The notes under the pieces: generated by a model
Databases searched by the model: none
What the model was told of the DNA's origin: nothing
The model's input: the letters and a program-made list of their open reading frames with translations, nothing else
From: Actinoallomurus bryophytorum
GTDB lineage: Bacteria; Actinomycetota; Actinomycetes; Streptosporangiales; Streptosporangiaceae
Direction of reading: 5' to 3'
DNA: 64,000 nucleotides
NCBI RefSeq assembly: GCF_006716425.1
Contig: NZ_VFOZ01000001.1
Span: forward strand, 186,001-250,000
Program-made: the position numbers and the translations under genes
Shown: one piece after another, positions 1 through 64,000 of the stretch
How the letters are laid out: each line of letters opens with the position of its first letter
Position numbering within the stretch: position 1 is the first letter of the stretch

Positions 1-1
1 C

Positions 2-1126
2 AGCCTCGCCGACGGCTCCACCCTGCTGTTCCTCCCGCTCGCGCACGTCTTCGCGCGCCTGATCGAGGTCGGCTGCGTCGAGGCCGGGGTGACTCTGGGC
101 CACACGCCGGACCTGACCGACCTCGTCGAGGACCTCGGATCGTTCCAGCCGACGTTCCTGCTGGCCGTCCCCCGTGTCTTCGAGAAGGTCTACAACGGCG
201 CCGAGCAGAAGGCCGCGGCGGAGGGCAAGGGCAGGATCTTCCACCTCGCCGCCGACACCGCGATCGCCTACAGCCGGGCCGACTCCCCCGGTCTGGGGCT
301 GCGGCTGAAGCACGCGGCGTTCGACAAGCTCGTCTACACCAAGCTGCGCGCGGCGGTCGGCGGGCGGGTGACGCACGCCGTGTCCGGCGGCGCCGCGCTC
401 GGCGAGCGCCTCGGCCACTTCTTCAACGGCGTCGGGATCACCATCCTGGAGGGCTACGGCCTGACGGAGACGACCGCGCCGATCGCGGTCAACCTGCCGA
501 GCGACAACCGCATCGGCGCCGTCGGCAAGCCGATCCCGGGCAGCACGGTGCGCATCGCCGACGACGGCGAGATCCTGACGAAGGGCCCGAACGTCTTCGC
601 CGGCTACTGGCACAACGAGCAGGCCACCAAGGAGGCGGTGGAGGACGGCTGGTTCCACACCGGCGACATCGGCGAGCTGGACGACGACGGCTACCTCAGG
701 ATCACCGGCCGCAAGAAGGAGCTCATCGTCACGGCGGGCGGCAAGAACGTCGCCCCGGGCCCGCTCGAGGACCGTCTGCGCGCCCATCCGCTGATCAGCC
801 AGTGCCTGGTCGTCGGCGACGGACGCAAGTTCATCGGCTGCCTGATCACGCTGGACCCCGAGGCCCTCGGACCGTGGAAAGAACAGCACGGCAAGGGCTC
901 GATGTCCACCGCCGAGCTGATCGAGGACCCCGACCTCGTCAAGGAGGTCGACGCCGCGGTGGCCGAGACCAACGCCTCGGTGTCACGGGCCGAGGCGATC
1001 AAGAAGTACCGCATCCTCGAGGCCGACTTCACCGAGGACACCGGTCACCTCACCCCGACCCTCAAGGTCAAGCGGAACCTCGTCGTCCGCGACTTCGAGG
1101 CGGAGATCGAGGCTCTCTACTCCTGA
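2..1126 (+). CDS. Long-chain acyl-CoA synthetase, 5' end cut by window edge
   Basis: The reading frame is open from the first complete codon of the window, so the true start lies upstream and only the C-terminal 374 or so residues are present. It belongs to the AMP-binding (ANL) superfamily: the A5-like motif [10 protein letters not shown], the hinge-region motif [10 protein letters not shown] and the C-terminal [17 protein letters not shown] segment with its conserved lysine-rich loop are all visible. Such enzymes activate fatty acids through an acyl-adenylate to acyl-CoA at the membrane. Placement beside pimB matches the FadD15-type enzyme of mycobacteria, recalled from synteny. The stop overlaps the convergent pimB stop region by 10 bp. 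Family is certain; substrate chain length is not readable. Confidence 0.93.
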
Positions 1127-2250
1127 CTCTCCAGGAGGGTCGCGAACCTCCGTGCCTGGACCGTCCAGCGCCACTCACGCTCGACCCACGAGCGGCCCTT
1201 GTCGCCCATCGCGGCCGCCCCCGCCGGGTTGCGCAGCAGCTCGATCACGGAGTCGGCGACCGCGGCGACGGAGCGACCGTCGATCACCAGGCCCGTCTCT
1301 CCGCGGAGGACGGCGTCGGGCGCGCCACCGGAGTCTCCGGCGATGACCGGCAGCCCGGTTGCGGACGCCTCGAGGTAGACGATGCCGAGCCCCTCGACGT
1401 CCAGGCCGCGCCGCCGGGTCCGGCAGGGCATGGCGAAGACGTCCCCGGCGTCGTAGTGCGCGGGGAGCTCCTCCCACGGCACGGTCCCGGTGATCCGTAC
1501 CGAGTCGGCCACGTCCAGCTCGGTCCGCAGCCGCTCCAGGGCCGGGCGGTACGGTCCGCCGCCGACGAGCAGCAGCGCCGCGTCCGGGATCGCCCGCCGC
1601 ACCCGTGGCCAGGCGTGGATCAGCGCGTCCTGGCCCTTGCGCGGCACCAGGCGCGAGACGCAGACGACGACCGGCCGGTCCGCAAGCCCGTGCCGGGCGC
1701 GGATCTCGGCGCCGCCCGCGCCTGCGCGGAAGACCGTCTCGTCCACGCCGGGGGCGAGCCGCCGCATCCGCGCGGCCGCGGCGGGTGACAGGCCCGCGGC
1801 GATCCGGCCACGGGTGTACTCCCCCAGGTACGTGAGGACGTCCGTGCCGTCGCCGATGCGGCGCAGCAACGCACGGGAGCCGGGCAGCGACGCCCAGCCC
1901 GCCTCGTGGCCGTGGGTGAGGCCGATGACGCGGCCGGCGCCGGCGCGACGCAGCCCGGGTGCGAGCAGGCCGAGCGGCGCCGCCGCACCGAACACGACCG
2001 AGTCGCAGTTCTCGGCGCGCATGATGCCGGCCGCGCGGCGCAGGACCGCGGGCACCGGCAGCATGAGCCGCGTGGGGTGGCGGACGACCGGAAAGGGCTG
2101 CCGGGCGTCGAACTCCGCGGCGCCCTTCCACTCGGGCGCGTACACGACGACGGAACCGGGCGGGCGCCGCACTGCGAGGTTGTGCACGAACGCCTGGATG
2201 CCTCCCGGGCGCGGCGGGAAGTCGTTGGTCACGACGAGCGTCTTTGTCAT
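1117..2250 (-). CDS. pimB: GDP-mannose-dependent PIM mannosyltransferase (GT4), PimB-like
   Basis: A 377-residue GT-B fold glycosyltransferase of family GT4. The N-terminus reads [19 protein letters not shown], the glycine-rich acceptor-domain start typical of the family. The C-terminal donor-binding half has [10 protein letters not shown] and the EX7E-type stretch around [20 protein letters not shown]. Similarity, from memory, is strong along its whole length to the mycobacterial enzyme that adds the second mannose to phosphatidylinositol mannoside (Rv2188c). It would act on the inner face of the membrane in PIM/lipomannan-type glycolipid synthesis. The ATG start is followed directly by the conserved N-terminus. 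The gene is convergent with the acyl-CoA ligase. Confidence 0.9.
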
Positions 2251-2427
2251 GGCCCCGCCAGCATCGCATGCATGATCACAGTTCGGTTCCAGACCAGTGA
2301 CCAGGACGAAACAGGGCGTTAACCTTTACCGGTCTCACTTGTGGCCGCCCCCACCCCGCCCGGCCCTGATCGATGGACCTGACGAGGCACGGCGGTGGAG
2401 TCTCCACACTGATCAGGAGGAGCCACC

Positions 2428-3060
2428 TTGACCGAAACCGAAACGACCCGAGCCCCCTCTCCCGTGGTGTCGGCGATAGCGGACCCGGCCCCCTTGGGCC
2501 TCGCCGCCTTCGCACTCACCACGTTCCTACTCTCCGCCAAGAACGCCGCCTGGACGGACGGAACCGACGCGTGGCTGGGCTTCGCCTTCGCCTACGGCGG
2601 CCTGGTCCAGTTGCTCGCAGGCATGTGGGAGTTCCGCAACCGCAACGTCTTCGGCGCCACCGCGTTCTCGACGTACGGCGGATTCTGGATCGGCCTTGGT
2701 CTGTACGTTCATCTCGTCGCGCCGGAGGCCGTCAAGGCCGGCGGCCCGAACGCCGAGTCGCTGATCCAGAACGACCTGGGCTGGATCCTGCTCGCGTTCG
2801 CCATCTTCAACACGTACATGTTGCTGTGGAGCACGCAGGTCAGCAAGGCGGTCTTCGGTGTCTTCCTCACACTCGAGGTCACCGAGATCATCCTGTTCAT
2901 CGGCAACCTGTCGCACAGCACCGGCACGATCAAGCTCGGTGGGTGGATCGGTGTCCTGACCGCGATCGTGGCCTGGTACACCTCCGCGGCCGGAGTCACC
3001 AACGGCATGGACAGCAGGTTCTCCCTGCCGGTCGGCAAGGCCTTCGGCCTCAAGAGCTAG
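2428..3060 (+). CDS. Acetate uptake transporter, GPR1/FUN34/YaaH (AceTr) family
   Basis: A 210-residue integral membrane protein with six predicted hydrophobic segments, the usual size for the AceTr/SatP family. The N-terminal DPAPLGLAAFALTTFLLS matches the family signature NPxPLGLxxF with Asp for Asn. Family members move acetate or succinate with protons, or form acetate channels, in the cytoplasmic membrane. The start is a TTG at 2428 behind an excellent Shine-Dalgarno (AGGAGG, 7 nt). The gene is monocistronic and ends in a hairpin shared with the convergent M48 gene. Substrate is inferred from the family only. Confidence 0.9.
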   Translation: MTETETTRAPSPVVSAIADPAPLGLAAFALTTFLLSAKNAAWTDGTDAWLGFAFAYGGLVQLLAGMWEFRNRNVFGATAFSTYGGFWIGLGLYVHLVAPEAVKAGGPNAESLIQNDLGWILLAFAIFNTYMLLWSTQVSKAVFGVFLTLEVTEIILFIGNLSHSTGTIKLGGWIGVLTAIVAWYTSAAGVTNGMDSRFSLPVGKAFGLKS

Positions 3061-3076
3061 CCGCGTCGGCCGGTCT

Positions 3077-3113
3077 CGCCGTGAACTCGCGCTCTCCGCG
3101 CGGGTTCACGGCG
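3077..3113. terminator. Bidirectional hairpin between AceTr and M48 genes
   Basis: Perfect 10-bp arms CGCCGTGAAC (3077-3086) and GTTCACGGCG (3104-3113) enclose a GC-rich loop that can extend the stem. It sits 17 nt after the transporter stop and overlaps the M48 stop codon, so it could end transcripts from both sides. Confidence 0.6.
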
Positions 3114-4533
3114 GGGCCCGGTGCCCTTTCGCCACGAGCGGCGCGGGCACCGCGAGGTGATGAAGCCGGGCCCACTCGCGGCCCATGGCGATCCGCTCCG
3201 GCCCGGTCGGGTGGGTGTTCCACAGCGCGTACTCCAGAGCGTCCGGCGACAGCTCGTCCAGATTGCGGGCGCTGAGCGAGCGCTGCATCCGCACGTACGT
3301 CGCGGGGTCCCTGGTCAGGTCGAGGGCATGCATGTCGGCACGCGCCTCGATGTGACGGCTCACGAGGTTCTCCACCGGCGCCGAGAGCTGGAGCAGCACG
3401 GTCACCCCCGCGAGCAGCAACGCGACCGACCGCGGGTCGGCCGCCGACTCCGCCCCGGCACGTCTGAGCAGCCGGGGCGAACTCATGACCAGGTAGAGCA
3501 CGCAGACCCCGGCGGCGACCCCGAGCGCGCCCACGAGGGTGCCGTGCAGGACGTCCCCGCGTTTCGCGTGGCCGAGCTCGTGCGCGACGACCAGCTCGAC
3601 CTCCTGGCGCGGCTCGCTGTCGAGAAGGGTGTCGTAGACGACGATCCGCCGGGTCGAGCCGAACCCGGAGACGTAGGCGTTCAGCGTCGTGGTGCGCTTG
3701 GACGCGTCGGCGACGAGGACGTCGTCGACCGGCACGCCGTCCTCGCGCGCCAGTCGCAGCAGATCGGTGCGCAGCGGACCGGCGGGCATCGAGTGGAACG
3801 AGTTGAACAGCGGCTCGACCAGGACCGGGTAGCCGAACGAGGCCGCCGCGACGAGCACGAACCCGCCCGCGGCCGCCCCGGCCCACCAGCGCCGGGGGAA
3901 CCTGCGGATGAGCAGGTGGAGGCCGAGCACCACGATGATCCAGATGACGAGTGTGACGCCGAGGGAGGTGACCTGGTCCCGTGCCCAGCCGCCCCAGTGT
4001 TCGGTCGACAGGCCGTACCGCCGCAGCACGGTCTCGGACCACACGTCGAACGGCAGGCCGGCCAGCCTGGTCAGCACCGCCAGCACGACGGCCGCGCCGA
4101 CCAGGCGCAACGGCCACCGGCGCAGGGGGCCCGTGACCGCTCCGAGGAGACGCGAGCCCAGCGGTGTGAGACCCAGCAGTACCACGACCACGATCCCGGC
4201 GATGAGCCCGGCATAGGCCGGCGGGTTGAGCGCCGCGTTGAACGCGTGGCTACGTGCGATCTCCGCCGGGGTGAAGTCGAGCGCCGGGTCGGGCCCGCGG
4301 TCCGCGCCCGGCAGCGGATGCCAGGGTGTGGTCACCGCGACCACGACGGCCAGCAGCGCGCCGAGCACCACCGCGGCGACCGCGGCCGCCCGCCGCGACG
4401 CCCTGTCCCCCGCCACGGCCGGGCGCCGGGCGTCCGCCACGGCCTCCGCGCCGGCGGCGACGTGTGAGCCGACCGTCACGTCCCCGGCCTCGTCAGTGCG
4501 GCGTGTGCCCTGACGGTCGTTCTCCTCGCTCAC
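3106..4533 (-). CDS. M48-family (Ste24-like) membrane zinc metalloprotease
   Basis: About 475 residues with a long acidic cytosolic N-terminus, then several transmembrane helices. The zinc-binding HELGH motif is near residues 318-322, followed by a second transmembrane pair and a downstream Glu-containing EARADMHAL segment that supplies the third ligand. The topology and the region TTTLNAYVSGFGSTRR match the CAAX-protease/Ste24 branch of M48. The chosen GTG at 4533 overlaps the upstream TGA as GTGA, indicating translational coupling. A second GTG at 4563 would add ten residues. Its partner gene upstream also carries an HExxH motif, so the pair probably handles membrane or secreted protein turnover; substrates are unknown. 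Confidence 0.88.
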   Translation of the reverse strand: MSEENDRQGTRRTDEAGDVTVGSHVAAGAEAVADARRPAVAGDRASRRAAAVAAVVLGALLAVVVAVTTPWHPLPGADRGPDPALDFTPAEIARSHAFNAALNPPAYAGLIAGIVVVVLLGLTPLGSRLLGAVTGPLRRWPLRLVGAAVVLAVLTRLAGLPFDVWSETVLRRYGLSTEHWGGWARDQVTSLGVTLVIWIIVVLGLHLLIRRFPRRWWAGAAAGGFVLVAAASFGYPVLVEPLFNSFHSMPAGPLRTDLLRLAREDGVPVDDVLVADASKRTTTLNAYVSGFGSTRRIVVYDTLLDSEPRQEVELVVAHELGHAKRGDVLHGTLVGALGVAAGVCVLYLVMSSPRLLRRAGAESAADPRSVALLLAGVTVLLQLSAPVENLVSRHIEARADMHALDLTRDPATYVRMQRSLSARNLDELSPDALEYALWNTHPTGPERIAMGREWARLHHLAVPAPLVAKGHRAPP

Positions 4534-5873
4534 GAGAGCACCCCGCGAACGTAGCTTCGCCACTCTTCGTCGAACCGGGCCGAGCCGATGCCGAGCACGG
4601 TACGCAACGCGCGGTCCTCGATGCGCGGGTCGCCCGAGGCACCGGGTTCACCCTCCGCCGTACGGTAAAGCCGCACCAACGTGTCCTCTCCGTAGCGTTC
4701 GGCGATCATCCGGCAGGCGAGCCACGCCTCTTCGTACGCCGCGGAGAGCCGGTCGCCCGAGCCTTCGAACTCGGTACGCCCCGGCGGCGCGGAGGGCATG
4801 TCTCCGGAGGAGATCAGGTTCTTCAGCTCGCGTCCCGCGGCCTTCGTCGCCACGCCGGCGTCCTTGTACCCGACGTAGTCCGCGAGCCCCTCGATCAGCC
4901 ACATCGGGGTCTTGCCGTCGCGGGCGCCACCCATCGCGACGTGGACGAGCTCGTGCGTCAGCACGACGTGCCGGCCGAGCGCGTTGAGGCGGCCGAAGGC
5001 GGTGGGGCTGATGACGACGCGGTCCTCCCCGGTCGCCGTTCCGCCGGCGTCGCCGGTGACGGTGGCGAGCGCGGCGATGTCCCCGAGATTGCGTACGTCG
5101 CCGACGAGTTCCTCGGCCTTCTGCTCGGTGGCGGGGACGAGCGCGACGACGCGCCGGGACCATCGGTCGCCCACGACGCCGGAGACGATGCCGACGCCTT
5201 GGTCGAGGCGGTCGGCGATGTCGCGGAGCTCGGCCGTACGCGCGCGGGCGTCCTGGCCGGCCACGGCGCCGTCCTCGGCGAGCACGATGCTGCGGCGGCC
5301 CCGCACGACCTTGAGGCTGCCGCCGCTCCAGATCTGCGGATCGTCGCGCAGGCCGTGCGCCGCCCCGTCGCCGGAGACCACCCAGCCCGTACCCGGGCGG
5401 CGGTCGAAGGTGAGGTACTCGGTGTAGACGAGCTCCCGGCGGTCATAGCCCCGCAGCCGGTAGGCGAGCCTCAGCCGTGCGGTCCAGCCGTCGTCGGCGG
5501 CCACCGCCGGGCGCGTGTCGGCCAAGGACTCCTTCCACCCGGTGAGGGGGACCTCGGCCAGGTTGTCGAACAGCACCTCCTGCCCGGCGCGGAACGCCTG
5601 GCCCGAAGGGTCGACGGTGGCGAGGAAGGCGGCGCGGTCGTGCGCGAGGACCGCGTGGGAGCGGCGCTGGAGCAGGGAGTTCACCGTCGCCGTACTGGGG
5701 GCGGGCAGTGCCCCGGCGACGGGCCGCGAGGGAGCGGCGGACCGGCTCGCGCCGTCGTGGAGTGCGACGTAGCCGATGCCGGTGACGAGGTTGGCCACGA
5801 TCGCCAATCCGGCAAAACCGGCGAATATGGGCAGCGCAGACACGCGCGAGTCCGCATTCCCCTTGGCCGGCAT
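4530..5873 (-). CDS. Membrane-anchored gluzincin-like protein (HELVH motif)
   Basis: A 447-residue protein with a short cytosolic head, one transmembrane segment (about residues 12-30) and a large extracytoplasmic region. Near residue 310 it has THELVHVAMGGARDG, followed by WLIEGLADYVGY. That is an HExxH with a downstream Glu, the layout of peptidase-MA/basic-secretory-type gluzincins. The frame is open for another 85 codons upstream, but ATG 5873 has an AGGA ribosome site and the upstream part crosses two strong hairpins, so it is rejected. It is translationally coupled (GTGA) to the M48 gene. The catalytic role is inferred from the motif, and no characterised homologue is recognised. Confidence 0.8.
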   Translation of the reverse strand: MPAKGNADSRVSALPIFAGFAGLAIVANLVTGIGYVALHDGASRSAAPSRPVAGALPAPSTATVNSLLQRRSHAVLAHDRAAFLATVDPSGQAFRAGQEVLFDNLAEVPLTGWKESLADTRPAVAADDGWTARLRLAYRLRGYDRRELVYTEYLTFDRRPGTGWVVSGDGAAHGLRDDPQIWSGGSLKVVRGRRSIVLAEDGAVAGQDARARTAELRDIADRLDQGVGIVSGVVGDRWSRRVVALVPATEQKAEELVGDVRNLGDIAALATVTGDAGGTATGEDRVVISPTAFGRLNALGRHVVLTHELVHVAMGGARDGKTPMWLIEGLADYVGYKDAGVATKAAGRELKNLISSGDMPSAPPGRTEFEGSGDRLSAAYEEAWLACRMIAERYGEDTLVRLYRTAEGEPGASGDPRIEDRALRTVLGIGSARFDEEWRSYVRGVLS

Positions 5874-5924
5874 GCGCGCGATCCTAGCCGCCGCCGCTGA
5901 ATGCGCCGGGCCGACCGCCCGGAA

Positions 5925-5986
5925 GCGCCGGGGCTCGTCCGTTACGGACGAGCCCCGGCGCCGGACACGCCCTTGGGCGTGTCCGG
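5925..5986. terminator. Two tandem perfect hairpins
   Basis: First hairpin: 17-bp perfect arms 5925-5941 and 5945-5961 with a TTA loop. Second hairpin: 12-bp perfect arms 5961-5972 and 5975-5986 with a TT loop. They lie between the start of the HELVH protein gene and the stop of the NlpC/P60 gene, both on the minus strand, and probably terminate the latter. Confidence 0.65.
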
Positions 5987-6130
5987 CAAACCCTCCTCCG
6001 GCTGCGCGACGCCCAGGCGGCGCCTCGCCGCGTTGTCGTCGGTCGCCGGCCCACACCGGGCTGACTCCTCCTCCGCCTTGCGACGCACCACCTGGACGCC
6101 GCTCGCTACGGACAGGATCGTCAGACACGC

Positions 6131-6691
6131 CTAGTACGGCCGTACGCCGCCGTTGAAGTGCCCGCGGTAGTAACCGTTGATCAGGACCTGCTTGATCCGG
6201 GTGCCCGTGTGGGCCGCGTGGATCATGTACACCTTGCCGCCGTCGACCTTCGAGACGATGCCGGTGTGGCCGTCGCCGTAGAAGTAGACCAGGTCACCGG
6301 TGGCGAAGTCCGTGAACTTCACGTGCCGCTTGACGTGGCCGTGCTGGGCGTCCGCCGTACGCGGAAGGCTGACTCCGGCCTTCCGGTAGGCGTACTGGAC
6401 CAGACCGGAGCAGTCGAAGGCGGCGGGCCCGGCACCGCCGTAGCGGTACGGCTTGCCGATCTGCTCGCGGGCGACGGCCACCGCCGTCAGCCCGACCTTG
6501 TGTCGCGCGTTCCAAGACGTTTTCGCCGCGGTGTCGGCCGCCGTCGGAGGGGCCACGGGGATGACGGTCAGGGTGGCCGCGTCGGCCGCCTGGACCGTCA
6601 GGGCCGTGGGCGCGAGTACGGCGCCGGCGGCCAGCATGCCGCCGGCGAGGCGGATGCGTGCGGGTGAAGCGGTCGAGGGGGTGCGATACAG
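6131..6691 (-). CDS. Secreted NlpC/P60 peptidoglycan endopeptidase (single domain)
   Basis: The NlpC/P60 domain fills the mature protein: catalytic Cys in AFDCSGLVQYAY, His in GDGHTGIVSK and a third polar residue in MIHAAHTGT. Such enzymes cut the D-Glu/meso-diaminopimelate bond in stem peptides outside the cell. The first ATG (6635-6637) falls inside the signal peptide. A CTG at 6689-6691, with AAGGAG six nt upstream, gives a complete signal sequence of about 38 residues (basic head, LAGGMLAAGAVLAPTAL core, AxA cleavage). It is therefore the chosen start, giving 186 aa. A c-di-AMP riboswitch lies immediately upstream, linking expression to cell-wall and osmotic signalling. Confidence 0.87.
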   Translation of the reverse strand: MYRTPSTASPARIRLAGGMLAAGAVLAPTALTVQAADAATLTVIPVAPPTAADTAAKTSWNARHKVGLTAVAVAREQIGKPYRYGGAGPAAFDCSGLVQYAYRKAGVSLPRTADAQHGHVKRHVKFTDFATGDLVYFYGDGHTGIVSKVDGGKVYMIHAAHTGTRIKQVLINGYYRGHFNGGVRPY

Positions 6692-6707
6692 GGTGTTCTC
6701 CTTCCAT

Positions 6708-6872
6708 GGACGCCAACCGGGTCGGCGAGGGGGTTCGGGCTGGAAGCCGCCCTACGGTGCGCCTGTCATCGCAGGTGCCCGACTCACCCTGGAGAGCTGC
6801 GTCTGTCGCGCAGTCGGGTCCCCGGCTCCGCGTGCCCGCGGACTAGGCGTGCGCGGCCACCTGACGCGTCCC
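6708..6872 (-). promoter_or_regulatory. c-di-AMP riboswitch (ydaO/yuaA type), variant
   Basis: Read on the minus strand it has the ydaO landmarks in order: GGAGCCGGGGACCC, CAGGGTGAGTC, GTAGGGCGGCTTCC, GCCCGAACCC and CCCGGTTGGCG. Closing arms GGACGC/GCGTCC lie near 6867-6872 and 6708-6713. The family binds cyclic di-AMP and in actinobacteria precedes cell-wall hydrolase genes. The usual GTCAGCTAAC core is altered to CTCGCCGAC, so ligand affinity may differ. The ribosome site of the NlpC/P60 gene begins about 10 nt downstream. Confidence 0.8.
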
Positions 6873-7063
6873 TGATGGACGGTTTCTGCGGCTGGCCGCT
6901 TATCGGCGCATTCCGGAAAATGTCGAAATGGAAATCCCCGGCACGCGTTCCACGACGCGTGAATGCCGGAATCCATCCCGGCGATGCGGTGCATGGGACG
7001 TACCGCACATTCGCCGCACGCTAGCAAGACCGCATGGCATCGGCAAATTTGCGGCAAAAGCGT

Positions 7064-7097
7064 GGCGGCGCAATCACATAACGTGAATTGCGCCGCC
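7064..7097 (-). terminator. Intrinsic terminator after NlpC/P60 operon
   Basis: On the minus strand, arms GGCGGCGCAAT and ATTGCGCCGCC (11 bp, 12-nt loop) are followed by ACGCTTTT, a short T run. It begins 25 nt after the stop of the gene ending at 7123. Confidence 0.75.
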
Positions 7098-7122
7098 CGC
7101 CATTATGAGATCTACGTCTCTG

Positions 7123-8124
7123 TCAGACGAGACGCCCGGCACCGTAGTAAACGGAGCTGTAGTACGCGTCACTCAGACTGGCGATCTTCACGACGTCGCC
7201 GGTGTGCGGGGCCTCGATGAACTTCCCGTTGCCGACGTACATGCCTACGTGATCGTTGTTGCTGAAGAACACCAGGTCACCCGGCTGCAGATCGGCCTTG
7301 GCGATCCGCCTGCTCGCGCTGTACTGGTTGGGCACGTAGTGGTTGATATTGATGCCGATCTGCTTGTAGGCCATCATCGTCAGCCCGGAGCAGTCGAAGG
7401 AGTTCGGACCGGCGGCACCGAACACATAGGGCTTGCCGAGCTGGGCGCAGGCGTACCGCAGCACGGTCTCGGCCCGGCCGGTGGCCAGGATCGAGCAGTT
7501 CGCCTTGGAGCTGCCCGGGTCGATGTTGCTGCCGAGCCTGTTGATCAGCGTCAGCTGCTTCCTGATGGCCGTGTTGGCCGCCGCACGCTGCTTGTCGGCC
7601 TGCGTCTTCTGCTGGGCGAGCTGCTCGGCCGCCTGCTGGGCCAGCGCCTTCTGCCGCTCCAGCCGCTGCGCCGACGCCAGGAACTGGGTCAGCTCCGCGG
7701 CACGGTTGTTGGAGACCTGGGTGAAGGCCGTCATCTGGTCGAGCACGGCCGACGGGTCCTTGGCCGAGAGCAGGTCCGGGACCGAGCCGGCCTCGCCTCC
7801 GGTCTTGTACGCCGCCGCGGCCAGCTGAGCCACCCTGACGTGCAGCTGCTCGAACGTGGCCTTCTCGGTCGTGACGGAGGAGTTCAGGGCCTTCAGACGG
7901 CTCTGAGCGGCCTGCCAGTCCTCCTTGGCCTTGTTGTACTGGTTTCCGAGCTTGTCGACCTGGTCGTTGAGCTGAACGAGCTGCTTCTTCGCGGCACTCA
8001 GCGATGGAGTGGGCTTGGCCTCCGCGACGGTGGCGGGCATCACGAGCCCGGCCACCACGGCTGCTCCGGCGGTACCGACGAACCAACGACTGGTCTTGGA
8101 CATGCTTGTACGCTTCATCTCCAC
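7123..8124 (-). CDS. Secreted coiled-coil NlpC/P60 hydrolase (RipC/CwlO-like), second gene of operon
   Basis: 333 residues. A signal peptide ends near AEA (residues 34-36). A long heptad-rich coiled coil follows (about residues 40-215), and a C-terminal NlpC/P60 domain carries SFDCSGLTMMAY, NDHVGMYVG and APHTGD catalytic blocks. Two cysteines flank the start of the catalytic domain (KANCSI and RYACAQ), perhaps a disulfide. The GTG start has GGGAG eight nt upstream and lies 12 nt after the stop of the paralogous gene, so the two form an operon. The coiled coil suggests control by a membrane partner such as FtsEX, as known for PcsB/RipC proteins; that is inference. Confidence 0.9.
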   Translation of the reverse strand: MEMKRTSMSKTSRWFVGTAGAAVVAGLVMPATVAEAKPTPSLSAAKKQLVQLNDQVDKLGNQYNKAKEDWQAAQSRLKALNSSVTTEKATFEQLHVRVAQLAAAAYKTGGEAGSVPDLLSAKDPSAVLDQMTAFTQVSNNRAAELTQFLASAQRLERQKALAQQAAEQLAQQKTQADKQRAAANTAIRKQLTLINRLGSNIDPGSSKANCSILATGRAETVLRYACAQLGKPYVFGAAGPNSFDCSGLTMMAYKQIGININHYVPNQYSASRRIAKADLQPGDLVFFSNNDHVGMYVGNGKFIEAPHTGDVVKIASLSDAYYSSVYYGAGRLV

Positions 8125-8136
8125 TTTGACGGCTCC

Positions 8137-9165
8137 CTACGGACGGCCCGCGCCGTAATAGGCGGAGCTGTAGTAGCCGCTCAGGCTCTCGATCTGGACG
8201 ACCGTGCCGGTGTGCGGTGCGTGCATGAACTGGTTGTTGCCGACGTAGATGCCCACGTGGTTCAGGCTGTCGAAGAACACCAGGTCGCCGGGCTGCAGGT
8301 CCGAGCGCGCCACACGGCGGGTTGCGTTGTACTGGTCGGGCACGACGCGGGGAAGGCTGACGCCGGCGTGGCGCCAGGCCATCATCACGAGTCCCGAGCA
8401 GTCGAAGCCGGAGCTGTACGGGCCGGTGCCGCCATAACGGTAGGGGGCACCCTTCTGCTCGTACGCGTACTCGAGGGCGAGGCGGGCACTGCCGGACGCC
8501 GGTCCGGTGTAGGTGCCGCCGTGGCCGCCGGAGGAGGAGACACCACCGCCGAGCCTGTTGACCAGCGACCGCTGCTGGCCGGCCTTCTTCTTGAGGCTGG
8601 CGAGCTGCTTCTGCTCGGACTTGAGCTTGGCGTTCAGGTCGTCGGCGGCCTGCTGCGCCTGCGCCTTCTGGCGCTGCAGCAGCTGGGCGGCGTTGAGGAA
8701 CTGAGTGACCTCACTCGACCGGTTGCGCGCGACCTGCGTGAACACCGAGATCTGGTCCAGGACGTCCGCGGGGTCGCTCGACGACACGAGGGCCGGAATG
8801 TCGCCGGACTGGCCGCTCTTGTAAGCGGCGGCGGCGAGCTGCACGACCCGTATACGGAGCTGCTCGTACGTCTTCTTGTCTTGGCTGACCGATTTGTTCA
8901 GCGCGTCGAGCTTTTTCTTGGCGGCCTGTCGTTCTTCTTTGGCCTTGTTGTAAATATTGTCCTGATGGTCGACCTGAGAGTTCAGCTTCTTGAGCTTGGC
9001 CTGACTCTCTTTCAGTGATGGCTTCGGTGCTGCCTGCGCGGGCATGACAGGCACGATCAGCGCCGTGGAAGCCGCTACGCACAGGGTCGTGAGGGCTCGA
9101 AGCCCAACCCTGCCTCCTGGCAGCCAGCCACCGGCACTACTGCCGGCACTGCGCTTTGTGGCCAC
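8137..9165 (-). CDS. Secreted coiled-coil NlpC/P60 hydrolase (RipC/CwlO-like), first gene of operon
   Basis: A 342-residue paralogue of the following gene: signal peptide ending in AQA, a long charged coiled coil rich in Lys and Gln, a short Gly/Ser linker (GGGVSSSGGHGG) and an NlpC/P60 domain with GFDCSGLVMMAW, LNHVGIYVG and APHTGT. It would cleave peptidoglycan stem peptides during growth or septation. GTG 9165 is preferred because GGGAGAGGGG precedes it. The upstream TTG at 9189 lies at the edge of the riboswitch. The c-di-AMP riboswitch directly upstream controls both genes of the pair. Confidence 0.9.
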   Translation of the reverse strand: MATKRSAGSSAGGWLPGGRVGLRALTTLCVAASTALIVPVMPAQAAPKPSLKESQAKLKKLNSQVDHQDNIYNKAKEERQAAKKKLDALNKSVSQDKKTYEQLRIRVVQLAAAAYKSGQSGDIPALVSSSDPADVLDQISVFTQVARNRSSEVTQFLNAAQLLQRQKAQAQQAADDLNAKLKSEQKQLASLKKKAGQQRSLVNRLGGGVSSSGGHGGTYTGPASGSARLALEYAYEQKGAPYRYGGTGPYSSGFDCSGLVMMAWRHAGVSLPRVVPDQYNATRRVARSDLQPGDLVFFDSLNHVGIYVGNNQFMHAPHTGTVVQIESLSGYYSSAYYGAGRP

Positions 9166-9192
9166 GATTGCGGCACGCCCCTCTCCCAAGGA

Positions 9193-9349
9193 CCGCCTAC
9201 CGGGTTAGCTGACGGATTCGGGCGTGGAAGTCGCCCTACGGAGCAGATGCGCTCCGATTCACCCCTGGAACCTGGTTCCCCGGCTCGTACGGCCAAAGGG
9301 AGACCACCATCGACGGAGGTCTCCTCGTATGCCGTAGCGACTCGGCGGG
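9193..9349 (-). promoter_or_regulatory. c-di-AMP riboswitch (ydaO/yuaA type)
   Basis: The minus strand shows canonical ydaO conserved blocks: GAGCCGGGGAACC, AGGGGTGAATC, GTAGGGCGACTTCC, GCCCGAATCC and GTCAGCTAACCCGGTAGGCGG. Closing arms CCGCC/GGCGG sit near 9344-9348 and 9193-9197. An extra GGAGACC/GGTCTCC hairpin lies at the 5' side of the core. It precedes the coiled-coil NlpC/P60 operon by about 28 nt. Confidence 0.88.
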
Positions 9350-9491
9350 AGCCCGTCGCCGTCGCCTGGGGGGCGACGAACGAGCGACTGACTCAGGGCG
9401 CGAGACTAGTCAAGTATCACCCTGGTAACAACCGCTTCTACGGGAAAAACTCCAATTCCCGTCAATAGCGCAACAGCGTGCGCACGTGCGA

Positions 9492-9683
9492 CTACGAGGC
9501 GCGCTCATCGGAGATCGTCAGCCGCAGAGGCGGCAACATGCCGCCTTCGGCGAGAACATCCAGCGCACGGCGCTCTCCGTCGCCGATCTCCACCGCCTCG
9601 AACGGCGCGCCGAGCATTGCGGACACTACGCAGTCGGCGCAGCCGACGTTGCGTACCTCACACTTTTCGCAGTCGATGAGCAT
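9492..9683 (-). CDS. Small CxxC-CxxC protein, function unknown
   Basis: 63 residues starting at ATG 9683 with AGGAG six nt upstream. The head MLIDCEKCEVRNVGCADCVVS carries two Cys-x-x-Cys pairs, the spacing of a zinc ribbon or metal site; the rest predicts a small mixed fold. Proteins of this size and pattern are common in actinomycetes near wall-hydrolase genes, but I know no assigned function. It lies between the riboswitch-controlled hydrolases and the NYN gene on the same strand. Confidence 0.72.
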   Translation of the reverse strand: MLIDCEKCEVRNVGCADCVVSAMLGAPFEAVEIGDGERRALDVLAEGGMLPPLRLTISDERAS

Positions 9684-9744
9684 GGTGTCTCCTCGTGTCG
9701 ACGTCATGACACAGACGCTAGAAGGAGGCACCGACAGAAACGCG

Positions 9745-11085
9745 TCAGGTGCGGCTGAGCCGTCTCAGCAGCAGCGATGCCGGGGCCGGGCGGGCGTCGG
9801 CGCGGCGGGCCGAGTCGCAGACCTCCTGGTCGGAGGAGATGACCACCACCGCCCGGCCGCCCGGCTCCGCGCGTACGAGCTGGCCGATGAGATCGTCGGC
9901 GGTCTGCCCCGGCGCGCTGAACAACACGCGTACGCCGCGTGGCGCCTGCACCGCGACCGGAGCGTCCAGCTCCGCGCCGTCGAAGACCACGGTCACCTCC
10001 GCCTTGGTCTGGGCGTGCAGGACGCCGACGCCGGAGATGAGCCGGGACCGCTGGTCGGACAGCGGGATGTCGCCGTAGCCGGTCTTGGTGACGTTGTAGC
10101 CGTCGATGATGAGGTGCACCTGCGGCAGCATGAGGAGCTGGTCGAGCAGTGCCGGGTCGCTGTCGGCGAGGGCACGCCCCGGGAGCGTGCGGTGCCCGGG
10201 CTGCTGCGGCGCGACGGCGCCGACGCTGTCGGCCGGGCGGGTGATCCCCGTCGGCAGCCCGATCTCCTCCCGCAGCCCCTTGGTCGCGTCGGTGAGGGCG
10301 TCGAGGAGCACCCGCAGCCGCGTCTCGTCGAGGTTGCGTCCCTCGCGTGCGGCCCGGCGGGTGTTCTCCACCGCGGACTCGGCCTGGGAGAGCCTGGCGC
10401 GCAGTCGGCGCAGCTCCGCCTCTGTCGCCGCGCCCGCGGCCGCCGCACCGGCCCGCTCCTCGCCGGCCTGGCGGTCCAGCTCCTCGGCGCGCGCGTGCTC
10501 GCGCTTGGCGCGGGTGCGGCTCTCGTGCAGCTTCTTGCGGAGCTCGGCGTTCTCGGCGCGCGAGCTGCGCAGCTCGGTACGCAGCTTGTCGATCTCTTCG
10601 GTGCGTGTCGCCTTGGCCGCGGCGATCTGCTCCTGCAGCTCGGCCAGCTTGCGGATCGTCTCGGCCTCGTCGGCCGCGAGCGCGGAGCGTTCGAGATCGC
10701 GGCGTGCCGTCTCGACCCGCTCCGGCCAGCCCGGTGGCCGGATGAGGTAGGCGAGGGCCGCGACGTTCACCGGGTCGGCCGCCGCCGGCACCGTGCCCGA
10801 GTCGAGCGCGGCGGCGAGCTCGGGCTGGCCCTCGCGTACGACCTCGGCGACGCGTTCGCGGAAGTCGGTGTCCTTTTCCAGCTGGGTGGCGATCGGGGTG
10901 GCCGCCAGCCTGGCCCTGCGGCGTGGCTCGAACCGGGCGACGCGCCGCAGCGGCGCGGGGATCTCGTCCGCCCGGAGTGCGCCGACCACTTCGGCGGCGA
11001 GCTCGACCACGCGCTGCCGGACGGCCTCTGGCAACGGTTGATCGAGCTGTTCGCCCGGGCCGGTGTCGATGATCTGTCTCCTCAC
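9745..11085 (-). CDS. NYN-domain (YacP-like) predicted RNA-binding/nuclease protein with coiled coil
   Basis: About 446 residues. An N-terminal helical region (LPEAVRQRVVELAAEVVGAL) is followed by a long coiled coil (about residues 140-260), and a C-terminal NYN domain starts at VHLIIDGYNVTKTGYG. Acidic residues in IIDGYN, VVFDGAE and VVISSDQEV form the PIN-like metal site. YacP/NYN proteins are ribonucleases or RNA-binding factors, and the actinomycete version with this coiled coil is conserved but uncharacterised. The frame continues to 11223, but homologue length favours GTG 11085; no strong ribosome site is seen there, so the start is uncertain. Confidence 0.82.
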   Translation of the reverse strand: MRRQIIDTGPGEQLDQPLPEAVRQRVVELAAEVVGALRADEIPAPLRRVARFEPRRRARLAATPIATQLEKDTDFRERVAEVVREGQPELAAALDSGTVPAAADPVNVAALAYLIRPPGWPERVETARRDLERSALAADEAETIRKLAELQEQIAAAKATRTEEIDKLRTELRSSRAENAELRKKLHESRTRAKREHARAEELDRQAGEERAGAAAAGAATEAELRRLRARLSQAESAVENTRRAAREGRNLDETRLRVLLDALTDATKGLREEIGLPTGITRPADSVGAVAPQQPGHRTLPGRALADSDPALLDQLLMLPQVHLIIDGYNVTKTGYGDIPLSDQRSRLISGVGVLHAQTKAEVTVVFDGAELDAPVAVQAPRGVRVLFSAPGQTADDLIGQLVRAEPGGRAVVVISSDQEVCDSARRADARPAPASLLLRRLSRT

Positions 11086-11252
11086 GCATGAGCCGGTCGC
11101 GGGCCCCGGAAACGTGCCACCGGCGGCCCCTACCCCCGTCGCTGCCCAGCGTAGACGGCACGGCACCCGGGAGTAGGTGATCCGCCGACGAATGACCTCG
11201 GTGTTCCCCCGCACGCCGTGCATTGTCGGTGGCCACCCGTACGGTGCGTGCC

Positions 11253-13004
11253 ATGGCCTCCGAAGGTCCTGCCGTGCAGGGCACCCTCGACGATCTCGGC
11301 ACGCCTCTGATCGGTGTCACGTTCGTGATCGTCGACCTGGAGACCACCGGCGGCTCGGCGCACGACTCCGCCATCACCGAGATCGGCGCCGTGAAGGTCC
11401 GCGGAGGAGAGATCCTGGGCGAGTTCGGCACGCTCGTCGACCCGGGCCAGGAGATCCCGCCGTTCATCACGGTGCTGACCGGCATCACCCAGCAGATGGT
11501 CATCGCCGCGCCGCGCATCGACGAGGTGCTCCCGGCCTTCCTGGAGTTCGCCCGCGGAGCCGTGCTGGTGGCGCACAACGCACCCTTCGACATGGGCTTC
11601 CTCAAGGCCGCCTGCGCCGCGCAGGGACGCCCCTGGCCCGCACCCGCCGTCGTCGACACCGCCGACCTGGGGCGCCGCCTCCTCACCCGCGACGAGGTGC
11701 CCAACTGCAAGCTCTCGACCCTCGCCCGCTTTTTCCGCGCCACCACCGAGCCCTGCCACCGCGCGCTCTCGGACGCGCGGGCGACGGTCGACGTGCTCCA
11801 CGGGCTGCTGGAGCGGGCCGGCGCGTTCGGCGTCGAGTCCCTCGAGGAGCTGACGAGCTTCGCCCGTGCCCCCACGCCGGAGCAGAAGCGCAAGCGCCAC
11901 CTGGCCGACGCGGTGCCGGCCGCGCCGGGCGTCTACATCTTCGAGGACGTGCGCGGCGAGCCGCTCTACGTCGGAAAGAGCGGGCGCCTGCGCACACGCG
12001 TCAAGTCCTACTTCACGGCCTCGGAGACCCGCCGGGGCGTCCGCGAGATGATCGGCATCGCCGAACGCGTCCGCACGATCGTGTGCGCGAGCGCGCTGGA
12101 GGCCGAGGTGCGCGAGCTGCGCCTCATCGCGGCCCACAAGCCGCGCTACAACCGCCGCTCCCGCCATCCCGAGCGCGCCGTGTGGCTCAAGCTGACCGCC
12201 GAGGTGTTCCCCCGGCTGTCCATCGTCCGCGAGGTGCGCGACGACGGCGGCTCCTACCTCGGCCCGTTCGGCAGCACCCGGGTCGCCGAGGAGGCACGCG
12301 CGGCCGTGCACGACGCCGTCCCGCTGCGCCAGTGCACCCAGCGGCTGACGCTCCGCGTGATCTCCGAGGGCCGGGCGAGCACCTGCGCCCTCAGCGAGCT
12401 CGGCCGGTGCGGCGCGCCCTGCGAGGGACGCCAGAGCCCCGACACCTACTCCGAGCACGCCGCGTACGCCCGCGCCATCCTGACCGGCGACGTACGCCCC
12501 GTCGTGGCCGCCGCACGCACCCGCATCGACCGGCTCTCCGAACAGCTCCGTTACGAGGAGGCGGCGGCGCTCCGCGACCGCCTGGCGGCCTTCGTGCGGG
12601 GCGCGGCGCGCTGCCAGCGCCTGTCCGCCCTCGCGGGGATCGCCCAGCTCGTCGCGGCCCGCCCCGCGTTCGACGGCGGCTGGGAGCTGCACGTCGTACG
12701 GCACGGCCGGCTCGCCGCCGCCGGCACCGTCCCGCCGCACGCCCATCCGGTTCCCTACGTCCAGGCCCTCGTCGCCACCGCCGAGACCGTACGCCCCGGT
12801 CCCGGCGCCGCCCCGCGCGCCTCCGCGGAGGAGATGGAGTGCGTCCTGCGCTGGCTCGACTCCCCCGGCGTACGCCTCGTCGAGGTGGACGGCACCTGGA
12901 GCTGCCCGGCACACGGCGCCGAGAGCGTGCGCCGCTGGATCGAGGCCGCTTATCGGGAGACCGATTCCCGTAAGGTTGACCGCGCCGGTCGGCCGATGCG
13001 TTAG
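11253..13004 (+). CDS. DEDD 3'-5' exonuclease fused to UvrC-type GIY-YIG endonuclease
   Basis: 583 residues. Residues about 15-185 form a DnaQ-like exonuclease: IVDLETTGGSA (ExoI), HNAPFDMGFL (ExoII) and HRALSDARAT (ExoIII with the catalytic His). Residues about 215-300 form a GIY-YIG nuclease: GVYIFEDVRGEPLYVGKS and RVKSYF. The rest resembles the UvrC middle part with Cys residues and a UVR-like helix (LRYEEAAALRDRLAAF). This is the Rv2191/Cho-like architecture linked to DNA repair. ATG 11253 has no ribosome site but has TACGGT seven nt upstream, suggesting a leaderless mRNA. It is divergent from the NYN gene. Confidence 0.9.
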   Translation: MASEGPAVQGTLDDLGTPLIGVTFVIVDLETTGGSAHDSAITEIGAVKVRGGEILGEFGTLVDPGQEIPPFITVLTGITQQMVIAAPRIDEVLPAFLEFARGAVLVAHNAPFDMGFLKAACAAQGRPWPAPAVVDTADLGRRLLTRDEVPNCKLSTLARFFRATTEPCHRALSDARATVDVLHGLLERAGAFGVESLEELTSFARAPTPEQKRKRHLADAVPAAPGVYIFEDVRGEPLYVGKSGRLRTRVKSYFTASETRRGVREMIGIAERVRTIVCASALEAEVRELRLIAAHKPRYNRRSRHPERAVWLKLTAEVFPRLSIVREVRDDGGSYLGPFGSTRVAEEARAAVHDAVPLRQCTQRLTLRVISEGRASTCALSELGRCGAPCEGRQSPDTYSEHAAYARAILTGDVRPVVAAARTRIDRLSEQLRYEEAAALRDRLAAFVRGAARCQRLSALAGIAQLVAARPAFDGGWELHVVRHGRLAAAGTVPPHAHPVPYVQALVATAETVRPGPGAAPRASAEEMECVLRWLDSPGVRLVEVDGTWSCPAHGAESVRRWIEAAYRETDSRKVDRAGRPMR

Positions 13005-13012
13005 GAGCAGGG

Positions 13013-13759
13013 GTGGCGCTGCCGCTTTATGACAACCAGCCCACTCGGCGTGCTCCGCTGGTCACCTATCTCCTCATCGCCGCCAACGTGGTCGTCTTCC
13101 TGCTGTCGCCGGTCGCCTCGATCGGCCACCAGAACGAAACGGACGGCCAGCGCAAGTGCGAGCAGGTGACGTTCCTGCTCAAGTACGGCGCGATCCCCAA
13201 GGAGATGGTCGACAACCGGGCGGAGCCGATGCCCGCGGAGGTCGCGGAGGCCTGCCACCCGAAGCCCTTCCACAAGCGGCCGTGGCTCTCCGCGCTGTCG
13301 TCGATGTTCCTGCACGGCGGCGTGGCCCACATCCTGGGCAACATGGTCTACCTGTTCGTCTTCGGCGCGGCCACCGAGGACCGGCTGGGGCGGCTGCGGT
13401 TCCTGGTCTTCTACCTGCTGGTGGGCTACATCGCGGCGTACGGCTTCGCGCTGACCTACCCGGGTTCCCTGACCCCGCTGGTCGGCGCCTCGGGCGCGAT
13501 CGCGGGCGTGCTGGGCTCCCACCTGGTGCTGTATCCCCGGTCGAGGACGATCACGCTGGTCCTGTCCTTCATCCCGTTCCGGCTGCCGTCGTGGGTGCTG
13601 CTGGCGCAGTTCTTCGTACTCCAGTGGTTCAGCCTCGGCGACCAGAGCCAGACGGCGTACGTCGCGCACATCTACGGCTTCGTGGCCGGCATGATCTGCG
13701 GCCTGCTCGTACGCCGAGGCGGCTTCGCCCGCAAGTCGGCGGCACTGAGCTGGCAGTGA
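13013..13759 (+). CDS. Rhomboid-family intramembrane serine protease
   Basis: 248 residues with about six transmembrane segments. The catalytic serine is in GASGAIAGVLG and the catalytic histidine in VAHIYGFVAGM; HGGVAHILGNMVYL is the family's N-terminal HxxxN block. Rhomboids cleave single-span membrane proteins within the bilayer. An extracytoplasmic loop with two cysteines lies between helices one and two. GTG 13013 has AGGAG upstream and the gene follows the nuclease by 8 nt, so they may be cotranscribed. Confidence 0.92.
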   Translation: MALPLYDNQPTRRAPLVTYLLIAANVVVFLLSPVASIGHQNETDGQRKCEQVTFLLKYGAIPKEMVDNRAEPMPAEVAEACHPKPFHKRPWLSALSSMFLHGGVAHILGNMVYLFVFGAATEDRLGRLRFLVFYLLVGYIAAYGFALTYPGSLTPLVGASGAIAGVLGSHLVLYPRSRTITLVLSFIPFRLPSWVLLAQFFVLQWFSLGDQSQTAYVAHIYGFVAGMICGLLVRRGGFARKSAALSWQ

Positions 13760-13823
13760 TCCACGCTGGACTAGGCTTTCGGCACAGCCCTGAGGCCGAC
13801 GCCACCCATCGCAGGAGGACCTC

Positions 13824-14111
13824 GTGATCACCGCCATCGTGCTCATCAAGGCCGACGTCTCACGCATCCCCGAGGTGGCCGAGACCATCGCCGGCCTCAC
13901 GGGGGTAAGCGAGGTCTACTCGGTCACGGGTGAGTTCGACCTGGTCGCCCTGGTCCGCGTACGACAGTACGAACAGATCGCCGACGTCATCCCGGGCGGC
14001 CTCAACAAGGTCGACGGCGTGACCCACACGGAAACCCACATCGCCTTCCGCACGTACTCCCAGCACGACCTCGAAGCCGCCTTCTCCCTGGGCCTCCCGA
14101 GCGCCGACTGA
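13824..14111 (+). CDS. Stand-alone Lrp/AsnC ligand-binding (RAM) domain protein
   Basis: 95 residues comprising only the alpha-beta RAM domain of Lrp/AsnC regulators: TAIVLIKADVSRIPEVAET, then GEFDLVALVRV, then THTETHIAFRTY. No helix-turn-helix is present. Such stand-alone domains bind amino acids and assemble as dimers or larger rings; they may modulate other Lrp proteins. The GTG start has an ideal AGGAGG ribosome site. It lies 64 nt after the rhomboid gene on the same strand. Confidence 0.88.
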   Translation: MITAIVLIKADVSRIPEVAETIAGLTGVSEVYSVTGEFDLVALVRVRQYEQIADVIPGGLNKVDGVTHTETHIAFRTYSQHDLEAAFSLGLPSAD

Positions 14112-14320
14112 CCCACGCCCGGGGCGGTGCGTGAGGGGCCCTAAGGACGCCACTGCGGGCGAGCGACCGCGTCCGAGATGACGGACCGGCGTGGGGGGCT
14201 CAGCACGCCGGAGCGACCAGCCCACGGCCGGGCGACCACACACCTGCACGGACGCAGCCGCTCTGCCGCCCCCTTCCGGCCAGGGCGACCGCTCGCGGGA
14301 ACAGACCCCGACGCGGGGCA

Positions 14321-14578
14321 CCGAGGCTCAGGACAACGCGGCGACCCCACCGCCGGGCCAGGGCAGGCCTGGACGGACGTAGCCAGCACGACCACTCCGG
14401 AACCACAGACCTCGAAGCCGGACACCGAGGCTCAGCACGACGCGGCGACCCCACCCCCGGGCCAAGGCAGGCCTGGACGGACGTAGCCAGCACGACCACT
14501 CCGGAACCACAGACCTCGAAGCCGGACACCGAGGCTCAGCACGACGCGGCGACCCCACCCCCGGGCCAGGACAGGCCT
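14321..14578. repeat. 104-bp tandem repeat, about 2.5 copies
   Basis: Copies begin with CCGAGGCTCA at 14321, 14425 and 14529, exactly 104 bp apart; the second and third are nearly identical and the third is truncated. Both strands are open in some frames only because the unit is GC-rich. The array lies downstream of the AsnC-domain gene with no flanking transposase. Confidence 0.85.
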
Positions 14579-15213
14579 CCACCCCGTCACCCCTTCCGGC
14601 CAGGACGACCGTCCTGCGGGAAAACAGACCCTGGGATGCGGGCCGGTAGGACACAAGGTCTAGCCAGGCTGTCGCAGGCAGGTCGCGATCGCCATTCTGA
14701 TGTCACTAACCGACCCATCGACGACGTGGCAGGGGCCGCAGGCCGCAGGCCGCCCCAACGGGACCCGGCGACCCACCACCGGGATACATGCCGGCGTTCG
14801 ATCGCGTGCGAGGGGGGCGCTGGGCGGCGCGTCCGTCAGCTGGTGGGGGTGGCAGGTGCCGGGGACGCCGGCGCCGGACGCTGAGAGAACGGCATGGGCA
14901 TCCTGTCTCACGCGTGTATTGGGGGCCGAGCCGTCGGCATACAGGTAGGCCATCCGGACCGGCCCCGCCGTAACCGGATGGTTCTCAGACGCCTACGCGC
15001 GCCATGACTCCATTGGCTCCAGGCACGGCACGAGGGGACGAGCATCCGGGTAGCCCGACGCCAGCCGCTGACGCGCCGGCTTCGCGGTCGGCCCCGTCGT
15101 CACGCCACCATGAGCATCAGCGGGCGAGCGCGGCACCGATCGCCGTCGACGCGAGACCCAGGCCAAGTCGCAGCCATGCCACCGCGCCCCGCTACGTGCT
15201 CATCCGGACGCTG

Positions 15214-15677
15214 CCGGTTCGCCGACTCCGGCGGCCCGCCAGCTCCGCGTCGCAGTGTTCGCCAGTTCCGGCGGCTAGCCGGTTTCGACGCTTCGGCAGT
15301 TTCGCCGGTTCCGGTGGCCCTCCGGTCCGCCGCTGCAGCGCTCGCCGGCCGCGATCGAGGTGGACGGGCCCGGTCCGATCAGCGTCAGCGTGCTGCTCGA
15401 AGGAATCGCCGAGGCGTTGCCCCAGCGTGCGGAGGCGGCGCGCGAGCTCATCGGCGGGGAGATCACCGCCGAGCCGCCGGCGTGGTGGGGACGGCTGCCC
15501 GAAGGAGACGTGCTCGCCGAGGTACGCGCCGCGCCGTCGAAGCTGACCTCGATCTTCGCCGAGGAGCCGGGACACGTCCGCGGCTCGACCGGACGCGGGA
15601 TCTGGCCGGTTCCGGTTCGCCGGTTCGCCGACTCCGTGTCGTAGTGTTCGCCGATTCTCCGACCGGTGGCTAGCCGA
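15214..15677. repeat. Degenerate direct repeats flanking a gene fragment
   Basis: Copy A (15214-15284) and copy B (15620-15677) share CCGGTTCGCCGACTCCG, then a TCG(C/T)AGTGTTCGCC block, then GGCTAGCCG in the same order. The copies enclose the decayed reading frame at 15360-15644. Divergence between copies suggests an old duplication or insertion scar. Confidence 0.55.
15360..15644 (+). pseudogene. Fragment resembling an FAD-linked oxidase C-terminal part
   Basis: A 94-codon open frame whose middle (ELIGGEITAEPPAWWGRLP, then VLAEVRAAPSKL and HVRGSTGRGIW) resembles, from memory, the C-terminal half of GlcE-type FAD-binding oxidases (R-A-x-P followed by V-R-x-S-x-G-x-G). There is no FAD-binding N-terminal domain and no ribosome site, and the frame dissolves into the direct repeat at 15620. 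I read it as a remnant. The family guess is weak. Confidence 0.35.
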
Positions 15678-15909
15678 TTCTGGCGGCTGCGGCACAGCGG
15701 CTCGGCGAACAGCGGGTCACAGCCTTGCCGATGGCCACGTTGGTCACGGTCTTCAGAAAGACCGTCACGGCCGCCGCCGCTTCTCGAGTCGGCGGATCCC
15801 GAAGAACCGGGAGGAGATCCGCGGCCTCCGCTGGAAGACGACGGCGATCGAGCCGGGCGCCGTTCCGACGGCCCTGGCCTCGTAAGCGCCGAGAGGCCGG
15901 GGAGAACGC

Positions 15910-15950
15910 CGAACGGCCCGCCGCCGGGTGTGCCGGGGGCGGGCCGTTCG
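15910..15950 (-). terminator. Terminator of the ctaE-qcrCAB operon
   Basis: Perfect 13-bp arms CGAACGGCCCGCC (15910-15922) and GGCGGGCCGTTCG (15938-15950) with a 15-nt loop lie 9 nt beyond the qcrB stop. No T run follows. Confidence 0.75.
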
Positions 15951-15958
15951 ATTGCCGG

Positions 15959-17614
15959 TCAGCCCCGGCTCAGCTCCTTGTGGTCGCCGCTTCCGACCTC
16001 CGGTGACTCCTCGTGGCCGTCGCCATGTCCGTTGTGGCCGTTGGTGTGGCCATTCGGGATGTCGTCCGCGACGAAGGCCGTGTTGAGTGCCTTGCGTGCG
16101 CGGCCGAGAGGGCCTCGGGAGCCTGGCGACGGGATGCCGTTCTCGTCCTCGGCGGCCGCCGGCAGGGCGAGGGGTTCCGGCTTGGCCCGCAGGACCGCCT
16201 CGGCCTCTTCCTTCACCGGCTCGTGGACCTCGACGAACTCACCGCTCGGCATCATCTTGATGATGCCGGACTCCACGCCGTGATCCAGCTTGGCCACATC
16301 GCTGCGCTGCAGGCCGATGCAGATCCGCTTGGTGACGACATAGGTGATGGCAGGTCCGATGAACACGGCGCCGCGGAAGAACCACGTCGTCGCGTACAGG
16401 GAGACATGGAACCGGTCGGCGAGGATGTCGTTGCCGCCGGCCAGCCACAGGAACCCGTAGAACGCGACCACGGTCATGCCGACCGCCGTACGGAACGGGG
16501 CGTTGCGCGGCCGGTCGGCCAGGTGGTGGACCCTCCGGTCGCCGGTCGCCCACTGTTCGACGAACGGCCACAGAGCGGCGCCGGTCATGATCAGACCCAA
16601 TGGCACCAGTGCCGGGATCAGGACGTTCCAGCCGACCGTGTGGCCCCACAGGCTGGTCTCCCAGTTGGGCATGATGCGCAGTGCGCCCTCGAGGAAGCCC
16701 ATGTAGAAGTCGGGTTGCGACCCGGCCGTGATGGAGTCCGGTGTGTACGGCCCGAAGAGCCAGATCGGGTTGATCTGCGCGAATGTGGCGAGCGCCGCGC
16801 AGATCGCGAACGTGTAGATGAAGAACGCGTTGGTCTTGATCAGGAAGACCGGGTAGAAGGCCTTGCCCGTGACGGTCTTCTCCGACTTGCCCTTGCCCGC
16901 GTACTGCGTGTGGCCCTGGAACCACATGATCATGAGGTGCGCCACGACCAGGGCCAGGAGGATGCCGGGTATCAGGAGCACGTGGATCGTGTAGAGCCGT
17001 GGAATGAAGTCCTGGCCTGGGAACGCACCGCCGAAGGCGAAGTAGTACAGATACGTGCCCACGACCGGGATCGACTGCAGCACGCCCTGGGTGATGCGCA
17101 GACCGGTACCGGACAGCAGGTCGTCCGGCAGTGAGTAGCCGAACAGGCCCTCCAGGATCGCGATGGTGAACATCGTGATGCCGATGAGCCAGTTGACCTC
17201 ACGCGGCTTGCGGTACGCGCCGGTGAAGAAGATCCGGAGCATGTGCACCATGATCGAGGCCAGGAACAGCACGGCCGCCCAGTGGTGGATCTGCCGAATG
17301 AGCAGACCGCCGCGGACGTCGAAGCTGATGCGCAGCGTCGAGTCGTACGCCTCGCTCACGCTGACGCCGTGGAGCTTGGTGTAGCTGCCGTTGTAGACGA
17401 CCTCGGCCATGCTCGGCTTGAACCAGAACGTCAGGAACGTCCCGGTCAGCAGCAGGATGACGAAGGAGTACAGCGCGATCTCGCCCAGCATGAACGACCA
17501 GTGGTCGGGGAAGACCTTCTTCATCTTGCTGCGCATGAAATTCGCACTTGCGAAGCGATCGTCGGCGTAGCCGACCGCGTCGTCGATGGCCTTTGGGGGC
17601 GTCGTGGTGCTCAT
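15959..17614 (-). CDS. qcrB: Menaquinol-cytochrome c reductase cytochrome b subunit
   Basis: 551 residues. The N-terminal eight-helix cytochrome b core carries the haem-ligand histidines in the IHHWAAVLFLASIMVHMLRIFF region and in the LYTIHVLLIPGILLALVVAHLMIMW region. The Qo-site motif appears as the actinobacterial variant near NPIWLFGPYTP, with a hydrophilic C-terminal extension of about 120 residues ending in a His/Gly-rich tail. It forms the bcc complex with QcrA and QcrC and the supercomplex with aa3 oxidase in the cytoplasmic membrane. It is last in the operon ctaE-qcrC-qcrA-qcrB, starting at ATG 17614, 85 nt after qcrA. Confidence 0.97.
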   Translation of the reverse strand: MSTTTPPKAIDDAVGYADDRFASANFMRSKMKKVFPDHWSFMLGEIALYSFVILLLTGTFLTFWFKPSMAEVVYNGSYTKLHGVSVSEAYDSTLRISFDVRGGLLIRQIHHWAAVLFLASIMVHMLRIFFTGAYRKPREVNWLIGITMFTIAILEGLFGYSLPDDLLSGTGLRITQGVLQSIPVVGTYLYYFAFGGAFPGQDFIPRLYTIHVLLIPGILLALVVAHLMIMWFQGHTQYAGKGKSEKTVTGKAFYPVFLIKTNAFFIYTFAICAALATFAQINPIWLFGPYTPDSITAGSQPDFYMGFLEGALRIMPNWETSLWGHTVGWNVLIPALVPLGLIMTGAALWPFVEQWATGDRRVHHLADRPRNAPFRTAVGMTVVAFYGFLWLAGGNDILADRFHVSLYATTWFFRGAVFIGPAITYVVTKRICIGLQRSDVAKLDHGVESGIIKMMPSGEFVEVHEPVKEEAEAVLRAKPEPLALPAAAEDENGIPSPGSRGPLGRARKALNTAFVADDIPNGHTNGHNGHGDGHEESPEVGSGDHKELSRG

Positions 17615-17699
17615 TTCACCGCTCCTCGCTCGCGGCGCGCGTCACCGATGAGCCTTCGCGAGCCGTCGCACCGGATGCGTACAGAACAGGTCATGTCGC

Positions 17700-18761
17700 T
17701 CATGCCTTAGTCCTCCCGCGCTCCCAGAAGCTCGGGCCGACCGGCTCCTTGAAGTCGCTCGTGGCGATGAGGTAGCCCTCGGAGTCTACGCCAATGGGGA
17801 GCTGGGGCAGCGGCCGTGCAGCCGGGCCGAAGATCACCTTGGCGCTGTCCAGCGCGTCGAAGGTCGACTGGTGGCACGGGCAGAGGATGTGGTGGGTGGT
17901 CTGCTCGTACAGTGCGGCCGGGCAGCCAACGTGTGTGCAGATCTTGGAGTACGCGATGATCCCGCCGACGTGCCAGTTCTCCCGGCCCTTCTTGACCTTC
18001 AGCAGGTCGACCGGGACGTTGAGCAGCAGGACCGCACCCGTGGCGATCTCGTCCAGGTTGTGCTCGGCGCCCTCCGGGACGACGGTGATGATGCCGCCGG
18101 GAGAGTTGAAGTCGGACGCCTTCAGCGGCAGGCCGGTGCCGTCGACGACGAGCCGGGTGCCGTTCTTCCACGTGGTGTGCCGCAGCTTCTTCTCCGGCAG
18201 CGGACCGAGGTCGCGCAGCAGGACGAGCGGCAGCAGGCCCAGCGGCGCGGTGGCCAGCAGGAGCGTGCGGCGGAGCAGCTTGCGCTGTCCCAGGCCGCTC
18301 TCCCGGCTGCCTTCCTGGAGGTACTGGTTGAAGGTCGCGCGGTCCTCGGGCGTGGAGGAGATCGCGTGACGCTCCTGCACGATCTCCGGGGTCGTCACCA
18401 GGTGGCGAACCCAGATCGTCAGGCCCACGGCGATGCCGAGGAGCACCAGTGTCAGCGAGATGCCGAGCGTGTAGTTGGAGCGGGTCGCCCGGTCGATGTT
18501 GCCGACGTGGCCGGGCCAGACGGCGTAGAACACGATGAAGGCGATGCCGCCGACGAAGCTGAGCCCGAAGAAGGCGGCCGCGACGCGTTCGGCGTTACGT
18601 GCCTTCCTCTCGTCCAGCACGTAGGCGCCGCCCGTGTCCGCCGGCTCCTTGCGGGGCACCAGCTCCTGGGTGCCGCTCGGCGCCGGGGTGCCGATCACTC
18701 GCTTGGGGACGCGCCCTTCCTCTTCCGGAGTCGCGTCGCTGGTGTCGTTGTTGTCAGTCAT
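17700..18761 (-). CDS. qcrA: Rieske iron-sulfur subunit of the bcc complex
   Basis: 353 residues. A hydrophilic N-terminus precedes three transmembrane segments, the actinobacterial arrangement, and the C-terminal Rieske fold binds a 2Fe-2S cluster through CTHVGCPA and CPCHQS (Cys-x-His and Cys-x-x-His). It passes electrons from menaquinol at QcrB to the dihaem cytochrome QcrC. The ATG overlaps the qcrC stop by 8 nt, so translation is coupled. Confidence 0.97.
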   Translation of the reverse strand: MTDNNDTSDATPEEEGRVPKRVIGTPAPSGTQELVPRKEPADTGGAYVLDERKARNAERVAAAFFGLSFVGGIAFIVFYAVWPGHVGNIDRATRSNYTLGISLTLVLLGIAVGLTIWVRHLVTTPEIVQERHAISSTPEDRATFNQYLQEGSRESGLGQRKLLRRTLLLATAPLGLLPLVLLRDLGPLPEKKLRHTTWKNGTRLVVDGTGLPLKASDFNSPGGIITVVPEGAEHNLDEIATGAVLLLNVPVDLLKVKKGRENWHVGGIIAYSKICTHVGCPAALYEQTTHHILCPCHQSTFDALDSAKVIFGPAARPLPQLPIGVDSEGYLIATSDFKEPVGPSFWERGRTKA

Positions 18762-19569
18762 TGGGCTGCTTCTTCTTGGGCTTCCTGGCAGTGAGCCACA
18801 TCGCTGCGACGACCATGAATCCGATCCCGACGAGCCAGCCGACGAGGCCTTCGGCCACCGGCCCGATACGGCCGAGGCCGCTGCCGCCGGGGTTGGGCTC
18901 GTCGCGGGTCTGCGTGACGTACGCGATGATCGCGCGCTTCTGCGCGGGCGTGACGGTCGTGTCGTTGAAGACCGGCATCGCCTGCGGTCCGGTGATCATC
19001 GCTTCGTAGATCTGTGTGGGCGTGGCCTTGTCCAGCGACGGGGCGTACTTGCCGCCGGTGAGCGCGCCACCGGATCCGGCGAAGTTGTGGCACTGGGCAC
19101 AGTTGGCGCGGAACAGCTCGCCGCCGAGGGCCGAGTCGCCGTGCGCCGGGTCGACCTGGTCGGACGACGGGACGGGGGGCCCGCCTCCGAGCGAGGCGAC
19201 GTAGGCCGCGATCTGCTGGATCTGCTCCTTGTTGAAGATCGGCTTCTTGCGCGGGATCTGCGCGCCGGGATTCGAGGCGGGCATCCGGCCCGTGCCGACC
19301 TGGAAGTCGACAGAGGCGGCACCGACGCCGATGAGGCTGGGCGCGATTTTCGTGCCCTCGGCGTTCGGGCCGTGGCAGCTGGAGCAGGTCTGGTTGAACA
19401 GCTCCTTGCCCTTGGCGACATCCTGCGCGGACGCCGATGTGTCAGACGCCTGAGCGCGATCGGCACTCGACGAGGCACCGGCGTACGCAACACCGATGAT
19501 CGCGAGTGCGGCCAGCACGACGGCGTAGCCCGCCCACGGGCGCCGGCGCCATGCGGTGAACCATTTCAC
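18754..19569 (-). CDS. qcrC: Dihaem cytochrome c subunit of the bcc complex
   Basis: 271 residues. An N-terminal signal-anchor (residues 11-31) precedes two cytochrome c domains with haem-binding CSSCH and CAQCH motifs, and a C-terminal transmembrane helix near LVGWLVGIGFMVVAAMW anchors the protein. The two c-type haems connect QcrA to the Cu-A site of CtaC, replacing soluble cytochrome c. Start is GTG with a weak GGGGAA ribosome site, 21 nt after ctaE. Confidence 0.97.
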   Translation of the reverse strand: MKWFTAWRRRPWAGYAVVLAALAIIGVAYAGASSSADRAQASDTSASAQDVAKGKELFNQTCSSCHGPNAEGTKIAPSLIGVGAASVDFQVGTGRMPASNPGAQIPRKKPIFNKEQIQQIAAYVASLGGGPPVPSSDQVDPAHGDSALGGELFRANCAQCHNFAGSGGALTGGKYAPSLDKATPTQIYEAMITGPQAMPVFNDTTVTPAQKRAIIAYVTQTRDEPNPGGSGLGRIGPVAEGLVGWLVGIGFMVVAAMWLTARKPKKKQPND

Positions 19570-19590
19570 GGAAGAATTCCCCGTTCTGGA

Positions 19591-20247
19591 TCAGTGGAAC
19601 AGCTCGATCAGGTAGATCGTGGCGAACAGCCCGACCCACACTGCATCGACGAAATGCCAGTAGTAAGACACGACGATCGCGCTCGTCGCCTGCTCGTGGG
19701 TCCAGCGCTTCGCGGCGTACGTGCGCCCGAGCATGAACAGGAACGCGATGAGGCCGCCGGTGACGTGGAGACCGTGGAAGCCCGTGGTCAGGTAGAACAC
19801 CGAGCCGTACGCGCTCGAGGAGATCGTGGTGCCCTCACCGACGAGCGTGCGGTACTCGTTGAGCTGGCCGGCAACGAAGACCGCGCCCATGAGGAAGGAC
19901 AGGAAGTACCACTCGCGGAGACCCCACTTGGGGAGCTTGAAGATGCTCCCCTTGCGCCGGACCTGTCCCCGCTCGGCCGCGAACACACCCATCTGGCAGG
20001 TCACACTGGACATCAGCAGGATGAAGGTGTTCACCGAGGCGTACGGGATGTCCAGGTGGGCCTGTGGCCATGAGCCACCGTCACCCTTGGTCACCGACCG
20101 GATGGTGAAGTACATCGCGAACAGCGCCGCGAAGAACATGAGCTCGGACGACAGCCACACGATCGTGCCCACGCTGACAAGGCTGGGCCGGTTGGCGCGG
20201 GAGCTGGGTGCGCGGTCTGTCGCGGATACTGTTGCCACGGGCAGCAT
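19591..20247 (-). CDS. ctaE: Cytochrome c oxidase (aa3) subunit III
   Basis: 218 residues with five transmembrane helices, the short actinobacterial form of subunit III. Conserved blocks are [33 protein letters not shown] and [14 protein letters not shown]. It is first in the ctaE-qcrCAB operon. The ATG at 20247 or a GTG three codons later could be used. Confidence 0.96.
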
Positions 20248-20559
20248 TATTACGGCACCTGCCGAGTAGGTGACGCAGGACCCCCCATCAGGCGTGCCCC
20301 GATCTTCGCTTCACCTCTGCTTCCAGGCGGTTTTCGGGGCGTCGCCGGTGAACGTGCCGTTACGGAGCGCCGTACGGTCGTGGTGGCGGGGTCCCGCCCG
20401 GTAACATCGCTACGTGCGCGGGGCCTCATCGCCGGATCGGCGTTGATGATCACGTCGCCAGCGGGCGCCGGCATCACGCGGCGTGACCAAGTCATTCCAG
20501 GAAGGGGGCGGCGCAGTCCCTCTCCGGCCTGACCGCCGGGGCCTCCGCGCCAGACTCAG
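20248..20559. other. Divergent promoter region of ctaE operon and receiver-like gene
   Basis: These 312 bp hold no convincing gene; frames crossing it are shadows. It must carry the promoter for ctaE-qcrCAB on the minus strand and for the receiver-like gene and trpD on the plus strand. I saw no clear known operator. Confidence 0.5.
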
Positions 20560-20967
20560 ATGAAGATCCTCGTTTACAGTCACGACGCGAACACCCGCGC
20601 CCAGGTACGCCTCGCGATCGGCAGGCGGCCCGCTCCCGGGCTCCCCCAGGTCGAATACCTCGAGGTCGCCACCGAGCCCGCCGTGTTCGCCCGCCTCGAC
20701 GAGGGCGGCGTCGACGTCGCCGTGCTCGACGGCGAGGCGCAGCCGGCCGGTGGCATGGGCATCTGCCGCCAGGCCAAGGACGAGATTTACAACTGCCCCC
20801 CGATCATGGTCCTCATCGCCCGCCGCGACGACGGCTGGCTCGCCACCTGGTCCCGCGCGGACGCCGTCGCCGGCCAGCCCATCGACGCGGTGGCCCTCGC
20901 CGAGGGCGTCGCCGGGCTGATGCGCAGGCGCGCCGCGGAGTCCGGCACCGAGTTGTCCCGCCAGTAG
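20560..20967 (+). CDS. Atypical receiver-domain protein upstream of trpD
   Basis: 135 residues with a response-regulator receiver fold only. MKILVYSHDAN is the first strand with one acidic residue instead of two, and VAVLDGE keeps the potential phospho-acceptor (Asp57). The usual switch lysine is replaced (AGQPID). No DNA-binding domain follows. Such stand-alone proteins with the stretch CRQAKDEIYNCPP are conserved in actinomycetes beside respiratory genes, from memory, without assigned function. No sensor kinase lies nearby. Phosphorylation competence is doubtful. Confidence 0.8.
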   Translation: MKILVYSHDANTRAQVRLAIGRRPAPGLPQVEYLEVATEPAVFARLDEGGVDVAVLDGEAQPAGGMGICRQAKDEIYNCPPIMVLIARRDDGWLATWSRADAVAGQPIDAVALAEGVAGLMRRRAAESGTELSRQ

Positions 20968-20994
20968 ACGCCAGAAACGCCAGGGAGCGTTCGC

Positions 20995-22047
20995 ATGGAC
21001 CCGCGTACGACGTGGCCGACCGTGCTCCACGCGCTGCTCAACGGGCAGTCGCTGACGGCGGACGAGTCCACCTGGGCGATGAACGAGATCATGTCGGGGC
21101 AGGCGACCGACGCTCAGATCGCGGGCTTCGCCGTGGCGCTTCGCGCCAAGGGCGAGACGGTCGCCGAGGTGGCGGGTCTTGCCGCGGGCATGCTCGCGCA
21201 CGCCACGCCGATCACGGTGGCCGGGCCCTCCGTCGACCTCGTCGGCACCGGTGGTGATCTGGCCCACACCGTCAACATCTCCACCATGGGCGCCATCGTC
21301 GCCGCGGCCGCGGGCGCGCGGATGGTCAAGCACGGCAACCGCGCCGCCACGTCCTCCTGCGGCGCCGCCGACCTGCTGGACGAGCTCGGCATCGTCATCA
21401 ACCTGCCGCCGGCCAAGACGGCCGAGGTCGTGGCCGAGATCGGCATCACCTTCTGCTTCGCTCCGCTTTACCACCCGGCGCTGCGGCACACCGCGCGTAC
21501 GCGGAGGGATCTGGGCACCCCGACGGTGTTCAACTTCCTCGGCCCGCTGACCAACCCGGCGCGGACCGCAGCCCAGGCGGTGGGCGTGTTCCACCCCCAC
21601 ATGGCGGGGATCATGGCGGGCGTCTTCGCCGAACGCGGCTGCTCCTCGCTGGTGTTCCGCGGCGACGACGGGCTCGACGAGCTGACGACCACCTCGACGT
21701 CGGTGATCTGGGTGGTTCGTGACGGCACCGCCACCGAGACCGTCTTCGACCCGGCCGACCTGGGCATCCCCCGCGCCACGCCGGACGACCTGCGCGGCGC
21801 GGACGCCCCGTACAACGCCCGCGTGGCACGCGCGGTGCTGGCCGGGGAGCCGGGCCCGGTTCGCGACATCGTGGCTCTCAACGCCGCCGCGGCGCTTGTC
21901 GCCGCGGACGGCACGCCTCCGGCCGAAGACCTCACGGAGGCGCTGCGCGCGGCGTACGCCCGCGCTCTGGAGGCCATCGACTCCGGCCGGGCCACCGCCC
22001 TCCTCGACCGCTGGGCCGAGCTGACGCGGCGCCTCAACGCCGCCTGA
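20995..22047 (+). CDS. trpD: Anthranilate phosphoribosyltransferase
   Basis: 350 residues of the type III phosphoribosyltransferase fold. The PRPP-binding glycine motif is GTGGD at residues 84-88, the anthranilate-binding stretch [21 protein letters not shown] follows, and a metal site lies in [10 protein letters not shown]. It makes N-(5-phosphoribosyl)anthranilate, the second step of tryptophan synthesis. It stands alone here rather than in a trp operon, 27 nt after the receiver-like gene, with an AGGGAG ribosome site before ATG 20995. Confidence 0.97.
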
Positions 22048-22071
22048 GCCGTACACCCCGGCCGCACCCGC

Positions 22072-23277
22072 TCACGGGCGCGTGACGCTCGCCGCTCTGG
22101 TGCCGGTGGCCGGAGCGGGCATGCCCTGCCCCGCGGTGGGGCCCAGCCTGCTGCCGGCCAGCCACTCGGCCCACGTGAGCTGCCAGAAGCCCCAGCCGTT
22201 GCCCACCTCCAGGCGCCGCCGGGTGCCGGTGACCTGGACGACGTCGCCCGGCTGGGTGTGGCGGTAGAACCACCGCGCGTCGTGCGGGCCCAGGTTGATG
22301 CAGCCGTGGCTGACGTTGCGGCTGCCCTGGTCCCCCACCGACCACGGCGCGCTGTGCTCGTACTCGCCGCTGTCGGAGATGCGCACGGCGAAGTAGACGT
22401 CGTGCCGGTAGTGGTCGGGGCATCCCGGCGGGCAGCCGACCGACGCCGAGTCCATCACCACGTGATGGGCCTTCTCCATCGTCAGGTGCACCCCGCTGGT
22501 GGTCGTGTACTTGAGCGGCCCGCCCTTGCCCATGCTGATCGGCATCCGGCGGACCCGCTGCCCGTTGATCCGGACCACCTGGTGGTGGTTGCGCGCGCTG
22601 GCCACCGTGATGTGGGAGTCACCGACGCCGAAGGCCGTGGCGACGTCCTGCGCGCCGTACGCGCCCCTGGTGAGCCGCAGGCCGGCCAGATGAGCCTGCA
22701 GCCGTACGCTCGTGTGCGCCGGCCAGTACGTCCTGGGGCGGAACACCACGTCCGTGGCGGAGAACCAGTGCCAGGCGCCGGTCACCGGGACGGACATGCG
22801 GAGTTCCAGGGAGCGTTCGACGGCCTTGCGGTTCTGGACCGGCTCGGTGAAGCGCAACATGATCGGCATGCCCACGCCCACCGTCGCGTCCGGGCCCGGC
22901 GTGATGACCGTCGCGGCGATCGTGTGGGCGACCCGGCGCGTACGGAACGCGGTGTGCACCGTGCTCAGGCGGCCGTCGACGCCGGTGACGGTGGCCGCGA
23001 GGCGGTACGCGCGGCCGGGGCTCAGTGCCCACTTCGGCCACCACTGGGTGCCGTCCGGGCTGAACCGGCCGTCGAGTCGGCGGTCGCCGTCCGTGAGGGT
23101 GACCGAGCGGAACCGGCCGTCCCGCACCCTCAGCGTCACCGGGTCGTCGGGACGCACGGCACGCGCGCCGTTCGCCGGTACGACCATGACGGTGGCGGCC
23201 CGGTGCGGCTCGGCGTGTCCGCAACCGGCCGCGGCGTACAGGGACAGACCTGCGACGACGGCTGCCCCACGCCTCAT
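22072..23277 (-). CDS. L,D-transpeptidase lipoprotein (Ldt, Ig-domain type)
   Basis: 401 residues. A lipoprotein signal peptide has its lipobox at LYAAAGC (cysteine about residue 19). Two Ig-like domains follow, then a C-terminal YkuD catalytic domain with HSAPWSVGDQGSRNVSHGCI, whose SHGCINL motif holds the catalytic cysteine. Such enzymes form 3-3 cross-links in peptidoglycan or attach proteins to it, outside the membrane. ATG 23277 has GGGGG upstream and is preferred over two in-frame GTG codons just before it. It is convergent with trpD. Confidence 0.93.
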   Translation of the reverse strand: MRRGAAVVAGLSLYAAAGCGHAEPHRAATVMVVPANGARAVRPDDPVTLRVRDGRFRSVTLTDGDRRLDGRFSPDGTQWWPKWALSPGRAYRLAATVTGVDGRLSTVHTAFRTRRVAHTIAATVITPGPDATVGVGMPIMLRFTEPVQNRKAVERSLELRMSVPVTGAWHWFSATDVVFRPRTYWPAHTSVRLQAHLAGLRLTRGAYGAQDVATAFGVGDSHITVASARNHHQVVRINGQRVRRMPISMGKGGPLKYTTTSGVHLTMEKAHHVVMDSASVGCPPGCPDHYRHDVYFAVRISDSGEYEHSAPWSVGDQGSRNVSHGCINLGPHDARWFYRHTQPGDVVQVTGTRRRLEVGNGWGFWQLTWAEWLAGSRLGPTAGQGMPAPATGTRAASVTRP

Positions 23278-23313
23278 AAGCACCCCCACCAGTGAGCCCC
23301 TGGCGAGTATGGG

Positions 23314-23351
23314 CGAAGGCCGGCGCCGCCATCTGGCGACACCGGCCTTCG
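23314..23351 (-). terminator. Terminator of the ctaCDF operon
   Basis: Perfect 10-bp arms CGAAGGCCGG (23314-23323) and CCGGCCTTCG (23342-23351) lie 20 nt beyond the ctaF stop and separate it from the L,D-transpeptidase gene. Confidence 0.7.
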
Positions 23352-23371
23352 TGACCGTCTCTTGGGGGTTC

Positions 23372-23767
23372 TCAGTGAGAGAAGTGACCCCGGTAGTACT
23401 CGAAGACGAACCCGACCGCGGCGAGGATCACCGCGAGCATGCCGATCATCAGCAGCCACCAGCCGATGACGGCGCCGACCGCGGCCGTCGCGGCGGCCAG
23501 CGCCGCGAACAGCGGCCACCAGCTGTGCGGGCTGAAGAAGCCGAGCTCGCCCGCGCCGTCGGCGATCTCGCCCTGCTTGTCGTCCTCCGGCCGCGGGCCG
23601 ACGCGGCGACCGGTGAACAGCAGGTAGAAGCCGACCAGGCCGGCCAGGGCGACCGTCAGCGCCAGGGCCGTCGTCCCCGTCGGGTCATGTGACCACAACC
23701 AGTAGATGACGTCCATGATCGCGAAGAACAGGGCACTGAAGACGAACAGATAGCCTTCGATCTTCAT
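23372..23767 (-). CDS. ctaF: Cytochrome c oxidase subunit IV (actinobacterial)
   Basis: 131 residues with four predicted transmembrane helices, matching the actinobacterial aa3 subunit IV: MKIEGYLFVFSALFFAIMDVIYW at the start and GFVFEYYRGHFSH at the end. It lies 4 nt after ctaD. It is a structural subunit of the oxidase and has no redox centre. Confidence 0.95.
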   Translation of the reverse strand: MKIEGYLFVFSALFFAIMDVIYWLWSHDPTGTTALALTVALAGLVGFYLLFTGRRVGPRPEDDKQGEIADGAGELGFFSPHSWWPLFAALAAATAAVGAVIGWWLLMIGMLAVILAAVGFVFEYYRGHFSH

Positions 23768-23771
23768 CGTC

Positions 23772-25457
23772 TCAGTCCTCCGTTCCGGCGCCTGCCGTCA
23801 AGGCGGGTTCCGCCTCGGTGCGCGGGTAGTGCAGGTCGAACGCGGGCCGCTCGGAGCGGATCCGCGGGATCGCGGTGAAGTTGTGCCGCGGCGGCGGGCA
23901 CGACGTGGCCCACTCCAGGGAGTTGCCGTATCCCCACGGGTCATCGACGTTGACCCGTTCGCCGTGCCTGGCGGTGATGAAGACGTTCCACAGGAACGGC
24001 AGCATCGAGATCCCCAGGATCAGCGCGCCGATGCTGGAGACCATGTTCAGGCCCGCGAACTCCTTGGAGTAGTCCGAGACGCGCCGCTGCATGCCCTCGG
24101 CGCCCAGCCAGTGCTGGACCAGGAAGGTCGTGTGGAAGCCGATGAACAGCAGCCAGAAGTGGATCTTCCCCCAGGTCTCGTTGAGCATCTTCCCCGTCAT
24201 CTTCGGCCACCAGAAGTAGAAGCCGCCGAACATCGCGAACACCACGGTGCCGAACAGCACGTAGTGGAAGTGCGCGACGACGAAGTAGGAGTCGTTGAGC
24301 TGGAAGTCCAGGGGCGGCGAGGCCAGGATGATGCCGGTCAGGCCGCCGAACAGGAATGTCACGAGGAAGCCCAGCGCCCACAGCATCGGTGTCTCGAACG
24401 TCAGATGCCCTCGCCAGATCGTTCCGACCCAGTTGAAGAACTTCACCCCGGTGGGCACCGCGATGAGGAACGTCATGAACGAGAAGAACGGCAGCAGCAC
24501 CTGGCCCGTGGGGAACATGTGGTGCGCCCACACCGTCACCGACAGACCGGAGATGGCGACGGTCGCGCCGACCAGGCCGACGTAGCCGAAGACCGGCTTG
24601 CGGCTGAACACCGGCAGGATCTCGGTGATGATGCCGAAGAACGGGATCGCGACGATGTAGACCTCGGGATGGCCGAAGAACCAGAAGAGGTGCTGCCAGA
24701 GCAACGCACCGCCGTTCGCGGCGTCGAAGACGTGCGCTCCGAGCTTCCGGTCGGCCTCCAGGGCCAGCAACGCGGCGGCCAGCACCGGGAACGCCATCAG
24801 GACGAGCACCGACGTCAGCAGGATGTTCCACGTGAAGATCGGCATCCGGAACATGGTCATGCCCGGTGCGCGCATGCAGAAGATCGTGGTGACGAAGTTG
24901 ACGCCACCGAGGATCGTGCCCAGGCCGGACAGCACCAGACCCATGATCCACAGGTCGCTGCCGACGTCTGGCGACCGGATGGCGTTCGACAGCGGCGAGT
25001 AGGCGTACCAGCCGAAGCTCGCGGCACCGCCCGGGGTGAAGAACCCGCTGATCGTGATGGTGCCGCCGAACAGGAACAGGTAGAAGCTCAGCATGTTCAT
25101 GCGCGGGAACGCCACGTCGGGCGAGCCGATCTGCAGCGGCATGATGACGTTCCCGAAGCCGATGAACAGCGGCGTCGCGAACAGCAGCAGCATGATCGTG
25201 CCGTGCATGGTGAACAGCTGGTTGAACTGCTCACGGCTGACGATCTGCTCGCCCGGCCGGGCCAGCTCGGCGCGCATGACGAGCGCCAGGATGCCGCCGA
25301 TGCCGAAGAACACGAACGACGTGATCAGGTACATGTACCCGATCACCTTGTGGTCCGTGGACGACATCCAGGACGCGAGGATCCGGCCCTTGGAGGTACG
25401 CGGCCGCGCGCTCGGCGCGGCCGCACCCGGGCTCGGGTGGGAGATGGTGGTGGTCAC
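23772..25457 (-). CDS. ctaD: Cytochrome c oxidase (aa3) subunit I
   Basis: 561 residues with twelve transmembrane helices. Haem and Cu-B ligands are visible: the low-spin haem His in [11 protein letters not shown], the HPEVY motif with its cross-linked His-Tyr, the His pair in WAHHMF, and the haem a3/a ligands in [11 protein letters not shown]. It reduces oxygen to water and pumps protons. It overlaps ctaC by 4 nt and is followed by ctaF. Confidence 0.98.
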
Positions 25458-26287
25458 TGGGCGCCCCCACTCGGCTTATGACTGGCGATGAACTGGTCGA
25501 ACTCCGCCTGCGGCACGATCTTCACCTGGAACAGCATGCGACCGTGGTCGACACCGCAGAGCTCGGCGCAGCGACCCTCGTACGTGCCCGTCTTGGTCGG
25601 CGTGATCTCGAAGTCCTCGCCGGACTTGACCCCCGGAAGGATGTCGCGCTTGAAGATGAAGGACGGGACCCAGAACGAGTGGATGACGTCCTTGGACTGC
25701 AGATGGAAACGCACCTTCTTGCCCACGGGGATCTCGAACATGGGCTTGTTCTTGGCGTCCGGCGCGACGGGCTGACCAACGATCGGCGTCGTGTGGTACT
25801 GCGGATAGTCGAACTGCCAGCTCCACTGGAACGCCGTCACGTTGACGAGGGTGACCTGGCCCGGTTGCGGGTTCTTGGTCAGCTTCCCGAGATACGTCTC
25901 GTCGCGCGCGGTGAAGTAGAACAGCACCGCGATGATGATGAACGGCACGACGGTGTAGAGCATCTCGATGGGCAGGTTGTAACGCACCTGCGGCGGCAGC
26001 TGGTCGGACCGCTTGCGGTGGAAGAGCACCGCCCAGATGATCAAACCCCAGACGAGCGCGCCCACGGCCAGCGCAGCGAGCCACGAGCCCTGCCACAGGG
26101 TCAGGACACGCTTGCCCTGCTCGGTGACCGGCGTCGGCAGACCGAGGCGCGGGTTGTCTTTGGAGCACGCCGTCGCGGCGAATGCCAGCATCGAGAGCGC
26201 GATCGCGCCCGTCAGCAAGCGTCGGCGCGCGCCCTGCGCGCCTGTGCGCACGGGCGTACGCCGCTCCCTACGGCGGGTGGGACTCAC
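25454..26287 (-). CDS. ctaC: Cytochrome c oxidase subunit II, lipoprotein
   Basis: 277 residues. The signal peptide ends in a lipobox (LAFAATAC), two transmembrane helices follow, and the cupredoxin domain binds the dinuclear Cu-A centre through HSFWVPSF and [12 protein letters not shown]. It takes electrons from QcrC. GTG 26287 is chosen because GGAAGG stands six to seven nt upstream. An earlier GTG at 26341 lacks a ribosome site. It heads the operon ctaC-ctaD-ctaF. Confidence 0.96.
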
Positions 26288-26408
26288 GGATTGCCTTCCC
26301 ACGATGAAGCCCGAGTCTCGGGCGATCAGGTCGATGTTCACACGTGTGTGGGAAAGATTAGCGGAGGGTCGCGGACACCCCGGTGGTACCCCCGTTACTG
26401 TCGTAGGC

Positions 26409-27542
26409 GTGGCCTACTTCGACGCCGCTTCCACCGAACCTCTGCACCCCGCCGCGCGCGAGGCGCTGCTGGAGGCGCTGGAGGGCGGCTGGGCGGATCC
26501 CCAGCGGCTGTACGGCCCCGCGCGCCGCGCCCGCATGCTGCTCGAGCGGGCCCGTGCGCAGGTCGCGGCCTCTTTGGGCGCGCGTCCCGACGAGACGTCC
26601 TTCACCTCGTCCGGCACCCAGGCGGTGCATCTGGGCATGCTCGGCACCCTGCACGCCCGGCGGCGAGCCGGCCGGCACCTGGTGGTGAGCGCGGTCGAGC
26701 ACTCCAGCGTGCTGCACACGGCGGGTCAGCACGAACGCGACGGCGGCAAGGTCACCACGGTGGGCGTCGACCGCTCGGGCCGGGTCGACCCGGAGGAGTT
26801 CGCCGCGGCGCTGCGCCCCGACACGGCACTGGCCTGCCTGCAGTCGGCCAACCACGAGGTCGGCACGCTCCAGCCCGTGACCGAGGTCGCCGAGGCGTGC
26901 CGCGCGGCCCGCGTACCCCTGCTCGTGGACGCGGCCCAGTCCGCCGGCCGGGTGCCCATACCCGGCGGCTGGTCGCTGCTGACCGCCTCCGCGCACAAGT
27001 GGGGCGGCCCGCCCGGCGTCGGCGTGCTCGTCGTGCGCAAGAACACCCGCTGGCGGTCGCCGCTGCCCGAGGACGACCGCGAGAGCCGCCGCGTCCCGGG
27101 ATATGAGAATGTTCCGGGCATCGCGGCCGCGGCGGCGGCGCTGGAGGCGTACCGCGGCGAGATGGAACTCGACGCGCCCCGCCTGTCGGCGCTCGTCGAG
27201 CTGATCCGCGAGCGCGTGCCCCGCCTCATCGACGATGTCGAGGTCATCGGCGACCCGGTCGAACGCCTCCCCCACCTGGTCACGTTCTCGTGTCTGTACG
27301 TGGAGGGCGAGGCGCTGCTGACCGAGCTCGACCGGCTGGGATTCGAGGTCTCGTCCGGGAGCTCCTGTACGGCCGATACGCTCCGTCCCAGCCACGTTCT
27401 GGAGGCGATGGGAGTGATTACTCATGGAAATGTCCGGGTATCGCTCTCCCGCGGGACGAGAGCGGCCGATGTCGACCGCTTCCTCGCGGTCCTTCCCGGG
27501 GCCGTGGATCGTCTCCGCCAGACCAGTGGAGTGACGGGTTGA
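26409..27542 (+). CDS. Cysteine desulfurase-like aminotransferase class V
   Basis: 377 residues of the NifS/IscS fold. The N-terminus is AYFDAASTEPLHPAARE, SAVEHSSVLHT holds the PLP-stacking His, ASAHKWGGPPG carries the PLP lysine, and the mobile loop is SSGSSCTADTLRPSHVL with the catalytic cysteine. It would release sulfur from cysteine as a persulfide. A sulfurtransferase-like TusA gene lies 31 nt downstream, the likely acceptor. GTG 26409 has no ribosome site but TACTGT lies seven nt upstream, suggesting leaderless expression. It diverges from ctaC, whose maturation does not obviously need it. Confidence 0.92.
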   Translation: MAYFDAASTEPLHPAAREALLEALEGGWADPQRLYGPARRARMLLERARAQVAASLGARPDETSFTSSGTQAVHLGMLGTLHARRRAGRHLVVSAVEHSSVLHTAGQHERDGGKVTTVGVDRSGRVDPEEFAAALRPDTALACLQSANHEVGTLQPVTEVAEACRAARVPLLVDAAQSAGRVPIPGGWSLLTASAHKWGGPPGVGVLVVRKNTRWRSPLPEDDRESRRVPGYENVPGIAAAAAALEAYRGEMELDAPRLSALVELIRERVPRLIDDVEVIGDPVERLPHLVTFSCLYVEGEALLTELDRLGFEVSSGSSCTADTLRPSHVLEAMGVITHGNVRVSLSRGTRAADVDRFLAVLPGAVDRLRQTSGVTG

Positions 27543-27573
27543 GCGGGCAGAGTGTGAGCGAGGAGACCGGCAT

Positions 27574-27870
27574 ATGGCCCTGAAGCGCCGCCGCGCCGTC
27601 CGGGAGGCCCCCCCGGAGGCGCCTCCGGTGAGCACCGGGCCCGCGGCACTGGTCACGATCGACGCTCTGGGCCGTAAGTGCCCGATCCCGATCATCATGC
27701 TCGCCGAGCGGATCGGCGAGGTCCCGGTCGGCGGGATCATCGCGGTGAAGGCCGACGATGTCGCGGCGCGCACGGACGTGCCGGCCTGGTGCCGGATGAA
27801 GTCCCAGGACTTCGTCTGGGAGGAGACCCTGCCGCGCGGCTGGGCCTTCCACGTACGCCGCACGTACTGA
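27574..27870 (+). CDS. TusA/SirA-family sulfur carrier protein
   Basis: 98 residues: a disordered N-terminal 22 residues, then the TusA fold LVTIDALGRKCPIPIIMLAERIG, whose CPIP motif holds the persulfide-carrying cysteine (residue 36). TusA proteins relay sulfur from a desulfurase to tRNA thiolation, molybdopterin or other pathways. The desulfurase directly upstream is the probable donor. ATG 27574 is preceded by a GAGGAGACCGGCAT ribosome site. Confidence 0.9.
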   Translation: MALKRRRAVREAPPEAPPVSTGPAALVTIDALGRKCPIPIIMLAERIGEVPVGGIIAVKADDVAARTDVPAWCRMKSQDFVWEETLPRGWAFHVRRTY

Positions 27871-28046
27871 GACGGCTCGGCTGAGGGCCTCCCTGCGGGC
27901 GGCCGTCATGCGGTCCTGTCTCAAAGTCATGCTGGTGCCGTGTGGCGCCGCCCAGGCGGCGCCTGGGCGGCGGTTATCCACAGAACCCCGCTCTACTTCC
28001 ACCCGCCACTGTTCCCGCTGGACAATAAGAGTGGGATGGCACCCCC

Positions 28047-28318
28047 GGGCGGGTGGGCTCCAGGTGGGTGGGCTCCAGGTGGGTGGGCTCCAGGTGGGTG
28101 GACTCCAGGTGGGTGGACTCCAGGTGGGTGGGCCCCAGACCGGGTGAGACCCAGACCAGGCGGGCTCCAGACCGGGCGGGGCCCAGACCGGGCGGGGCCC
28201 AGACCGGGCGGGGCCCAGACCAGGCCGGGCCCAGACCAGGCCGGGCCCAGACCAGGCCGGGCCCAGACCAGGCCGGGCCCAGACCAGGCCGGGCCCAGAC
28301 CAGGCGGGCCTCAGACCG
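28047..28318. repeat. Minisatellite: 15-bp units then 16-bp units
   Basis: The first part has about six copies of GGTGGGTGG(G/A)CTCCA with exact 15-bp spacing (CTCC at 28058, 28073, 28088, 28103, 28118). The second part, from 28133, has about twelve related units of 16 bp (GACC-x-GGC-x-GGGCCCA type). Because 16 is not a multiple of three, repeats rotate through all frames, so open frames across it are not evidence of coding. It lies between the convergent tusA-like and adoK genes. Confidence 0.9.
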
Positions 28319-28451
28319 AGGACCCCGACGCCCGCCAGGACCTGGTCACCGTCCGCCGCTGCGGCGCGGGCACCGACCTGGGGACTGCGGGGGCCCGTAC
28401 GGGGTCTGGGCCTGCGGCCGTCAGGTGTTGGCCGGGTTCGAGACGCGGGCC

Positions 28452-29423
28452 CTAGCTCAGGACGTGCTGGGCGACCTCGTCGGCGGCCTCACGGCCGTAC
28501 GCGTCGGCGAAGCGGTCCACGAACTGCTGCCGGTGCAGGGTGTACTCCTGCGGCCCGGCCACCTCCAGCGCGTGCGCGGCCAGGAGGTTGCCCGTCTGCG
28601 CGGCGCGCTCCAAAGGCAGCTCCCACGCGATCGCGGACAGGAAGCCGGCGCGGAACGCGTCGCCCACCCCGGTCGGCTCGACCTTGCGGACCTCGGGGGC
28701 GGCGTCGACGTGCAGGCTGGGCTCGCCCTTGCGGTCGATGCGCACGCCCTTGGGGCCCAGCGTGGTCACGCGCACGCCGACGCGGTCGAGGATCTCCTCG
28801 TCCGACCAGCCGGTCTTCTGCTCGCACAGCGACTTTTCGTACTCGTTGGTGAACAGGTACGCGGCGCCGTCGACCAGCTCTCGTACGTCGTTCATGCGCG
28901 CGAGCTGCTGGGAGGGGTCGGCGGCGAACGGGATGCCGCGCGTACGGCACTCCTCGGTGTGCCGGAGCATCCCCTCGGGGTCATCGGCGCCGATCAGCAC
29001 CAGGTCGAGGCCGCCGACGCGCTCCACGATGGGCTGCAGCTCGATCTCGCGCGCCTCGCTCATCGCTCCCGTGTAGAACGACGCGATCTGGTTGTGGTCC
29101 TCGTCGGTGGTGCACAGGAAGCGCGCCGTGTGATGGAGCTGGGAGACGTACACCGAGGCGGTGTCGACGCCGTGCCGGTCGAGCCAGGATCGGTAGTCGG
29201 CGAAGTCGTCGCCGACGGCGCCGACGAGGATCGGGCTGCGGCCGAGTACGCCCATTCCGTAGCAGATGTTGGCGGCGACGCCTCCGCGCCGGATGTCCAG
29301 GGCGTCCACGAGGAACGACAGGGACACGGTGTGCAGCTGGTCGGGGATGAGCTGGTCGGCGAACCGTCCTGGAAACGTCATCAGGTGGTCGGTGGCGATG
29401 GAGCCGGCAACAGCGATGCGCAC
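28452..29423 (-). CDS. adoK: PfkB-family carbohydrate/adenosine kinase
   Basis: 323 residues of the ribokinase fold: the glycine pair in RRGGVAANICYGMGVLG, the PfkB-2 signature VEPTGVGDAFRAGFLSA with the catalytic Asp, and a nucleotide-binding strand in GVRVTTLGPKG. From memory it matches the mycobacterial Rv2202c adenosine kinase in sequence and in position between ctaC and erpA, hence the symbol; substrate is by analogy. GTG start has GAGGAG upstream. Confidence 0.85.
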   Translation of the reverse strand: MRIAVAGSIATDHLMTFPGRFADQLIPDQLHTVSLSFLVDALDIRRGGVAANICYGMGVLGRSPILVGAVGDDFADYRSWLDRHGVDTASVYVSQLHHTARFLCTTDEDHNQIASFYTGAMSEAREIELQPIVERVGGLDLVLIGADDPEGMLRHTEECRTRGIPFAADPSQQLARMNDVRELVDGAAYLFTNEYEKSLCEQKTGWSDEEILDRVGVRVTTLGPKGVRIDRKGEPSLHVDAAPEVRKVEPTGVGDAFRAGFLSAIAWELPLERAAQTGNLLAAHALEVAGPQEYTLHRQQFVDRFADAYGREAADEVAQHVLS

Positions 29424-29530
29424 GACGTCGATCTCCTCAGTCGTTTCGGCGACCCCGTCATTGCCGCGGGGCCGTCTCGAACCTGTGGTGCAAAACCCGG
29501 CAAGAGTACTGCCTCATCAGGGGCCGAACA

Positions 29531-29583
29531 CGCCAGATGCCCGCGCCCGGATAATCCCGGAACGCGGGCACCGACATCTGGCG
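29531..29583 (-). terminator. Hairpin after erpA
   Basis: Outer arms CGCCAGATG (29531-29539) and CATCTGGCG (29575-29583) with an inner CCCGCG/CGCGGG stem, 8 nt after the erpA stop. It separates erpA from the adoK promoter. Confidence 0.65.
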
Positions 29584-29590
29584 CGGGCTC

Positions 29591-29956
29591 TTAGTGGAAC
29601 GAGTCGCCGCAGGCGCAGGAGCCGCCGGCATTCGGGTTGTCGATCGTGAAGCCCTGCTTCTCGATGGTGTCGACGAAGTCGATCGTCGCGCCGGCGAGGT
29701 AGGGCACGCTCATCCGGTCGATACGGACATTGAGCCCGTTGAAGTCCTGGACAGCGTCGCCGTCGACCTCACGGTCGTCGAAGTAGAGCTGGTAGACCAG
29801 GCCCGAGCAGCCTCCCGGCTGGACCTGCACACGCAGCGCAAGGCCTTCCTCGCCCTGCTGTTCGAGCAGGCTCTTAGCCTTCTCCGCCGCGACGTCGGTG
29901 AGGATGACGCCCTTGGTGGAGGTGTCGGCTGAAGAGGTGTCGGCTGAAACCGTCAT
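29591..29956 (-). CDS. erpA: Iron-sulfur cluster carrier/insertion protein, A-type
   Basis: 121 residues of the HesB/IscA family. The three cluster-binding cysteines are Cys50 (PGGCSGL) and Cys114/Cys116 in GSCACGDSFH. A-type carriers receive clusters from the SUF scaffold and deliver them to client enzymes. The neighbouring, divergent nadA encodes a 4Fe-4S enzyme and is a plausible client. ATG 29956 has GGGAG upstream; the open frame reaches 30136 but the extra part looks non-coding. Confidence 0.94.
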   Translation of the reverse strand: MTVSADTSSADTSTKGVILTDVAAEKAKSLLEQQGEEGLALRVQVQPGGCSGLVYQLYFDDREVDGDAVQDFNGLNVRIDRMSVPYLAGATIDFVDTIEKQGFTIDNPNAGGSCACGDSFH

Positions 29957-30171
29957 GTGCTGACTCCCGGTTGGCTCGGCCGTCCCATGACGGCCGTCGC
30001 TGTTGGCATTTCCCTCCTGCACAACGTACCCGCTGCCCTCGGCCATTCCCCACTCCACGTGTGTGTTCCTGACCCCACATCGCCACATCCCGGGCCCCCT
30101 CCCCCGCAACACGGCCTCGCGGTGCAGTATCGTCAAAGCGACGATAAGCCTCGTTGGAGGGGGTACCCCTA

Positions 30172-31314
30172 GTGACCACCAGCAGCCTGCTGATTCTCGG
30201 ACGTGGATCGGACCCGGCCAGCGAACGCGGGGTCTCCTGTCCCGGCGAGCTCCCGGCCGCCTCTGACCCCGACCTGGTGGACCGCGCCCGCGCCGCCAAG
30301 GCGGCTCTCGGAGACCGGCTCTTCGTGCTCGGCCACCACTACCAGCGCGATGAGGTCATCCAGTTCGCCGATGTGACCGGCGACTCGTTCAAGCTCGCCC
30401 AGGAGGCCGCGGCGCGGCCGCAGGCCCCCTATATCGTGTTCTGCGGCGTGCACTTCATGGCCGAGTCCGCCGACATCCTCACCACGCCCGAACAGCGGGT
30501 CGTACTCCCGGACCTGGCCGCCGGCTGCTCGATGGCCGACATGGCCACGTACGACCAGGTCGAGGAGTGCTGGGAGGTCCTGGAGGAGGCCGGCATCGCC
30601 GACGACGTGGTGCCCGTCACGTACATGAACTCCTCGGCCGACATCAAGGCGTTCGTGGGCCGGCACGGCGGGATCGTCTGCACGTCCTCCAACGCCAAGC
30701 GCGCGCTCGAATGGGCCTACGCGCGGGGCTCGAAGGTCCTGTTCCTGCCCGACCAGCATCTCGGCCGCAACACCGCCGTCCTGGAGATGGGCCTGTCACT
30801 GGACGACTGCGTCATCTACAGCCCCAACCGCCGCGACGGCGGCCTGACGACGGACGAACTGCGCGACGCGACGATGATCCTGTGGCGCGGGCACTGCTCG
30901 GTGCACGGCCGGTTCAGCCTGGACTCGGTCGATGACGTACGTGCCCGGATCCCGGGCGTGAACGTGCTGGTGCACCCCGAATGCCGCCACGAGGTCGTAC
31001 GCGCCGCCGACCAGGTCGGGTCGACGGAGTACATCATCCGCATGATCGACCAGGCCCCCGCCGGGTCGGCGTGGGCGGTCGGCACGGAGCTGAACCTCGT
31101 GAAGCGCCTGGCCGATCGGCACCCCGACAAGACCATCGTCTACCTCGACAAGACCGTCTGCTTCTGCTCCACCATGAACCGCATCGACCTGCCGCACCTG
31201 GTCTGGTCACTGGAGTCACTGGCCGCGGGCGAGGTCGTGAACCAGATCACCGTGGACGAGGAGACGGCCCACTACGCCCGCGCCGCCCTCGACCGGATGC
31301 TCGCACTGCCGTAG
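30172..31314 (+). CDS. nadA: Quinolinate synthase A, 4Fe-4S
   Basis: 380 residues. Substrate-binding HHYQRDEV and SNA motifs (TSSNAKRALEWA) are present. The three Fe-S cysteines lie in IVFCGVHF, HPECRHEV and TVCFCSTMNR. The enzyme condenses iminoaspartate with dihydroxyacetone phosphate to give quinolinate for NAD. GTG 30172 is preceded by GGAGGGGG; an in-frame TTG at 30154 is part of that ribosome site region. nadB and nadC do not follow here. Confidence 0.96.
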   Translation: MTTSSLLILGRGSDPASERGVSCPGELPAASDPDLVDRARAAKAALGDRLFVLGHHYQRDEVIQFADVTGDSFKLAQEAAARPQAPYIVFCGVHFMAESADILTTPEQRVVLPDLAAGCSMADMATYDQVEECWEVLEEAGIADDVVPVTYMNSSADIKAFVGRHGGIVCTSSNAKRALEWAYARGSKVLFLPDQHLGRNTAVLEMGLSLDDCVIYSPNRRDGGLTTDELRDATMILWRGHCSVHGRFSLDSVDDVRARIPGVNVLVHPECRHEVVRAADQVGSTEYIIRMIDQAPAGSAWAVGTELNLVKRLADRHPDKTIVYLDKTVCFCSTMNRIDLPHLVWSLESLAAGEVVNQITVDEETAHYARAALDRMLALP

Positions 31315-31539
31315 CCCGTTCGCCGACGATCCCGATCCCGGGGTGACCGGCCTCGCCCGCCCCGCCCCGCCTCCACACCACAGACGCGGAGGCGGCGGGT
31401 GGGGTCTGATGGCCGGATATGGCCGGATGGCAGATCAGCAGCGGCCGGGCTCTCCGGGACCGGACCGGACCGGACCGGGGCGTTGCCGCGTCGGGGCATC
31501 GTCCCCCGGCTCGTTCGCTCAGACCTCCCCGGGTCGCGC

Positions 31540-32265
31540 TCAGACGAGGACCGCGCCGCCGTCGACGAGAATCGAGGTGCCGGTCGCCATCGGCTGCTCC
31601 ATCGCGTACAGGTACGCGAGGGCGACGTCGGACGGGTTACCCACGCGGCCGACGGGCAGGGAGGCGGCGATGCCGTCGTACATCGCCTGCTGCTGCTCGG
31701 CGGGCATGCCGGCCCACAGCGGGCTCTGGGTGACGCCGGGTGCGACCAGGTTGACCCGGATAGGGGCGAGTTCGAGGGCGAGCTGCCGCGTCAGAGCGTC
31801 CAGGGCGCCGGTCATGCTCGCCCCGAGCGACCAGCCCGGCGCGGGGCGCTGGGCGGCGTTGCCGCCGGTGAGGACGATGGAGCCGCCCTCGCGTACCGAG
31901 CCGGCGCCGGTGATCGCTCGGATCACGGCCAGCGCGCCGAAGTAACGGGTCTCCCAGAAGGCGCGGGCGATCTCCGAGGTGAGGTCGGGCAGCAGGGTGA
32001 GCCGCAGGGGTTCGCCGGCGCTGTAGACCAGGTGGTCGATGGGTCCGGCGAACTCCACGAGCCGTTCGATGGACGCGGTGTCGGCGAGGTCGACCGTGGT
32101 GCCCGTCGCGCGCCCGGGCAGGGCGCCGAGCGCGCGGTCGACGCTCGCGGGGTTGCGGGAGGCGACGATCGGGGTCGCCCCACGCTCGGCGGCGGCCCGG
32201 GCGACCGCGAGGCCGAGCCCCGAGGTGCCGCCGACGAGGAGGACGCGGGTTCCGTCGAGAGTCAT
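31540..32265 (-). CDS. SDR-fold oxidoreductase lacking the YxxxK catalytic pair
   Basis: 241 residues with a Rossmann fold. VLLVGGTSGLGLAVARAA is the cofactor-binding TGxxxGxG equivalent, HLVYSAG takes the place of NNAG, and GNPSDVALAYLYAMEQ with GTSILVDGG closes the fold. Where classical SDRs have Tyr-x-x-x-Lys, this one reads GWSLGASMTGAL, so both catalytic residues are absent. It may use another mechanism, bind ligand without catalysis, or be an atypical subclass. It diverges from a LysR gene with a palindrome between them and is likely its target. Confidence 0.85.
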   Translation of the reverse strand: MTLDGTRVLLVGGTSGLGLAVARAAAERGATPIVASRNPASVDRALGALPGRATGTTVDLADTASIERLVEFAGPIDHLVYSAGEPLRLTLLPDLTSEIARAFWETRYFGALAVIRAITGAGSVREGGSIVLTGGNAAQRPAPGWSLGASMTGALDALTRQLALELAPIRVNLVAPGVTQSPLWAGMPAEQQQAMYDGIAASLPVGRVGNPSDVALAYLYAMEQPMATGTSILVDGGAVLV

Positions 32266-32347
32266 CAGGTGAGCCTTTCGTGGTCGACGCGGTTCAACCC
32301 TGGCTCGCGGGCGGCGCCCTGTCCAAGACCTCCGTGTGGCAGAATTG

Positions 32348-32362
32348 ATACCTCGAAGGTAT
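32348..32362. promoter_or_regulatory. LysR-type operator palindrome
   Basis: ATACCTCGAAGGTAT is a perfect 6-bp inverted repeat with a CGA centre and fits the T-N11-A LysR box. It lies in the 119-bp gap between the divergent SDR and LysR genes, 22 bp before the LysR start. Confidence 0.7.
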
Positions 32363-32384
32363 TACCGGGGACTGGTGAGATGAG

Positions 32385-33389
32385 ATGCCGGACGACCTCG
32401 ACCTGCGTAAACTACGCTATTTTGTCGCCGTGGCGGAGGAGCTGAGCTTCATCCGCGCGGCCGAGAGGCTGTACATCGCGCAGCCGGTGCTCACCCGTCA
32501 GATCAAGGCGCTCGAAAAGGAGCTCGGGGTCGAGCTCTTCGTCCGCTCCACGCGGGGGACCGCGCTGACGCCCGCCGGGGCCGAGCTCGTCGACGACGCC
32601 CGCGCGATCCTCCGGTCGGCGATGGCCGTGCAGCGCCGGGTACGGCATGCCGCGCGCGGTGGGTCGCGGCTGACCGTCGGGTTCATGCCGGGCATCCTGC
32701 CGACCGAGACGGTACGTGCGCTTCGCGAGCGCTTCCCGGACCTACACGTCGATGTCGTCCGTACCTCCTGGGACGACCAGGTCGAGATGGTCCTGGACGG
32801 GCGGATCGACGCGAGCTTCGTGCGCTTCCCCATCAGGCGCCGCGGCCTCACGGTGATCCCGCTCTACACCGAGCCGCGCGTCGTGGTCCTGCCCTCCTCG
32901 CATCCGCTCGCCGCGCGCGAGTCCGTGAGCATCGCCGAGCTGGCCGGGCTCGACCTTCTCCAGGACCCCCAGGCGGTACCCGAGTGGCGCGACGCGTCGG
33001 CCGCGCTCCGCGGCACCGCACAGACCCAGCCGCCACGCGCGCGCACCGTCGAGGAGAAGCTGGAGATGGTCGCCGGTGAGCTCGGTGTCGTGGTCCTTCC
33101 CGCGTCGACGGCGCGGTTCTACACGCGCCCGGACGTGACCTATCGGCCCGTCGAGGATCTGGCGCCCAACCAGGTCGCCCTCGCCTACCAGGCCGGCCGC
33201 GACTCCGCGGAGCTGCGCGCGATCGAGGAAATCGTCCGCGAACGCTGCCTGGACCCGGCTCGTGCGGCCCGGCCGTCAGGACCGGACGTCAGCGAACGGC
33301 CGGCACGCGAGGAAGGCCGAACCGGACCCACCCAGGGTCCTGACAGCGCTAGAGGCCGGGGGCGCCCCAGACGGGGAACCAGCGGCTGA
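32385..33389 (+). CDS. LysR-family transcriptional regulator
   Basis: 334 residues. The winged helix-turn-helix spans residues 1-60 (LRKLRYFVAVAEELSFIRAAERLYIAQPVLTRQIKALEKELG), followed by a two-lobe inducer-binding domain. The protein runs about 30 residues past the family's usual end, with a charged tail that overlaps the convergent pspAB gene by 41 bp. It probably senses a small molecule and regulates the divergent SDR gene through the palindrome at 32348. Start is ATG with GGTGAG upstream. Confidence 0.93.
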   Translation: MPDDLDLRKLRYFVAVAEELSFIRAAERLYIAQPVLTRQIKALEKELGVELFVRSTRGTALTPAGAELVDDARAILRSAMAVQRRVRHAARGGSRLTVGFMPGILPTETVRALRERFPDLHVDVVRTSWDDQVEMVLDGRIDASFVRFPIRRRGLTVIPLYTEPRVVVLPSSHPLAARESVSIAELAGLDLLQDPQAVPEWRDASAALRGTAQTQPPRARTVEEKLEMVAGELGVVVLPASTARFYTRPDVTYRPVEDLAPNQVALAYQAGRDSAELRAIEEIVRERCLDPARAARPSGPDVSERPAREEGRTGPTQGPDSARGRGRPRRGTSG

Positions 33390-33921
33390 GGTCGTTCTCC
33401 ACCGGCAGGTCGGCGCCGACCGCGGCGCGGACCTGGAGTTCGAGCGCGTTGTCGCGGCGCTCCCCCGAGGTCGGCGCGAACGGGTAGAACGTGCCCCTCT
33501 TGTAGAGGTAGACCAGGCCGGTCTTGCGGCTGTCCGGTCCGGCGAAGACGACGACCGAGCACAGCAGCTGCGGTCCGAATCCGCCGGCCTCCAAGGAGGA
33601 GTTGACCGCGTGGATGTCGGTGACGAGCCCTTCGAGGTCGGTCGGCTCGTGCCGCGTCACCAGCCACGAATAGCCGTAGGAGTCCTTGGTCAGCTCGACC
33701 TTGGGGCCGTCCTCACGCGCGTCGAGCAGCTCGCGTACGTCGCTCTCGATCTGGGCGAAGGCGGCGCCCTCGGCGGCGCGGAAGCAGACCGCGCCCACCC
33801 CGGTGGGCTTGAGCGCCGAGGCGGCCTCCAGCGTCAAGGCGGCCGTGGGCAGGGCGAACAGCCGGTCCAGGTCGGGCTTTTTCGGCTTGGACCGGCCGAG
33901 CAGCACGTCGAGGAATCCCAC
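33349..33921 (-). CDS. pspAB: PspA-associated protein PspAB
   Basis: 190 residues matching the actinobacterial PspAB family by its N-terminus (MGFLDVLLGRSKPKKPDLDRLFAL) and by context. It has no membrane segment. It is the last gene of the pspA-pspAA-htpX-pspAB operon and starts 1 nt after htpX ends. Biochemical role is unknown; genetic linkage points to the membrane-stress response. Its 3' end overlaps the LysR tail. Confidence 0.87.
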   Translation of the reverse strand: MGFLDVLLGRSKPKKPDLDRLFALPTAALTLEAASALKPTGVGAVCFRAAEGAAFAQIESDVRELLDAREDGPKVELTKDSYGYSWLVTRHEPTDLEGLVTDIHAVNSSLEAGGFGPQLLCSVVVFAGPDSRKTGLVYLYKRGTFYPFAPTSGERRDNALELQVRAAVGADLPVENDLSRWFPVWGAPGL

Positions 33922-33922
33922 G

Positions 33923-34852
33923 TCACACGCCCCGGCCGAGCTGGGCCGAGATCGACGCGAGCTGCTCGAGGCGCTTGTCCAGCGACGGGTGGGTGGAGAA
34001 CAGCGAGGAGATGCTGAACCCCTTCGAGAACGCGGGCGCGAAGTAGAACGCGTTGAACGGCTCGGCCGCCCGCAGGTCCTTCGTCGGGATACGTGCCATC
34101 TCGCCGGTCACCTTGGTCAGCGCGCTGGCCAGCGCCGACGGCCGGCCCGTCAGGACCGCCGCCGACCGGTCGGCGGACAGCTCGCGGTAGCGGGACAGCG
34201 CTCGCGTGAGCAGGAAGCTGACCGCGTACACCGCGGCGCTGACGCCGATGACGATCAGCAGGACCATCGCGCCACTTTGGTCGTTGTTGTTGCGGTTGCG
34301 GTCGCTGAAGCCGCCCCACAGGCCCCATTCGAGGCCGAACCGCGTCAGCAGGCCGGCCAGAATGCCCAGGAACGACGCGATCGTCATCACGGCGACGTCG
34401 CGGTGGGCGACGTGCGCGAGTTCGTGCGCGAGCACGCCCTCCAGCTCGGTGGTGTCGAGCCGGCGGAGCAGCCCCGTCGTGACGCAGACGACCGCGTTGT
34501 CCTGGTTTCGTCCGGTGGCGAAGGCGTTCGGCACGTCCGTGTCGGCCACCGCGACCCGCGGCTTCTTCATGTCGCTCATCGCGCAGATGCGGTCGATGAC
34601 CCCGTGCAGCTCCGGCGCCTCCTCCGGGGAGACCACCCTCCCGTGCATCGCGAACAGCGCGAGCTTGTCGGAGAAGAAGTACTGCACCAGCAGGAAGCCC
34701 ACGGCGATGATGAGGACCACCACCCACAGGCGGGGTACGTACACGACGAAGAAACCGACGAAGGCGACGTACAGCAGCCCCAGCAGGAACATCGTCACCA
34801 GCATGCGCGCCGTGAGCCCTCGATCTGGTGCGAAACGAGAACGCGCCATCAT
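33923..34852 (-). CDS. htpX: HtpX-like membrane zinc metalloprotease (M48B)
   Basis: 309 residues with two N-terminal transmembrane helices (ARMLVTMFLLGLLYVAFVGF and the next), the zinc motif HELAH in EGVLAHELAHVAHRDV, a second membrane pair, and the third ligand Glu in ELSADRSA. HtpX degrades misfolded membrane proteins. Here it sits between pspAA and pspAB, so membrane quality control is coupled to the PspA system. Confidence 0.94.
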   Translation of the reverse strand: MMARSRFAPDRGLTARMLVTMFLLGLLYVAFVGFFVVYVPRLWVVVLIIAVGFLLVQYFFSDKLALFAMHGRVVSPEEAPELHGVIDRICAMSDMKKPRVAVADTDVPNAFATGRNQDNAVVCVTTGLLRRLDTTELEGVLAHELAHVAHRDVAVMTIASFLGILAGLLTRFGLEWGLWGGFSDRNRNNNDQSGAMVLLIVIGVSAAVYAVSFLLTRALSRYRELSADRSAAVLTGRPSALASALTKVTGEMARIPTKDLRAAEPFNAFYFAPAFSKGFSISSLFSTHPSLDKRLEQLASISAQLGRGV

Positions 34853-34915
34853 GCCCCTTCCTACCCCGTCTGCACTTACCCGTTAGAACGCCGGACGACC
34901 GCGCAAGGTGCCAGG

Positions 34916-35194
34916 TCAGTCGGGAATGAGTCCCGCGTCACCCAGCATCGCGCGTACTTCGTCCATCGTGGCGTCCGCGGGCGGCAGGATCAGCCCGGAC
35001 GGCGCAAGGTCCTCGGCGGGCAGCGTCTTGCCGACCGCACGTACCTGCTCCAGCAGGGCGTGCAGCGCGGTACGGAACTTTTCCTCGTCACCGGATTCGA
35101 TCGCGGCTTCGAGCTCACCGTCGAGCTTGTTGAGAGCCGCCAGGTCACCCTCGGCGACCTCCAGCTGCCCCTCGCCCATGAGCCGGACGATCAC
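34916..35194 (-). CDS. pspAA: PspA-associated protein PspAA
   Basis: 92 residues matching the PspAA family (MIVRLMGEGQLEVAEGDLAALNKLDGEL pattern, acidic and soluble). It overlaps the pspA stop by 4 nt, indicating translational coupling, and probably modulates PspA. No enzymatic motif is visible. Confidence 0.88.
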   Translation of the reverse strand: MIVRLMGEGQLEVAEGDLAALNKLDGELEAAIESGDEEKFRTALHALLEQVRAVGKTLPAEDLAPSGLILPPADATMDEVRAMLGDAGLIPD

Positions 35195-35994
35195 TGGCCC
35201 TCCCCAGGCTGCTGGGGACGGGGCGCCTGCTGTGCCTGCTGCGCCTGGCTCTGCTGCTGCCCGGGGGCGGCGTCAAGCTCCTTGGGCGCCGAGCCCATGC
35301 CCAGCTCCGCCTTCATCTGCTCCAGCTCGAGGTCGACGCCGGGACCGGTGGCACCGACGCGGTCGAGCTCGGCCTGGATGTCATCGCGCGGTCCGGAGTA
35401 GTCCTCGAGAGCGCCCGAGGCGAGCAGCTCGTCGATGGCGCCGGCGCGCGCCTTCATGTTCTCGGTCTTCTCCTCGGCGCGCTGGATCGCCAGGCCGACG
35501 TCGCCCATCTCCTCGGAGATGCCGGAGAACGCCTCGTTGATCTTGGTCTGCGCCTCGGCCGCGGTGTAGGTCGCCTTGATGGTCTCCTTGCGCGTACGGA
35601 AGGAGTCGACCTTGGCCTGCAGCCGCTGCGAGGCCAGCGTGAGCTTTTCCTCCTCGCCCTGCAGCTGCTGGTACTGCGCCCGCAGATCACCCAGCTGGCC
35701 GTCGAGGCCGCCTCGCCGGGTCAGAGCCTCGCGTGCGAGGTCCTCGCGGCCGACCTGCAGGGCCTTCTTGCCCTGGTCGGTGAGCTTGTTCTGCTGCTGT
35801 TCGAGCTGGTTGATCTGGAGCTCGAGCCGCTTGCGGGAGGTGGCCACGTCGGCCACACCGCGGCGAACCTTCTGGAGCATCTCAAGCTGGCGCTGATACG
35901 AATAGTCAAGGGTCTCGCGAGGATCTTCCATTTTGTCCAGGGCCTTGTTGGCCTTGGACTTGAAGATCATCGACATACGTTTCATCACGCTCAT
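35191..35994 (-). CDS. pspA: Phage-shock protein A (PspA/IM30/ESCRT-III-like)
   Basis: About 267 residues, almost entirely alpha-helical coiled coil: the amphipathic head MKRMSMIFKSKANKALDKMEDP, then YSYQRQLEMLQKVRRGVADV and long heptads, ending in a Gln/Pro-rich tail (AAPGQQQSQAQQAQQ). PspA binds stressed membranes and polymerises to maintain integrity and proton motive force. ATG 35994 is chosen by homology; ATG 35985 is possible, and neither has a strong ribosome site. It is first in the four-gene operon. Confidence 0.93.
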   Translation of the reverse strand: MSVMKRMSMIFKSKANKALDKMEDPRETLDYSYQRQLEMLQKVRRGVADVATSRKRLELQINQLEQQQNKLTDQGKKALQVGREDLAREALTRRGGLDGQLGDLRAQYQQLQGEEEKLTLASQRLQAKVDSFRTRKETIKATYTAAEAQTKINEAFSGISEEMGDVGLAIQRAEEKTENMKARAGAIDELLASGALEDYSGPRDDIQAELDRVGATGPGVDLELEQMKAELGMGSAPKELDAAPGQQQSQAQQAQQAPRPQQPGEGQ

Positions 35995-36116
35995 CGCGCG
36001 CGGCCGGTCCCTTCGTGCTGTTGCTGTGCAAACGCTGCTGGGGTTAGCCACCACCCTACGCGTTAACGCTCAAGACAGTCATTATGTTCGCGCCCTGGCG
36101 CCGGTAGGCTGATCTG

Positions 36117-36704
36117 GTGTTCCGACGCCGTACCGATACCACCACCGAAGAGCCCCCGCAGTCCCCCGAGGCCACCAAGCCCGCGGGCAAGGGCCGGCCC
36201 ACGCCCAAACGCCGCGACGCAGAGCGGCGAAACCGCCAGCCGATCACCGCACCGCGCACCCGCAAGGAGGCCTACCGCCAGGAGCGCGAGCGAAATGCCG
36301 GCAACCGAAAAAAGGGCCGCGCGGCCATGGCCCGCGGCGACGAGCGCTATCTGCTGAAGCGCGACAAAGGACCGGTACGGAAGCTCGCCCGCGATTTCGT
36401 CGACTCTCGGCGGACGTTCGGCGAGTTCTTCATGTACCTCACCATCCTCGTTCTCATCGCATCGACCCTGGGGCCGCTGAACGTACGCCTCTACCTCCAG
36501 CAGTTCGGCCTTCCGGTGCTGCTGGTCCTGATCATCGGCGAGTCGGTCTGGCTCTCGAACCGCGTGAAGAAGCTGGCGCGGGAGCGTTTCCCCGACGAGA
36601 GCACCCAGGGTGCCGGCATGTACGCGATCACCCGCTCGATGCAGATCCGCCGGCTCCGGATGCCCCAGCCGAAGCTCAAGCCGGGTCAGAAGACCGAAGT
36701 GTGA
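36117..36704 (+). CDS. DUF3043 membrane protein
   Basis: 195 residues: a highly basic cytosolic N-terminal half, two transmembrane helices (FMYLTILVLIASTLG and LPVLLVLIIGESVWLS) and a basic C-terminus. This is the actinobacterial DUF3043 family; function unknown. GTG 36117 lacks a ribosome site but TAGGCT stands six nt upstream, a leaderless signature. It is divergent from pspA. Confidence 0.88.
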   Translation: MFRRRTDTTTEEPPQSPEATKPAGKGRPTPKRRDAERRNRQPITAPRTRKEAYRQERERNAGNRKKGRAAMARGDERYLLKRDKGPVRKLARDFVDSRRTFGEFFMYLTILVLIASTLGPLNVRLYLQQFGLPVLLVLIIGESVWLSNRVKKLARERFPDESTQGAGMYAITRSMQIRRLRMPQPKLKPGQKTEV

Positions 36705-36724
36705 CCCGAAGCTAGGGTGCGGGC

Positions 36725-37726
36725 ATGGAGTTTCGTCGTCTTGGCCGCAGCGGCCTCAAGGTCAGTGAACTCGCCTACGGAAACTGGATCACCCACGGTT
36801 CACAGGTGGAGGAGGAGGCCGCCGCGGCATGCGTGCGCGCCGCCCTCGACGAGGGGATCACGACGTTCGACACCGCCGACGTGTACGCCGGCACCCGGGC
36901 GGAGGAGGTGCTCGGCCGCGCCCTGCAGGGAGAACGCAGGGAGTCGCTGGAGATCTTCACCAAGGTCTACTGGCCGACAGGCAGCGGCAAGAACGACAGC
37001 GGCCTGTCGCGCAAGCACATCTTCGAGTCGGTCCATGGCTCGCTGCGGCGGCTGCGGACCGACTACGTCGACGTGTACCAGGCGCACCGTTTCGACCACG
37101 AGACGCCGCTCGAGGAGACGCTGCGGGCCTTCGACGATCTCGTACGCCAGGGCAAGGTCCTCTATGTCGGCGTGTCGGAGTGGCGTGCCGAGGAGATCGC
37201 CCGCGCGGTGAAGATCGCTGACGAGATGGGGCTGGACCGGATCGTGTCCAACCAGCCGCAGTACAACATGCTGTGGCGCGTCATCGAGTCCGAGGTCGTG
37301 CCGCTGTCGCAGCAGGAGGGCATCGGCCAGGTCGTGTTCTCCCCGATCGCCCAGGGCGTGCTCACCGGCAAGTACCTGCCCGGTCAGGCGCCGCCGGCCG
37401 GCTCGCGCGCGACCGACGAGAAGAGCGGTGCGAACTTCATCTCGCGCCACATGCGGGAGGACCTCCTCACGCGGGTGCAGGACCTTCTCCCGGTCGCCGA
37501 CGAGGCGGGCCTGTCGATGGCCCAGCTCGCGGTCGCGTGGGTGCTGCAGAACCCCGGCGTCTCGTCCGCGATCATCGGCGCCACCCGGCCCGAGCAGGTG
37601 CGCGACAACGTACGCGCGGCGGGGGTACGGCTCGCCCCGGAGGTGCTGAAGCGCATCGACGACGTCCTCGAGCCGTTCATCGAGCGCGACCCGGCCAAGA
37701 CCACCAGCCCGGCCAAGCGGTCCTGA
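36725..37726 (+). CDS. Aldo/keto reductase (Kv-beta/YghZ-like)
   Basis: 333 residues forming a TIM barrel. The catalytic tetrad is visible: Asp in TFDTADVYAG, Tyr in the same segment, Lys in IFTKVYW and His in YQAHRFD. NADPH-binding blocks are SPIAQGVLTGKY and AIIGATRPEQV. It reduces aldehydes or ketones; substrate unknown. ATG 36725 is preceded by TAGGGT six nt upstream, so the mRNA may be leaderless although DUF3043 ends only 20 nt before. Confidence 0.92.
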   Translation: MEFRRLGRSGLKVSELAYGNWITHGSQVEEEAAAACVRAALDEGITTFDTADVYAGTRAEEVLGRALQGERRESLEIFTKVYWPTGSGKNDSGLSRKHIFESVHGSLRRLRTDYVDVYQAHRFDHETPLEETLRAFDDLVRQGKVLYVGVSEWRAEEIARAVKIADEMGLDRIVSNQPQYNMLWRVIESEVVPLSQQEGIGQVVFSPIAQGVLTGKYLPGQAPPAGSRATDEKSGANFISRHMREDLLTRVQDLLPVADEAGLSMAQLAVAWVLQNPGVSSAIIGATRPEQVRDNVRAAGVRLAPEVLKRIDDVLEPFIERDPAKTTSPAKRS

Positions 37727-37731
37727 CCCGG

Positions 37732-37788
37732 CCGCCGGCGTGACCGTGCGATCGGTCGCTCACCGCTCCGTGCGGGTCACGCCGGCGG
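37732..37788. terminator. Bidirectional hairpin between AKR and MASE1 genes
   Basis: Perfect 14-bp arms CCGCCGGCGTGACC (37732-37745) and GGTCACGCCGGCGG (37775-37788). The second arm overlaps the last codons of the convergent MASE1 gene. Confidence 0.72.
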
Positions 37789-38859
37789 TTCGCCGTCACG
37801 TGGGGTGTGCTGGGCGCGCACCAGGTCCAGGACCATGCCCTTGAGCGTTTTCTGCCCGCGTTCGAGATCGTCGGTCATCTTGCTGAGGTCGGCGGCCACG
37901 CGGTCGATCGTCAGCCTGGCGGAGTTACGCTCGCTGACCATCGTGGCGAGCAGGAGCGCGGTCAGCGCGACCGCGCTGTTGTAGGTCTGCAGGACGACAA
38001 GCCGGCCGAAGACGCCGTGGTGGGCGAACGGACCGTACCCCCGCGTCGCCGCGACGGCCGCCACCAGCGCGACGATCAGGACGCACGGCGCGGCTCCGGT
38101 GTGCTCGAACCGCAGCGCGGCCCAGATCAGCGGAGGGAAGACGAGGAACAGCAGTTCGTAGGGGATCGTGGTCACCACGGCCGCGATGAGGAGCGTGCTC
38201 CCGAGGAGTACGGCCAGTTCGAGCCAGCGGGCGGGGCGCAGGTCACGGGCGCGGGCGGTGCGCAGCACCAGCAAGAACGGGACGATCACAAGGACGCCCA
38301 TCGCGTCGCCGGTCCACCACACCGACCAGGTCTGCCAGTACTGCCCGGTCGGCACCGCACCCCCGAAGAACAGCGCCGTGCTGCCGACCGTCGCACTGAT
38401 CAGCATGCTGCCGAAGGCGGCCAGGAAGATCAGCGCCAAGGCGTCACGCAGCCGATTCAGCCCGAGGTGAAAGCCGGCCCGCCGGAGCAGGAGGTAGGCG
38501 CACACCGGGGCGGCCGTGTTGCCCAGCGCGATCATCGCGACGACGGGTACCGAGGGCCCGAGGGGCAGGTTGACGGCGAACGCGGCGAGCGTGATGCCCG
38601 GACCGGTCCAGCCTCCGAACAGCAGAAGGGACACGACCGCGACGCCGATCGGCAGCCACAGCGGAGCGATGTGGCCGTGCACGGCGGCGAGCCGGAGTCC
38701 GAGTTCGGCGGCTCCGTAGTAGGCGGCGGCGGTGATGAGGACGCGCAGGCCCACCGAGACCGCGCGTCGGCTCCTGCTCTGGCTCACCGGTCCGGCGGGC
38801 CCATCTTCTCCAGGCCGGTCCCAGTCCCCCTGGCACCACCGCGGAAGCGGTGTGGCCAC
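37777..38859 (-). CDS. MASE1-domain integral membrane sensor without output domain
   Basis: 360 residues with about eight to nine transmembrane helices forming a MASE1 domain: YYGAAELGLRLAAVHGHIAPLWLPIGVAV at the start and YWQTWSVWWTGDAMGVLVIVPF in the middle. A short coiled coil (about residues 305-345) follows. MASE1 usually sits before kinase, GGDEF or EAL domains; none is present here, so signalling, if any, must go through a partner. The start is GTG 38859. Confidence 0.85.
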   Translation of the reverse strand: MATPLPRWCQGDWDRPGEDGPAGPVSQSRSRRAVSVGLRVLITAAAYYGAAELGLRLAAVHGHIAPLWLPIGVAVVSLLLFGGWTGPGITLAAFAVNLPLGPSVPVVAMIALGNTAAPVCAYLLLRRAGFHLGLNRLRDALALIFLAAFGSMLISATVGSTALFFGGAVPTGQYWQTWSVWWTGDAMGVLVIVPFLLVLRTARARDLRPARWLELAVLLGSTLLIAAVVTTIPYELLFLVFPPLIWAALRFEHTGAAPCVLIVALVAAVAATRGYGPFAHHGVFGRLVVLQTYNSAVALTALLLATMVSERNSARLTIDRVAADLSKMTDDLERGQKTLKGMVLDLVRAQHTPRDGEPPA

Positions 38860-39412
38860 AAAGTCAGAGTACGCCCTGGACAGGACCCGGATTCGCCATC
38901 GCCGAACCGTGTCCCGGCCGACGACGGCGAAAGCCGCCGGCGAGGTGGTGACGGGCGAGCCTCAGACGATCAGCGACACGTCACTGGAGGCCGCCCGAAC
39001 CGCGACGCGGTCCCGGACAGGCGACCGGTGGCCCGCCACGACGCGTACCGCCACGACCGCCGGCCGGGCCGACGGTGGCGGCAGCCGCCGAGGTGGTGAT
39101 GGGCGGCCCGAGACGATCAGCCCCACGTCACTGAGGGCGACCGAACCGCGACGTGGCCCGCCACGACGCGTACCGCCACGACCGCCGACCGGGCCGACGA
39201 CGGCGAAAACCGCCGGCGAGGTGGTGACCGGCGAGCCTCAGACGATCAGGGACGCGTCGCCTGGCGCCGACCGGACCGCCGGATAGGAGCCCGCCGCGAT
39301 GCGTACCCCGACGACCGCAGGCTGGCGCCCCACTCGGGCAGATGGCACCCGCGGGCGGGCCACCCCCTCGGGCAGGGGGTGGGGCCCGTCCCGCGCGCCG
39401 GTGGCGGGCGCC
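38860..39412. other. Repeat-rich intergenic region
   Basis: This 553-bp gap has no supportable gene. It contains the three-copy repeat at 38917-39251. The open frame that crosses it begins inside the MASE1 gene and has no ribosome site. Confidence 0.6.
38917..39251. repeat. Three imperfect direct repeats of about 125-150 bp
   Basis: Each copy starts with GCCGACG(A/G)(C/T)GGCG, continues through a GAGGTGGTGA block and reaches AGACGATCAG; starts are near 38918, 39068 and 39193. Copies also share CGACGCGTACCGCCACGACC. Unequal spacing (about 150 then 125 bp) reflects internal deletions. Confidence 0.75.
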
Positions 39413-39625
39413 TCACCCCTCGGGCGGGTGCAGGCTCATCGGGCCGTACACCTTGCGGCCGTCCTCGAGCAGGCTGACCTGGTCGACGCCGGCCTCGACC
39501 AGGCTCCGCCAGTTCTCCCCCACCCACGACTCGGCGTCCGCCTGTGTGGTCCACGTCTCGTCTCCGAGGTCGGGGGCCTCGGTCACCGATCCGTCGGCCT
39601 TCTCGTAGCGCCAGCTCCAGGGCAT
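39413..39625 (-). CDS. Small conserved actinobacterial protein, function unknown
   Basis: 70 residues from ATG 39625 with AGGAG seven nt upstream: MPWSWRYEKADGSVTEAP, then QADAESWVGENWRSL and a YGPMSLHP ending. Similar small acidic proteins are widespread in actinomycetes, from memory, with no assigned role. It follows the DsbA-like gene by 32 nt on the same strand. Confidence 0.78.
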   Translation of the reverse strand: MPWSWRYEKADGSVTEAPDLGDETWTTQADAESWVGENWRSLVEAGVDQVSLLEDGRKVYGPMSLHPPEG

Positions 39626-39657
39626 TGGTCTCCTCTGTGTCCGCAGTAGCCGCGGCC

Positions 39658-40680
39658 TCACCCGGCCGCGATGATCGCGTTGCGCAATCCTTCGGCCGTC
39701 AGCGTCTCACTCGAGGGCAGCGCCACGCCGCCCACGTTCACCGTCGGCGTGCCGAACACGCCACCCGAGATCGCCGTCTGGCTCGTCTGTCTCACCTCTG
39801 CCGCGTACCGCTGGCTCCGCACGCACGACCCGAACCCCGAGTCGTCGATTCCCGCGCTCCGGCCGTAGGACACCAGGTCGGTGGTGCTGAAGCCGACCGA
39901 CCCCTCCGGCGGCTGGTGGAGGAAGAGCTGGTCCTGGAAGGCCAGCCACCGCGCCCCGTCGGTGATGCAGTGCGCCGCGGCCGACGCGCGTACCGAGTTC
40001 CCCGACAGCGGCTCACTGGTGAAGATCACGATCGGGTGGTAGACGATCTTCGCCCGCCCCTCCCCGGCGAGGTTCTTGAGCGTCACGTCGTTGACCCGGT
40101 GGAACTCCTTGCAGATCGGGCACTGGAAGTCCTCGTAGACGTCGACGAGCGGGACGGTGACCCCGGGCTTCGCCATGGTCACGGTCCCGACCGAGGACAC
40201 CTCGGCCGTGACGCCGCTGGGCAGGGGGGCCGGCTTGCCGAGCGACTTGTCGCGCGAGACGAGCACGGCGGTGACCGCGACGCAGACCGCCAGGACGAGG
40301 AACCCGGCGACCAGGCCGATTACCAGCCCCCGGCGCCTGCGGGTGGGGACGGGCTGCCCGTACGGCTGCCCGTACGGAGGCTGCCCATAAGGCGGCTGTC
40401 CGTACTGCGGCGGGTACGGCTGCTGCCCGTACGGGGGTGCACCGGGCGGCGGCGCCCCGTACGGCGAGGGACCGTACCCGGGAGGCGGCCCCTGAGGGGG
40501 CGGTCCCTGCGGGGGTCCGTACTGGGGAGGAGGTCCGTACGGGGACGGCGCCGGAGACGCGGGGTGTGGCGGCTGCCACTCCTCGGTCGCGGGGCCTTGC
40601 TCTGGCCGGGGGGCGCCGGGCGGCGGATCATCCGGGGGCTCCGGGCCTTCGGGCGGCGGGCCGCCGGGGGATTGGCTCAC
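39658..40680 (-). CDS. Membrane-anchored DsbA/thioredoxin-fold protein with proline-rich head
   Basis: 340 residues. Residues 1-112 are Pro/Gly/Gln/Tyr repeats (PPYGQ units) exposed to the cytosol, one transmembrane helix spans about 118-142, and a DsbA-like domain follows with CPIC at 187-190 and the cis-proline loop GVFGTPTV. A third and fourth Cys (HCITD, GSCVRS) may form a structural bond. It likely oxidises or isomerises disulfides outside the membrane. It diverges from the cobalamin-riboswitch operon. Confidence 0.9.
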   Translation of the reverse strand: MSQSPGGPPPEGPEPPDDPPPGAPRPEQGPATEEWQPPHPASPAPSPYGPPPQYGPPQGPPPQGPPPGYGPSPYGAPPPGAPPYGQQPYPPQYGQPPYGQPPYGQPYGQPVPTRRRRGLVIGLVAGFLVLAVCVAVTAVLVSRDKSLGKPAPLPSGVTAEVSSVGTVTMAKPGVTVPLVDVYEDFQCPICKEFHRVNDVTLKNLAGEGRAKIVYHPIVIFTSEPLSGNSVRASAAAHCITDGARWLAFQDQLFLHQPPEGSVGFSTTDLVSYGRSAGIDDSGFGSCVRSQRYAAEVRQTSQTAISGGVFGTPTVNVGGVALPSSETLTAEGLRNAIIAAG

Positions 40681-40721
40681 GATGCGTCAGATTACCGGTC
40701 TGAGCCGTTTTGACGAGGTCT

Positions 40722-40882
40722 CAGCGTCCGTGGTCAACTCATCGGCAGCAGCACACGCGCCGACGTGGGGAAAGCCGGTTCGAATCCGGCGCTGACCCGC
40801 AACCGTGGACCGGCGGGCATCCGCCCGCAGGCGAGCCGGGATGCCCGCGCCGGCGCTGGGGCGTATCCGACGGATACTCCCC
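40722..40882 (+). promoter_or_regulatory. Cobalamin riboswitch
   Basis: Core B12-box elements are present in order: GGGGAAAGCCGGTTCGAATCC, then GGCGCTGACCCGCAACCGT, then a hairpin and GAGCCGGGATGCCCGC. A GGGG-C-GTATCC-GAC-GGATAC-T-CCCC hairpin (40858-40882) follows and may be the expression platform. Adenosylcobalamin binding would repress the downstream cobalt-transporter operon. Confidence 0.92.
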
Positions 40883-40983
40883 GTGTGGCTCTGAAATCCG
40901 TCGTGGTCTGCGGGTGGAGTCCGGGCGCGTGCTCGCGGTGCGCCCGTTCCGCCGGGACCTCGCAGAGCACCAGAAAGGCGCCC

Positions 40984-41604
40984 ATGCTCAAGCGATCCGG
41001 CGTTGTGTCGGCCCTTGTCGTCGGGGCGACTCTCGCTTTCGCCGCCCCGGCGACGGCGGATGCCACCGCGTTCTGGGGTTACTGGCAGGCGAGCGGCTCG
41101 GACTGGGCCTTCGCCAAGACCGGCCCGGCCTCCGCGCATCCCAAGGAGGGCGCCGTCGAAGGCTGGCGGTTCGCCCGGTCGAGCGGCGACACCGGCACAC
41201 CTCCGCGCGCCGAGCCCGCCTTCGCGAAGATCTGCGGGTCCACCGCCGCGCGGGCAGGCGACAAGCGGGTCGCGGTCGTCATCGACTACGGCGAACCGGC
41301 CGACGCGCCCGCCGGCGCCACGCCGCCCGCCGCCAAGACGTCCTGCGCGGTCGTGCCGCAGAGTGCCACGGGCTCGGACGTCCTCGCCAAGGTGGCCACG
41401 CCGAAGGCGGACAAGTCAGGCCTGATCTGCGCCATCGACGCGTTCGGGCCCTGTGCCCCGGCCGCTCCGGCGGCCACCCCCTCGTCCCCCGCGGCGAAGA
41501 AGAAGGACGCCGGCTCGACCGCGCTTACGGTCGGCATCGGCGTGGTCCTCGTGCTCGCCGCCGGCGGCAGCATGGTGGCCCTGCGGCGCCGCACCGGCCA
41601 GTGA
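40984..41604 (+). CDS. SCO2322-family secreted/anchored protein of cobalt ECF operon
   Basis: 206 residues: a signal peptide (LVVGATLAFAAPATADA), an extracytoplasmic domain (FWGYWQASGSDWAFAKTGPA, paired cysteines KICGST, TSCAVV, LICAID) and a C-terminal transmembrane anchor followed by RRRTGQ. From memory it matches the Streptomyces SCO2322-type protein always found with this ECF transporter. It may capture cobalt or a corrinoid; no binding site is proven. Start ATG with AAAGG upstream, first gene under the riboswitch. Confidence 0.82.
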   Translation: MLKRSGVVSALVVGATLAFAAPATADATAFWGYWQASGSDWAFAKTGPASAHPKEGAVEGWRFARSSGDTGTPPRAEPAFAKICGSTAARAGDKRVAVVIDYGEPADAPAGATPPAAKTSCAVVPQSATGSDVLAKVATPKADKSGLICAIDAFGPCAPAAPAATPSSPAAKKKDAGSTALTVGIGVVLVLAAGGSMVALRRRTGQ

Positions 41605-41629
41605 GGGCGCCCGCCCGGCGGGGGCGCGG

Positions 41630-42670
41630 GTGAGTGCCGGACGGCACCTGCACCCGGGCGCCTGGTGGCTGTGGGCACTCGGTCTCGCCACAGCGGCCAC
41701 CCGTACCGCCAGCCCGCTGCTCCTGCTGATGGTCGTGGCCGCCACCGGCCTGGTCGTGGCCGTGCGGCGCTCCGGTGAGGCATGGGCGGGCTCCTACGCG
41801 GTGTTCCTGCGCCTGGGCCTGGTGGTGGTCGTCATCCGCGTCGTCTTCTGGGTGGTGTTCGCCGCGCAGGCCACCGGGCCCGCGCTGTTCACGCTTCCGT
41901 CGGTGACGCTGCCGTCGTGGCTGGCGGGCACCCGGATCGGCGGCCCGGTGACCGCCCACGGCCTGCTCTCCGGCCTCTACGACGGACTGCGCCTGGCCGC
42001 CGTACTCGTCTGCCTGGGCGCCGCCAACGCCCTGGCCAGCCCCAGCCGGCTGCTGAAGGCGGTGCCCGGCGCGCTGTACGAGATGGGGGTCGCGGTCGTG
42101 GTGGCGATGACGTTCGCGCCGCAGGCGGTGACACACGTACGGCGCGTACGGGCGGCGCACCGGCTGCGCGGCCGTCCGGACCGCGGGCTGCGGGCCGTGC
42201 GCGGGCTCGTCATGCCGGTCATCGAGGGCGCGCTGGAGCGGTCGGTCGAGCTCGCGGCGGCGATGGACTCACGCGGCTACGGCCGGACCTCTCCGGTCCC
42301 GCCCGCGCTGCGCCGCGCCACGGCCGCGCTGACGCTCGCCGGGCTGCTCGCCGTGTGCGCCGGGCTCTACGGCCTGCTGGGCGGCGGCTCGCCGGCCGTC
42401 CTCGGCGCCCCGCCGCTCGTCCTCGGGCTGGCCGCGGCGATCGCGGGTCTGTGGCTCGGCGGCCGCCGCTCGCCGCGTACGCGCTACCGCCCGGACCCGT
42501 GGAGATGGCCGGAGTGGCTCGTCTCGGCGTGCGGTCTGGCGGCGGCGGTCGCGAGCGGGACGCACGGGTACGGAACCGGCCCGCCGCCGCTGACGGCCGC
42601 CGCGCTGCTGCTCGCCCTCGTCGTGGCGCTCCTGCCGCTGCGACGCGTGCCCGGCGGGGACAGGACGTGA
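41630..42670 (+). CDS. ECF transporter T component (CbiQ-like)
   Basis: 346 residues with five to seven transmembrane helices. The coupling motifs contacting the ATPases are ERSVELAAAMDSRGYG (an Ala-x-x-x-Arg-Gly type box). It scaffolds the S component and the two ATPase domains. GTG 41630 lies in a GGGGGCGCGG context, 25 nt after the previous gene. Its stop overlaps the next start as GTGA. Confidence 0.88.
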   Translation: MSAGRHLHPGAWWLWALGLATAATRTASPLLLLMVVAATGLVVAVRRSGEAWAGSYAVFLRLGLVVVVIRVVFWVVFAAQATGPALFTLPSVTLPSWLAGTRIGGPVTAHGLLSGLYDGLRLAAVLVCLGAANALASPSRLLKAVPGALYEMGVAVVVAMTFAPQAVTHVRRVRAAHRLRGRPDRGLRAVRGLVMPVIEGALERSVELAAAMDSRGYGRTSPVPPALRRATAALTLAGLLAVCAGLYGLLGGGSPAVLGAPPLVLGLAAAIAGLWLGGRRSPRTRYRPDPWRWPEWLVSACGLAAAVASGTHGYGTGPPPLTAAALLLALVVALLPLRRVPGGDRT

Positions 42671-44337
42671 TCCGGTTCGAGCGGGTCGGCTTCCGCTACG
42701 CCGAGGAGGCGCCGCCGGTGCTCGCCGAGGTCGACCTGGAGATCGACGAGGGTGAGCTCTGCCTCGTCGTGGGCCGTACCGGGACCGGCAAGTCGACGCT
42801 GCTGCGCGCGGTCAACGGGCTGGTCCCCCACTTCACCGGCGGAATCCTGGCCGGCCGCCTCACCGTGGCCGGCCGTGACACCCGTGACCATCCGCCGCGC
42901 GACCTCGCGGACGTCGTCGGGTACGTGGGCCAGGATCCCCGCGCCGGCTTCGTCACCGACCGGGTCGAGGAGGAACTCGCCTACGGGATGGAGTCGCTCG
43001 GCCTGGCTCCCGCGGTGATGCGGCGCCGCGTCGAGGAGACCCTGGACCTGCTGGGCCTGGAGGGCGTCCGCGACCGGCCGCTCGCCACGCTCTCCGGCGG
43101 GCAGGCGCAGCGAGTGGCGATCGGGTCGGTGCTGACCGCGCATCCGCGGGTGCTCGTGCTGGACGAGCCCACCTCCGCGCTCGACCCGGTCGGCGCCGAG
43201 GACGTGCTGGCCATCCTCCAGCGGCTCGTGCACGATCTCGGGCTGACCGTCGTCCTGGCCGAGCATCGCCTCGAACGCGTCGTCCACCTCGCCGACAGCG
43301 TCGTCCTGCTCCCCGGCGACGGCGGCCCGGTCGCGTACGGCCCGGCCGCGATGATCATGGCCGAGTCCCCGGTGGCGCCGCCGGTGGTCCGGCTCGGGCG
43401 TGCCGCGGGCTGGTCGCCGTTGCCGCTTTCGGTACGTGACGCCCGTCGCGCCGCCGCTCCGATGCGCGACCGCGCCGCCGTCCCTCCGGCCGGGCCGGGT
43501 GAGAGCCGAAAGGACGAGCCGCCCGCGGAGCGCGGGGGAAACGGCCGGGATCGCCGGACACACCCTCCGGCCGGGCCCGCCGTCGCCCGCCTGCGGCGGC
43601 TCGAGGTCCGGTACGGGACGGTGCCGGCGCTTCGGGGCGTCGACCTCGCCGTCACGCGAGGCGAGGTCGTCGCCCTCATGGGCCGCAACGGCGCGGGCAA
43701 GTCCTCCCTGCTCGCCGCCCTGGTGGGGCTGGTGCGGCCGGCCGGAGGCCACGTCGACGTGCTCGGCGCGGCGCCGCACGAACTGCGCGCCCGCGAGATC
43801 GTCCGCCGCGCGGGCCTGGTGCCGCAGGACCCCGCCGACCTGCTTTACGCCGACACGGTCGGGGCGGAGTGCCGCGCCGCGGACCGCGACCTGGCCGCAC
43901 CGCAGGGGACCTGCCGGGCCCTGTTCGAACGCCTCGCGCCGGACGTCGCGGACGGCACGCACCCACGCGACCTGTCCGAGGGCGGCCGGCTGTCCCTGGC
44001 CCTGTCCGTCATCCTGGCCGGACGGCCTCCCCTGGTCCTGCTCGACGAGCCCACCCGAGGCCTCGATTACACGGCCAAGACACGGCTGGTGGAGATCCTC
44101 GGCGAGCTGGCCACAGGCGGCCACGCCATCGTGCTCGCCACCCACGACGTCGAGCTGGCCGCCGAGGTCGCCACCCGCGCGGTGGTGATCGCCGAGGGCG
44201 AGGTAGTCGCGGACGGCCCGGCCGATGAGGTCCTGGTCTCCTCCCCCGCGTTCGCGCCCCAGATGAGCAAGGTGTTCGCGCCGCTGCCGCTGCTGACCGT
44301 CGCCCAGGCCACCGCCGCCCTGCGGGGTCCGGCGTGA
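42667..44337 (+). CDS. ECF transporter double ATPase (two fused CbiO/EcfA domains)
   Basis: 556 residues with two ABC ATPase domains. First: Walker A GRTGTGKST, Q-loop GYVGQDP, signature LSGGQAQR, Walker B VLVLDEPTSALD. Second: Walker A GRNGAGKSS, Q-loop GLVPQDP, Walker B LVLLDEPTRGLD, His switch ATHDVE. The second signature is LSEGGRLSL rather than LSGGQ, so one composite ATP site may be weak. A disordered basic linker joins the halves. It powers cobalt or cobalamin-precursor import with the T and S components and is coupled to both neighbours by GTGA overlaps. Confidence 0.93.
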   Translation: MIRFERVGFRYAEEAPPVLAEVDLEIDEGELCLVVGRTGTGKSTLLRAVNGLVPHFTGGILAGRLTVAGRDTRDHPPRDLADVVGYVGQDPRAGFVTDRVEEELAYGMESLGLAPAVMRRRVEETLDLLGLEGVRDRPLATLSGGQAQRVAIGSVLTAHPRVLVLDEPTSALDPVGAEDVLAILQRLVHDLGLTVVLAEHRLERVVHLADSVVLLPGDGGPVAYGPAAMIMAESPVAPPVVRLGRAAGWSPLPLSVRDARRAAAPMRDRAAVPPAGPGESRKDEPPAERGGNGRDRRTHPPAGPAVARLRRLEVRYGTVPALRGVDLAVTRGEVVALMGRNGAGKSSLLAALVGLVRPAGGHVDVLGAAPHELRAREIVRRAGLVPQDPADLLYADTVGAECRAADRDLAAPQGTCRALFERLAPDVADGTHPRDLSEGGRLSLALSVILAGRPPLVLLDEPTRGLDYTAKTRLVEILGELATGGHAIVLATHDVELAAEVATRAVVIAEGEVVADGPADEVLVSSPAFAPQMSKVFAPLPLLTVAQATAALRGPA

Positions 44338-45152
44338 CCGGGCCGCGCCCGCTCCGCGGGTCCGTCTCGGCGGTGCGGCTGCGCCCGCGCTCGGCGATCG
44401 CCGTCGGGCTGGTGTCGGCGGCCGGCCTCGTGGCGTTCGGCTGGCCCCTCGTCGTGGCGCCGTCGGCGGGGCTCACCCAGTCCGGGCCGGCGTCGTGGCT
44501 GTTCGTGGCTCTGCTCCCGCTCCTGCTGCTCGTGGCGCTCGCGGAGATCTCCGAGGGCGGCGTGGACGCCAAGGCGGTGGCCCTTCTCGGTGTGCTCGGC
44601 GCGATCGGGGCGGCACTGCGTCCTCTCGGCACCGGCGTGGCCGGGTTCGAGCCGATGTTCTTCGTCCTGGTGCACGGCGGGCGGGTGCTCGGCCGGGGCT
44701 TCGGGTACCTGCTCGGATCGGTGACGATGTTCGCGAGCGCGCTGCTCACGGCGGGCATGGGCCCGTGGCTGCCCTTCCAGATGCTCGGCGCCGCGTGGGT
44801 GGGGTTCTTCGCCGGATGCCTGCCGCGGCTCGGCGGCCGGGGCGAGATCGTGATGCTCTCCGGCTATGGCGCGGCGGCCGCGTTCATCTATGGTTCGTTG
44901 CAGGATCTGGCGCTATGGCCATTCGCGACGGGAGTATCAACGTCGATCGCTTATGAACCAGGTGCATCGGTGACCGCGAACCTCGGCCGGTTCGTGGCGT
45001 TCGACCTTGCCACGTCGCTGGGTTTCGACGTGCCTCGCGCGGTCACGACGGCGGTGCTGGTGGCGGTCACCGGCCGGCCGGTGCTGCTGGCGCTGCGGCG
45101 CGCCGCCCGCCGGGCCGCCTTCGAGGCCCCCGTAGATTTCCGGCGTCCATGA
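44334..45152 (+). CDS. ECF transporter S component
   Basis: 272 residues with about six transmembrane helices; GSVTMFASALLTAGMGPWLPFQMLGAAWVGFFAGCLP is the S-component core that docks on the T component. The cobalamin riboswitch upstream and cobU/cobS downstream suggest it binds cobalt chelates or a corrinoid, which is inference. It starts at a GTG overlapping the ATPase stop. Confidence 0.85.
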   Translation: MTGPRPLRGSVSAVRLRPRSAIAVGLVSAAGLVAFGWPLVVAPSAGLTQSGPASWLFVALLPLLLLVALAEISEGGVDAKAVALLGVLGAIGAALRPLGTGVAGFEPMFFVLVHGGRVLGRGFGYLLGSVTMFASALLTAGMGPWLPFQMLGAAWVGFFAGCLPRLGGRGEIVMLSGYGAAAAFIYGSLQDLALWPFATGVSTSIAYEPGASVTANLGRFVAFDLATSLGFDVPRAVTTAVLVAVTGRPVLLALRRAARRAAFEAPVDFRRP

Positions 45153-45185
45153 CGGTGGACGGGTCGTGCCGAAGGTGAGCCGATC

Positions 45186-46139
45186 ATGGACGTATTAGAG
45201 CTCCATCTGCTCGGCACGGCCGGACCCGGTGGATGGCCCGAGCCCGGCTGCCGGTGCTCCTCGTGCACCCGGATGCGGGCCGCCAAGCGCCGGCTGGAGC
45301 CCACTCGCGTACTGCTCGACGGTGTGCCGCTGGACCGGTGCCGGCGCCAGGAGGTGCCGGGCGGGTACGAGGTCCGCACGCCGCGGGGCCACCGGGTGCT
45401 CTTCGCCTCGCGGCCGGGCGCCCGGCCGAGGCCTCCGTCCCCGGGCCCGTACGACGCGGTCCTGCTGGACCTGGTCGGCGACGCGTCCCATCTGGGCTGG
45501 CTGCGGCACATCGGCGCGGTCACCTCGGCGACCCGGATCGAGGCCGTGCAGGTCGACCACCGTGTCGCCTCCCCACTCGAGCTCGAACGGCTGCTCGAAC
45601 GCTGGCGGCGGCCGGTCGCCGCGCCCTGGCGGACGCTGATCCTCGGCGGTGCGCGGTCGGGAAAGTCACAGGAGGCGGAGAATCGAGTGCTCGCCCATGC
45701 GGAGGTGACCTACGTGGCGACCGGTGTGATGCACGCCGACGACCCTGACTGGCGCGCACGGATCGCCGTGCACCGCGAGCGCCGGCCGAGGTGGTGGGAC
45801 ACGGCGGAGACGATCGACGTGGCGGGCCTGCTGCGCACCGCGTCCGGAACACTGCTCATCGACGGCATGGGCACCTGGCTGACCGCGATGTTCGACGCGC
45901 TGGGCGCGTGGGAGTACCCGCGCGCCGTCGAGCCGCGGGTGGACGAGCTGGTCAAGGCGTGGCGGTCCACCGAGGCGCACGTCGTGGCGGTGAGCGATGA
46001 GGTCGGGCTCTCCGTCGTCCCGGAGACCCCGGTGGGCCGGGCGTTCCGCGACATGCTGGGCCGGCTCAACCAGCGGCTGGCCGCCGAGTCCGAGGAGAGC
46101 GCCCTCGTCGTCGCCGGCCGCGTTCTGGACCTGCCGTGA
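45186..46139 (+). CDS. cobU: Bifunctional adenosylcobinamide kinase/GTP:cobinamide-P guanylyltransferase with degenerate N-terminal MBL-like part
   Basis: 317 residues. The C-terminal half is CobU: P-loop LILGGARSGKSQEAE, HRERRP, DGMGTWL and VSDEVGLSVVPETPVGRAFRDMLG. It phosphorylates adenosylcobinamide and transfers GMP to give Ado-cobinamide-GDP. The N-terminal 140 residues (ELHLLGTAGPGGWPEPGCRCSSC) look like a shortened metallo-beta-lactamase fold lacking the HxHxDH metal motif, as in other actinomycete CobU fusions. The stop overlaps cobS as GTGA. Confidence 0.92.
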   Translation: MDVLELHLLGTAGPGGWPEPGCRCSSCTRMRAAKRRLEPTRVLLDGVPLDRCRRQEVPGGYEVRTPRGHRVLFASRPGARPRPPSPGPYDAVLLDLVGDASHLGWLRHIGAVTSATRIEAVQVDHRVASPLELERLLERWRRPVAAPWRTLILGGARSGKSQEAENRVLAHAEVTYVATGVMHADDPDWRARIAVHRERRPRWWDTAETIDVAGLLRTASGTLLIDGMGTWLTAMFDALGAWEYPRAVEPRVDELVKAWRSTEAHVVAVSDEVGLSVVPETPVGRAFRDMLGRLNQRLAAESEESALVVAGRVLDLP

Positions 46140-46924
46140 ACGCGGGGCGCGAACGCACCGACCCGGCGGTGCGGGCCGGGCTCAGATTGGCCGTGACGCT
46201 GCTCACCGTCGTACCGGTGCGGTCGGGGCGGGTGGACAGGGAGTCCGCACGGTGGGCGATGACGCTGGCGCCCGTGGCCGGGCTCATCGTTGGTGGGGTG
46301 GCCGCGGTCGTGCTCGTCGTATCGGGATGGCTGGGCTTCGGCTCGCTGCTGGCCGCGGCCCTGGCGGTCGCCGCGATGGCGCTCCTGACACGGGGACTGC
46401 ACCTGGACGGCCTGGCCGACCTCGCCGACGGCCTGGGCAGCGGCAAGCCGGCCGCCGAGGCTTTGACGATCATGAAGAAGTCCGACATCGGGCCGTTCGG
46501 CGTCATCACGCTGGTGCTGACGCTCGCGATCCAGGTCGCCGCGATCGCCGAGACGCGGGTCGCCGCCGTCGTCGTCGCCGCCATGGCGGGACGGCTCGCG
46601 GTCACCTGGGCCTGCCGGTCCGGCGTGCGCGCCGCCCGGCCGGACGGTCTCGGCGCGCTGGTCGCGGGCACCGTACGCCGCAGTGACGCGGTCGCCGTCA
46701 TCGTGCTCACCGCCGCGGCCGGGGCACTCGCGGCCCTGACCGGACCCGGCGGCGGGGTACGGGACGCCGTGCTCGGGGCGGCCGCCGTCCTCGCGGGCCT
46801 GGTGGCGTCGGCGGCCCTGCTCCGGCACGCCGTACGACGGCTGGGGGGCATCACCGGCGACGTGCTCGGAGCACTCGTCGAGACCGCCGTGACGGCGGCG
46901 CTGCTCGTCATGTCACTGCGATGA
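46136..46924 (+). CDS. cobS: Adenosylcobinamide-GDP ribazoletransferase
   Basis: 262 residues, polytopic. Signature blocks are GLHLDGLADLADGLG with its metal-binding Asp residues, MKKSDIGPFGVITL, and ITGDVLGALVE near the C-terminus. It joins Ado-cobinamide-GDP to alpha-ribazole, finishing the nucleotide loop. It is last in the riboswitch-led unit. cobT, the partner for alpha-ribazole phosphate, is not here. Confidence 0.95.
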   Translation: MNAGRERTDPAVRAGLRLAVTLLTVVPVRSGRVDRESARWAMTLAPVAGLIVGGVAAVVLVVSGWLGFGSLLAAALAVAAMALLTRGLHLDGLADLADGLGSGKPAAEALTIMKKSDIGPFGVITLVLTLAIQVAAIAETRVAAVVVAAMAGRLAVTWACRSGVRAARPDGLGALVAGTVRRSDAVAVIVLTAAAGALAALTGPGGGVRDAVLGAAAVLAGLVASAALLRHAVRRLGGITGDVLGALVETAVTAALLVMSLR

Positions 46925-46946
46925 CCCAGGTCGCCGGCCTGCTCCG

Positions 46947-47441
46947 CTAGTCGCCCGTCCCCGGCACGTAGGTGCCGGGGACGCCCTCCTCGGTGAGGTC
47001 GGCGAGGCGTTCCATCAGGCCGCCGGCGCGGGTCAGCAGGTCCCGCTCCTCGGGTGAGAGCGCGGCCGCCATCGCACGGGCGAGCCACGCGTCGCGTCGC
47101 AGCCGGTTGTCGGCGATCACGGCACGCCCGTTGCCCGTCAGCCTGATCACGTTCTGCCGGCGGTCGGTCGGGTGCGGCGTCCGGCGGACCATCCCCGCCG
47201 TCTCCAGGGCGTCGATCGCGCGGGCCATCGACTGGGGCCGTACGCGCTCGCCGGCGGCGAGCTCGCTCAGCGTCGCCGGGCCGAGCCGGACGAGCCGGCC
47301 GAGGGCGGTCAGCTGCGACATCGTCAGCGCGTGCCCCCCATCCTCCTGACGGAGTCTGCGGGCGAGCCTCGCCATGCGGACCCGCAGATCCCCGGCGTTT
47401 CGCGCCAGCTCCGGTGTGACGTCGGTCTCCTCGGTCACCAT
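46947..47441 (-). CDS. MarR-family regulator
   Basis: 164 residues with the MarR winged helix (TMSQLTALGRLVRLGPATLSELAA, recognition helix RPQSMARAIDALETAGMVRR, wing HPTDRRQNVIRLT). ATG 47441 has GAGGG upstream; a longer in-frame start at 47507 is rejected because it crosses the promoter region. A palindrome lies 13 bp upstream. It is divergent from pepA and convergent with cobS. Ligand unknown. Confidence 0.92.
   Translation of the reverse strand: MVTEETDVTPELARNAGDLRVRMARLARRLRQEDGGHALTMSQLTALGRLVRLGPATLSELAAGERVRPQSMARAIDALETAGMVRRTPHPTDRRQNVIRLTGNGRAVIADNRLRRDAWLARAMAAALSPEERDLLTRAGGLMERLADLTEEGVPGTYVPGTGD
46957..46982. terminator. Hairpin embedded in the end of marR, after cobS
   Basis: Arms GTCCCCGGCAC (46957-46967) and GTGCCGGGGAC (46972-46982), 11 bp with a 4-nt loop. 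It lies within the last codons of marR and 33 nt after the cobS stop, so it may terminate the cob transcript. Confidence 0.55.
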
Positions 47442-47453
47442 GCCCTCAGTATG

Positions 47454-47466
47454 GCTGAACTTCAGC
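47454..47466. promoter_or_regulatory. Candidate MarR operator
   Basis: GCTGAACTTCAGC is a perfect 6-bp inverted repeat with a 1-nt centre, 13 bp before the marR start codon in the 152-bp gap to pepA. Autoregulation is inferred. Confidence 0.5.
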
Positions 47467-47593
47467 AGGGCTGATAAAACGCCGGATCCGTGGCCGGTCG
47501 CGGACACTCACGCGGCAAACCCGCAGGCAGCCGGGCAGACGGTCTTGATCGAATTGGCAAAACCGGTCGGCAGTGCGACTAGCATCTGGCCAC

Positions 47594-49072
47594 GTGACGA
47601 ACCTCAGGCTTGCCAACCCCGAAATCGCATCCCTCGACGTCGACGCGGTGGTGGTCGGCGTCGTCAGCAACGAATCCGACGTGGGCCTCGCACCCGGTTC
47701 CGAGGACGTCGACCGGGCGTTCGGCGGCGACCTGACCGCCCTGCTCAGCGGCCTGGGTGCGACCGGCGCGCAGGGCGAGGTCACCAAGCTCCCCTCCTTC
47801 GGCAAGCTGACCGCACCGGTCGTGGTGTCGGTCGGGCTCGGCGCTTCCTACGACGAGGAGGCCCTGCGCCGCGCGGCCGGCGCCGCGCTGCGCTCGCTGG
47901 CCGGTGCGGCGACGGTGGCGGTGGCGCTGCCCGCCTCGACGGCCGCCGAGGTCTCCGCGGTCGCCGCGGGCGCTCTCCTCGGCAACTACGCCTACCTGGC
48001 CTACCGGACCGGAAACGGCCACAAGCAGCCGGTCGGCGACGTCACGATCGTCAGTGGCACCGACGCCGAGGACGCGCTGCGCCGGGCCGAGGTGCTCGCC
48101 GAGTCCGTCACGCTGGTGCGCGACCTGGTCAACACCCCGCCCTCGGATCTGAGCCCGGAGATCCTCGCCGAGACCGCCGAGCAGGTCGGCGCGGACTCCG
48201 GCCTGTCCGTCGAGGTCCTGGACGAGAAGGCCCTCGTCGAGGGCGGCTACGGCGGCATCGCCGGCGTCGGCCAGGGTTCGGTCAACCCGCCCCGGCTCGT
48301 CCGTCTCGCCTACAGCCACCCCGAGGCCGCCCACACCATCGCCTTCGTCGGCAAGGGCATCACCTTCGACTCCGGCGGCCTGTCGCTGAAGCCCGCCGAC
48401 TCCATGGACTGGATGAAGTCCGACATGGGCGGAGCCGCCGCCGTGCTCGGCGCGCTCAAGGCGATCGCCAAGCTCGGGCCGAAGACCAACGTCGTCGGCT
48501 ACCTCGCCATCGCCGAGAACATGCCGAGCGGCACCGCGCAGCGTCCCTCCGACGTGATCACCATCTACGGCGGCAAGACCGTCGAGGTGCTCAACACCGA
48601 CGCCGAGGGCCGTCTCGTGATGGCCGACGCGATCGTGCGCGCCGGCGAGGACGACCCCGATCTGATCATCGATGTGGCCACGCTCACCGGTGCGCAGCTC
48701 GTCGCCCTGGGTACTCGCACCGCCGGCGTGATGGCCAACGACGACGACCTACGCGACCGGGTCGTCCGGTCCGCGGGCCGGGCCGGTGAGTCCGTCTGGC
48801 CGATGCCGCTGCCGGAGGAGCTGCGCAAGGGCCTGGACTCGACCGTGGCCGACATCGCCAACGTCAGCAGCGAGCGCTGGGGCGGCATGCTGACCGCCGG
48901 CGTCTTTCTCCGGGACTTCGTGCCCGAAGGCGTCCGCTGGGCGCACCTGGACATCGCCGGTCCCGCGTTCCACCGGGGCGAGCCGTACGGCTACACCCCG
49001 AAGGGCGGCACCGGTGCCGCCGTCCGCACCCTGGTGCAGATCACCGAGGACGTCGCGGCCGACGGACTGTAA
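47594..49072 (+). CDS. pepA: Leucyl aminopeptidase (M17)
   Basis: 492 residues. The catalytic domain has GKGITFDSGGLSLKP, the signature NTDAEGRLVMADA and a two-metal site (Lys, Asp and Glu in these blocks). It removes N-terminal residues from peptides as a hexamer. GTG 47594 has no ribosome site but TAGCAT lies eight nt upstream, so it is probably leaderless; the earlier in-frame GTG at 47573 would overlap that element. Confidence 0.95.
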   Translation: MTNLRLANPEIASLDVDAVVVGVVSNESDVGLAPGSEDVDRAFGGDLTALLSGLGATGAQGEVTKLPSFGKLTAPVVVSVGLGASYDEEALRRAAGAALRSLAGAATVAVALPASTAAEVSAVAAGALLGNYAYLAYRTGNGHKQPVGDVTIVSGTDAEDALRRAEVLAESVTLVRDLVNTPPSDLSPEILAETAEQVGADSGLSVEVLDEKALVEGGYGGIAGVGQGSVNPPRLVRLAYSHPEAAHTIAFVGKGITFDSGGLSLKPADSMDWMKSDMGGAAAVLGALKAIAKLGPKTNVVGYLAIAENMPSGTAQRPSDVITIYGGKTVEVLNTDAEGRLVMADAIVRAGEDDPDLIIDVATLTGAQLVALGTRTAGVMANDDDLRDRVVRSAGRAGESVWPMPLPEELRKGLDSTVADIANVSSERWGGMLTAGVFLRDFVPEGVRWAHLDIAGPAFHRGEPYGYTPKGGTGAAVRTLVQITEDVAADGL

Positions 49073-49293
49073 GGAAAGAGGGCATCATCGAGGACGGATT
49101 GTAAACGAGGTCCACGGTGTTGAAGCAGCAGTGAGCCGGAGGCATCTGGTGGCACCCACGAGACATCGGCGGCCGAGGGGTGACATCAACCAGAGGCACT
49201 GTCACCGGACGGTGGCCACAGGTGGAAAGATGCTTCACGGAAGGACCATCGCAGCGCCGCAGAGCGCGCGATCAAGGATCGAAGGAGCGTCCC

Positions 49294-50667
49294 GTGTCGA
49301 ATGACACCTACGACATCGTGGTCCTAGGTGGGGGCAGCGGCGGTTATGCGTGCGCGCTGCGCGCGGTGGAGCTGGGCAAGAGCGTCCTGCTCATCGAGAA
49401 GGACAAGCTGGGTGGCACCTGCCTCAACCGCGGCTGCATCCCGACCAAGGCACTGCTGCACGCCGCCGAGGTCGCGGACCAGACCCGTGAGGCGGCCACG
49501 TTCGGCATCAAGGCGAGGTTCGACGGCATCGACCTGCCCGGGGTGCACGCCTACAAGGACAAGGTCGTCACCACCACGGTGAAGGGCCTGACCGGGCTGA
49601 TCAAGTCCAAGGGCATCACCATCGTCGACGGCGAGGGACGGGTGACCGGCCCCACGCAGGTGACCGTCGGCGACACGACCTACGAGGGCCGCCACATCGT
49701 GCTGGCCACCGGCTCGGTGCCCAAGTCACTGCCCGGCCTCGAGATCGACGGCGACCGGGTGATCTCCAGCGACCACGCGCTCACGCTGGACCGCATCCCG
49801 CAGTCCGTGGTCGTGCTCGGCGGCGGCGTCATCGGTGTCGAGTTCGCGAGCGTCTGGCGGTCCTTCGGCGCCGAGGTGACCATCGTCGAGGCGCTGCCGC
49901 ACCTGCTGCCGCTGGAGGAGGAGTCCAGCTCCAAGCGGCTCGAGCGCGCCTTCCGCAAGCGCGGCATCAAGTTCGAGCTGGGCGTCCGCTACGAGAGCGT
50001 CAAGCACACCGACTCGGGCGTCATCGTCACGCTCGAGGGTGGCAAGAGCCTGGACGCCGACCTGATGCTCGTCGCCGTGGGCCGCGGCCCGGTCTCCGAC
50101 GGCCTCGGCCTCGAAGAGGTCGGCGTCGAGACCGAGCGCGGCTTCGTCAAGGTCGACGAATACTGCCGCACCAATGTCGAGACCATCTCGGCGGTGGGCG
50201 ACCTGATCCCCACGCTGCAGCTGGCACACGTCGGCTTCGCCGAGGGCATCCTGGTCGCCGAGCGGCTCGGCGGGCTCGACCCGGCGCCGATCGACTACGA
50301 CGGCGTCCCGCGCATCACCTACTCCGAGCCCGAGGTCGCGTCCGTGGGCATCACCTCCGCGACCGCCGAGGAGCGTGGGCTCGAGACGGCGTCGTTCACC
50401 TACGACCTGGCCGGCAACCCCCGGAGCAAGATCCTGGGGACCCAGGGCGAGGTCAAGGTCATCGCGCAGAAGGACGGCCCGGTCCTGGGAATCCACATGG
50501 TCGGCAGCCGTGTGGGCGAGCTCATCACCGAAGGTCAGCTGATCTACAACTGGGAAGCCCTGCCTTCCGAGGTCGCCCAGCTCATCCACCCGCATCCCAC
50601 CCAGTCCGAGGCAATCGGCGAGGCTCACCTCGCCCTCGCCGGCAAGCCGCTGCACGTCCACGGCTGA
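49294..50667 (+). CDS. lpdA: Dihydrolipoyl dehydrogenase (E3)
   Basis: 457 residues. FAD motif [13 protein letters not shown], redox disulfide [13 protein letters not shown] (Cys43/Cys48), NAD motif [13 protein letters not shown] and the C-terminal HPHPTQSE active-site base are all present. It reoxidises the lipoyl arm of 2-oxoacid dehydrogenases. GTG 49294 has GAAGGAG upstream. It stands 221 nt after pepA and 40 nt before sucB, with which it probably forms an operon. Confidence 0.97.
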
Positions 50668-50707
50668 TCACCGCCCGATTAAGCACTACGAGGAGTCGCT
50701 GAGAACC

Positions 50708-52210
50708 ATGTCGGTCTCCGTAACCATGCCCCAGCTCGGCGAGAGCGTGACCGAGGGCACTGTCACCCGCTGGCTCAAGAAAGAGGGTGAGCACGTCGAG
50801 GCCGACGAGCCGCTCCTCGAGGTGTCGACCGACAAGGTCGACACCGAGATCCCCTCGCCCGCCGCGGGGGTCCTGAGCAGCATCACCGTCGCCGAGGACG
50901 AGACCGTCGAGGTCGGAGCCGAGCTGGCGGTCATCGCCGAGGAGGGCGAGGCGTCCGCGGACTCCGGCGGTAAGGCCGAGCCCGAGCAGGCGCAGTCCGA
51001 GCCGGAGCCCGAACCGGAGCCCGAGCCCGAGCCCGAGCCGGAGCAGGCCCAGGCCGAGCCGGAACCCGAGCCCGAGCCCGAGTCGGCCCCGGAGCCGCAG
51101 CAGCGGTCCTCCTCCCAGCAGGCGCCGTCCTGGCCGCCGCCCGCGCCGTCCACGCCGGAGCCGGCCCCGCGGCAGGAGGCGCCCGCGCCTCAGCCGTCGG
51201 CCGCGCCGGCCGGAGCCTCGGGAGACAGCCCGTACGTCACGCCCCTCGTCCGCAAGCTGGCGAGTGAGCACGACGTCGACCTGGGCTCCATCAAGGGCAC
51301 CGGCGTCGGCGGCCGCATCCGCAAACAGGACGTCCTGGAGGCCGCGAGGGCCAAGCAGGCGCCCGCGCCGCAGCCGGCCGCACCGGCACCGTCCCAGGGG
51401 ACGGCTCCCCCGGCCCAGCCGGCCCAGCCGGCCGCCGCCAAGTCCGCGCCCCCGGCGCCGTCCCAGGCTCCGGCGGCCGCCGCCCGCCTGCGCGGCACGA
51501 CCGAGAAGATGTCGCGGACGCGTCAGTCCATCGCCCGCCACATGGTCGAGTCGCTCAAGGTGTCCGCCCAGCTGACCACGGTCGTCGAGGCGGACGTCAC
51601 CAAGATCGCCCGGCTGCGCGACCTCGCCAAGGCCGACTTCCAGGCGCGGGAGGGCGTGAAGCTCAGCTTCCTGCCGTTCTTCGCCCTGGCCGCGGTCGAG
51701 GCGCTCAAGATCCACCCGAAGCTGAACGCCGTCATCAACTCCGAGACCAACGAGGTCACCTACCACGACGTCGAGAACCTCGGCTTCGCGGTCGACGCCG
51801 ACAAGGGCCTCATGGTGCCGGTGATCCACAATGCCGGGCAGCTCAACCTGGGCGGCCTGGCACAGCGGATCGCCGACCTCGCCGAGCGCACCCGTACCAA
51901 CAAGGTGAGCCCGGACGAGGTGACCGGCGGCACGTTCACGCTGACCAACACCGGCAGCCGTGGCGCGCTGTTCGACACGCCGATCCTGAACCAGCCCCAG
52001 GTGGGCATGCTCGGGACCGGCACGGTCGTCAAGCGCCCCGCGGTCATCGAGGACAGCCAGCTCGGCGAGGTCATCGCCGTGCGGTCGATCGTCTACCTCG
52101 CACTGACCTACGACCACCGCCTGGTGGACGGCGCCGACGCCGCCCGGTTCCTCACTACGGTCAAGAACCGTCTTGAGGAAGGCAATTTCGAGTCCGAGCT
52201 GGGAATCTAG
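50708..52210 (+). CDS. sucB: Dihydrolipoamide acyltransferase (E2) of 2-oxoacid dehydrogenase
   Basis: 500 residues. One lipoyl domain (lysine in STDKVDTE, near residue 43) precedes a flexible acidic EP-repeat linker, an E3-binding domain ([17 protein letters not shown], then [14 protein letters not shown]), an Ala/Pro linker and the acyltransferase core with [16 protein letters not shown]. In actinomycetes this protein serves as E2 for pyruvate and 2-oxoglutarate dehydrogenases. Only one lipoyl domain is present, where some relatives carry two. GGAGTC ribosome-site region precedes the ATG; E3 is encoded immediately upstream and lipB downstream. Confidence 0.94.
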
Positions 52211-52260
52211 GCACTTCCCGCCAGTACTCCAACGGCCCCGGGCTAACTAGGGTGGCCATC

Positions 52261-53148
52261 GTGCAGATCGCCATCACCGGTTCGACCGGGCTCATCGGCA
52301 AGGCCCTCGTTCGCGCACTGCGCGACGAGGGCCTTACTGTCATCCGGCTCGTGCGCCGGCCGGCCACCGCCGAGGACGAGGTCCGCTGGGATCCGTTCGG
52401 CGAGGTCGACACGGCCTCGCTGGAGGGGGTGGACGCCGTCGTCCATCTCGCGGGTGCCGGCCTCGGCGACCACCGCTGGACCGAGGCGTACAAACGTGAG
52501 GTCCGCGACAGCCGCGTCGAGGGCACGCGTACGCTCTCGCGCGCCCTGGCCCGTCTCGACCGGCGGCCCGCGGTGTTCGTGTCCGGCTCGGCCGTGGGCT
52601 TCTACGGCGACACGGGTGATCTCCCCGTCGACGAGTCGGCCGCGGCGGGCGAGGGGTTCCTCGCTGACCTGTGCGTCGACTGGGAGGCCGCGGCACAGCC
52701 GGCCGTGGACGCCGGGATCCGCGTCGTGCACCCGCGTTCGGGCCTCGTGCTGTCGCGTGACGGCGGGCTCCTCGCCAAGACCCTGCCGCTGTTCCGCCTC
52801 GGCCTGGGCGGCCGGCTCGGGAGCGGACGGCAGTGGATGAGCTGGATCAGCGTCGCCGACCACATCGCCGCGCTGCGCTTCCTGATCAACGACGGCCTCC
52901 AGGGCCCCGTCAACCTCACCGCGCCCGAGCCGGTGACCAACACCGTCTACACCCGCGCGATCGGGCGGGCCCTGCACCGCCCGGCACCGTTCATCGTGCC
53001 GGCGCCGGCTCTGCGGCTGGCGCTGGGCGAGTTCGCCGACGAGGGCGCCCTGGTCAGCCAGCGGGCCCTTCCGGACCGTCTGACCAAGGCCGGGTTCACC
53101 TTCGCGCACCCGGACATCGACACCGCTCTCGCCGACGTTCTGTCCTGA
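52261..53148 (+). CDS. TIGR01777-family SDR/epimerase-like protein
   Basis: 295 residues with an extended SDR Rossmann fold: [33 protein letters not shown] and a C-terminal DUF1731 segment ([31 protein letters not shown]). YfcH-like family; activity unknown. GTG 52261 is preceded seven nt upstream by TAGGGT, suggesting leaderless expression; GTG 52254 region is an alternative. Its position after sucB matches the mycobacterial order. Confidence 0.9.
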
Positions 53149-53274
53149 AGCGCGGTGCCCTGTCACCACGAACTCGCAAGGAACCCGCCACTCTCCTGCG
53201 CGCCCACCCTCCGCCGCGTACGGTGACTGATGCGGAGTGCACAGGGGGAAGTTCGTGGAAAGGGTCTCGCGCGC

Positions 53275-54012
53275 ATGAGTACCGATGGGAAACCGCACAT
53301 CCTCGCGGTCGGTGGTGGCAGCTTCATTCCGACCGACAGGTACGGCCTCGCGCCGAGCCCGCTGTTGCGGTACGCGCTCGACCTCACCGGCCACGACCGG
53401 CCGCGTGTGTGCTTCGTCGCGACCGCACTGGGCGACGGCAGCGAGCACATCGCACGCTTCTACTCCGCGTTCTCACAGGTGGACGCGGAGGTCAGCCACC
53501 TGTCGCTGTTCCCGATGCCCAACCACGAGGACCCGGCGGCGCATCTGCTCGCCCAGGACCTGGTCTACGTCTCCGGCGGCAGCGTCGCCAACCTGCTGGC
53601 CCTGTGGCGCCTGCACGGCCTCGACGACGCGTTCGCCCAGGCGTGGCGGTCCGGAGTCGTGCTGTGCGGGCAGAGCGCCGGCGCGCTGTGCTGGCACAGC
53701 GGCGGAAACACCGACTCGTTCGGCCCGCAGCTGCGCCCGCTCACCGACGGGCTCGGGCTGCTCCCCTACTCCTGCGGCGTGCACTACGACAGCGACGCGC
53801 AGCGACGGCCGCTGCTGCACCGCCTCGTCGCCGACGGGACGCTGCCCGCGGGGTACGCCGCGGACGAGGCCGTGGGCCTGCACTACGTCGGCATCGAGTT
53901 CGTCCAGGCCGTGAGCTACGTCGACGGCCGTGGCGCCTACGACGTCTCGCCGGACGGCGCGGGCGGGGTCAAGGAGACCCGCATCGAACCTCGGCTGCTG
54001 GCATCGCTCTGA
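53275..54012 (+). CDS. Peptidase E-like protein (S51)
   Basis: 245 residues. The nucleophile serine lies in [12 protein letters not shown] (Ser134), and [15 protein letters not shown] and [16 protein letters not shown] match the S51 dipeptidase fold. Classical peptidase E cleaves Asp-X dipeptides; this relative may differ. ATG 53275 has GGAAAGGG upstream. It precedes lipB by 20 nt. Confidence 0.9.
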
Positions 54013-54032
54013 GAGAGCCGTACGCTTTGTCC

Positions 54033-54785
54033 GTGAGCGAGTCTGCAACCGTAGGGGCGATTCTCGAGCCGGCCGGCGCGAGCGACCTGGTGTTCATCCA
54101 CGCCGGCTTCGGTGAGCACGCGGTCCCGTACGAAGAGGCATGGGAGCTGCAACGCCGCCTGCACGAACGCCGCGTGGCGGACGAGATCCCCGACGTCTGC
54201 CTGCTGCTGGAGCACCCGCCGGTCTACACCGCGGGCAAGCGCACCGAGCCGCTGGACCGGCCGATCGGCGACCCCGGCGCCCCGGTGATCGATGTCGACC
54301 GCGGCGGAAAGATCACCTGGCACGGTCCGGGACAGCTGGTCGGCTATCCGATCGTGAAGCTCAAGGACCCGGTCGACGTCGTCGCCTACGTTCGCACGAT
54401 CGAGGAGGCGCTGATGCGCACCTGTGGCGACCTCGGGCTGGAGACCAAACGGGTGGAGGGCCGGAGCGGCGTCTGGGTGCCGGGAACTCCCGACCGCAAG
54501 GTCGGGGCCATCGGCATCCGCGTCTCACGTGGCGTGACGATGCATGGTTTCGAGATCAACTGCGACGCTGACCTGTCGTGGTTCGACCGGATCGTCCCGT
54601 GTGGCATCCGCGACGCGGGCGTGACGTCACTCTCCGCGGAGCTGGGCCGCCAGATCTCGGTGGCCGAGACGCTGGCACTGTCCGAGCAGCGGCTCGCCGA
54701 GGTGCTGGGCGCGGCGAACACCGCACACCGCACACTGCGGGCGATGCTGGGCCGTGGTCCGGCCGATCAGCCCATCGCCTTGTAG
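54033..54785 (+). CDS. lipB: Octanoyl-ACP:protein octanoyltransferase
   Basis: 250 residues. The catalytic pair is Lys156 ([10 protein letters not shown]) and Cys190 ([14 protein letters not shown]), with the same 34-residue spacing as the mycobacterial enzyme; [17 protein letters not shown] is the family signature. It moves octanoate from ACP to lipoyl domains such as SucB's. GTG 54033 lacks a ribosome site but TACGCT stands six nt upstream. lipA does not follow; a convergent DUF1877 gene overlaps its 3' end by 19 bp. Confidence 0.96.
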
Positions 54786-55270
54786 ATCGCCTGACCCTCG
54801 TCGGCGGCGGCCTTGAAGAAGCCCGCGAGCCTTTCGTACGCGGTGCGCAGGTCACGGTCGCGTACGGCCTCGGGGGGCTTGTCGATCCAGTCGTCCGCGC
54901 CCTGGACGCCGAGCTTGGCCATCTTCGCCGGGTCGTAACGACCGGCGATCTGCCGGAAGTCGGTGGCGGCGAGATGGTCGGCGGCCGGCTTCACCCGCTG
55001 GGGCGCCAGGTAGATGACGTCGACGCCGAGCTCCTCCGCACCGTTCTCGGTCAGGAGCCGTCCGCCGCAGACGACGTCGGCGGCGGGATGCGGGCCGTCC
55101 CAGGGGTCACCCGTGATCAGGTAATGGAGGCCCTGCCACGTGCCGGCGATGGCCAGCGAGGGGTAGCGTTCCCACCAGCCCCGCTGCCTGAAAACCGACC
55201 TGGCGACGGCACCCGGATCGCCTCCGCCCTCGGCTTCAGGAAGCCTGAGGTACGTCATGGCAACTCGCAA
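54767..55270 (-). CDS. DUF1877 (YfbM-like) protein
   Basis: 167 residues of the DUF1877 family: [10 protein letters not shown] near the N-terminus, [13 protein letters not shown], and a long C-terminal helical part ([15 protein letters not shown]). The TTG start at 55270 has GGGAGG six nt upstream and gives the family's usual few residues before YLRL; ATG 55258 has none. Function unknown. It takes the place where lipA is found in related genomes. Confidence 0.85.
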
Positions 55271-55604
55271 GCCCGACCTCCCGTTATGCGCAGTTGTGCA
55301 CGCGACATCCCAGTTACCTTAGAGAGATCGACAGCTACGTATGGTGAGAACACGGTAAAAGACCGATCTCAACTTCAACCGGTTTGTCGCACACCACCCG
55401 GCGCACGAGAACCGGACGCCACAGGGCTATCGACTCAGTATCTCGGCAGACACTCCACCATGTCCGGCAGATGCGCAAACTGAGCGACCCCCGCGTACTC
55501 CGGCGCCGTGGGCGGCGGCACTCCGGGGCCTCGGCGGCCGCCTGAAGTCGCGGCCGCGTCGTCCTCGGCCCGAAGAGCGGCCTCCGCAGCGTTCGTGGCC
55601 CGGC
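55271..55604. other. Intergenic stretch, AT-richer
   Basis: 334 bp with lower GC around 55300-55390 and no supportable gene. It may hold the promoter of the DUF1877 gene. No terminator or known motif is evident. Confidence 0.45.
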
Positions 55605-56012
55605 TCAGCCCAGGAGCGCGTAGACCGTGGTCGCGTGGGCGGCGACTGCCCCGTTCGCGGTCATGGTGATCTCGGCGAAGGCCAGCGTACGGCCGAGCTT
55701 GGTCAGCCGCGCCGCGACGAGGACGTCGGTGTCCACGACCGGCCGCTGGAACGTGCTCGACTGCTGCACCGTCGTCATCGGCACGAACTCCCCGCGCGCC
55801 GCGGACACGGCGATCACGGTCGCGGTGTCGGCGGCGGCCATCAGCGCCTGTCCGGACAGCGCCCCGCCCTCGCGGGCGAGCCGCGCCGACCACGGCAGGC
55901 GGAGCACGGCGGACAGCTCGCCCGTCTCCTCCACGACCAGCCCCAGGTCCTGCACCCAGGGAGCGAAGTTCTCCTTCAGGATCGCGTTGCCGTCGGCGGC
56001 GCTCAGCGTCAT
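55605..56012 (-). CDS. PaaI-family hotdog thioesterase
   Basis: 135 residues of the 4HBT hotdog fold: REGGALSGQALMAAADTATVIAV carries the catalytic-helix pattern, and VVDTDVLVAARLTKLGRTLAFAEITM forms the central sheet. Members hydrolyse acyl-CoA thioesters. The ATG start at 56012 overlaps no neighbour; substrate unknown. Confidence 0.9.
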   Translation of the reverse strand: MTLSAADGNAILKENFAPWVQDLGLVVEETGELSAVLRLPWSARLAREGGALSGQALMAAADTATVIAVSAARGEFVPMTTVQQSSTFQRPVVDTDVLVAARLTKLGRTLAFAEITMTANGAVAAHATTVYALLG

Positions 56013-56064
56013 CCCGTCATCATCCCCGCGCGGGAGAGGCCGCGAAAGTGGCGCGGAGACATGG

Positions 56065-56107
56065 GAACGCCCCGGCGCGGGTAGCGCCGGGGCGCGCCGG
56101 GGCGTTC
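56065..56107 (-). terminator. Terminator after the C39-like peptidase gene
   Basis: Perfect 14-bp arms GAACGCCCCGGCGC (56065-56078) and GCGCCGGGGCGTTC (56094-56107), 15 nt beyond the stop at 56122. Confidence 0.75.
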
Positions 56108-56121
56108 GGGTCAGCCGGACC

Positions 56122-57429
56122 TCACCAGTTCTTCGTGGCCCCGGGGACGTTCTTGGGAAGCCGGTGGCCGGGCGGATACATGATGTAGGCGATGCCGCCG
56201 CTGGAAGAGCTGCGCAGCCAGACGTTCTCGAAGTTGGCGCGCGGGTAGACGTTGCGGACGACGGCGTCGGAGGAGGAGGCCGGGTCGTTGATGATCGGGT
56301 CGCCCTCCTTGGTGAAGCCGACGACCACGAACAGGTGCCCGTTGGTGCTGTAGTTCGATCCGGGCAGTTCGTCGGCCTTGAACGACTGTGAGGTCACCAC
56401 CGGGATGCCGGCCTTGATGAACTGCTCCAGTTCGTTCACCGACCGCAGCCGCGTGACGAAGCCGTTGAGGCCGTAGCGGCCGGCGTACGCGGGGTTGAAC
56501 GGCCAGTTTCCGGTGCCCTCGTAGTTGTAGTCATAGGTGTGCCGCGCGGCGAAGTCGACCTGCGGGTCGGCGTACGCGGGGTCGACCCAGGCCATGTCCT
56601 CCTTGGAGGGGCCGCGCTTCCAGTAGCCGACGACCATCGAGGTGGACGTGGGGCTGCACCACGCCTCGCCACCGCCGTCGTACTCGGGGTACTCGCCCTT
56701 GTGGATGTTCTGGGCGTACGTCGGGACCTTGAGTTCGATGCCCTCGGCACCGCCGAGCGGACTGACCGGCACGCTCGTGCGCTGCGCCACGAGCGAGGCC
56801 ATCGCGCCGACCGAGCGCAGCACCGGCCGCACGTGCCCGCCGGGCGCGCGGTAGAGCGTGACCCTGAGCTGGTAGGAGGTCAGCGAGTTCTTGGCGATGA
56901 AGGTGTCGATGTCGACGTTGCCGTTGTCGTCGGCCTGACCGGGCACGGTCGTGCGGTTGATGTCGCCGCCCTCACCGGGGTCGTCGGACGCCCAGCGGCC
57001 CATGACGTACCACTTCGTGTCGGCGCCCGCGCCGGTGTGGCCGCGCATCTCGACCTGCAGCCAGGAGCCGTGCGGCGTGCTGGCGGTCCAGGAGGCGACG
57101 AGCTGGCTCGCGCCGAAGCCGACGTTCACCTTCGGGGAGGTCCAGCGCGCGTAGTCCCAGGTCTTGGTGCCGGCGCCGTACGGATCGGTGTAGGCCGCCG
57201 TGCCGACGGTACGCGCGATGGTGAGCGCGCCGAGACCGTCGGGCCGTACGCCCTCGGACGAGCCGCGCGCGAAGTCGAGCACCGAGGTCCACTGGTGGTA
57301 CGCGACCTGCGACTGCGGGGCGGTCTCGGCTCCAGCGCCGGGCACCGCGGTCAGCCCGGTCGTCAAGAGACCGGCTGAGATGAGAAAGGAAATCCTCCGC
57401 ACCGAAGCACGGGCACCCGACCACACCAT
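56122..57429 (-). CDS. Secreted C39-like (peptidase_C39_2) papain-fold protein
   Basis: 435 residues. A signal peptide ends near PGAGA, a beta-rich domain of about 190 residues follows, and a C39-like domain carries GEAWCSPTSTSMVVGYW (catalytic Cys), TNGHLFVVVGF (His) and INDPA (Asp/Asn). Such proteins are extracellular cysteine peptidases or amidases of unknown target. ATG 57429 has GGGAG upstream. It is divergent from the DUF4191 gene. Confidence 0.9.
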   Translation of the reverse strand: MVWSGARASVRRISFLISAGLLTTGLTAVPGAGAETAPQSQVAYHQWTSVLDFARGSSEGVRPDGLGALTIARTVGTAAYTDPYGAGTKTWDYARWTSPKVNVGFGASQLVASWTASTPHGSWLQVEMRGHTGAGADTKWYVMGRWASDDPGEGGDINRTTVPGQADDNGNVDIDTFIAKNSLTSYQLRVTLYRAPGGHVRPVLRSVGAMASLVAQRTSVPVSPLGGAEGIELKVPTYAQNIHKGEYPEYDGGGEAWCSPTSTSMVVGYWKRGPSKEDMAWVDPAYADPQVDFAARHTYDYNYEGTGNWPFNPAYAGRYGLNGFVTRLRSVNELEQFIKAGIPVVTSQSFKADELPGSNYSTNGHLFVVVGFTKEGDPIINDPASSSDAVVRNVYPRANFENVWLRSSSSGGIAYIMYPPGHRLPKNVPGATKNW

Positions 57430-57583
57430 GGCAACTCCCAGGACGGCGACGATCTGCCCGGGACGCTAAGACGACCGAGCCGTCGTGTCAACGCTTTACG
57501 GGGCCGTGCCTCAGATCGAAATTTGTTTACTTGTCGTGCCTCCCTTTTCGACTGCGGGACCGAAGCCTCGTATCCTTCCCTCC

Positions 57584-58279
57584 ATGGCAAAGAAGTCCCA
57601 GGACGGACAGGACGAAAGCCCCGGCCGCCTCAAGCAGATCCGCATGGTCGCCTCGCTCGTCCACAAGGCCAATCCGAAGGCCCTGCCGATGGTCTTCGCC
57701 GCGGCGATCGGGACTCTCGTCGTGTTCGTGGTCCTCGGATTGCTGCTGGGCCAGGCACTCCTGCTGATCCCGCTCGGCGTGCTCGCCGCCGTGGCCGTGG
57801 GCATGATCGTGTTCGGCCAGCTCGCACAGCGGACGCAGTACTCCATGCTCGAGGGCAGGCCGGGAGCGGCCGCGTCGATCGTGGAGAACATGCGGGGCCG
57901 CTGGGTGGTCACGCCGGCCGTGCAGGCCAACCGCAACATGGACGTCGTGCACCGCGTGGTCGGCCATCCGGGCGTGATCCTGCTCGCCGAGGGGCCCGCG
58001 TCGCGTGTCGGCAAGCTCATCGGCGCCGAGAAGAAGCGGATCTCCCGCGCCGCCTCCGAGGTGCCGATCTATGACATCCAGGTCGGCAACGACGAGGGTC
58101 AGGTGCCGATCGGCAAGCTCCAGCGTCATCTCACCAAGCTGCCGCGCAACCTCAAGAAGGACAAGGTCAGCGAGGTGATCGACCGCCTCAACGCGCTGCC
58201 GCAGACGATGCAGATGCCGAAGGGCCCGATCCCCAAGGGCGCCCGCATGCCGAAGGGCCCCAAGCCGCGTACGCGCTAG
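57584..58279 (+). CDS. DUF4191 membrane protein
   Basis: 231 residues: a short basic head (MAKKSQDGQDESPGRLKQIRMVASLVHKANPKALP), two transmembrane helices (about residues 38-80), then a soluble domain with NMRGRWVVTPAVQANRNMDVVHRVVG and a basic tail with MPKGP repeats. Conserved next to glnA in actinobacteria (Rv2219 position); function unknown. ATG 57584 follows TATCCT by seven nt, a clear leaderless pattern. Confidence 0.92.
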   Translation: MAKKSQDGQDESPGRLKQIRMVASLVHKANPKALPMVFAAAIGTLVVFVVLGLLLGQALLLIPLGVLAAVAVGMIVFGQLAQRTQYSMLEGRPGAAASIVENMRGRWVVTPAVQANRNMDVVHRVVGHPGVILLAEGPASRVGKLIGAEKKRISRAASEVPIYDIQVGNDEGQVPIGKLQRHLTKLPRNLKKDKVSEVIDRLNALPQTMQMPKGPIPKGARMPKGPKPRTR

Positions 58280-58285
58280 CCAGCG

Positions 58286-58750
58286 CTATCGGACGACCAC
58301 GACCGTGTTCGCCGCACGGTCGTGGAGTCCGCGGTGGTCGCGGTCCCAGATCACGGCGGGCACCACGATCACCAGCAGCACGGTGCGCTCGAACGCCCAG
58401 AAGAGCCCGACCCGGCCGCCGTCCGGCCCGGCGACCCGCAGCCCGGCGATCCGTTTGCCGAGGGTCGTCCCGAAGATTCCCGTGGCCAGCCACGCGATGA
58501 CGCCGAAAACGGCCAGGGTGACGAAGCTGCGGACCATGGGGCTCCAGTGAAGCGCGGCCGACAGCGCCTGCGCGATGAGCAGGGCGACCAGCCAGTCGAC
58601 GACCAGGGCCGCGAGCCGGCGGCCGTATCCGGCGACCGCGCCCGGCCCCTGCTCGGGAAGGCCCATCCGCTCCCCCGGGTAACCCAGGTCGGCGCCTGCC
58701 GCGCGAGCGCCAGAAAGCCACGATCCGGTCGTCCGCCGAGGTCCGCTCAT
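58286..58750 (-). CDS. RDD-family membrane protein
   Basis: 154 residues. RRLAALVVDWLVALLIAQALS carries the Arg-x-x-Asp RDD pattern, with three to four transmembrane helices and GIFGTTLGKRIAGLRV then WDRDHRGLHDRAANTVVV, both typical of the family. It is convergent with DUF4191, 6 nt apart, and divergent from glnA, as in mycobacteria. Function unknown, possibly transport-related. Confidence 0.92.
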   Translation of the reverse strand: MSGPRRTTGSWLSGARAAGADLGYPGERMGLPEQGPGAVAGYGRRLAALVVDWLVALLIAQALSAALHWSPMVRSFVTLAVFGVIAWLATGIFGTTLGKRIAGLRVAGPDGGRVGLFWAFERTVLLVIVVPAVIWDRDHRGLHDRAANTVVVVR

Positions 58751-58840
58751 GGCCTCAAAACTATCCGCCGGCCGTGATCATCCGTGCCGGGGGGCCGACA
58801 ACCGTTACCGTTCGGCACGGCGAGCCCTGGTGGACGCCAT

Positions 58841-58878
58841 GTAACACGTGTGAAACACATGGGACACGGCCTGGAAAC
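58841..58878 (+). promoter_or_regulatory. GlnR-binding boxes (two a/b site pairs)
   Basis: GTAAC (58841), GAAAC (58852), GACAC (58863) and GAAAC (58874) are each separated by exactly 6 nt, the GTnAC-N6-GAAAC arrangement bound by the nitrogen regulator GlnR in actinomycetes. They end 51 nt before the glnA start; a TAGCGT -10-like element follows at about 58889. Confidence 0.88.
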
Positions 58879-58928
58879 GGCTGGCTCGTAGCGTGCTAGA
58901 CGCCCTGAAAGCACCCCAAGGAGGTTGG

Positions 58929-60353
58929 ATGTTCAGCAGCGCCGGCGAGGTCCTGAATTACATCAAGGACGAAGGGGTGCAGTTCGTCGATGTCAGGTTC
59001 ACCGACCTGCCGGGCACGACGCAGCACTTCACGTTCCCTGTGGAGAACTTCGGTGAGAACGTGTTCACCGATGGCCTGATGTTCGACGGGTCCTCCATCC
59101 GTGGTTTTCAGGAAATCCACGAATCGGACATGCTGTTGCTGCCGGACCCGACGACGGCTGTGATCGATCCGTTCCGCCAGCACAAGACCTTGAACCTCAC
59201 GTTCTTCGTGCACGACCCGCTGACCGGCGAGGCGTACACCCGTGACCCGCGCAACGTCTCCCGCAAGGCGGAGGACTACCTGCGTGGCACCGGCATCGCG
59301 GACACGGCGTTCTTCGGTCCCGAGGCGGAGTTCTACATCTTCGACGACGTGCGCTTCGAGACGAGCCAGCACGAGTCGTACTTCCATATCGACTCCGTCG
59401 AGGGCGCCTGGAACACCGGCCGCGCCGAGGACGGCGGCAACCTCGGATACAAGCAGCGCTACAAGGGCGGCTACTTCCCGGTGCCGCCGATGGACCACTT
59501 CACCGACCTGCGCTCGGAGATGGTCCGGCAGCTCATCGCGTCGGGCGTCGAGACCGAGATGCAGCACCACGAGGTGGGCACCGCCGGGCAGGCCGAGATC
59601 GACATCAAGTTCGACTCGATGTTGAAGATGGCCGACAAGCTGATGCTCTACAAGTACATCGTGAAGAGCGTCGCGCGGCAGGCGGGCAAGACGGTCACGT
59701 TCATGCCGAAGCCCATCTTCGGTGACAACGGCTCCGGCATGCACTGCCACCAGTCGCTGTGGAAGGACGGCTCGCCGCTCTTCTACGACGAGGTCGGCTA
59801 CGCCGGTCTGTCGGACATGGCCCGCTACTACATCGGCGGCCTGCTCAAGCACGCGTCCTCGCTGCTGGCCTTCACGAACCCGACGGTGAACTCCTACCAC
59901 CGCCTGGTCCCGGGCTATGAGGCACCGGTCAACCTGGTCTACTCCCAGCGCAACCGCTCGGCCTGCGTCCGCATCCCGATCACCGGCTCGAACCCCAAGG
60001 CCAAGCGCCTGGAGTTCCGCGTGCCGGACCCGTCGGCCAACCCGTACCTCGCCTTCCCTGCGATGCTGATGGCCGGCCTGGACGGCATCAAGAACAAGAT
60101 CGAGCCGGCGGAGCCGGTGGACAAGGACCTGTACGAGCTGCCGCCGGAGGAGGCCCGCAGCGTCCCGCAGGTGCCGGGTTCGCTGGACGCGGTGCTCAAC
60201 TCTCTCGAGGCCGACCACGACTACCTCCTCGAGGGCGGCGTGTTCACGCCGGACCTCATCGAGACGTGGATCGCCTACAAGCGCGAGAACGAGCTGGACC
60301 CGATCCGCCTCCGCCCGCACCCGCACGAGTTCGAGATGTACTACGACTGCTGA
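58929..60353 (+). CDS. glnA: Glutamine synthetase type I
   Basis: 474 residues. ATP and glutamate-site blocks are visible: [51 protein letters not shown] and the NRSACVRIP loop. The adenylylation tyrosine is Tyr402 in [11 protein letters not shown], so activity is likely controlled by GlnE. It makes glutamine from glutamate and ammonia. ATG 58929 has an ideal AAGGAGG ribosome site. Transcription is probably activated by GlnR through the four boxes upstream and ends at the hairpin at 60359. Confidence 0.98.
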
Positions 60354-60358
60354 CCCGG

Positions 60359-60396
60359 AAAGGCGCGCTGACCTCGCAAGATGTCAGCGCGCCTTT
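60359..60396 (+). terminator. glnA terminator, overlapped by the integrase gene end
   Basis: Perfect 14-bp arms AAAGGCGCGCTGAC (60359-60372) and GTCAGCGCGCCTTT (60383-60396) with a 10-nt loop, ending in TTT, five nt after the glnA stop. The integrase stop codon (60384-60386) lies inside its right arm. Confidence 0.88.
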
Positions 60397-61559
60397 CGCG
60401 TGTTCCGGCCCTGTTCCGTCCGGGCACTGAGGACCGCATCGACGGCCTCGCGCGTGGACTCGTCCTTGTCGGGCCACAGGTGCCCGTACGTGTCGAGCGT
60501 GGTCTTCGCCGAGGCGTGCCGCAGACGGGCCTGGACCACCTTCACGTCGGCGCCCGAGGCGATCAGCAGCGACGCGAAGTAGTGCCGCAAGTCCTGGAAG
60601 CGGAAGCCGGCCGGGAGCCCGTCGACCTTCCCGCGCGCCGTACGGAACGCGCGCTCCAGCCTCCACGGCTCCAGCTGGCCGCCGCCCGGTTCGGCGGTGA
60701 GCACCGTCGCCGCCGGCCACTCCGCGACGTGCGGCGCGAGATAGTCCGTCGCGAGCGACCTCGAGATCGGCACCGACGCCCGTGACATCTCCGTCTTCAG
60801 CGGCTCGGCCGGGAACTGCACGGCCGGATGGACGATCCCACGCATGAAGTCGACGTCCTCGACGTGCAGGCCGCACGCCTCGGCGATCCTCAGGCCCACG
60901 AACGCGCCGAGGAGGATCGACGCCTGGTAACGCTCGGGCATGGCCTCGTACAGAGTCCAGATCTGCTCTGTGGTCGCGACGTACGCACGCTGCTTGCCGG
61001 CCCCGGGCGACGTGTACCGCGAGCAGGGACTTCGGGGAATGATCCCGTCCCGCACGGCGTCGGACATGATCTGCGAGAGCCGGGAGTGGAGCGCGTAGAC
61101 GTAGGAGTCTGCGAGCGGCTGCTTCTCCCCCGACCTCAGCGTCCTCCCCTCGGCGCGTAGCCGGGCCGTCCATGAGCGGATCTGCGACGGCCGGACGGCC
61201 GACAGCGGGAGCGGGCCGAACTCGGCCTTGATCTGTGCGACGTGCGTACGGGCCTGCCGCACGGTCGACTTCCGCCGCGTCGCGTAGCCCGTGAGCCATG
61301 TGTCGCACCACTGCTCGACGGTCGTTCGGGCGACCTTCGGGTCGACGTATACGCCGCGGAGCGTGTCCGCTTCCATCGCCGTGCCGTGCTTCTCGGCGTC
61401 GGACTTCTTCTCGAAGGCTCGGCTCGCTTCCTTGCCGTCCGGGCCGATCCAGATCGCAAGCCACCGCTTCGCGTCCTTACTGCCGCCGTTGTCCGGGTGT
61501 CGGGAGGTCTTCCGCCGAGGCCTCGAGGTGGTCCACCACAGATCCTTTACGCGCGCCAC
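60384..61559 (-). CDS. Tyrosine recombinase (phage-type integrase)
   Basis: 391 residues. An AP2-like arm-binding N-terminus (WLAIWIGPDGKEASRAFEKKSDAEKH) precedes a SAM-like core-binding domain (TTVEQWCDTWL) and the catalytic domain with Arg in GLRIAEACGL, DLRHYFASLL (His-x-x-like box), LRHASAKTTLDTYGHL (His and nucleophile Tyr). GTG 61559 has GAGGAG seven nt upstream and lies four nt after the regulator's stop, so the two genes form an operon. The stop codon sits in the glnA terminator, which suggests the attachment site is there. Confidence 0.94.
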   Translation of the reverse strand: MARVKDLWWTTSRPRRKTSRHPDNGGSKDAKRWLAIWIGPDGKEASRAFEKKSDAEKHGTAMEADTLRGVYVDPKVARTTVEQWCDTWLTGYATRRKSTVRQARTHVAQIKAEFGPLPLSAVRPSQIRSWTARLRAEGRTLRSGEKQPLADSYVYALHSRLSQIMSDAVRDGIIPRSPCSRYTSPGAGKQRAYVATTEQIWTLYEAMPERYQASILLGAFVGLRIAEACGLHVEDVDFMRGIVHPAVQFPAEPLKTEMSRASVPISRSLATDYLAPHVAEWPAATVLTAEPGGGQLEPWRLERAFRTARGKVDGLPAGFRFQDLRHYFASLLIASGADVKVVQARLRHASAKTTLDTYGHLWPDKDESTREAVDAVLSARTEQGRNTRKAR

Positions 61560-61563
61560 GGCC

Positions 61564-62070
61564 TTACTCCTCGGCCTGTAGGTCGCCGAGTCCGCGGCGC
61601 TCCAGCTCGGCCAGCCGCGCCTGGCGCTCCGGAGCGCTGTCGACCGGGATCGGCCGGTTGGTGGGCGGCGTCCACTCGAACTCGGGGACCTCGCTGAAGT
61701 AGTCGCGTTCGCTCGGCGCCTCGGCCGTGCCGGACAGCGGGTGGTAGCCGCGGATCCATTCGCGCGTCCGGCCGGCTCGGACGTTGGTCGCGGGATACCC
61801 GGTGTTGTCATCATCGATCGGCACCAGCAGATGGACCGGAGCGACGTTCAGGGCCAGGGCCAGGACGACCAGCTCGTCAACGGTGACGTCTCGCGTCCGC
61901 TGACCGTCCTTCGGGCGTCCCGTCTCGATGTTCGACAGCGTCGCCGCACTGAGGTGCGGCATCCCAAGTTCTGCGCACCGCGTCGCCAGGTCGCGCGCCT
62001 TCATGCCCCGCTTGTTGCGGACTTCCTTGACGCGTACCGCCACGATCTCGCTCACCTCGTGATTCAACAT
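61564..62070 (-). CDS. XRE-type helix-turn-helix regulator of the element
   Basis: About 168 residues. The N-terminal Cro/C1-type helix-turn-helix (KEVRNKRGMKARDLATRCAE, then HLSAATLSNIETGR) is followed by VTVDELVVLALALNVAPVHLLVP and a C-terminal region of unknown role. Start is uncertain: ATG 62070 lies inside a palindrome, GTG 62043 has GAGGTGAG upstream, and GTG 62091 has nothing. It probably represses the divergent excisionase-replication genes and its own operon with the integrase. Confidence 0.87.
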   Translation of the reverse strand: MLNHEVSEIVAVRVKEVRNKRGMKARDLATRCAELGMPHLSAATLSNIETGRPKDGQRTRDVTVDELVVLALALNVAPVHLLVPIDDDNTGYPATNVRAGRTREWIRGYHPLSGTAEAPSERDYFSEVPEFEWTPPTNRPIPVDSAPERQARLAELERRGLGDLQAEE

Positions 62071-62165
62071 ATCGTTGAATCTACCAGCCACATTGACAAC
62101 GGTCTAGCACTACTGGGAACCTACGGGTAGTCAACGTTTCGACGTCTCGACACAACGAATCGTTG
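62062..62165. promoter_or_regulatory. Paired operator palindromes in the element's control region
   Basis: ATTCAAC-N5-GTTGAAT (62062-62080) and CAAC-N5-GTTG (62153-62165) share the core CAAC-N5-GTTG and the half-site ATCGTTGA. A weaker CAAC-N5-GACG lies at 62132-62144. They flank the divergent starts of the XRE regulator and the excisionase gene, as expected for a repressor switch. Confidence 0.65.
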
Positions 62166-62185
62166 AGTAGTGAACGGGAGCCCAG

Positions 62186-62374
62186 ATGGACGAAAAGCAC
62201 CTGACCCCCGAGGACCTCGCCGAGCGTGTCGGCGTCCCGGTGAAGACGATCTATGGATGGAACTCGCGCGGCGATGGCCCGCGGTACATGAAGATCGGCC
62301 GTCACGTGCGCTACAGGCTGGCCGACGTCGTGACGTGGGAGAACTCCCGGTACGCGGGAGCCGCGGCCCGGTGA
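62186..62374 (+). CDS. Excisionase-like MerR/AlpA helix-turn-helix protein
   Basis: 62 residues: HLTPEDLAERVGVPVKTIYGWNSRGDGPRYMKIGRHVRYRLADVVTWE is a complete winged helix of the Xis/AlpA type. It likely directs the integrase toward excision and may activate transcription. ATG has GGGAG six nt upstream. Its TGA overlaps the next gene's GTG. Confidence 0.9.
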   Translation: MDEKHLTPEDLAERVGVPVKTIYGWNSRGDGPRYMKIGRHVRYRLADVVTWENSRYAGAAAR

Positions 62375-62610
62375 CCACAGACACGAAGGCCCGGTCCCCA
62401 CGGCAGGGAACCGGGCCAGACGAAGACGATCAGCCGGGCGGGCATCACGCTGACCAGAGCGTACCTCGCCTCGATGACGTTCGCCCGCCAGTGCTGCGGG
62501 CCTGGGCCTCGGCCTGCTGGCACCTCGCCGACGTCGGCGTGCGCCCGCTACCACCGCGGTACGTCGAAGCGGCACTTCGACGTCGGGGGTGGTGGCCCCG
62601 TGACGAGTGA
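62371..62610 (+). CDS. Small hypothetical protein of the element
   Basis: 79 residues from a GTG overlapping the excisionase stop as GTGA. A charged disordered head (TTDTKARSPRQGTGPDEDDQ) precedes a short helical part (PPVLRAWASACWHLADVGVRPLPPRYVEAALRRRGWW). No family recognised. It overlaps the next gene by 11 nt, so the three genes are probably cotranscribed. Confidence 0.65.
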   Translation: MTTDTKARSPRQGTGPDEDDQPGGHHADQSVPRLDDVRPPVLRAWASACWHLADVGVRPLPPRYVEAALRRRGWWPRDE

Positions 62611-64000
62611 GCCAGACGGTCCGCTGATCGCCGATATCGACGCCGAGCGCGCGGTGCTCGGCGCGTGCATGACCTCGGCCGCGGCTGTCGAGCGGGCCAT
62701 CGACGTCCTCGACGGCTCGGACGACTTCGTGCGGCCCGCACACCGGATGATCTGGCGGGCGCTGGTCGACCTCACCGTGACCGGCCGACCGACCGACCCG
62801 GTAGTCCTGCGGGACGAACTGCGACGCCGCGGCGAGATCGCGCGTGTGGGCGAGGGCGCCTACCTCGCCGAGCTGTACGCCGTCGCGCCGCCGGGTGTGG
62901 AGATCGAGTATCACGCGGGCATCGTCGCCGGACTCGGCACGCGCCGCCGCGCGCTGGAGGTCGTCGAGCACGCCCGGCAGCGGCTGCAGAGCCCAGAGGC
63001 GGACGCGGCCGAGGTCGTCACCGACGTCATCGCCGCCCTCGATCTGACTCGACAGGAGCGCGCGGGCGCACTCGGCGGGCCGGAGTTCATCCTCCTCGAC
63101 GACTTCCTCGCCGTGGAGGATGAGCCGGCGTTCTACCGCGTTGACGGTCTCTGGCCGGTCGGTGGCCGGATCGTGGCCGCCGCACAGTTCAAGGCCGGGA
63201 AGACGACCATGCGGGACAACGTCGTGCGGGCCCTGGTCGACAAGGAGGAGTTCCTCGGCGCGTTCAGCGTCACCCCGCCCGAGGGCCGCGTCGTCATCAT
63301 CGACAACGAGCTCGACGAACGCATGCTCCGCCGCTGGCTCCGCGATCAGGGCATCGTGAACACCCGGCAGGTGGCCGTCCTGTCGCTGCGAGGGAAGGTC
63401 GGCACGTTCGACCTACGCGACCGCGCCGGCCGGGCCCGCTGGGCGACGAAGCTCCGCGCCATCGAGGCCAGCGTCGTCATCCTCGATTGCCTCCGCCCCG
63501 TCCTCGACGCGCTCGGCCTGAGCGAGGACAAGGACGCCGGACAGTTCCTCGTCGCCTTCGACGCACTCCTCGATGAGGCCGGCGTGTCCGAGGGCCTGGT
63601 GAACCACCACATGGGCCACAACGGCGAACGCTCCCGAGGAGACAGCCGCATCCTCGACTGGCCCGACGTCACGTGGCGCCTCGTACGCGAGAAAGGCGAG
63701 GACGGCGAGACGCTCGCCGACGCGCGCCGCTACTTCTCCGCGTACGGCCGCGACGTCGACGTACCCGAGGGCCTGCTGACCTACGACCAGCCGCACCGAC
63801 GCCTCCTGCTCGCCGGCGGCACGCGCCGAGAGACCGCGGCCGATGCCGTGATCCCGGACATCCTCGACTACCTCACCGGGAACCCGGGCGCGTCCGGGCG
63901 CGCCGTCGAGTCGGCGCTGAGCCCGCACCCGCATAAGCGGCTCGACGTCCGTACGGCGCTCCGCCGGGCCATCGGACAGGGAAAGGTCGACACGGCGGAG
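62600..64000 (+). CDS. Replication-type protein: DnaB N-terminal domain fused to RecA-like ATPase, 3' end beyond window
   Basis: 467 codons are open from GTG 62600 to the window end without a stop. Residues about 11-125 match the DnaB N-terminal helical domain (DIDAERAVLGACM, then RPAHRMIWRALVDL, then GEGAYLAELY). From about residue 180 a RepA/AAA_25-like ATPase begins, with Walker A AAAQFKAGKTT, Walker B ASVVILDCLRP and VNHHMGHNGERSRGDSRILDWPDVTW near the end of the core. It is probably the element's replicative helicase or initiator. No primase motif is seen in the visible part. Confidence 0.85.
   Translation, partial: MTSEPDGPLIADIDAERAVLGACMTSAAAVERAIDVLDGSDDFVRPAHRMIWRALVDLTVTGRPTDPVVLRDELRRRGEIARVGEGAYLAELYAVAPPGVEIEYHAGIVAGLGTRRRALEVVEHARQRLQSPEADAAEVVTDVIAALDLTRQERAGALGGPEFILLDDFLAVEDEPAFYRVDGLWPVGGRIVAAAQFKAGKTTMRDNVVRALVDKEEFLGAFSVTPPEGRVVIIDNELDERMLRRWLRDQGIVNTRQVAVLSLRGKVGTFDLRDRAGRARWATKLRAIEASVVILDCLRPVLDALGLSEDKDAGQFLVAFDALLDEAGVSEGLVNHHMGHNGERSRGDSRILDWPDVTWRLVREKGEDGETLADARRYFSAYGRDVDVPEGLLTYDQPHRRLLLAGGTRRETAADAVIPDILDYLTGNPGASGRAVESALSPHPHKRLDVRTALRRAIGQGKVDTAE

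Follow-up and report, generated by a model that had tools for sequence, protein, structure and literature searches.

A probable PICI-like phage satellite inserted at the 3' end of glnA in Actinoallomurus bryophytorum

Introduction

According to the available text of PMC6092414, PICIs carry an integrase and a regulator gene on one strand and an excisionase and a replication gene on the other, are typically around 12-15 kb in size, and use specific att sites that are never occupied by prophages. Capsid-forming PICIs, which encode their own capsid, portal, connector and terminase, and candidate Mycobacterium PICIs are treated in PMC10690885 and PMC10654092, and neither "glnA" nor "glutamine" occurs in the available main text of the latter. 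Among the Streptomyces satellites, MulchRoom possesses a tyrosine integrase and a GntR-type HTH protein, and both MulchRoom and MiniFlayer contain a full capsid and packaging set with no obvious replicase, as given in the accessible part of PMC10690885. The available text of PMC3218068 describes AICEs with replication proteins of the RepSA, RepAM (DUF3631) or Prim-Pol type, which integrate at the 3' end of a tRNA gene in the vast majority of cases. For the satellite P4, the capsid protein Psu is described in the accessible part of PMC11718236. No glnA-directed satellite or AICE was found in the open literature among the matches listed.

Here we analysed a window of 64,000 nucleotides from Actinoallomurus bryophytorum, in which an earlier note had read an integrative element at the 3' end of glnA. 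The guess made from the raw sequence can now be replaced by an element whose two ends and insertion site are defined, and which is probably a PICI-like phage satellite with PICI-type control and an integrase of a glnA-directed actinobacterial lineage, not an AICE.

Results and Discussion

Analysis of the flanks revealed an exact 27-bp repeat bounding the element on both sides, in agreement with an integrative element at the 3' end of glnA. The left core (attL) consists of the 27 nt that close glnA, stop codon included (60327..60353, + strand), and a rightward search for the repeat of the glnA end, as the earlier note had suggested, yielded an exact second copy (attR) at 70993-71019 on the window scale, outside the window. 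The two cores are separated by 10,666 bp, giving an element of 10.7 kb, of which 60327..64000 lies in the window and the remainder past 64000. The coordinates given earlier, 60384..64000, cover only its left third, and cargo is indeed located beyond the window as had been expected. No third copy of the core was detected at up to 9 mismatches in the 17-kb locus scanned, and a chance direct repeat was rejected, since the 27 bp are exact and lie at glnA, and since five further loci are arranged alike, each with its own glnA letters in the repeat. The empty-site order glnA-HAD-OsmC was found in two of the six same-genus neighbourhoods fetched (G006 and G003), and the 27-bp core at the empty site of G006 is identical. 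Both refuting conditions of the earlier note came out in favour of the insertion, as the repeat is there and two same-genus genomes have the uninterrupted order. ARAGORN found no tRNA gene in the window or the extended locus. The G+C content of the element is 70%, equal to that of the window, which was counted against a satellite.

Gene calls and Pfam supported the proposed arrangement of an integrase and an XRE regulator on one strand opposite an excisionase and a DnaB_N/ATPase gene on the other; the 21 gene models of the element were predicted with a custom codon-usage script rather than one of the standard gene finders. The tyrosine integrase (391 aa, 60384..61559, - strand) matches PF00589 (1.3e-17) and phrog_1 (1.5e-50). 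Its HxxR motif has Q, versus H in 21 of 26 aligned rows with two rows outside the pattern, which was counted against a satellite; Q is also found in two other glnA integrases, those of G434, which is repeat-bounded, and G362. Upstream of int, the XRE/HTH_31-type regulator (168 aa, 61564..62070, - strand; HTH 5.2e-5, below the Pfam cut-off; phrog_8 6.1e-7) is presumed to be the repressor, and shares 43-44% identity over 88-108 aa with genes beside related integrases in G275 and G304. The control region (62061..62165) contains two palindromes with the common half-site CAAC/GTTG, one of 21 nt with 8-nt arms (62061-62081) and the other of 13 nt (62153-62165). They lie between the two gene pairs, where the earlier note had seen a palindrome-rich switch, but they are only moderately unusual compared to shuffled sequences, in which a 6-nt arm was reached in 43 of 300 cases and a 7-nt arm in 10 of 300. 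We presume that they are operators; taken alone, they are weak evidence. On the opposite strand, the excisionase-like HTH_17 protein (62 aa, 62186..62374, + strand; PF12728 7.5e-11, phrog_66 1.5e-8) shows 77% (G275) and 70% (G304) identity over 57 aa. It is followed by Rep, a DnaB_N domain fused to an AAA_25 ATPase (532 aa, 62600..64198, + strand), which ends outside the window. To the right of rep, small genes precede the GntR and DUF2637 genes recognised by Pfam. The ten genes from xis to o281 are collinear with all frames intact, and seven of the nine junctions overlap or measure at most 29 bp.

Pfam recognised neither FtsK/Tra nor terminase, portal, capsid or lysis genes in the glnA element, and an FtsK/SpoIIIE domain is absent from all 21 gene models; the missing terminase, packaging and lysis genes were counted against a satellite. 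However, two adjacent small genes, o78m (membrane-type) and o94 (a small protein), are homologous to siphophage head-module genes. The o78m homologue sits between TerL and portal in six of seven phage contigs, and the o94 homologue is two places after the capsid gene in all five phage contigs reaching that gene. In phages these genes flank the portal-to-capsid block; here, 12 bp lie between them. The two reading frames are unbroken, and each has a sequence resembling a ribosome-binding site, as judged by eye. Its gene position suggests that o94 is perhaps a capsid-associated or decoration-type protein. As o94 had no match at E 0.01 in annotated phage records, its relatives come from IMG/VR contigs and from genomes. 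At L124, a similar-sized small ORF near the portal gene gave no alignment to o78m. No clear homologue was found for o136, o190, o97, o85 and o281, which was counted against a satellite. Both o190 and o281 (the HELGH protein) were found only in their own genome (1 of 250 family genomes each), and searches of viral contigs, phages, plasmids and PDB sequences gave no match to o281. An assignment of o136 as a portal C-terminus was dropped (E 0.072 in one search, nothing by phmmer), and defence cargo was rejected with PADLOC matches for 0 of 10 proteins. A scan of L009 1500-3900 revealed no sigma-70-type promoter.

The earlier note considered insertion at glnA unusual. Instead, glnA is the common site of this integrase lineage, a related integrase being located there in 12 of the 16 other matched genomes (4 of 7 in the family sample and 8 of 9 in the class sample). 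The integrase gene end of our element abuts the glnA 3' end in the manner that defines the lineage. The integrase tree, which leaves out locus L016 (no match), shows six changes and does not support one strict clade at glnA. Among 7 other congeneric genomes, neither rep nor int was found at the thresholds applied. The genome search scored only a few first-pass candidates per genome, so that misses are possible. Related elements carry different virion genes. G528, repeat-bounded at glnA, has TerL, portal, capsid, Ad1 and Hc1 (TerS was not among the genes sought), and the viral contig L023, which adjoins glnA, has TerL, portal and capsid; the int and xis of both are related to those of the glnA element. 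A gene resembling the terminase small subunit (TerS-like) is present in G434 and G425, both repeat-bounded at glnA, and a tape measure in G624. The closest sister, G275 (xis 77%, int 63%, XRE 43% identical), lies at another site than glnA and contains a lone Phage_capsid gene, GntR and DUF2637, as well as Prim-Pol and DUF3631, AICE-type replication genes that were counted against a satellite. The loci at glnA suggest that satellites have landed there repeatedly in actinobacteria. We tentatively suggest that the glnA 3' end may be a long-lived, actinobacteria-wide dock for one int-XRE / xis-rep chassis that swaps virion modules. The swapped modules would be a whole head (G528, L023), TerS-like only (G434, G425), a tape measure (G624) and a lone capsid (G275), with reduction to o78m and o94 here. 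If so, one integrase/control chassis would reveal the minimal virion gene sets that a satellite can carry.

Similar to PICIs, the glnA element has int and a regulator opposite xis and a replication gene and a putatively specific att site, and neither terminase nor portal nor major capsid gene was found in it. The earlier note had likened the gene order to that of some AICEs as well; the PICI-type order holds, whereas the AICE reading is not supported, with no FtsK/SpoIIIE domain or AICE-type Rep found. Differences from PICIs are the size of 10.67 kb, below the typical range (a soft criterion), the DnaB_N+AAA_25 fusion as Rep, the two head-module homologues, and the fact that no phage-interference gene was recognised. 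As to att specificity, the repeat is found, yet TerL-portal-capsid elements share glnA, and several occupants are only partly classified. Like the capsid-forming and candidate Mycobacterium PICIs in the available parts of PMC10690885 and PMC10654092, the relatives G528 and L023 have TerL, portal and capsid; the glnA element does not have a capsid, portal, connector and terminase set of its own. MulchRoom and MiniFlayer are likewise actinobacterial satellites, and MulchRoom also has a tyrosine integrase and a GntR-type protein, but their gene content is the reverse of that seen here, where Rep is present and no capsid/packaging set was found. Xis-like and GntR proteins are features of AICEs. 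The likeness to the AICE pSAM2, as described in the available text of PMC3218068, extends to the tyrosine integrase, an own Rep, and the Xis-like and GntR proteins. However, the glnA element has no FtsK/Tra, lies at glnA and not at a tRNA gene, and its Rep is DnaB_N+AAA_25 (RepSA's own model was left out of this search). AICE identity was rejected on the FtsK domain, the tRNA site and the AICE-type Rep, none of which was found; the G275 sister has such Rep genes. In P4, Psu has a decoration role on the capsid. By analogy, o94 may likewise be a satellite-encoded small protein that joins the capsid, but its resemblance is to a gene of the phage head module, the glnA element is controlled and integrates differently from P4, and the two are likened by description only.

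The glnA element could also be the remnant of a capsid-forming satellite or prophage that lost its portal, capsid and terminase, with o78m and o94 as what is left at the deletion ends, and this overlaps the PICI-like satellite in origin. The shrinkage of the flanked portal-to-capsid block to 12 bp would fit such a loss, as would the complete TerL-portal-capsid element of G528 in the integrase lineage and the integrase fragments that adjoin glnA in G009, G047 and G049. We nevertheless consider a remnant unlikely, as o78m and o94 are whole, retain ribosome-binding-like sequences and belong to an unbroken ten-gene run, random deletion would seldom spare both, and the two cores have stayed intact, as have int, xis and rep.

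GntR and DUF2637 genes are common on actinomycete conjugative elements, and both are located in the right part of the glnA element. They would suit an AICE-derived integrative element with conjugation in trans (IME-like), to which the Prim-Pol and DUF3631 genes of the G275 sister, AICE replication types in the available text of PMC3218068, lend slightly more weight. DUF2637 and transfer-gene terms were absent from PMC8584621. Such a derivation is quite doubtful, given 0 of 21 gene models with an FtsK/SpoIIIE domain, a site other than tRNA, an own Rep of the DnaB_N+AAA_25 type, and phage morphogenesis genes in relatives including the G275 sister. A domesticated or inactive island, retained because its orphan genes serve the host, would agree with the five collinear genes without clear homologue and with no helper having been found. 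It is very improbable, however, with recombination and replication genes and att cores intact, and the finding of o190 and o281 in their own genome alone (of 250 family genomes), together with rep and int in 0 of 7 congeners at the thresholds applied, makes the element look recent, not kept.

For the PICI-like satellite, we infer helper dependence, packaging and activity. Upon infection by a helper phage, the XRE repressor would quit its operators, and Xis and Int would then excise the element. Rep would replicate the excised form, perhaps at the GCAGGTCA array, and the DNA would go into the helper's particles. The element would contribute its own o78m and o94 proteins, possibly to stabilise, tag or redirect helper capsids. 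On the tentative module-swapping reading, what is left of the module here would be a membrane-type protein of the TerL-adjacent kind and a protein associated with capsids, and the satellite would tag or stabilise the capsids of a phage with the L095-type head. The o78m-o94 pair also leads to a prediction, namely that the helper is a siphophage whose capsid protein is fused to a protease as in the L095 type. A resident helper was rejected, since neither a phrog_9 TerL (the search covers a single TerL family, and its control was positive in 4 of 14 genomes) nor a capsid gene of the L095 type (run without a positive control) was found in the own genome; no helper was thus identified, which was counted against a satellite.

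The insertion leaves the glnA reading frame intact. After the glnA stop codon, the element supplies an 18-nt inverted repeat (60358..60397) with a hairpin energy of -36.1 kcal/mol (z -5.15, 0 of 200 shuffles equally stable), which is likely the shared terminator of the convergent glnA and int genes.

Integration of the element at the 3' end of glnA

A search of the right end of the window against its own genome (G000:C1:186001-250000, from a 9.47-Mb genome in three contigs, actinobacterial judging by its relatives) revealed that the last 27 nt of glnA recur 10,666 bp rightward, the far-side repeat that the earlier note had proposed as a check. Coordinates beyond 64000 continue the scale of the window, with 58799 added to positions in L009, the locus of the element. 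The attL core lies at 60327-60353 at the end of glnA and the attR core at 70993-71019, outside the window, and the 17.2-kb L009 contains no further copy, even when as many as 9 mismatches are allowed. The core restores the codons and the stop of glnA. Four bases past it, the element provides an 18-nt inverted repeat (-36.1 kcal/mol, z -5.15) that also overlaps the end of int, and a longer hairpin beyond attR (71052-71094; -60.7 kcal/mol, z -6.62) is apparently the original glnA terminator. The G+C content of the element is 70%, the same as that of the window.

The uninterrupted order in strains lacking the element, a comparison that the earlier note had also proposed, was found within the genus. 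The Rep (E 1e-20) and the integrase (E 1e-70) are absent from all seven other sampled genomes of the genus, and the glnA neighbourhoods of six of them, all except G002, were compared. In G006 and G003, glnA runs directly into HAD-like and OsmC-like genes, which here stand beyond attR; G006 has exactly the same 27-bp core, and that of G003 shows 96% identity. Other genes separate glnA from the HAD/OsmC block in G001, G005 and G007, and in G004 other genes follow glnA and the contig ends before any such block. An MFS transporter gene just outside attR (71114-72331; L009 12315-13532), between attR and the HAD/OsmC neighbours, has no match in the six neighbourhoods, indicating a separate gain or loss and thus a site altered more than once.

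Gene content

Gene models of the element were produced by a codon-usage script. The integrase (PF00589) and XRE genes lie on the minus strand, and the HTH_17 excisionase-like (xis) and DnaB_N+AAA_25 Rep genes on the plus strand, a control layout read correctly in the earlier note. On the plus strand, rep ends at 64198 and is followed by a 63-aa ORF, o63 (64185-64376), with weak matches in loci L091 and L122, the small o78m (64379-64615), membrane-type by eye, o94 (64628-64912), and five collinear genes, o136, o190, o97, o85 and o281 (136, 190, 97, 85 and 281 aa; 64900-67390); o281 contains a HELGH motif. From xis to o281, seven of the nine junctions overlap or span at most 29 bp, and the other two measure 101 and 225 bp. 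Non-coding DNA at 67554-67648 holds four tandem repeats of (T)GCAGGTCAGGG (4 matches against 0.56 expected; 4 reached in 0 of 200 shuffles). Further right are a DUF397-like gene with two small orphans (67992-68790, minus strand), a GntR-type regulator (68878-69123, plus strand; PF00392, 2e-18), a four-gene cluster with DUF2637 (69182-70552, minus strand; PF10935, 4.9e-8) and a small ribbon-helix-helix-like ORF (70688-70858, plus strand), every Pfam match of which falls below the cut-off. No FtsK/Tra, terminase, portal, capsid or lysis gene was found in the element by Pfam with all 21 gene models or by PHROGs with 20.

Integrase lineage and related elements

At E 1e-70, integrase matches occur in 8 genomes of the family sample of 297 and in 10 of the class sample of 393, the element's own genome being counted each time. 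Among 16 others, int adjoins glnA in 12 (G174, G097, G309, G031, G624, G434, G618, G447, G362, G528, G425 and G367) and lies away from it in G275, G195, G304 and G398. It also adjoins glnA on the viral contig L023, where TerL, portal and capsid genes are present; four further viral contigs end so close to int that adjacency is unreadable. Of 29 additional glnA loci, three (G009, G047, G049) have integrase fragments beside glnA. Mapping glnA use onto a tree of 26 integrase rows takes 6 changes (a count as low arose in 24 of 500 shuffles), so the glnA users do not form one clade. At the HxxR position, our integrase and those of G434 and G362 have Q and 21 rows have H, two rows not being read. 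In G434, a 45-aa integrase fragment stands immediately past attR (L116 12291-12425), read as a trace of an earlier glnA occupant. The glnA-adjacent element of G031:C86 (L086 5351-9918) encodes a 633-aa orphan beside an 889-aa ATPase-like protein that weakly matches the topoisomerase II large subunit, phrog_543.

Exact repeats near int were sought in 17 loci. The glnA-end repeat was also found in G434 (27 bp, 10.4 kb), G528 (31 bp, 9.95 kb), G425 (26 bp, 14.8 kb), G618 (19 bp, about 16 kb) and G174 (28 bp, a 2.9-kb remnant), with core letters that track the glnA of each host. In G309, a 22-bp repeat piece lies 3.9 kb off and a longer stretch of glnA, a partial second copy, about 13 kb off; this locus (L085, G309:C19), where an interrupted integrase stands beside glnA, may represent decayed tandem or recombined elements. 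The G528 element carries TerL, portal, major head protein, Ad1 and Hc1 genes, and those of G434 and G425 a terminase-small-subunit-like gene. G624, with no repeat found near int, has a tape-measure-like and a minor-tail/TerS-like gene at glnA.

Of 13 loci examined, seven (G434, G174, G618, G624, G447, G362 and G528) have the octamer GCAGGTCA, on one strand or the other, about 37-45 bases past the core start at the attL end; for G624, G447 and G362 the position of the core start was estimated from the glnA stop. The octamer also occurs about 50 bases ahead of attR in G434, G528 and G425. It was not found at core positions in G425 (attL side), G275, G367, G097 and G031. In our element, sequences close to the octamer stand beside both cores as judged by eye, and four complete copies lie in tandem in non-coding DNA after o281, far from the cores. 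The core-side octamer is likely an integrase arm site; origin or regulation are candidate roles for the tandem array.

Head-module homologues

The o94 protein is 63%, 57% and 51% identical to proteins of the viral contigs L095, L096 and L097. Among 373 class genomes, a profile search gave three positives (its own, G416 and G074), and tblastn against annotated phage records gave nothing at E 0.01. In all five foreign loci the order is capsid gene, one small gene, o94 homologue and head-tail adaptor; among the six o94 loci seen, only that of the element stands outside a phage head module. Homologues of o78m lie between TerL and portal in six of seven phage contigs (L095, L096, L097, L099, L100 and L125) and were not detectable in the seventh, L124; L097 and L098 are the same prophage contig and count once. 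PHROGs identified both TerL and portal in L095, L096 and L097, and TerL in L124 and L125; TerL of L099 and L100 was assigned from its similarity to that of L095, and portal of L099, L100, L124 and L125 likewise from similarity. In the element, o78m and o94 are 12 bp apart, and the phage block normally between them is missing.

Proposed mechanism and classification

Precise integration, an intact glnA, a PICI-type gene order and the homology of o78m and o94 are established. We propose that XRE would repress at the palindromes until a helper releases repression, upon which the element might excise and be replicated by Rep; the helper may then package its DNA, with o94 possibly acting on capsids. 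Neither a phrog_9 TerL nor an L095-type capsid gene was found in its own genome, and hence a helper would probably come from outside. The element appears to work like a PICI with putative helper dependence, yet it is not classed as one: it falls outside the soft PICI size criterion, elements with TerL, portal and capsid genes also occupy glnA, and o78m and o94 are homologues of head-module genes although no capsid, portal, terminase or lysis gene was recognised.

Derivation from an AICE, an integrative conjugative element with FtsK-type transfer, is an unlikely alternative to the satellite reading, made slightly more likely by replication genes of the closest sister in control genes, that of G275 (xis 77%, int 63%, XRE 43%). 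The sister, about 9.2 kb long, lies away from glnA and is flanked by a 16-bp repeat. It carries a lone Phage_capsid gene, in keeping with the satellite reading, and GntR and DUF2637, but also Prim-Pol and DUF3631; the last two, replication types named for AICEs in PMC3218068, count for this alternative. No FtsK model reached the cut-off among nine of its proteins searched with Pfam (xis left out), the DUF2637 protein giving an FtsK gamma match at E 0.031, below cut-off. The rival explanations overlap.

Published systems include PICIs (PMC6092414) and, in PMC10690885 and PMC10654092, the MulchRoom and MiniFlayer satellites, capsid-forming PICIs and candidate PICIs of Mycobacterium. A 2023 prophage survey in actinobacteria (PMC10023795) raises the possibility that small elements are satellites. 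Among the matches listed in the open-licence literature, no paper on glnA-directed satellites was found.

Relatives of Rep

Over residues 12-497, the Rep shares 53% identity with a protein of an Actinomadura litoris element that has both of its domains; a tape-measure-like gene lies nearby. DnaB-like genes in mycobacterial prophages are also similar to it (47-49%), and its ATPase part shares 57% identity with one encoded on the Rhodococcus plasmid pDJL3, for which integrase, terminase and tape measure genes are annotated. This 15.9-kb 'plasmid' (L031, NZ_CP025962.1) more closely resembles a phage satellite or a phage-plasmid. Four satellite-sized loci, L016, L019, L031 and L115, each carry a long tape-measure-like gene (by eye in L019), an odd possession for small elements.
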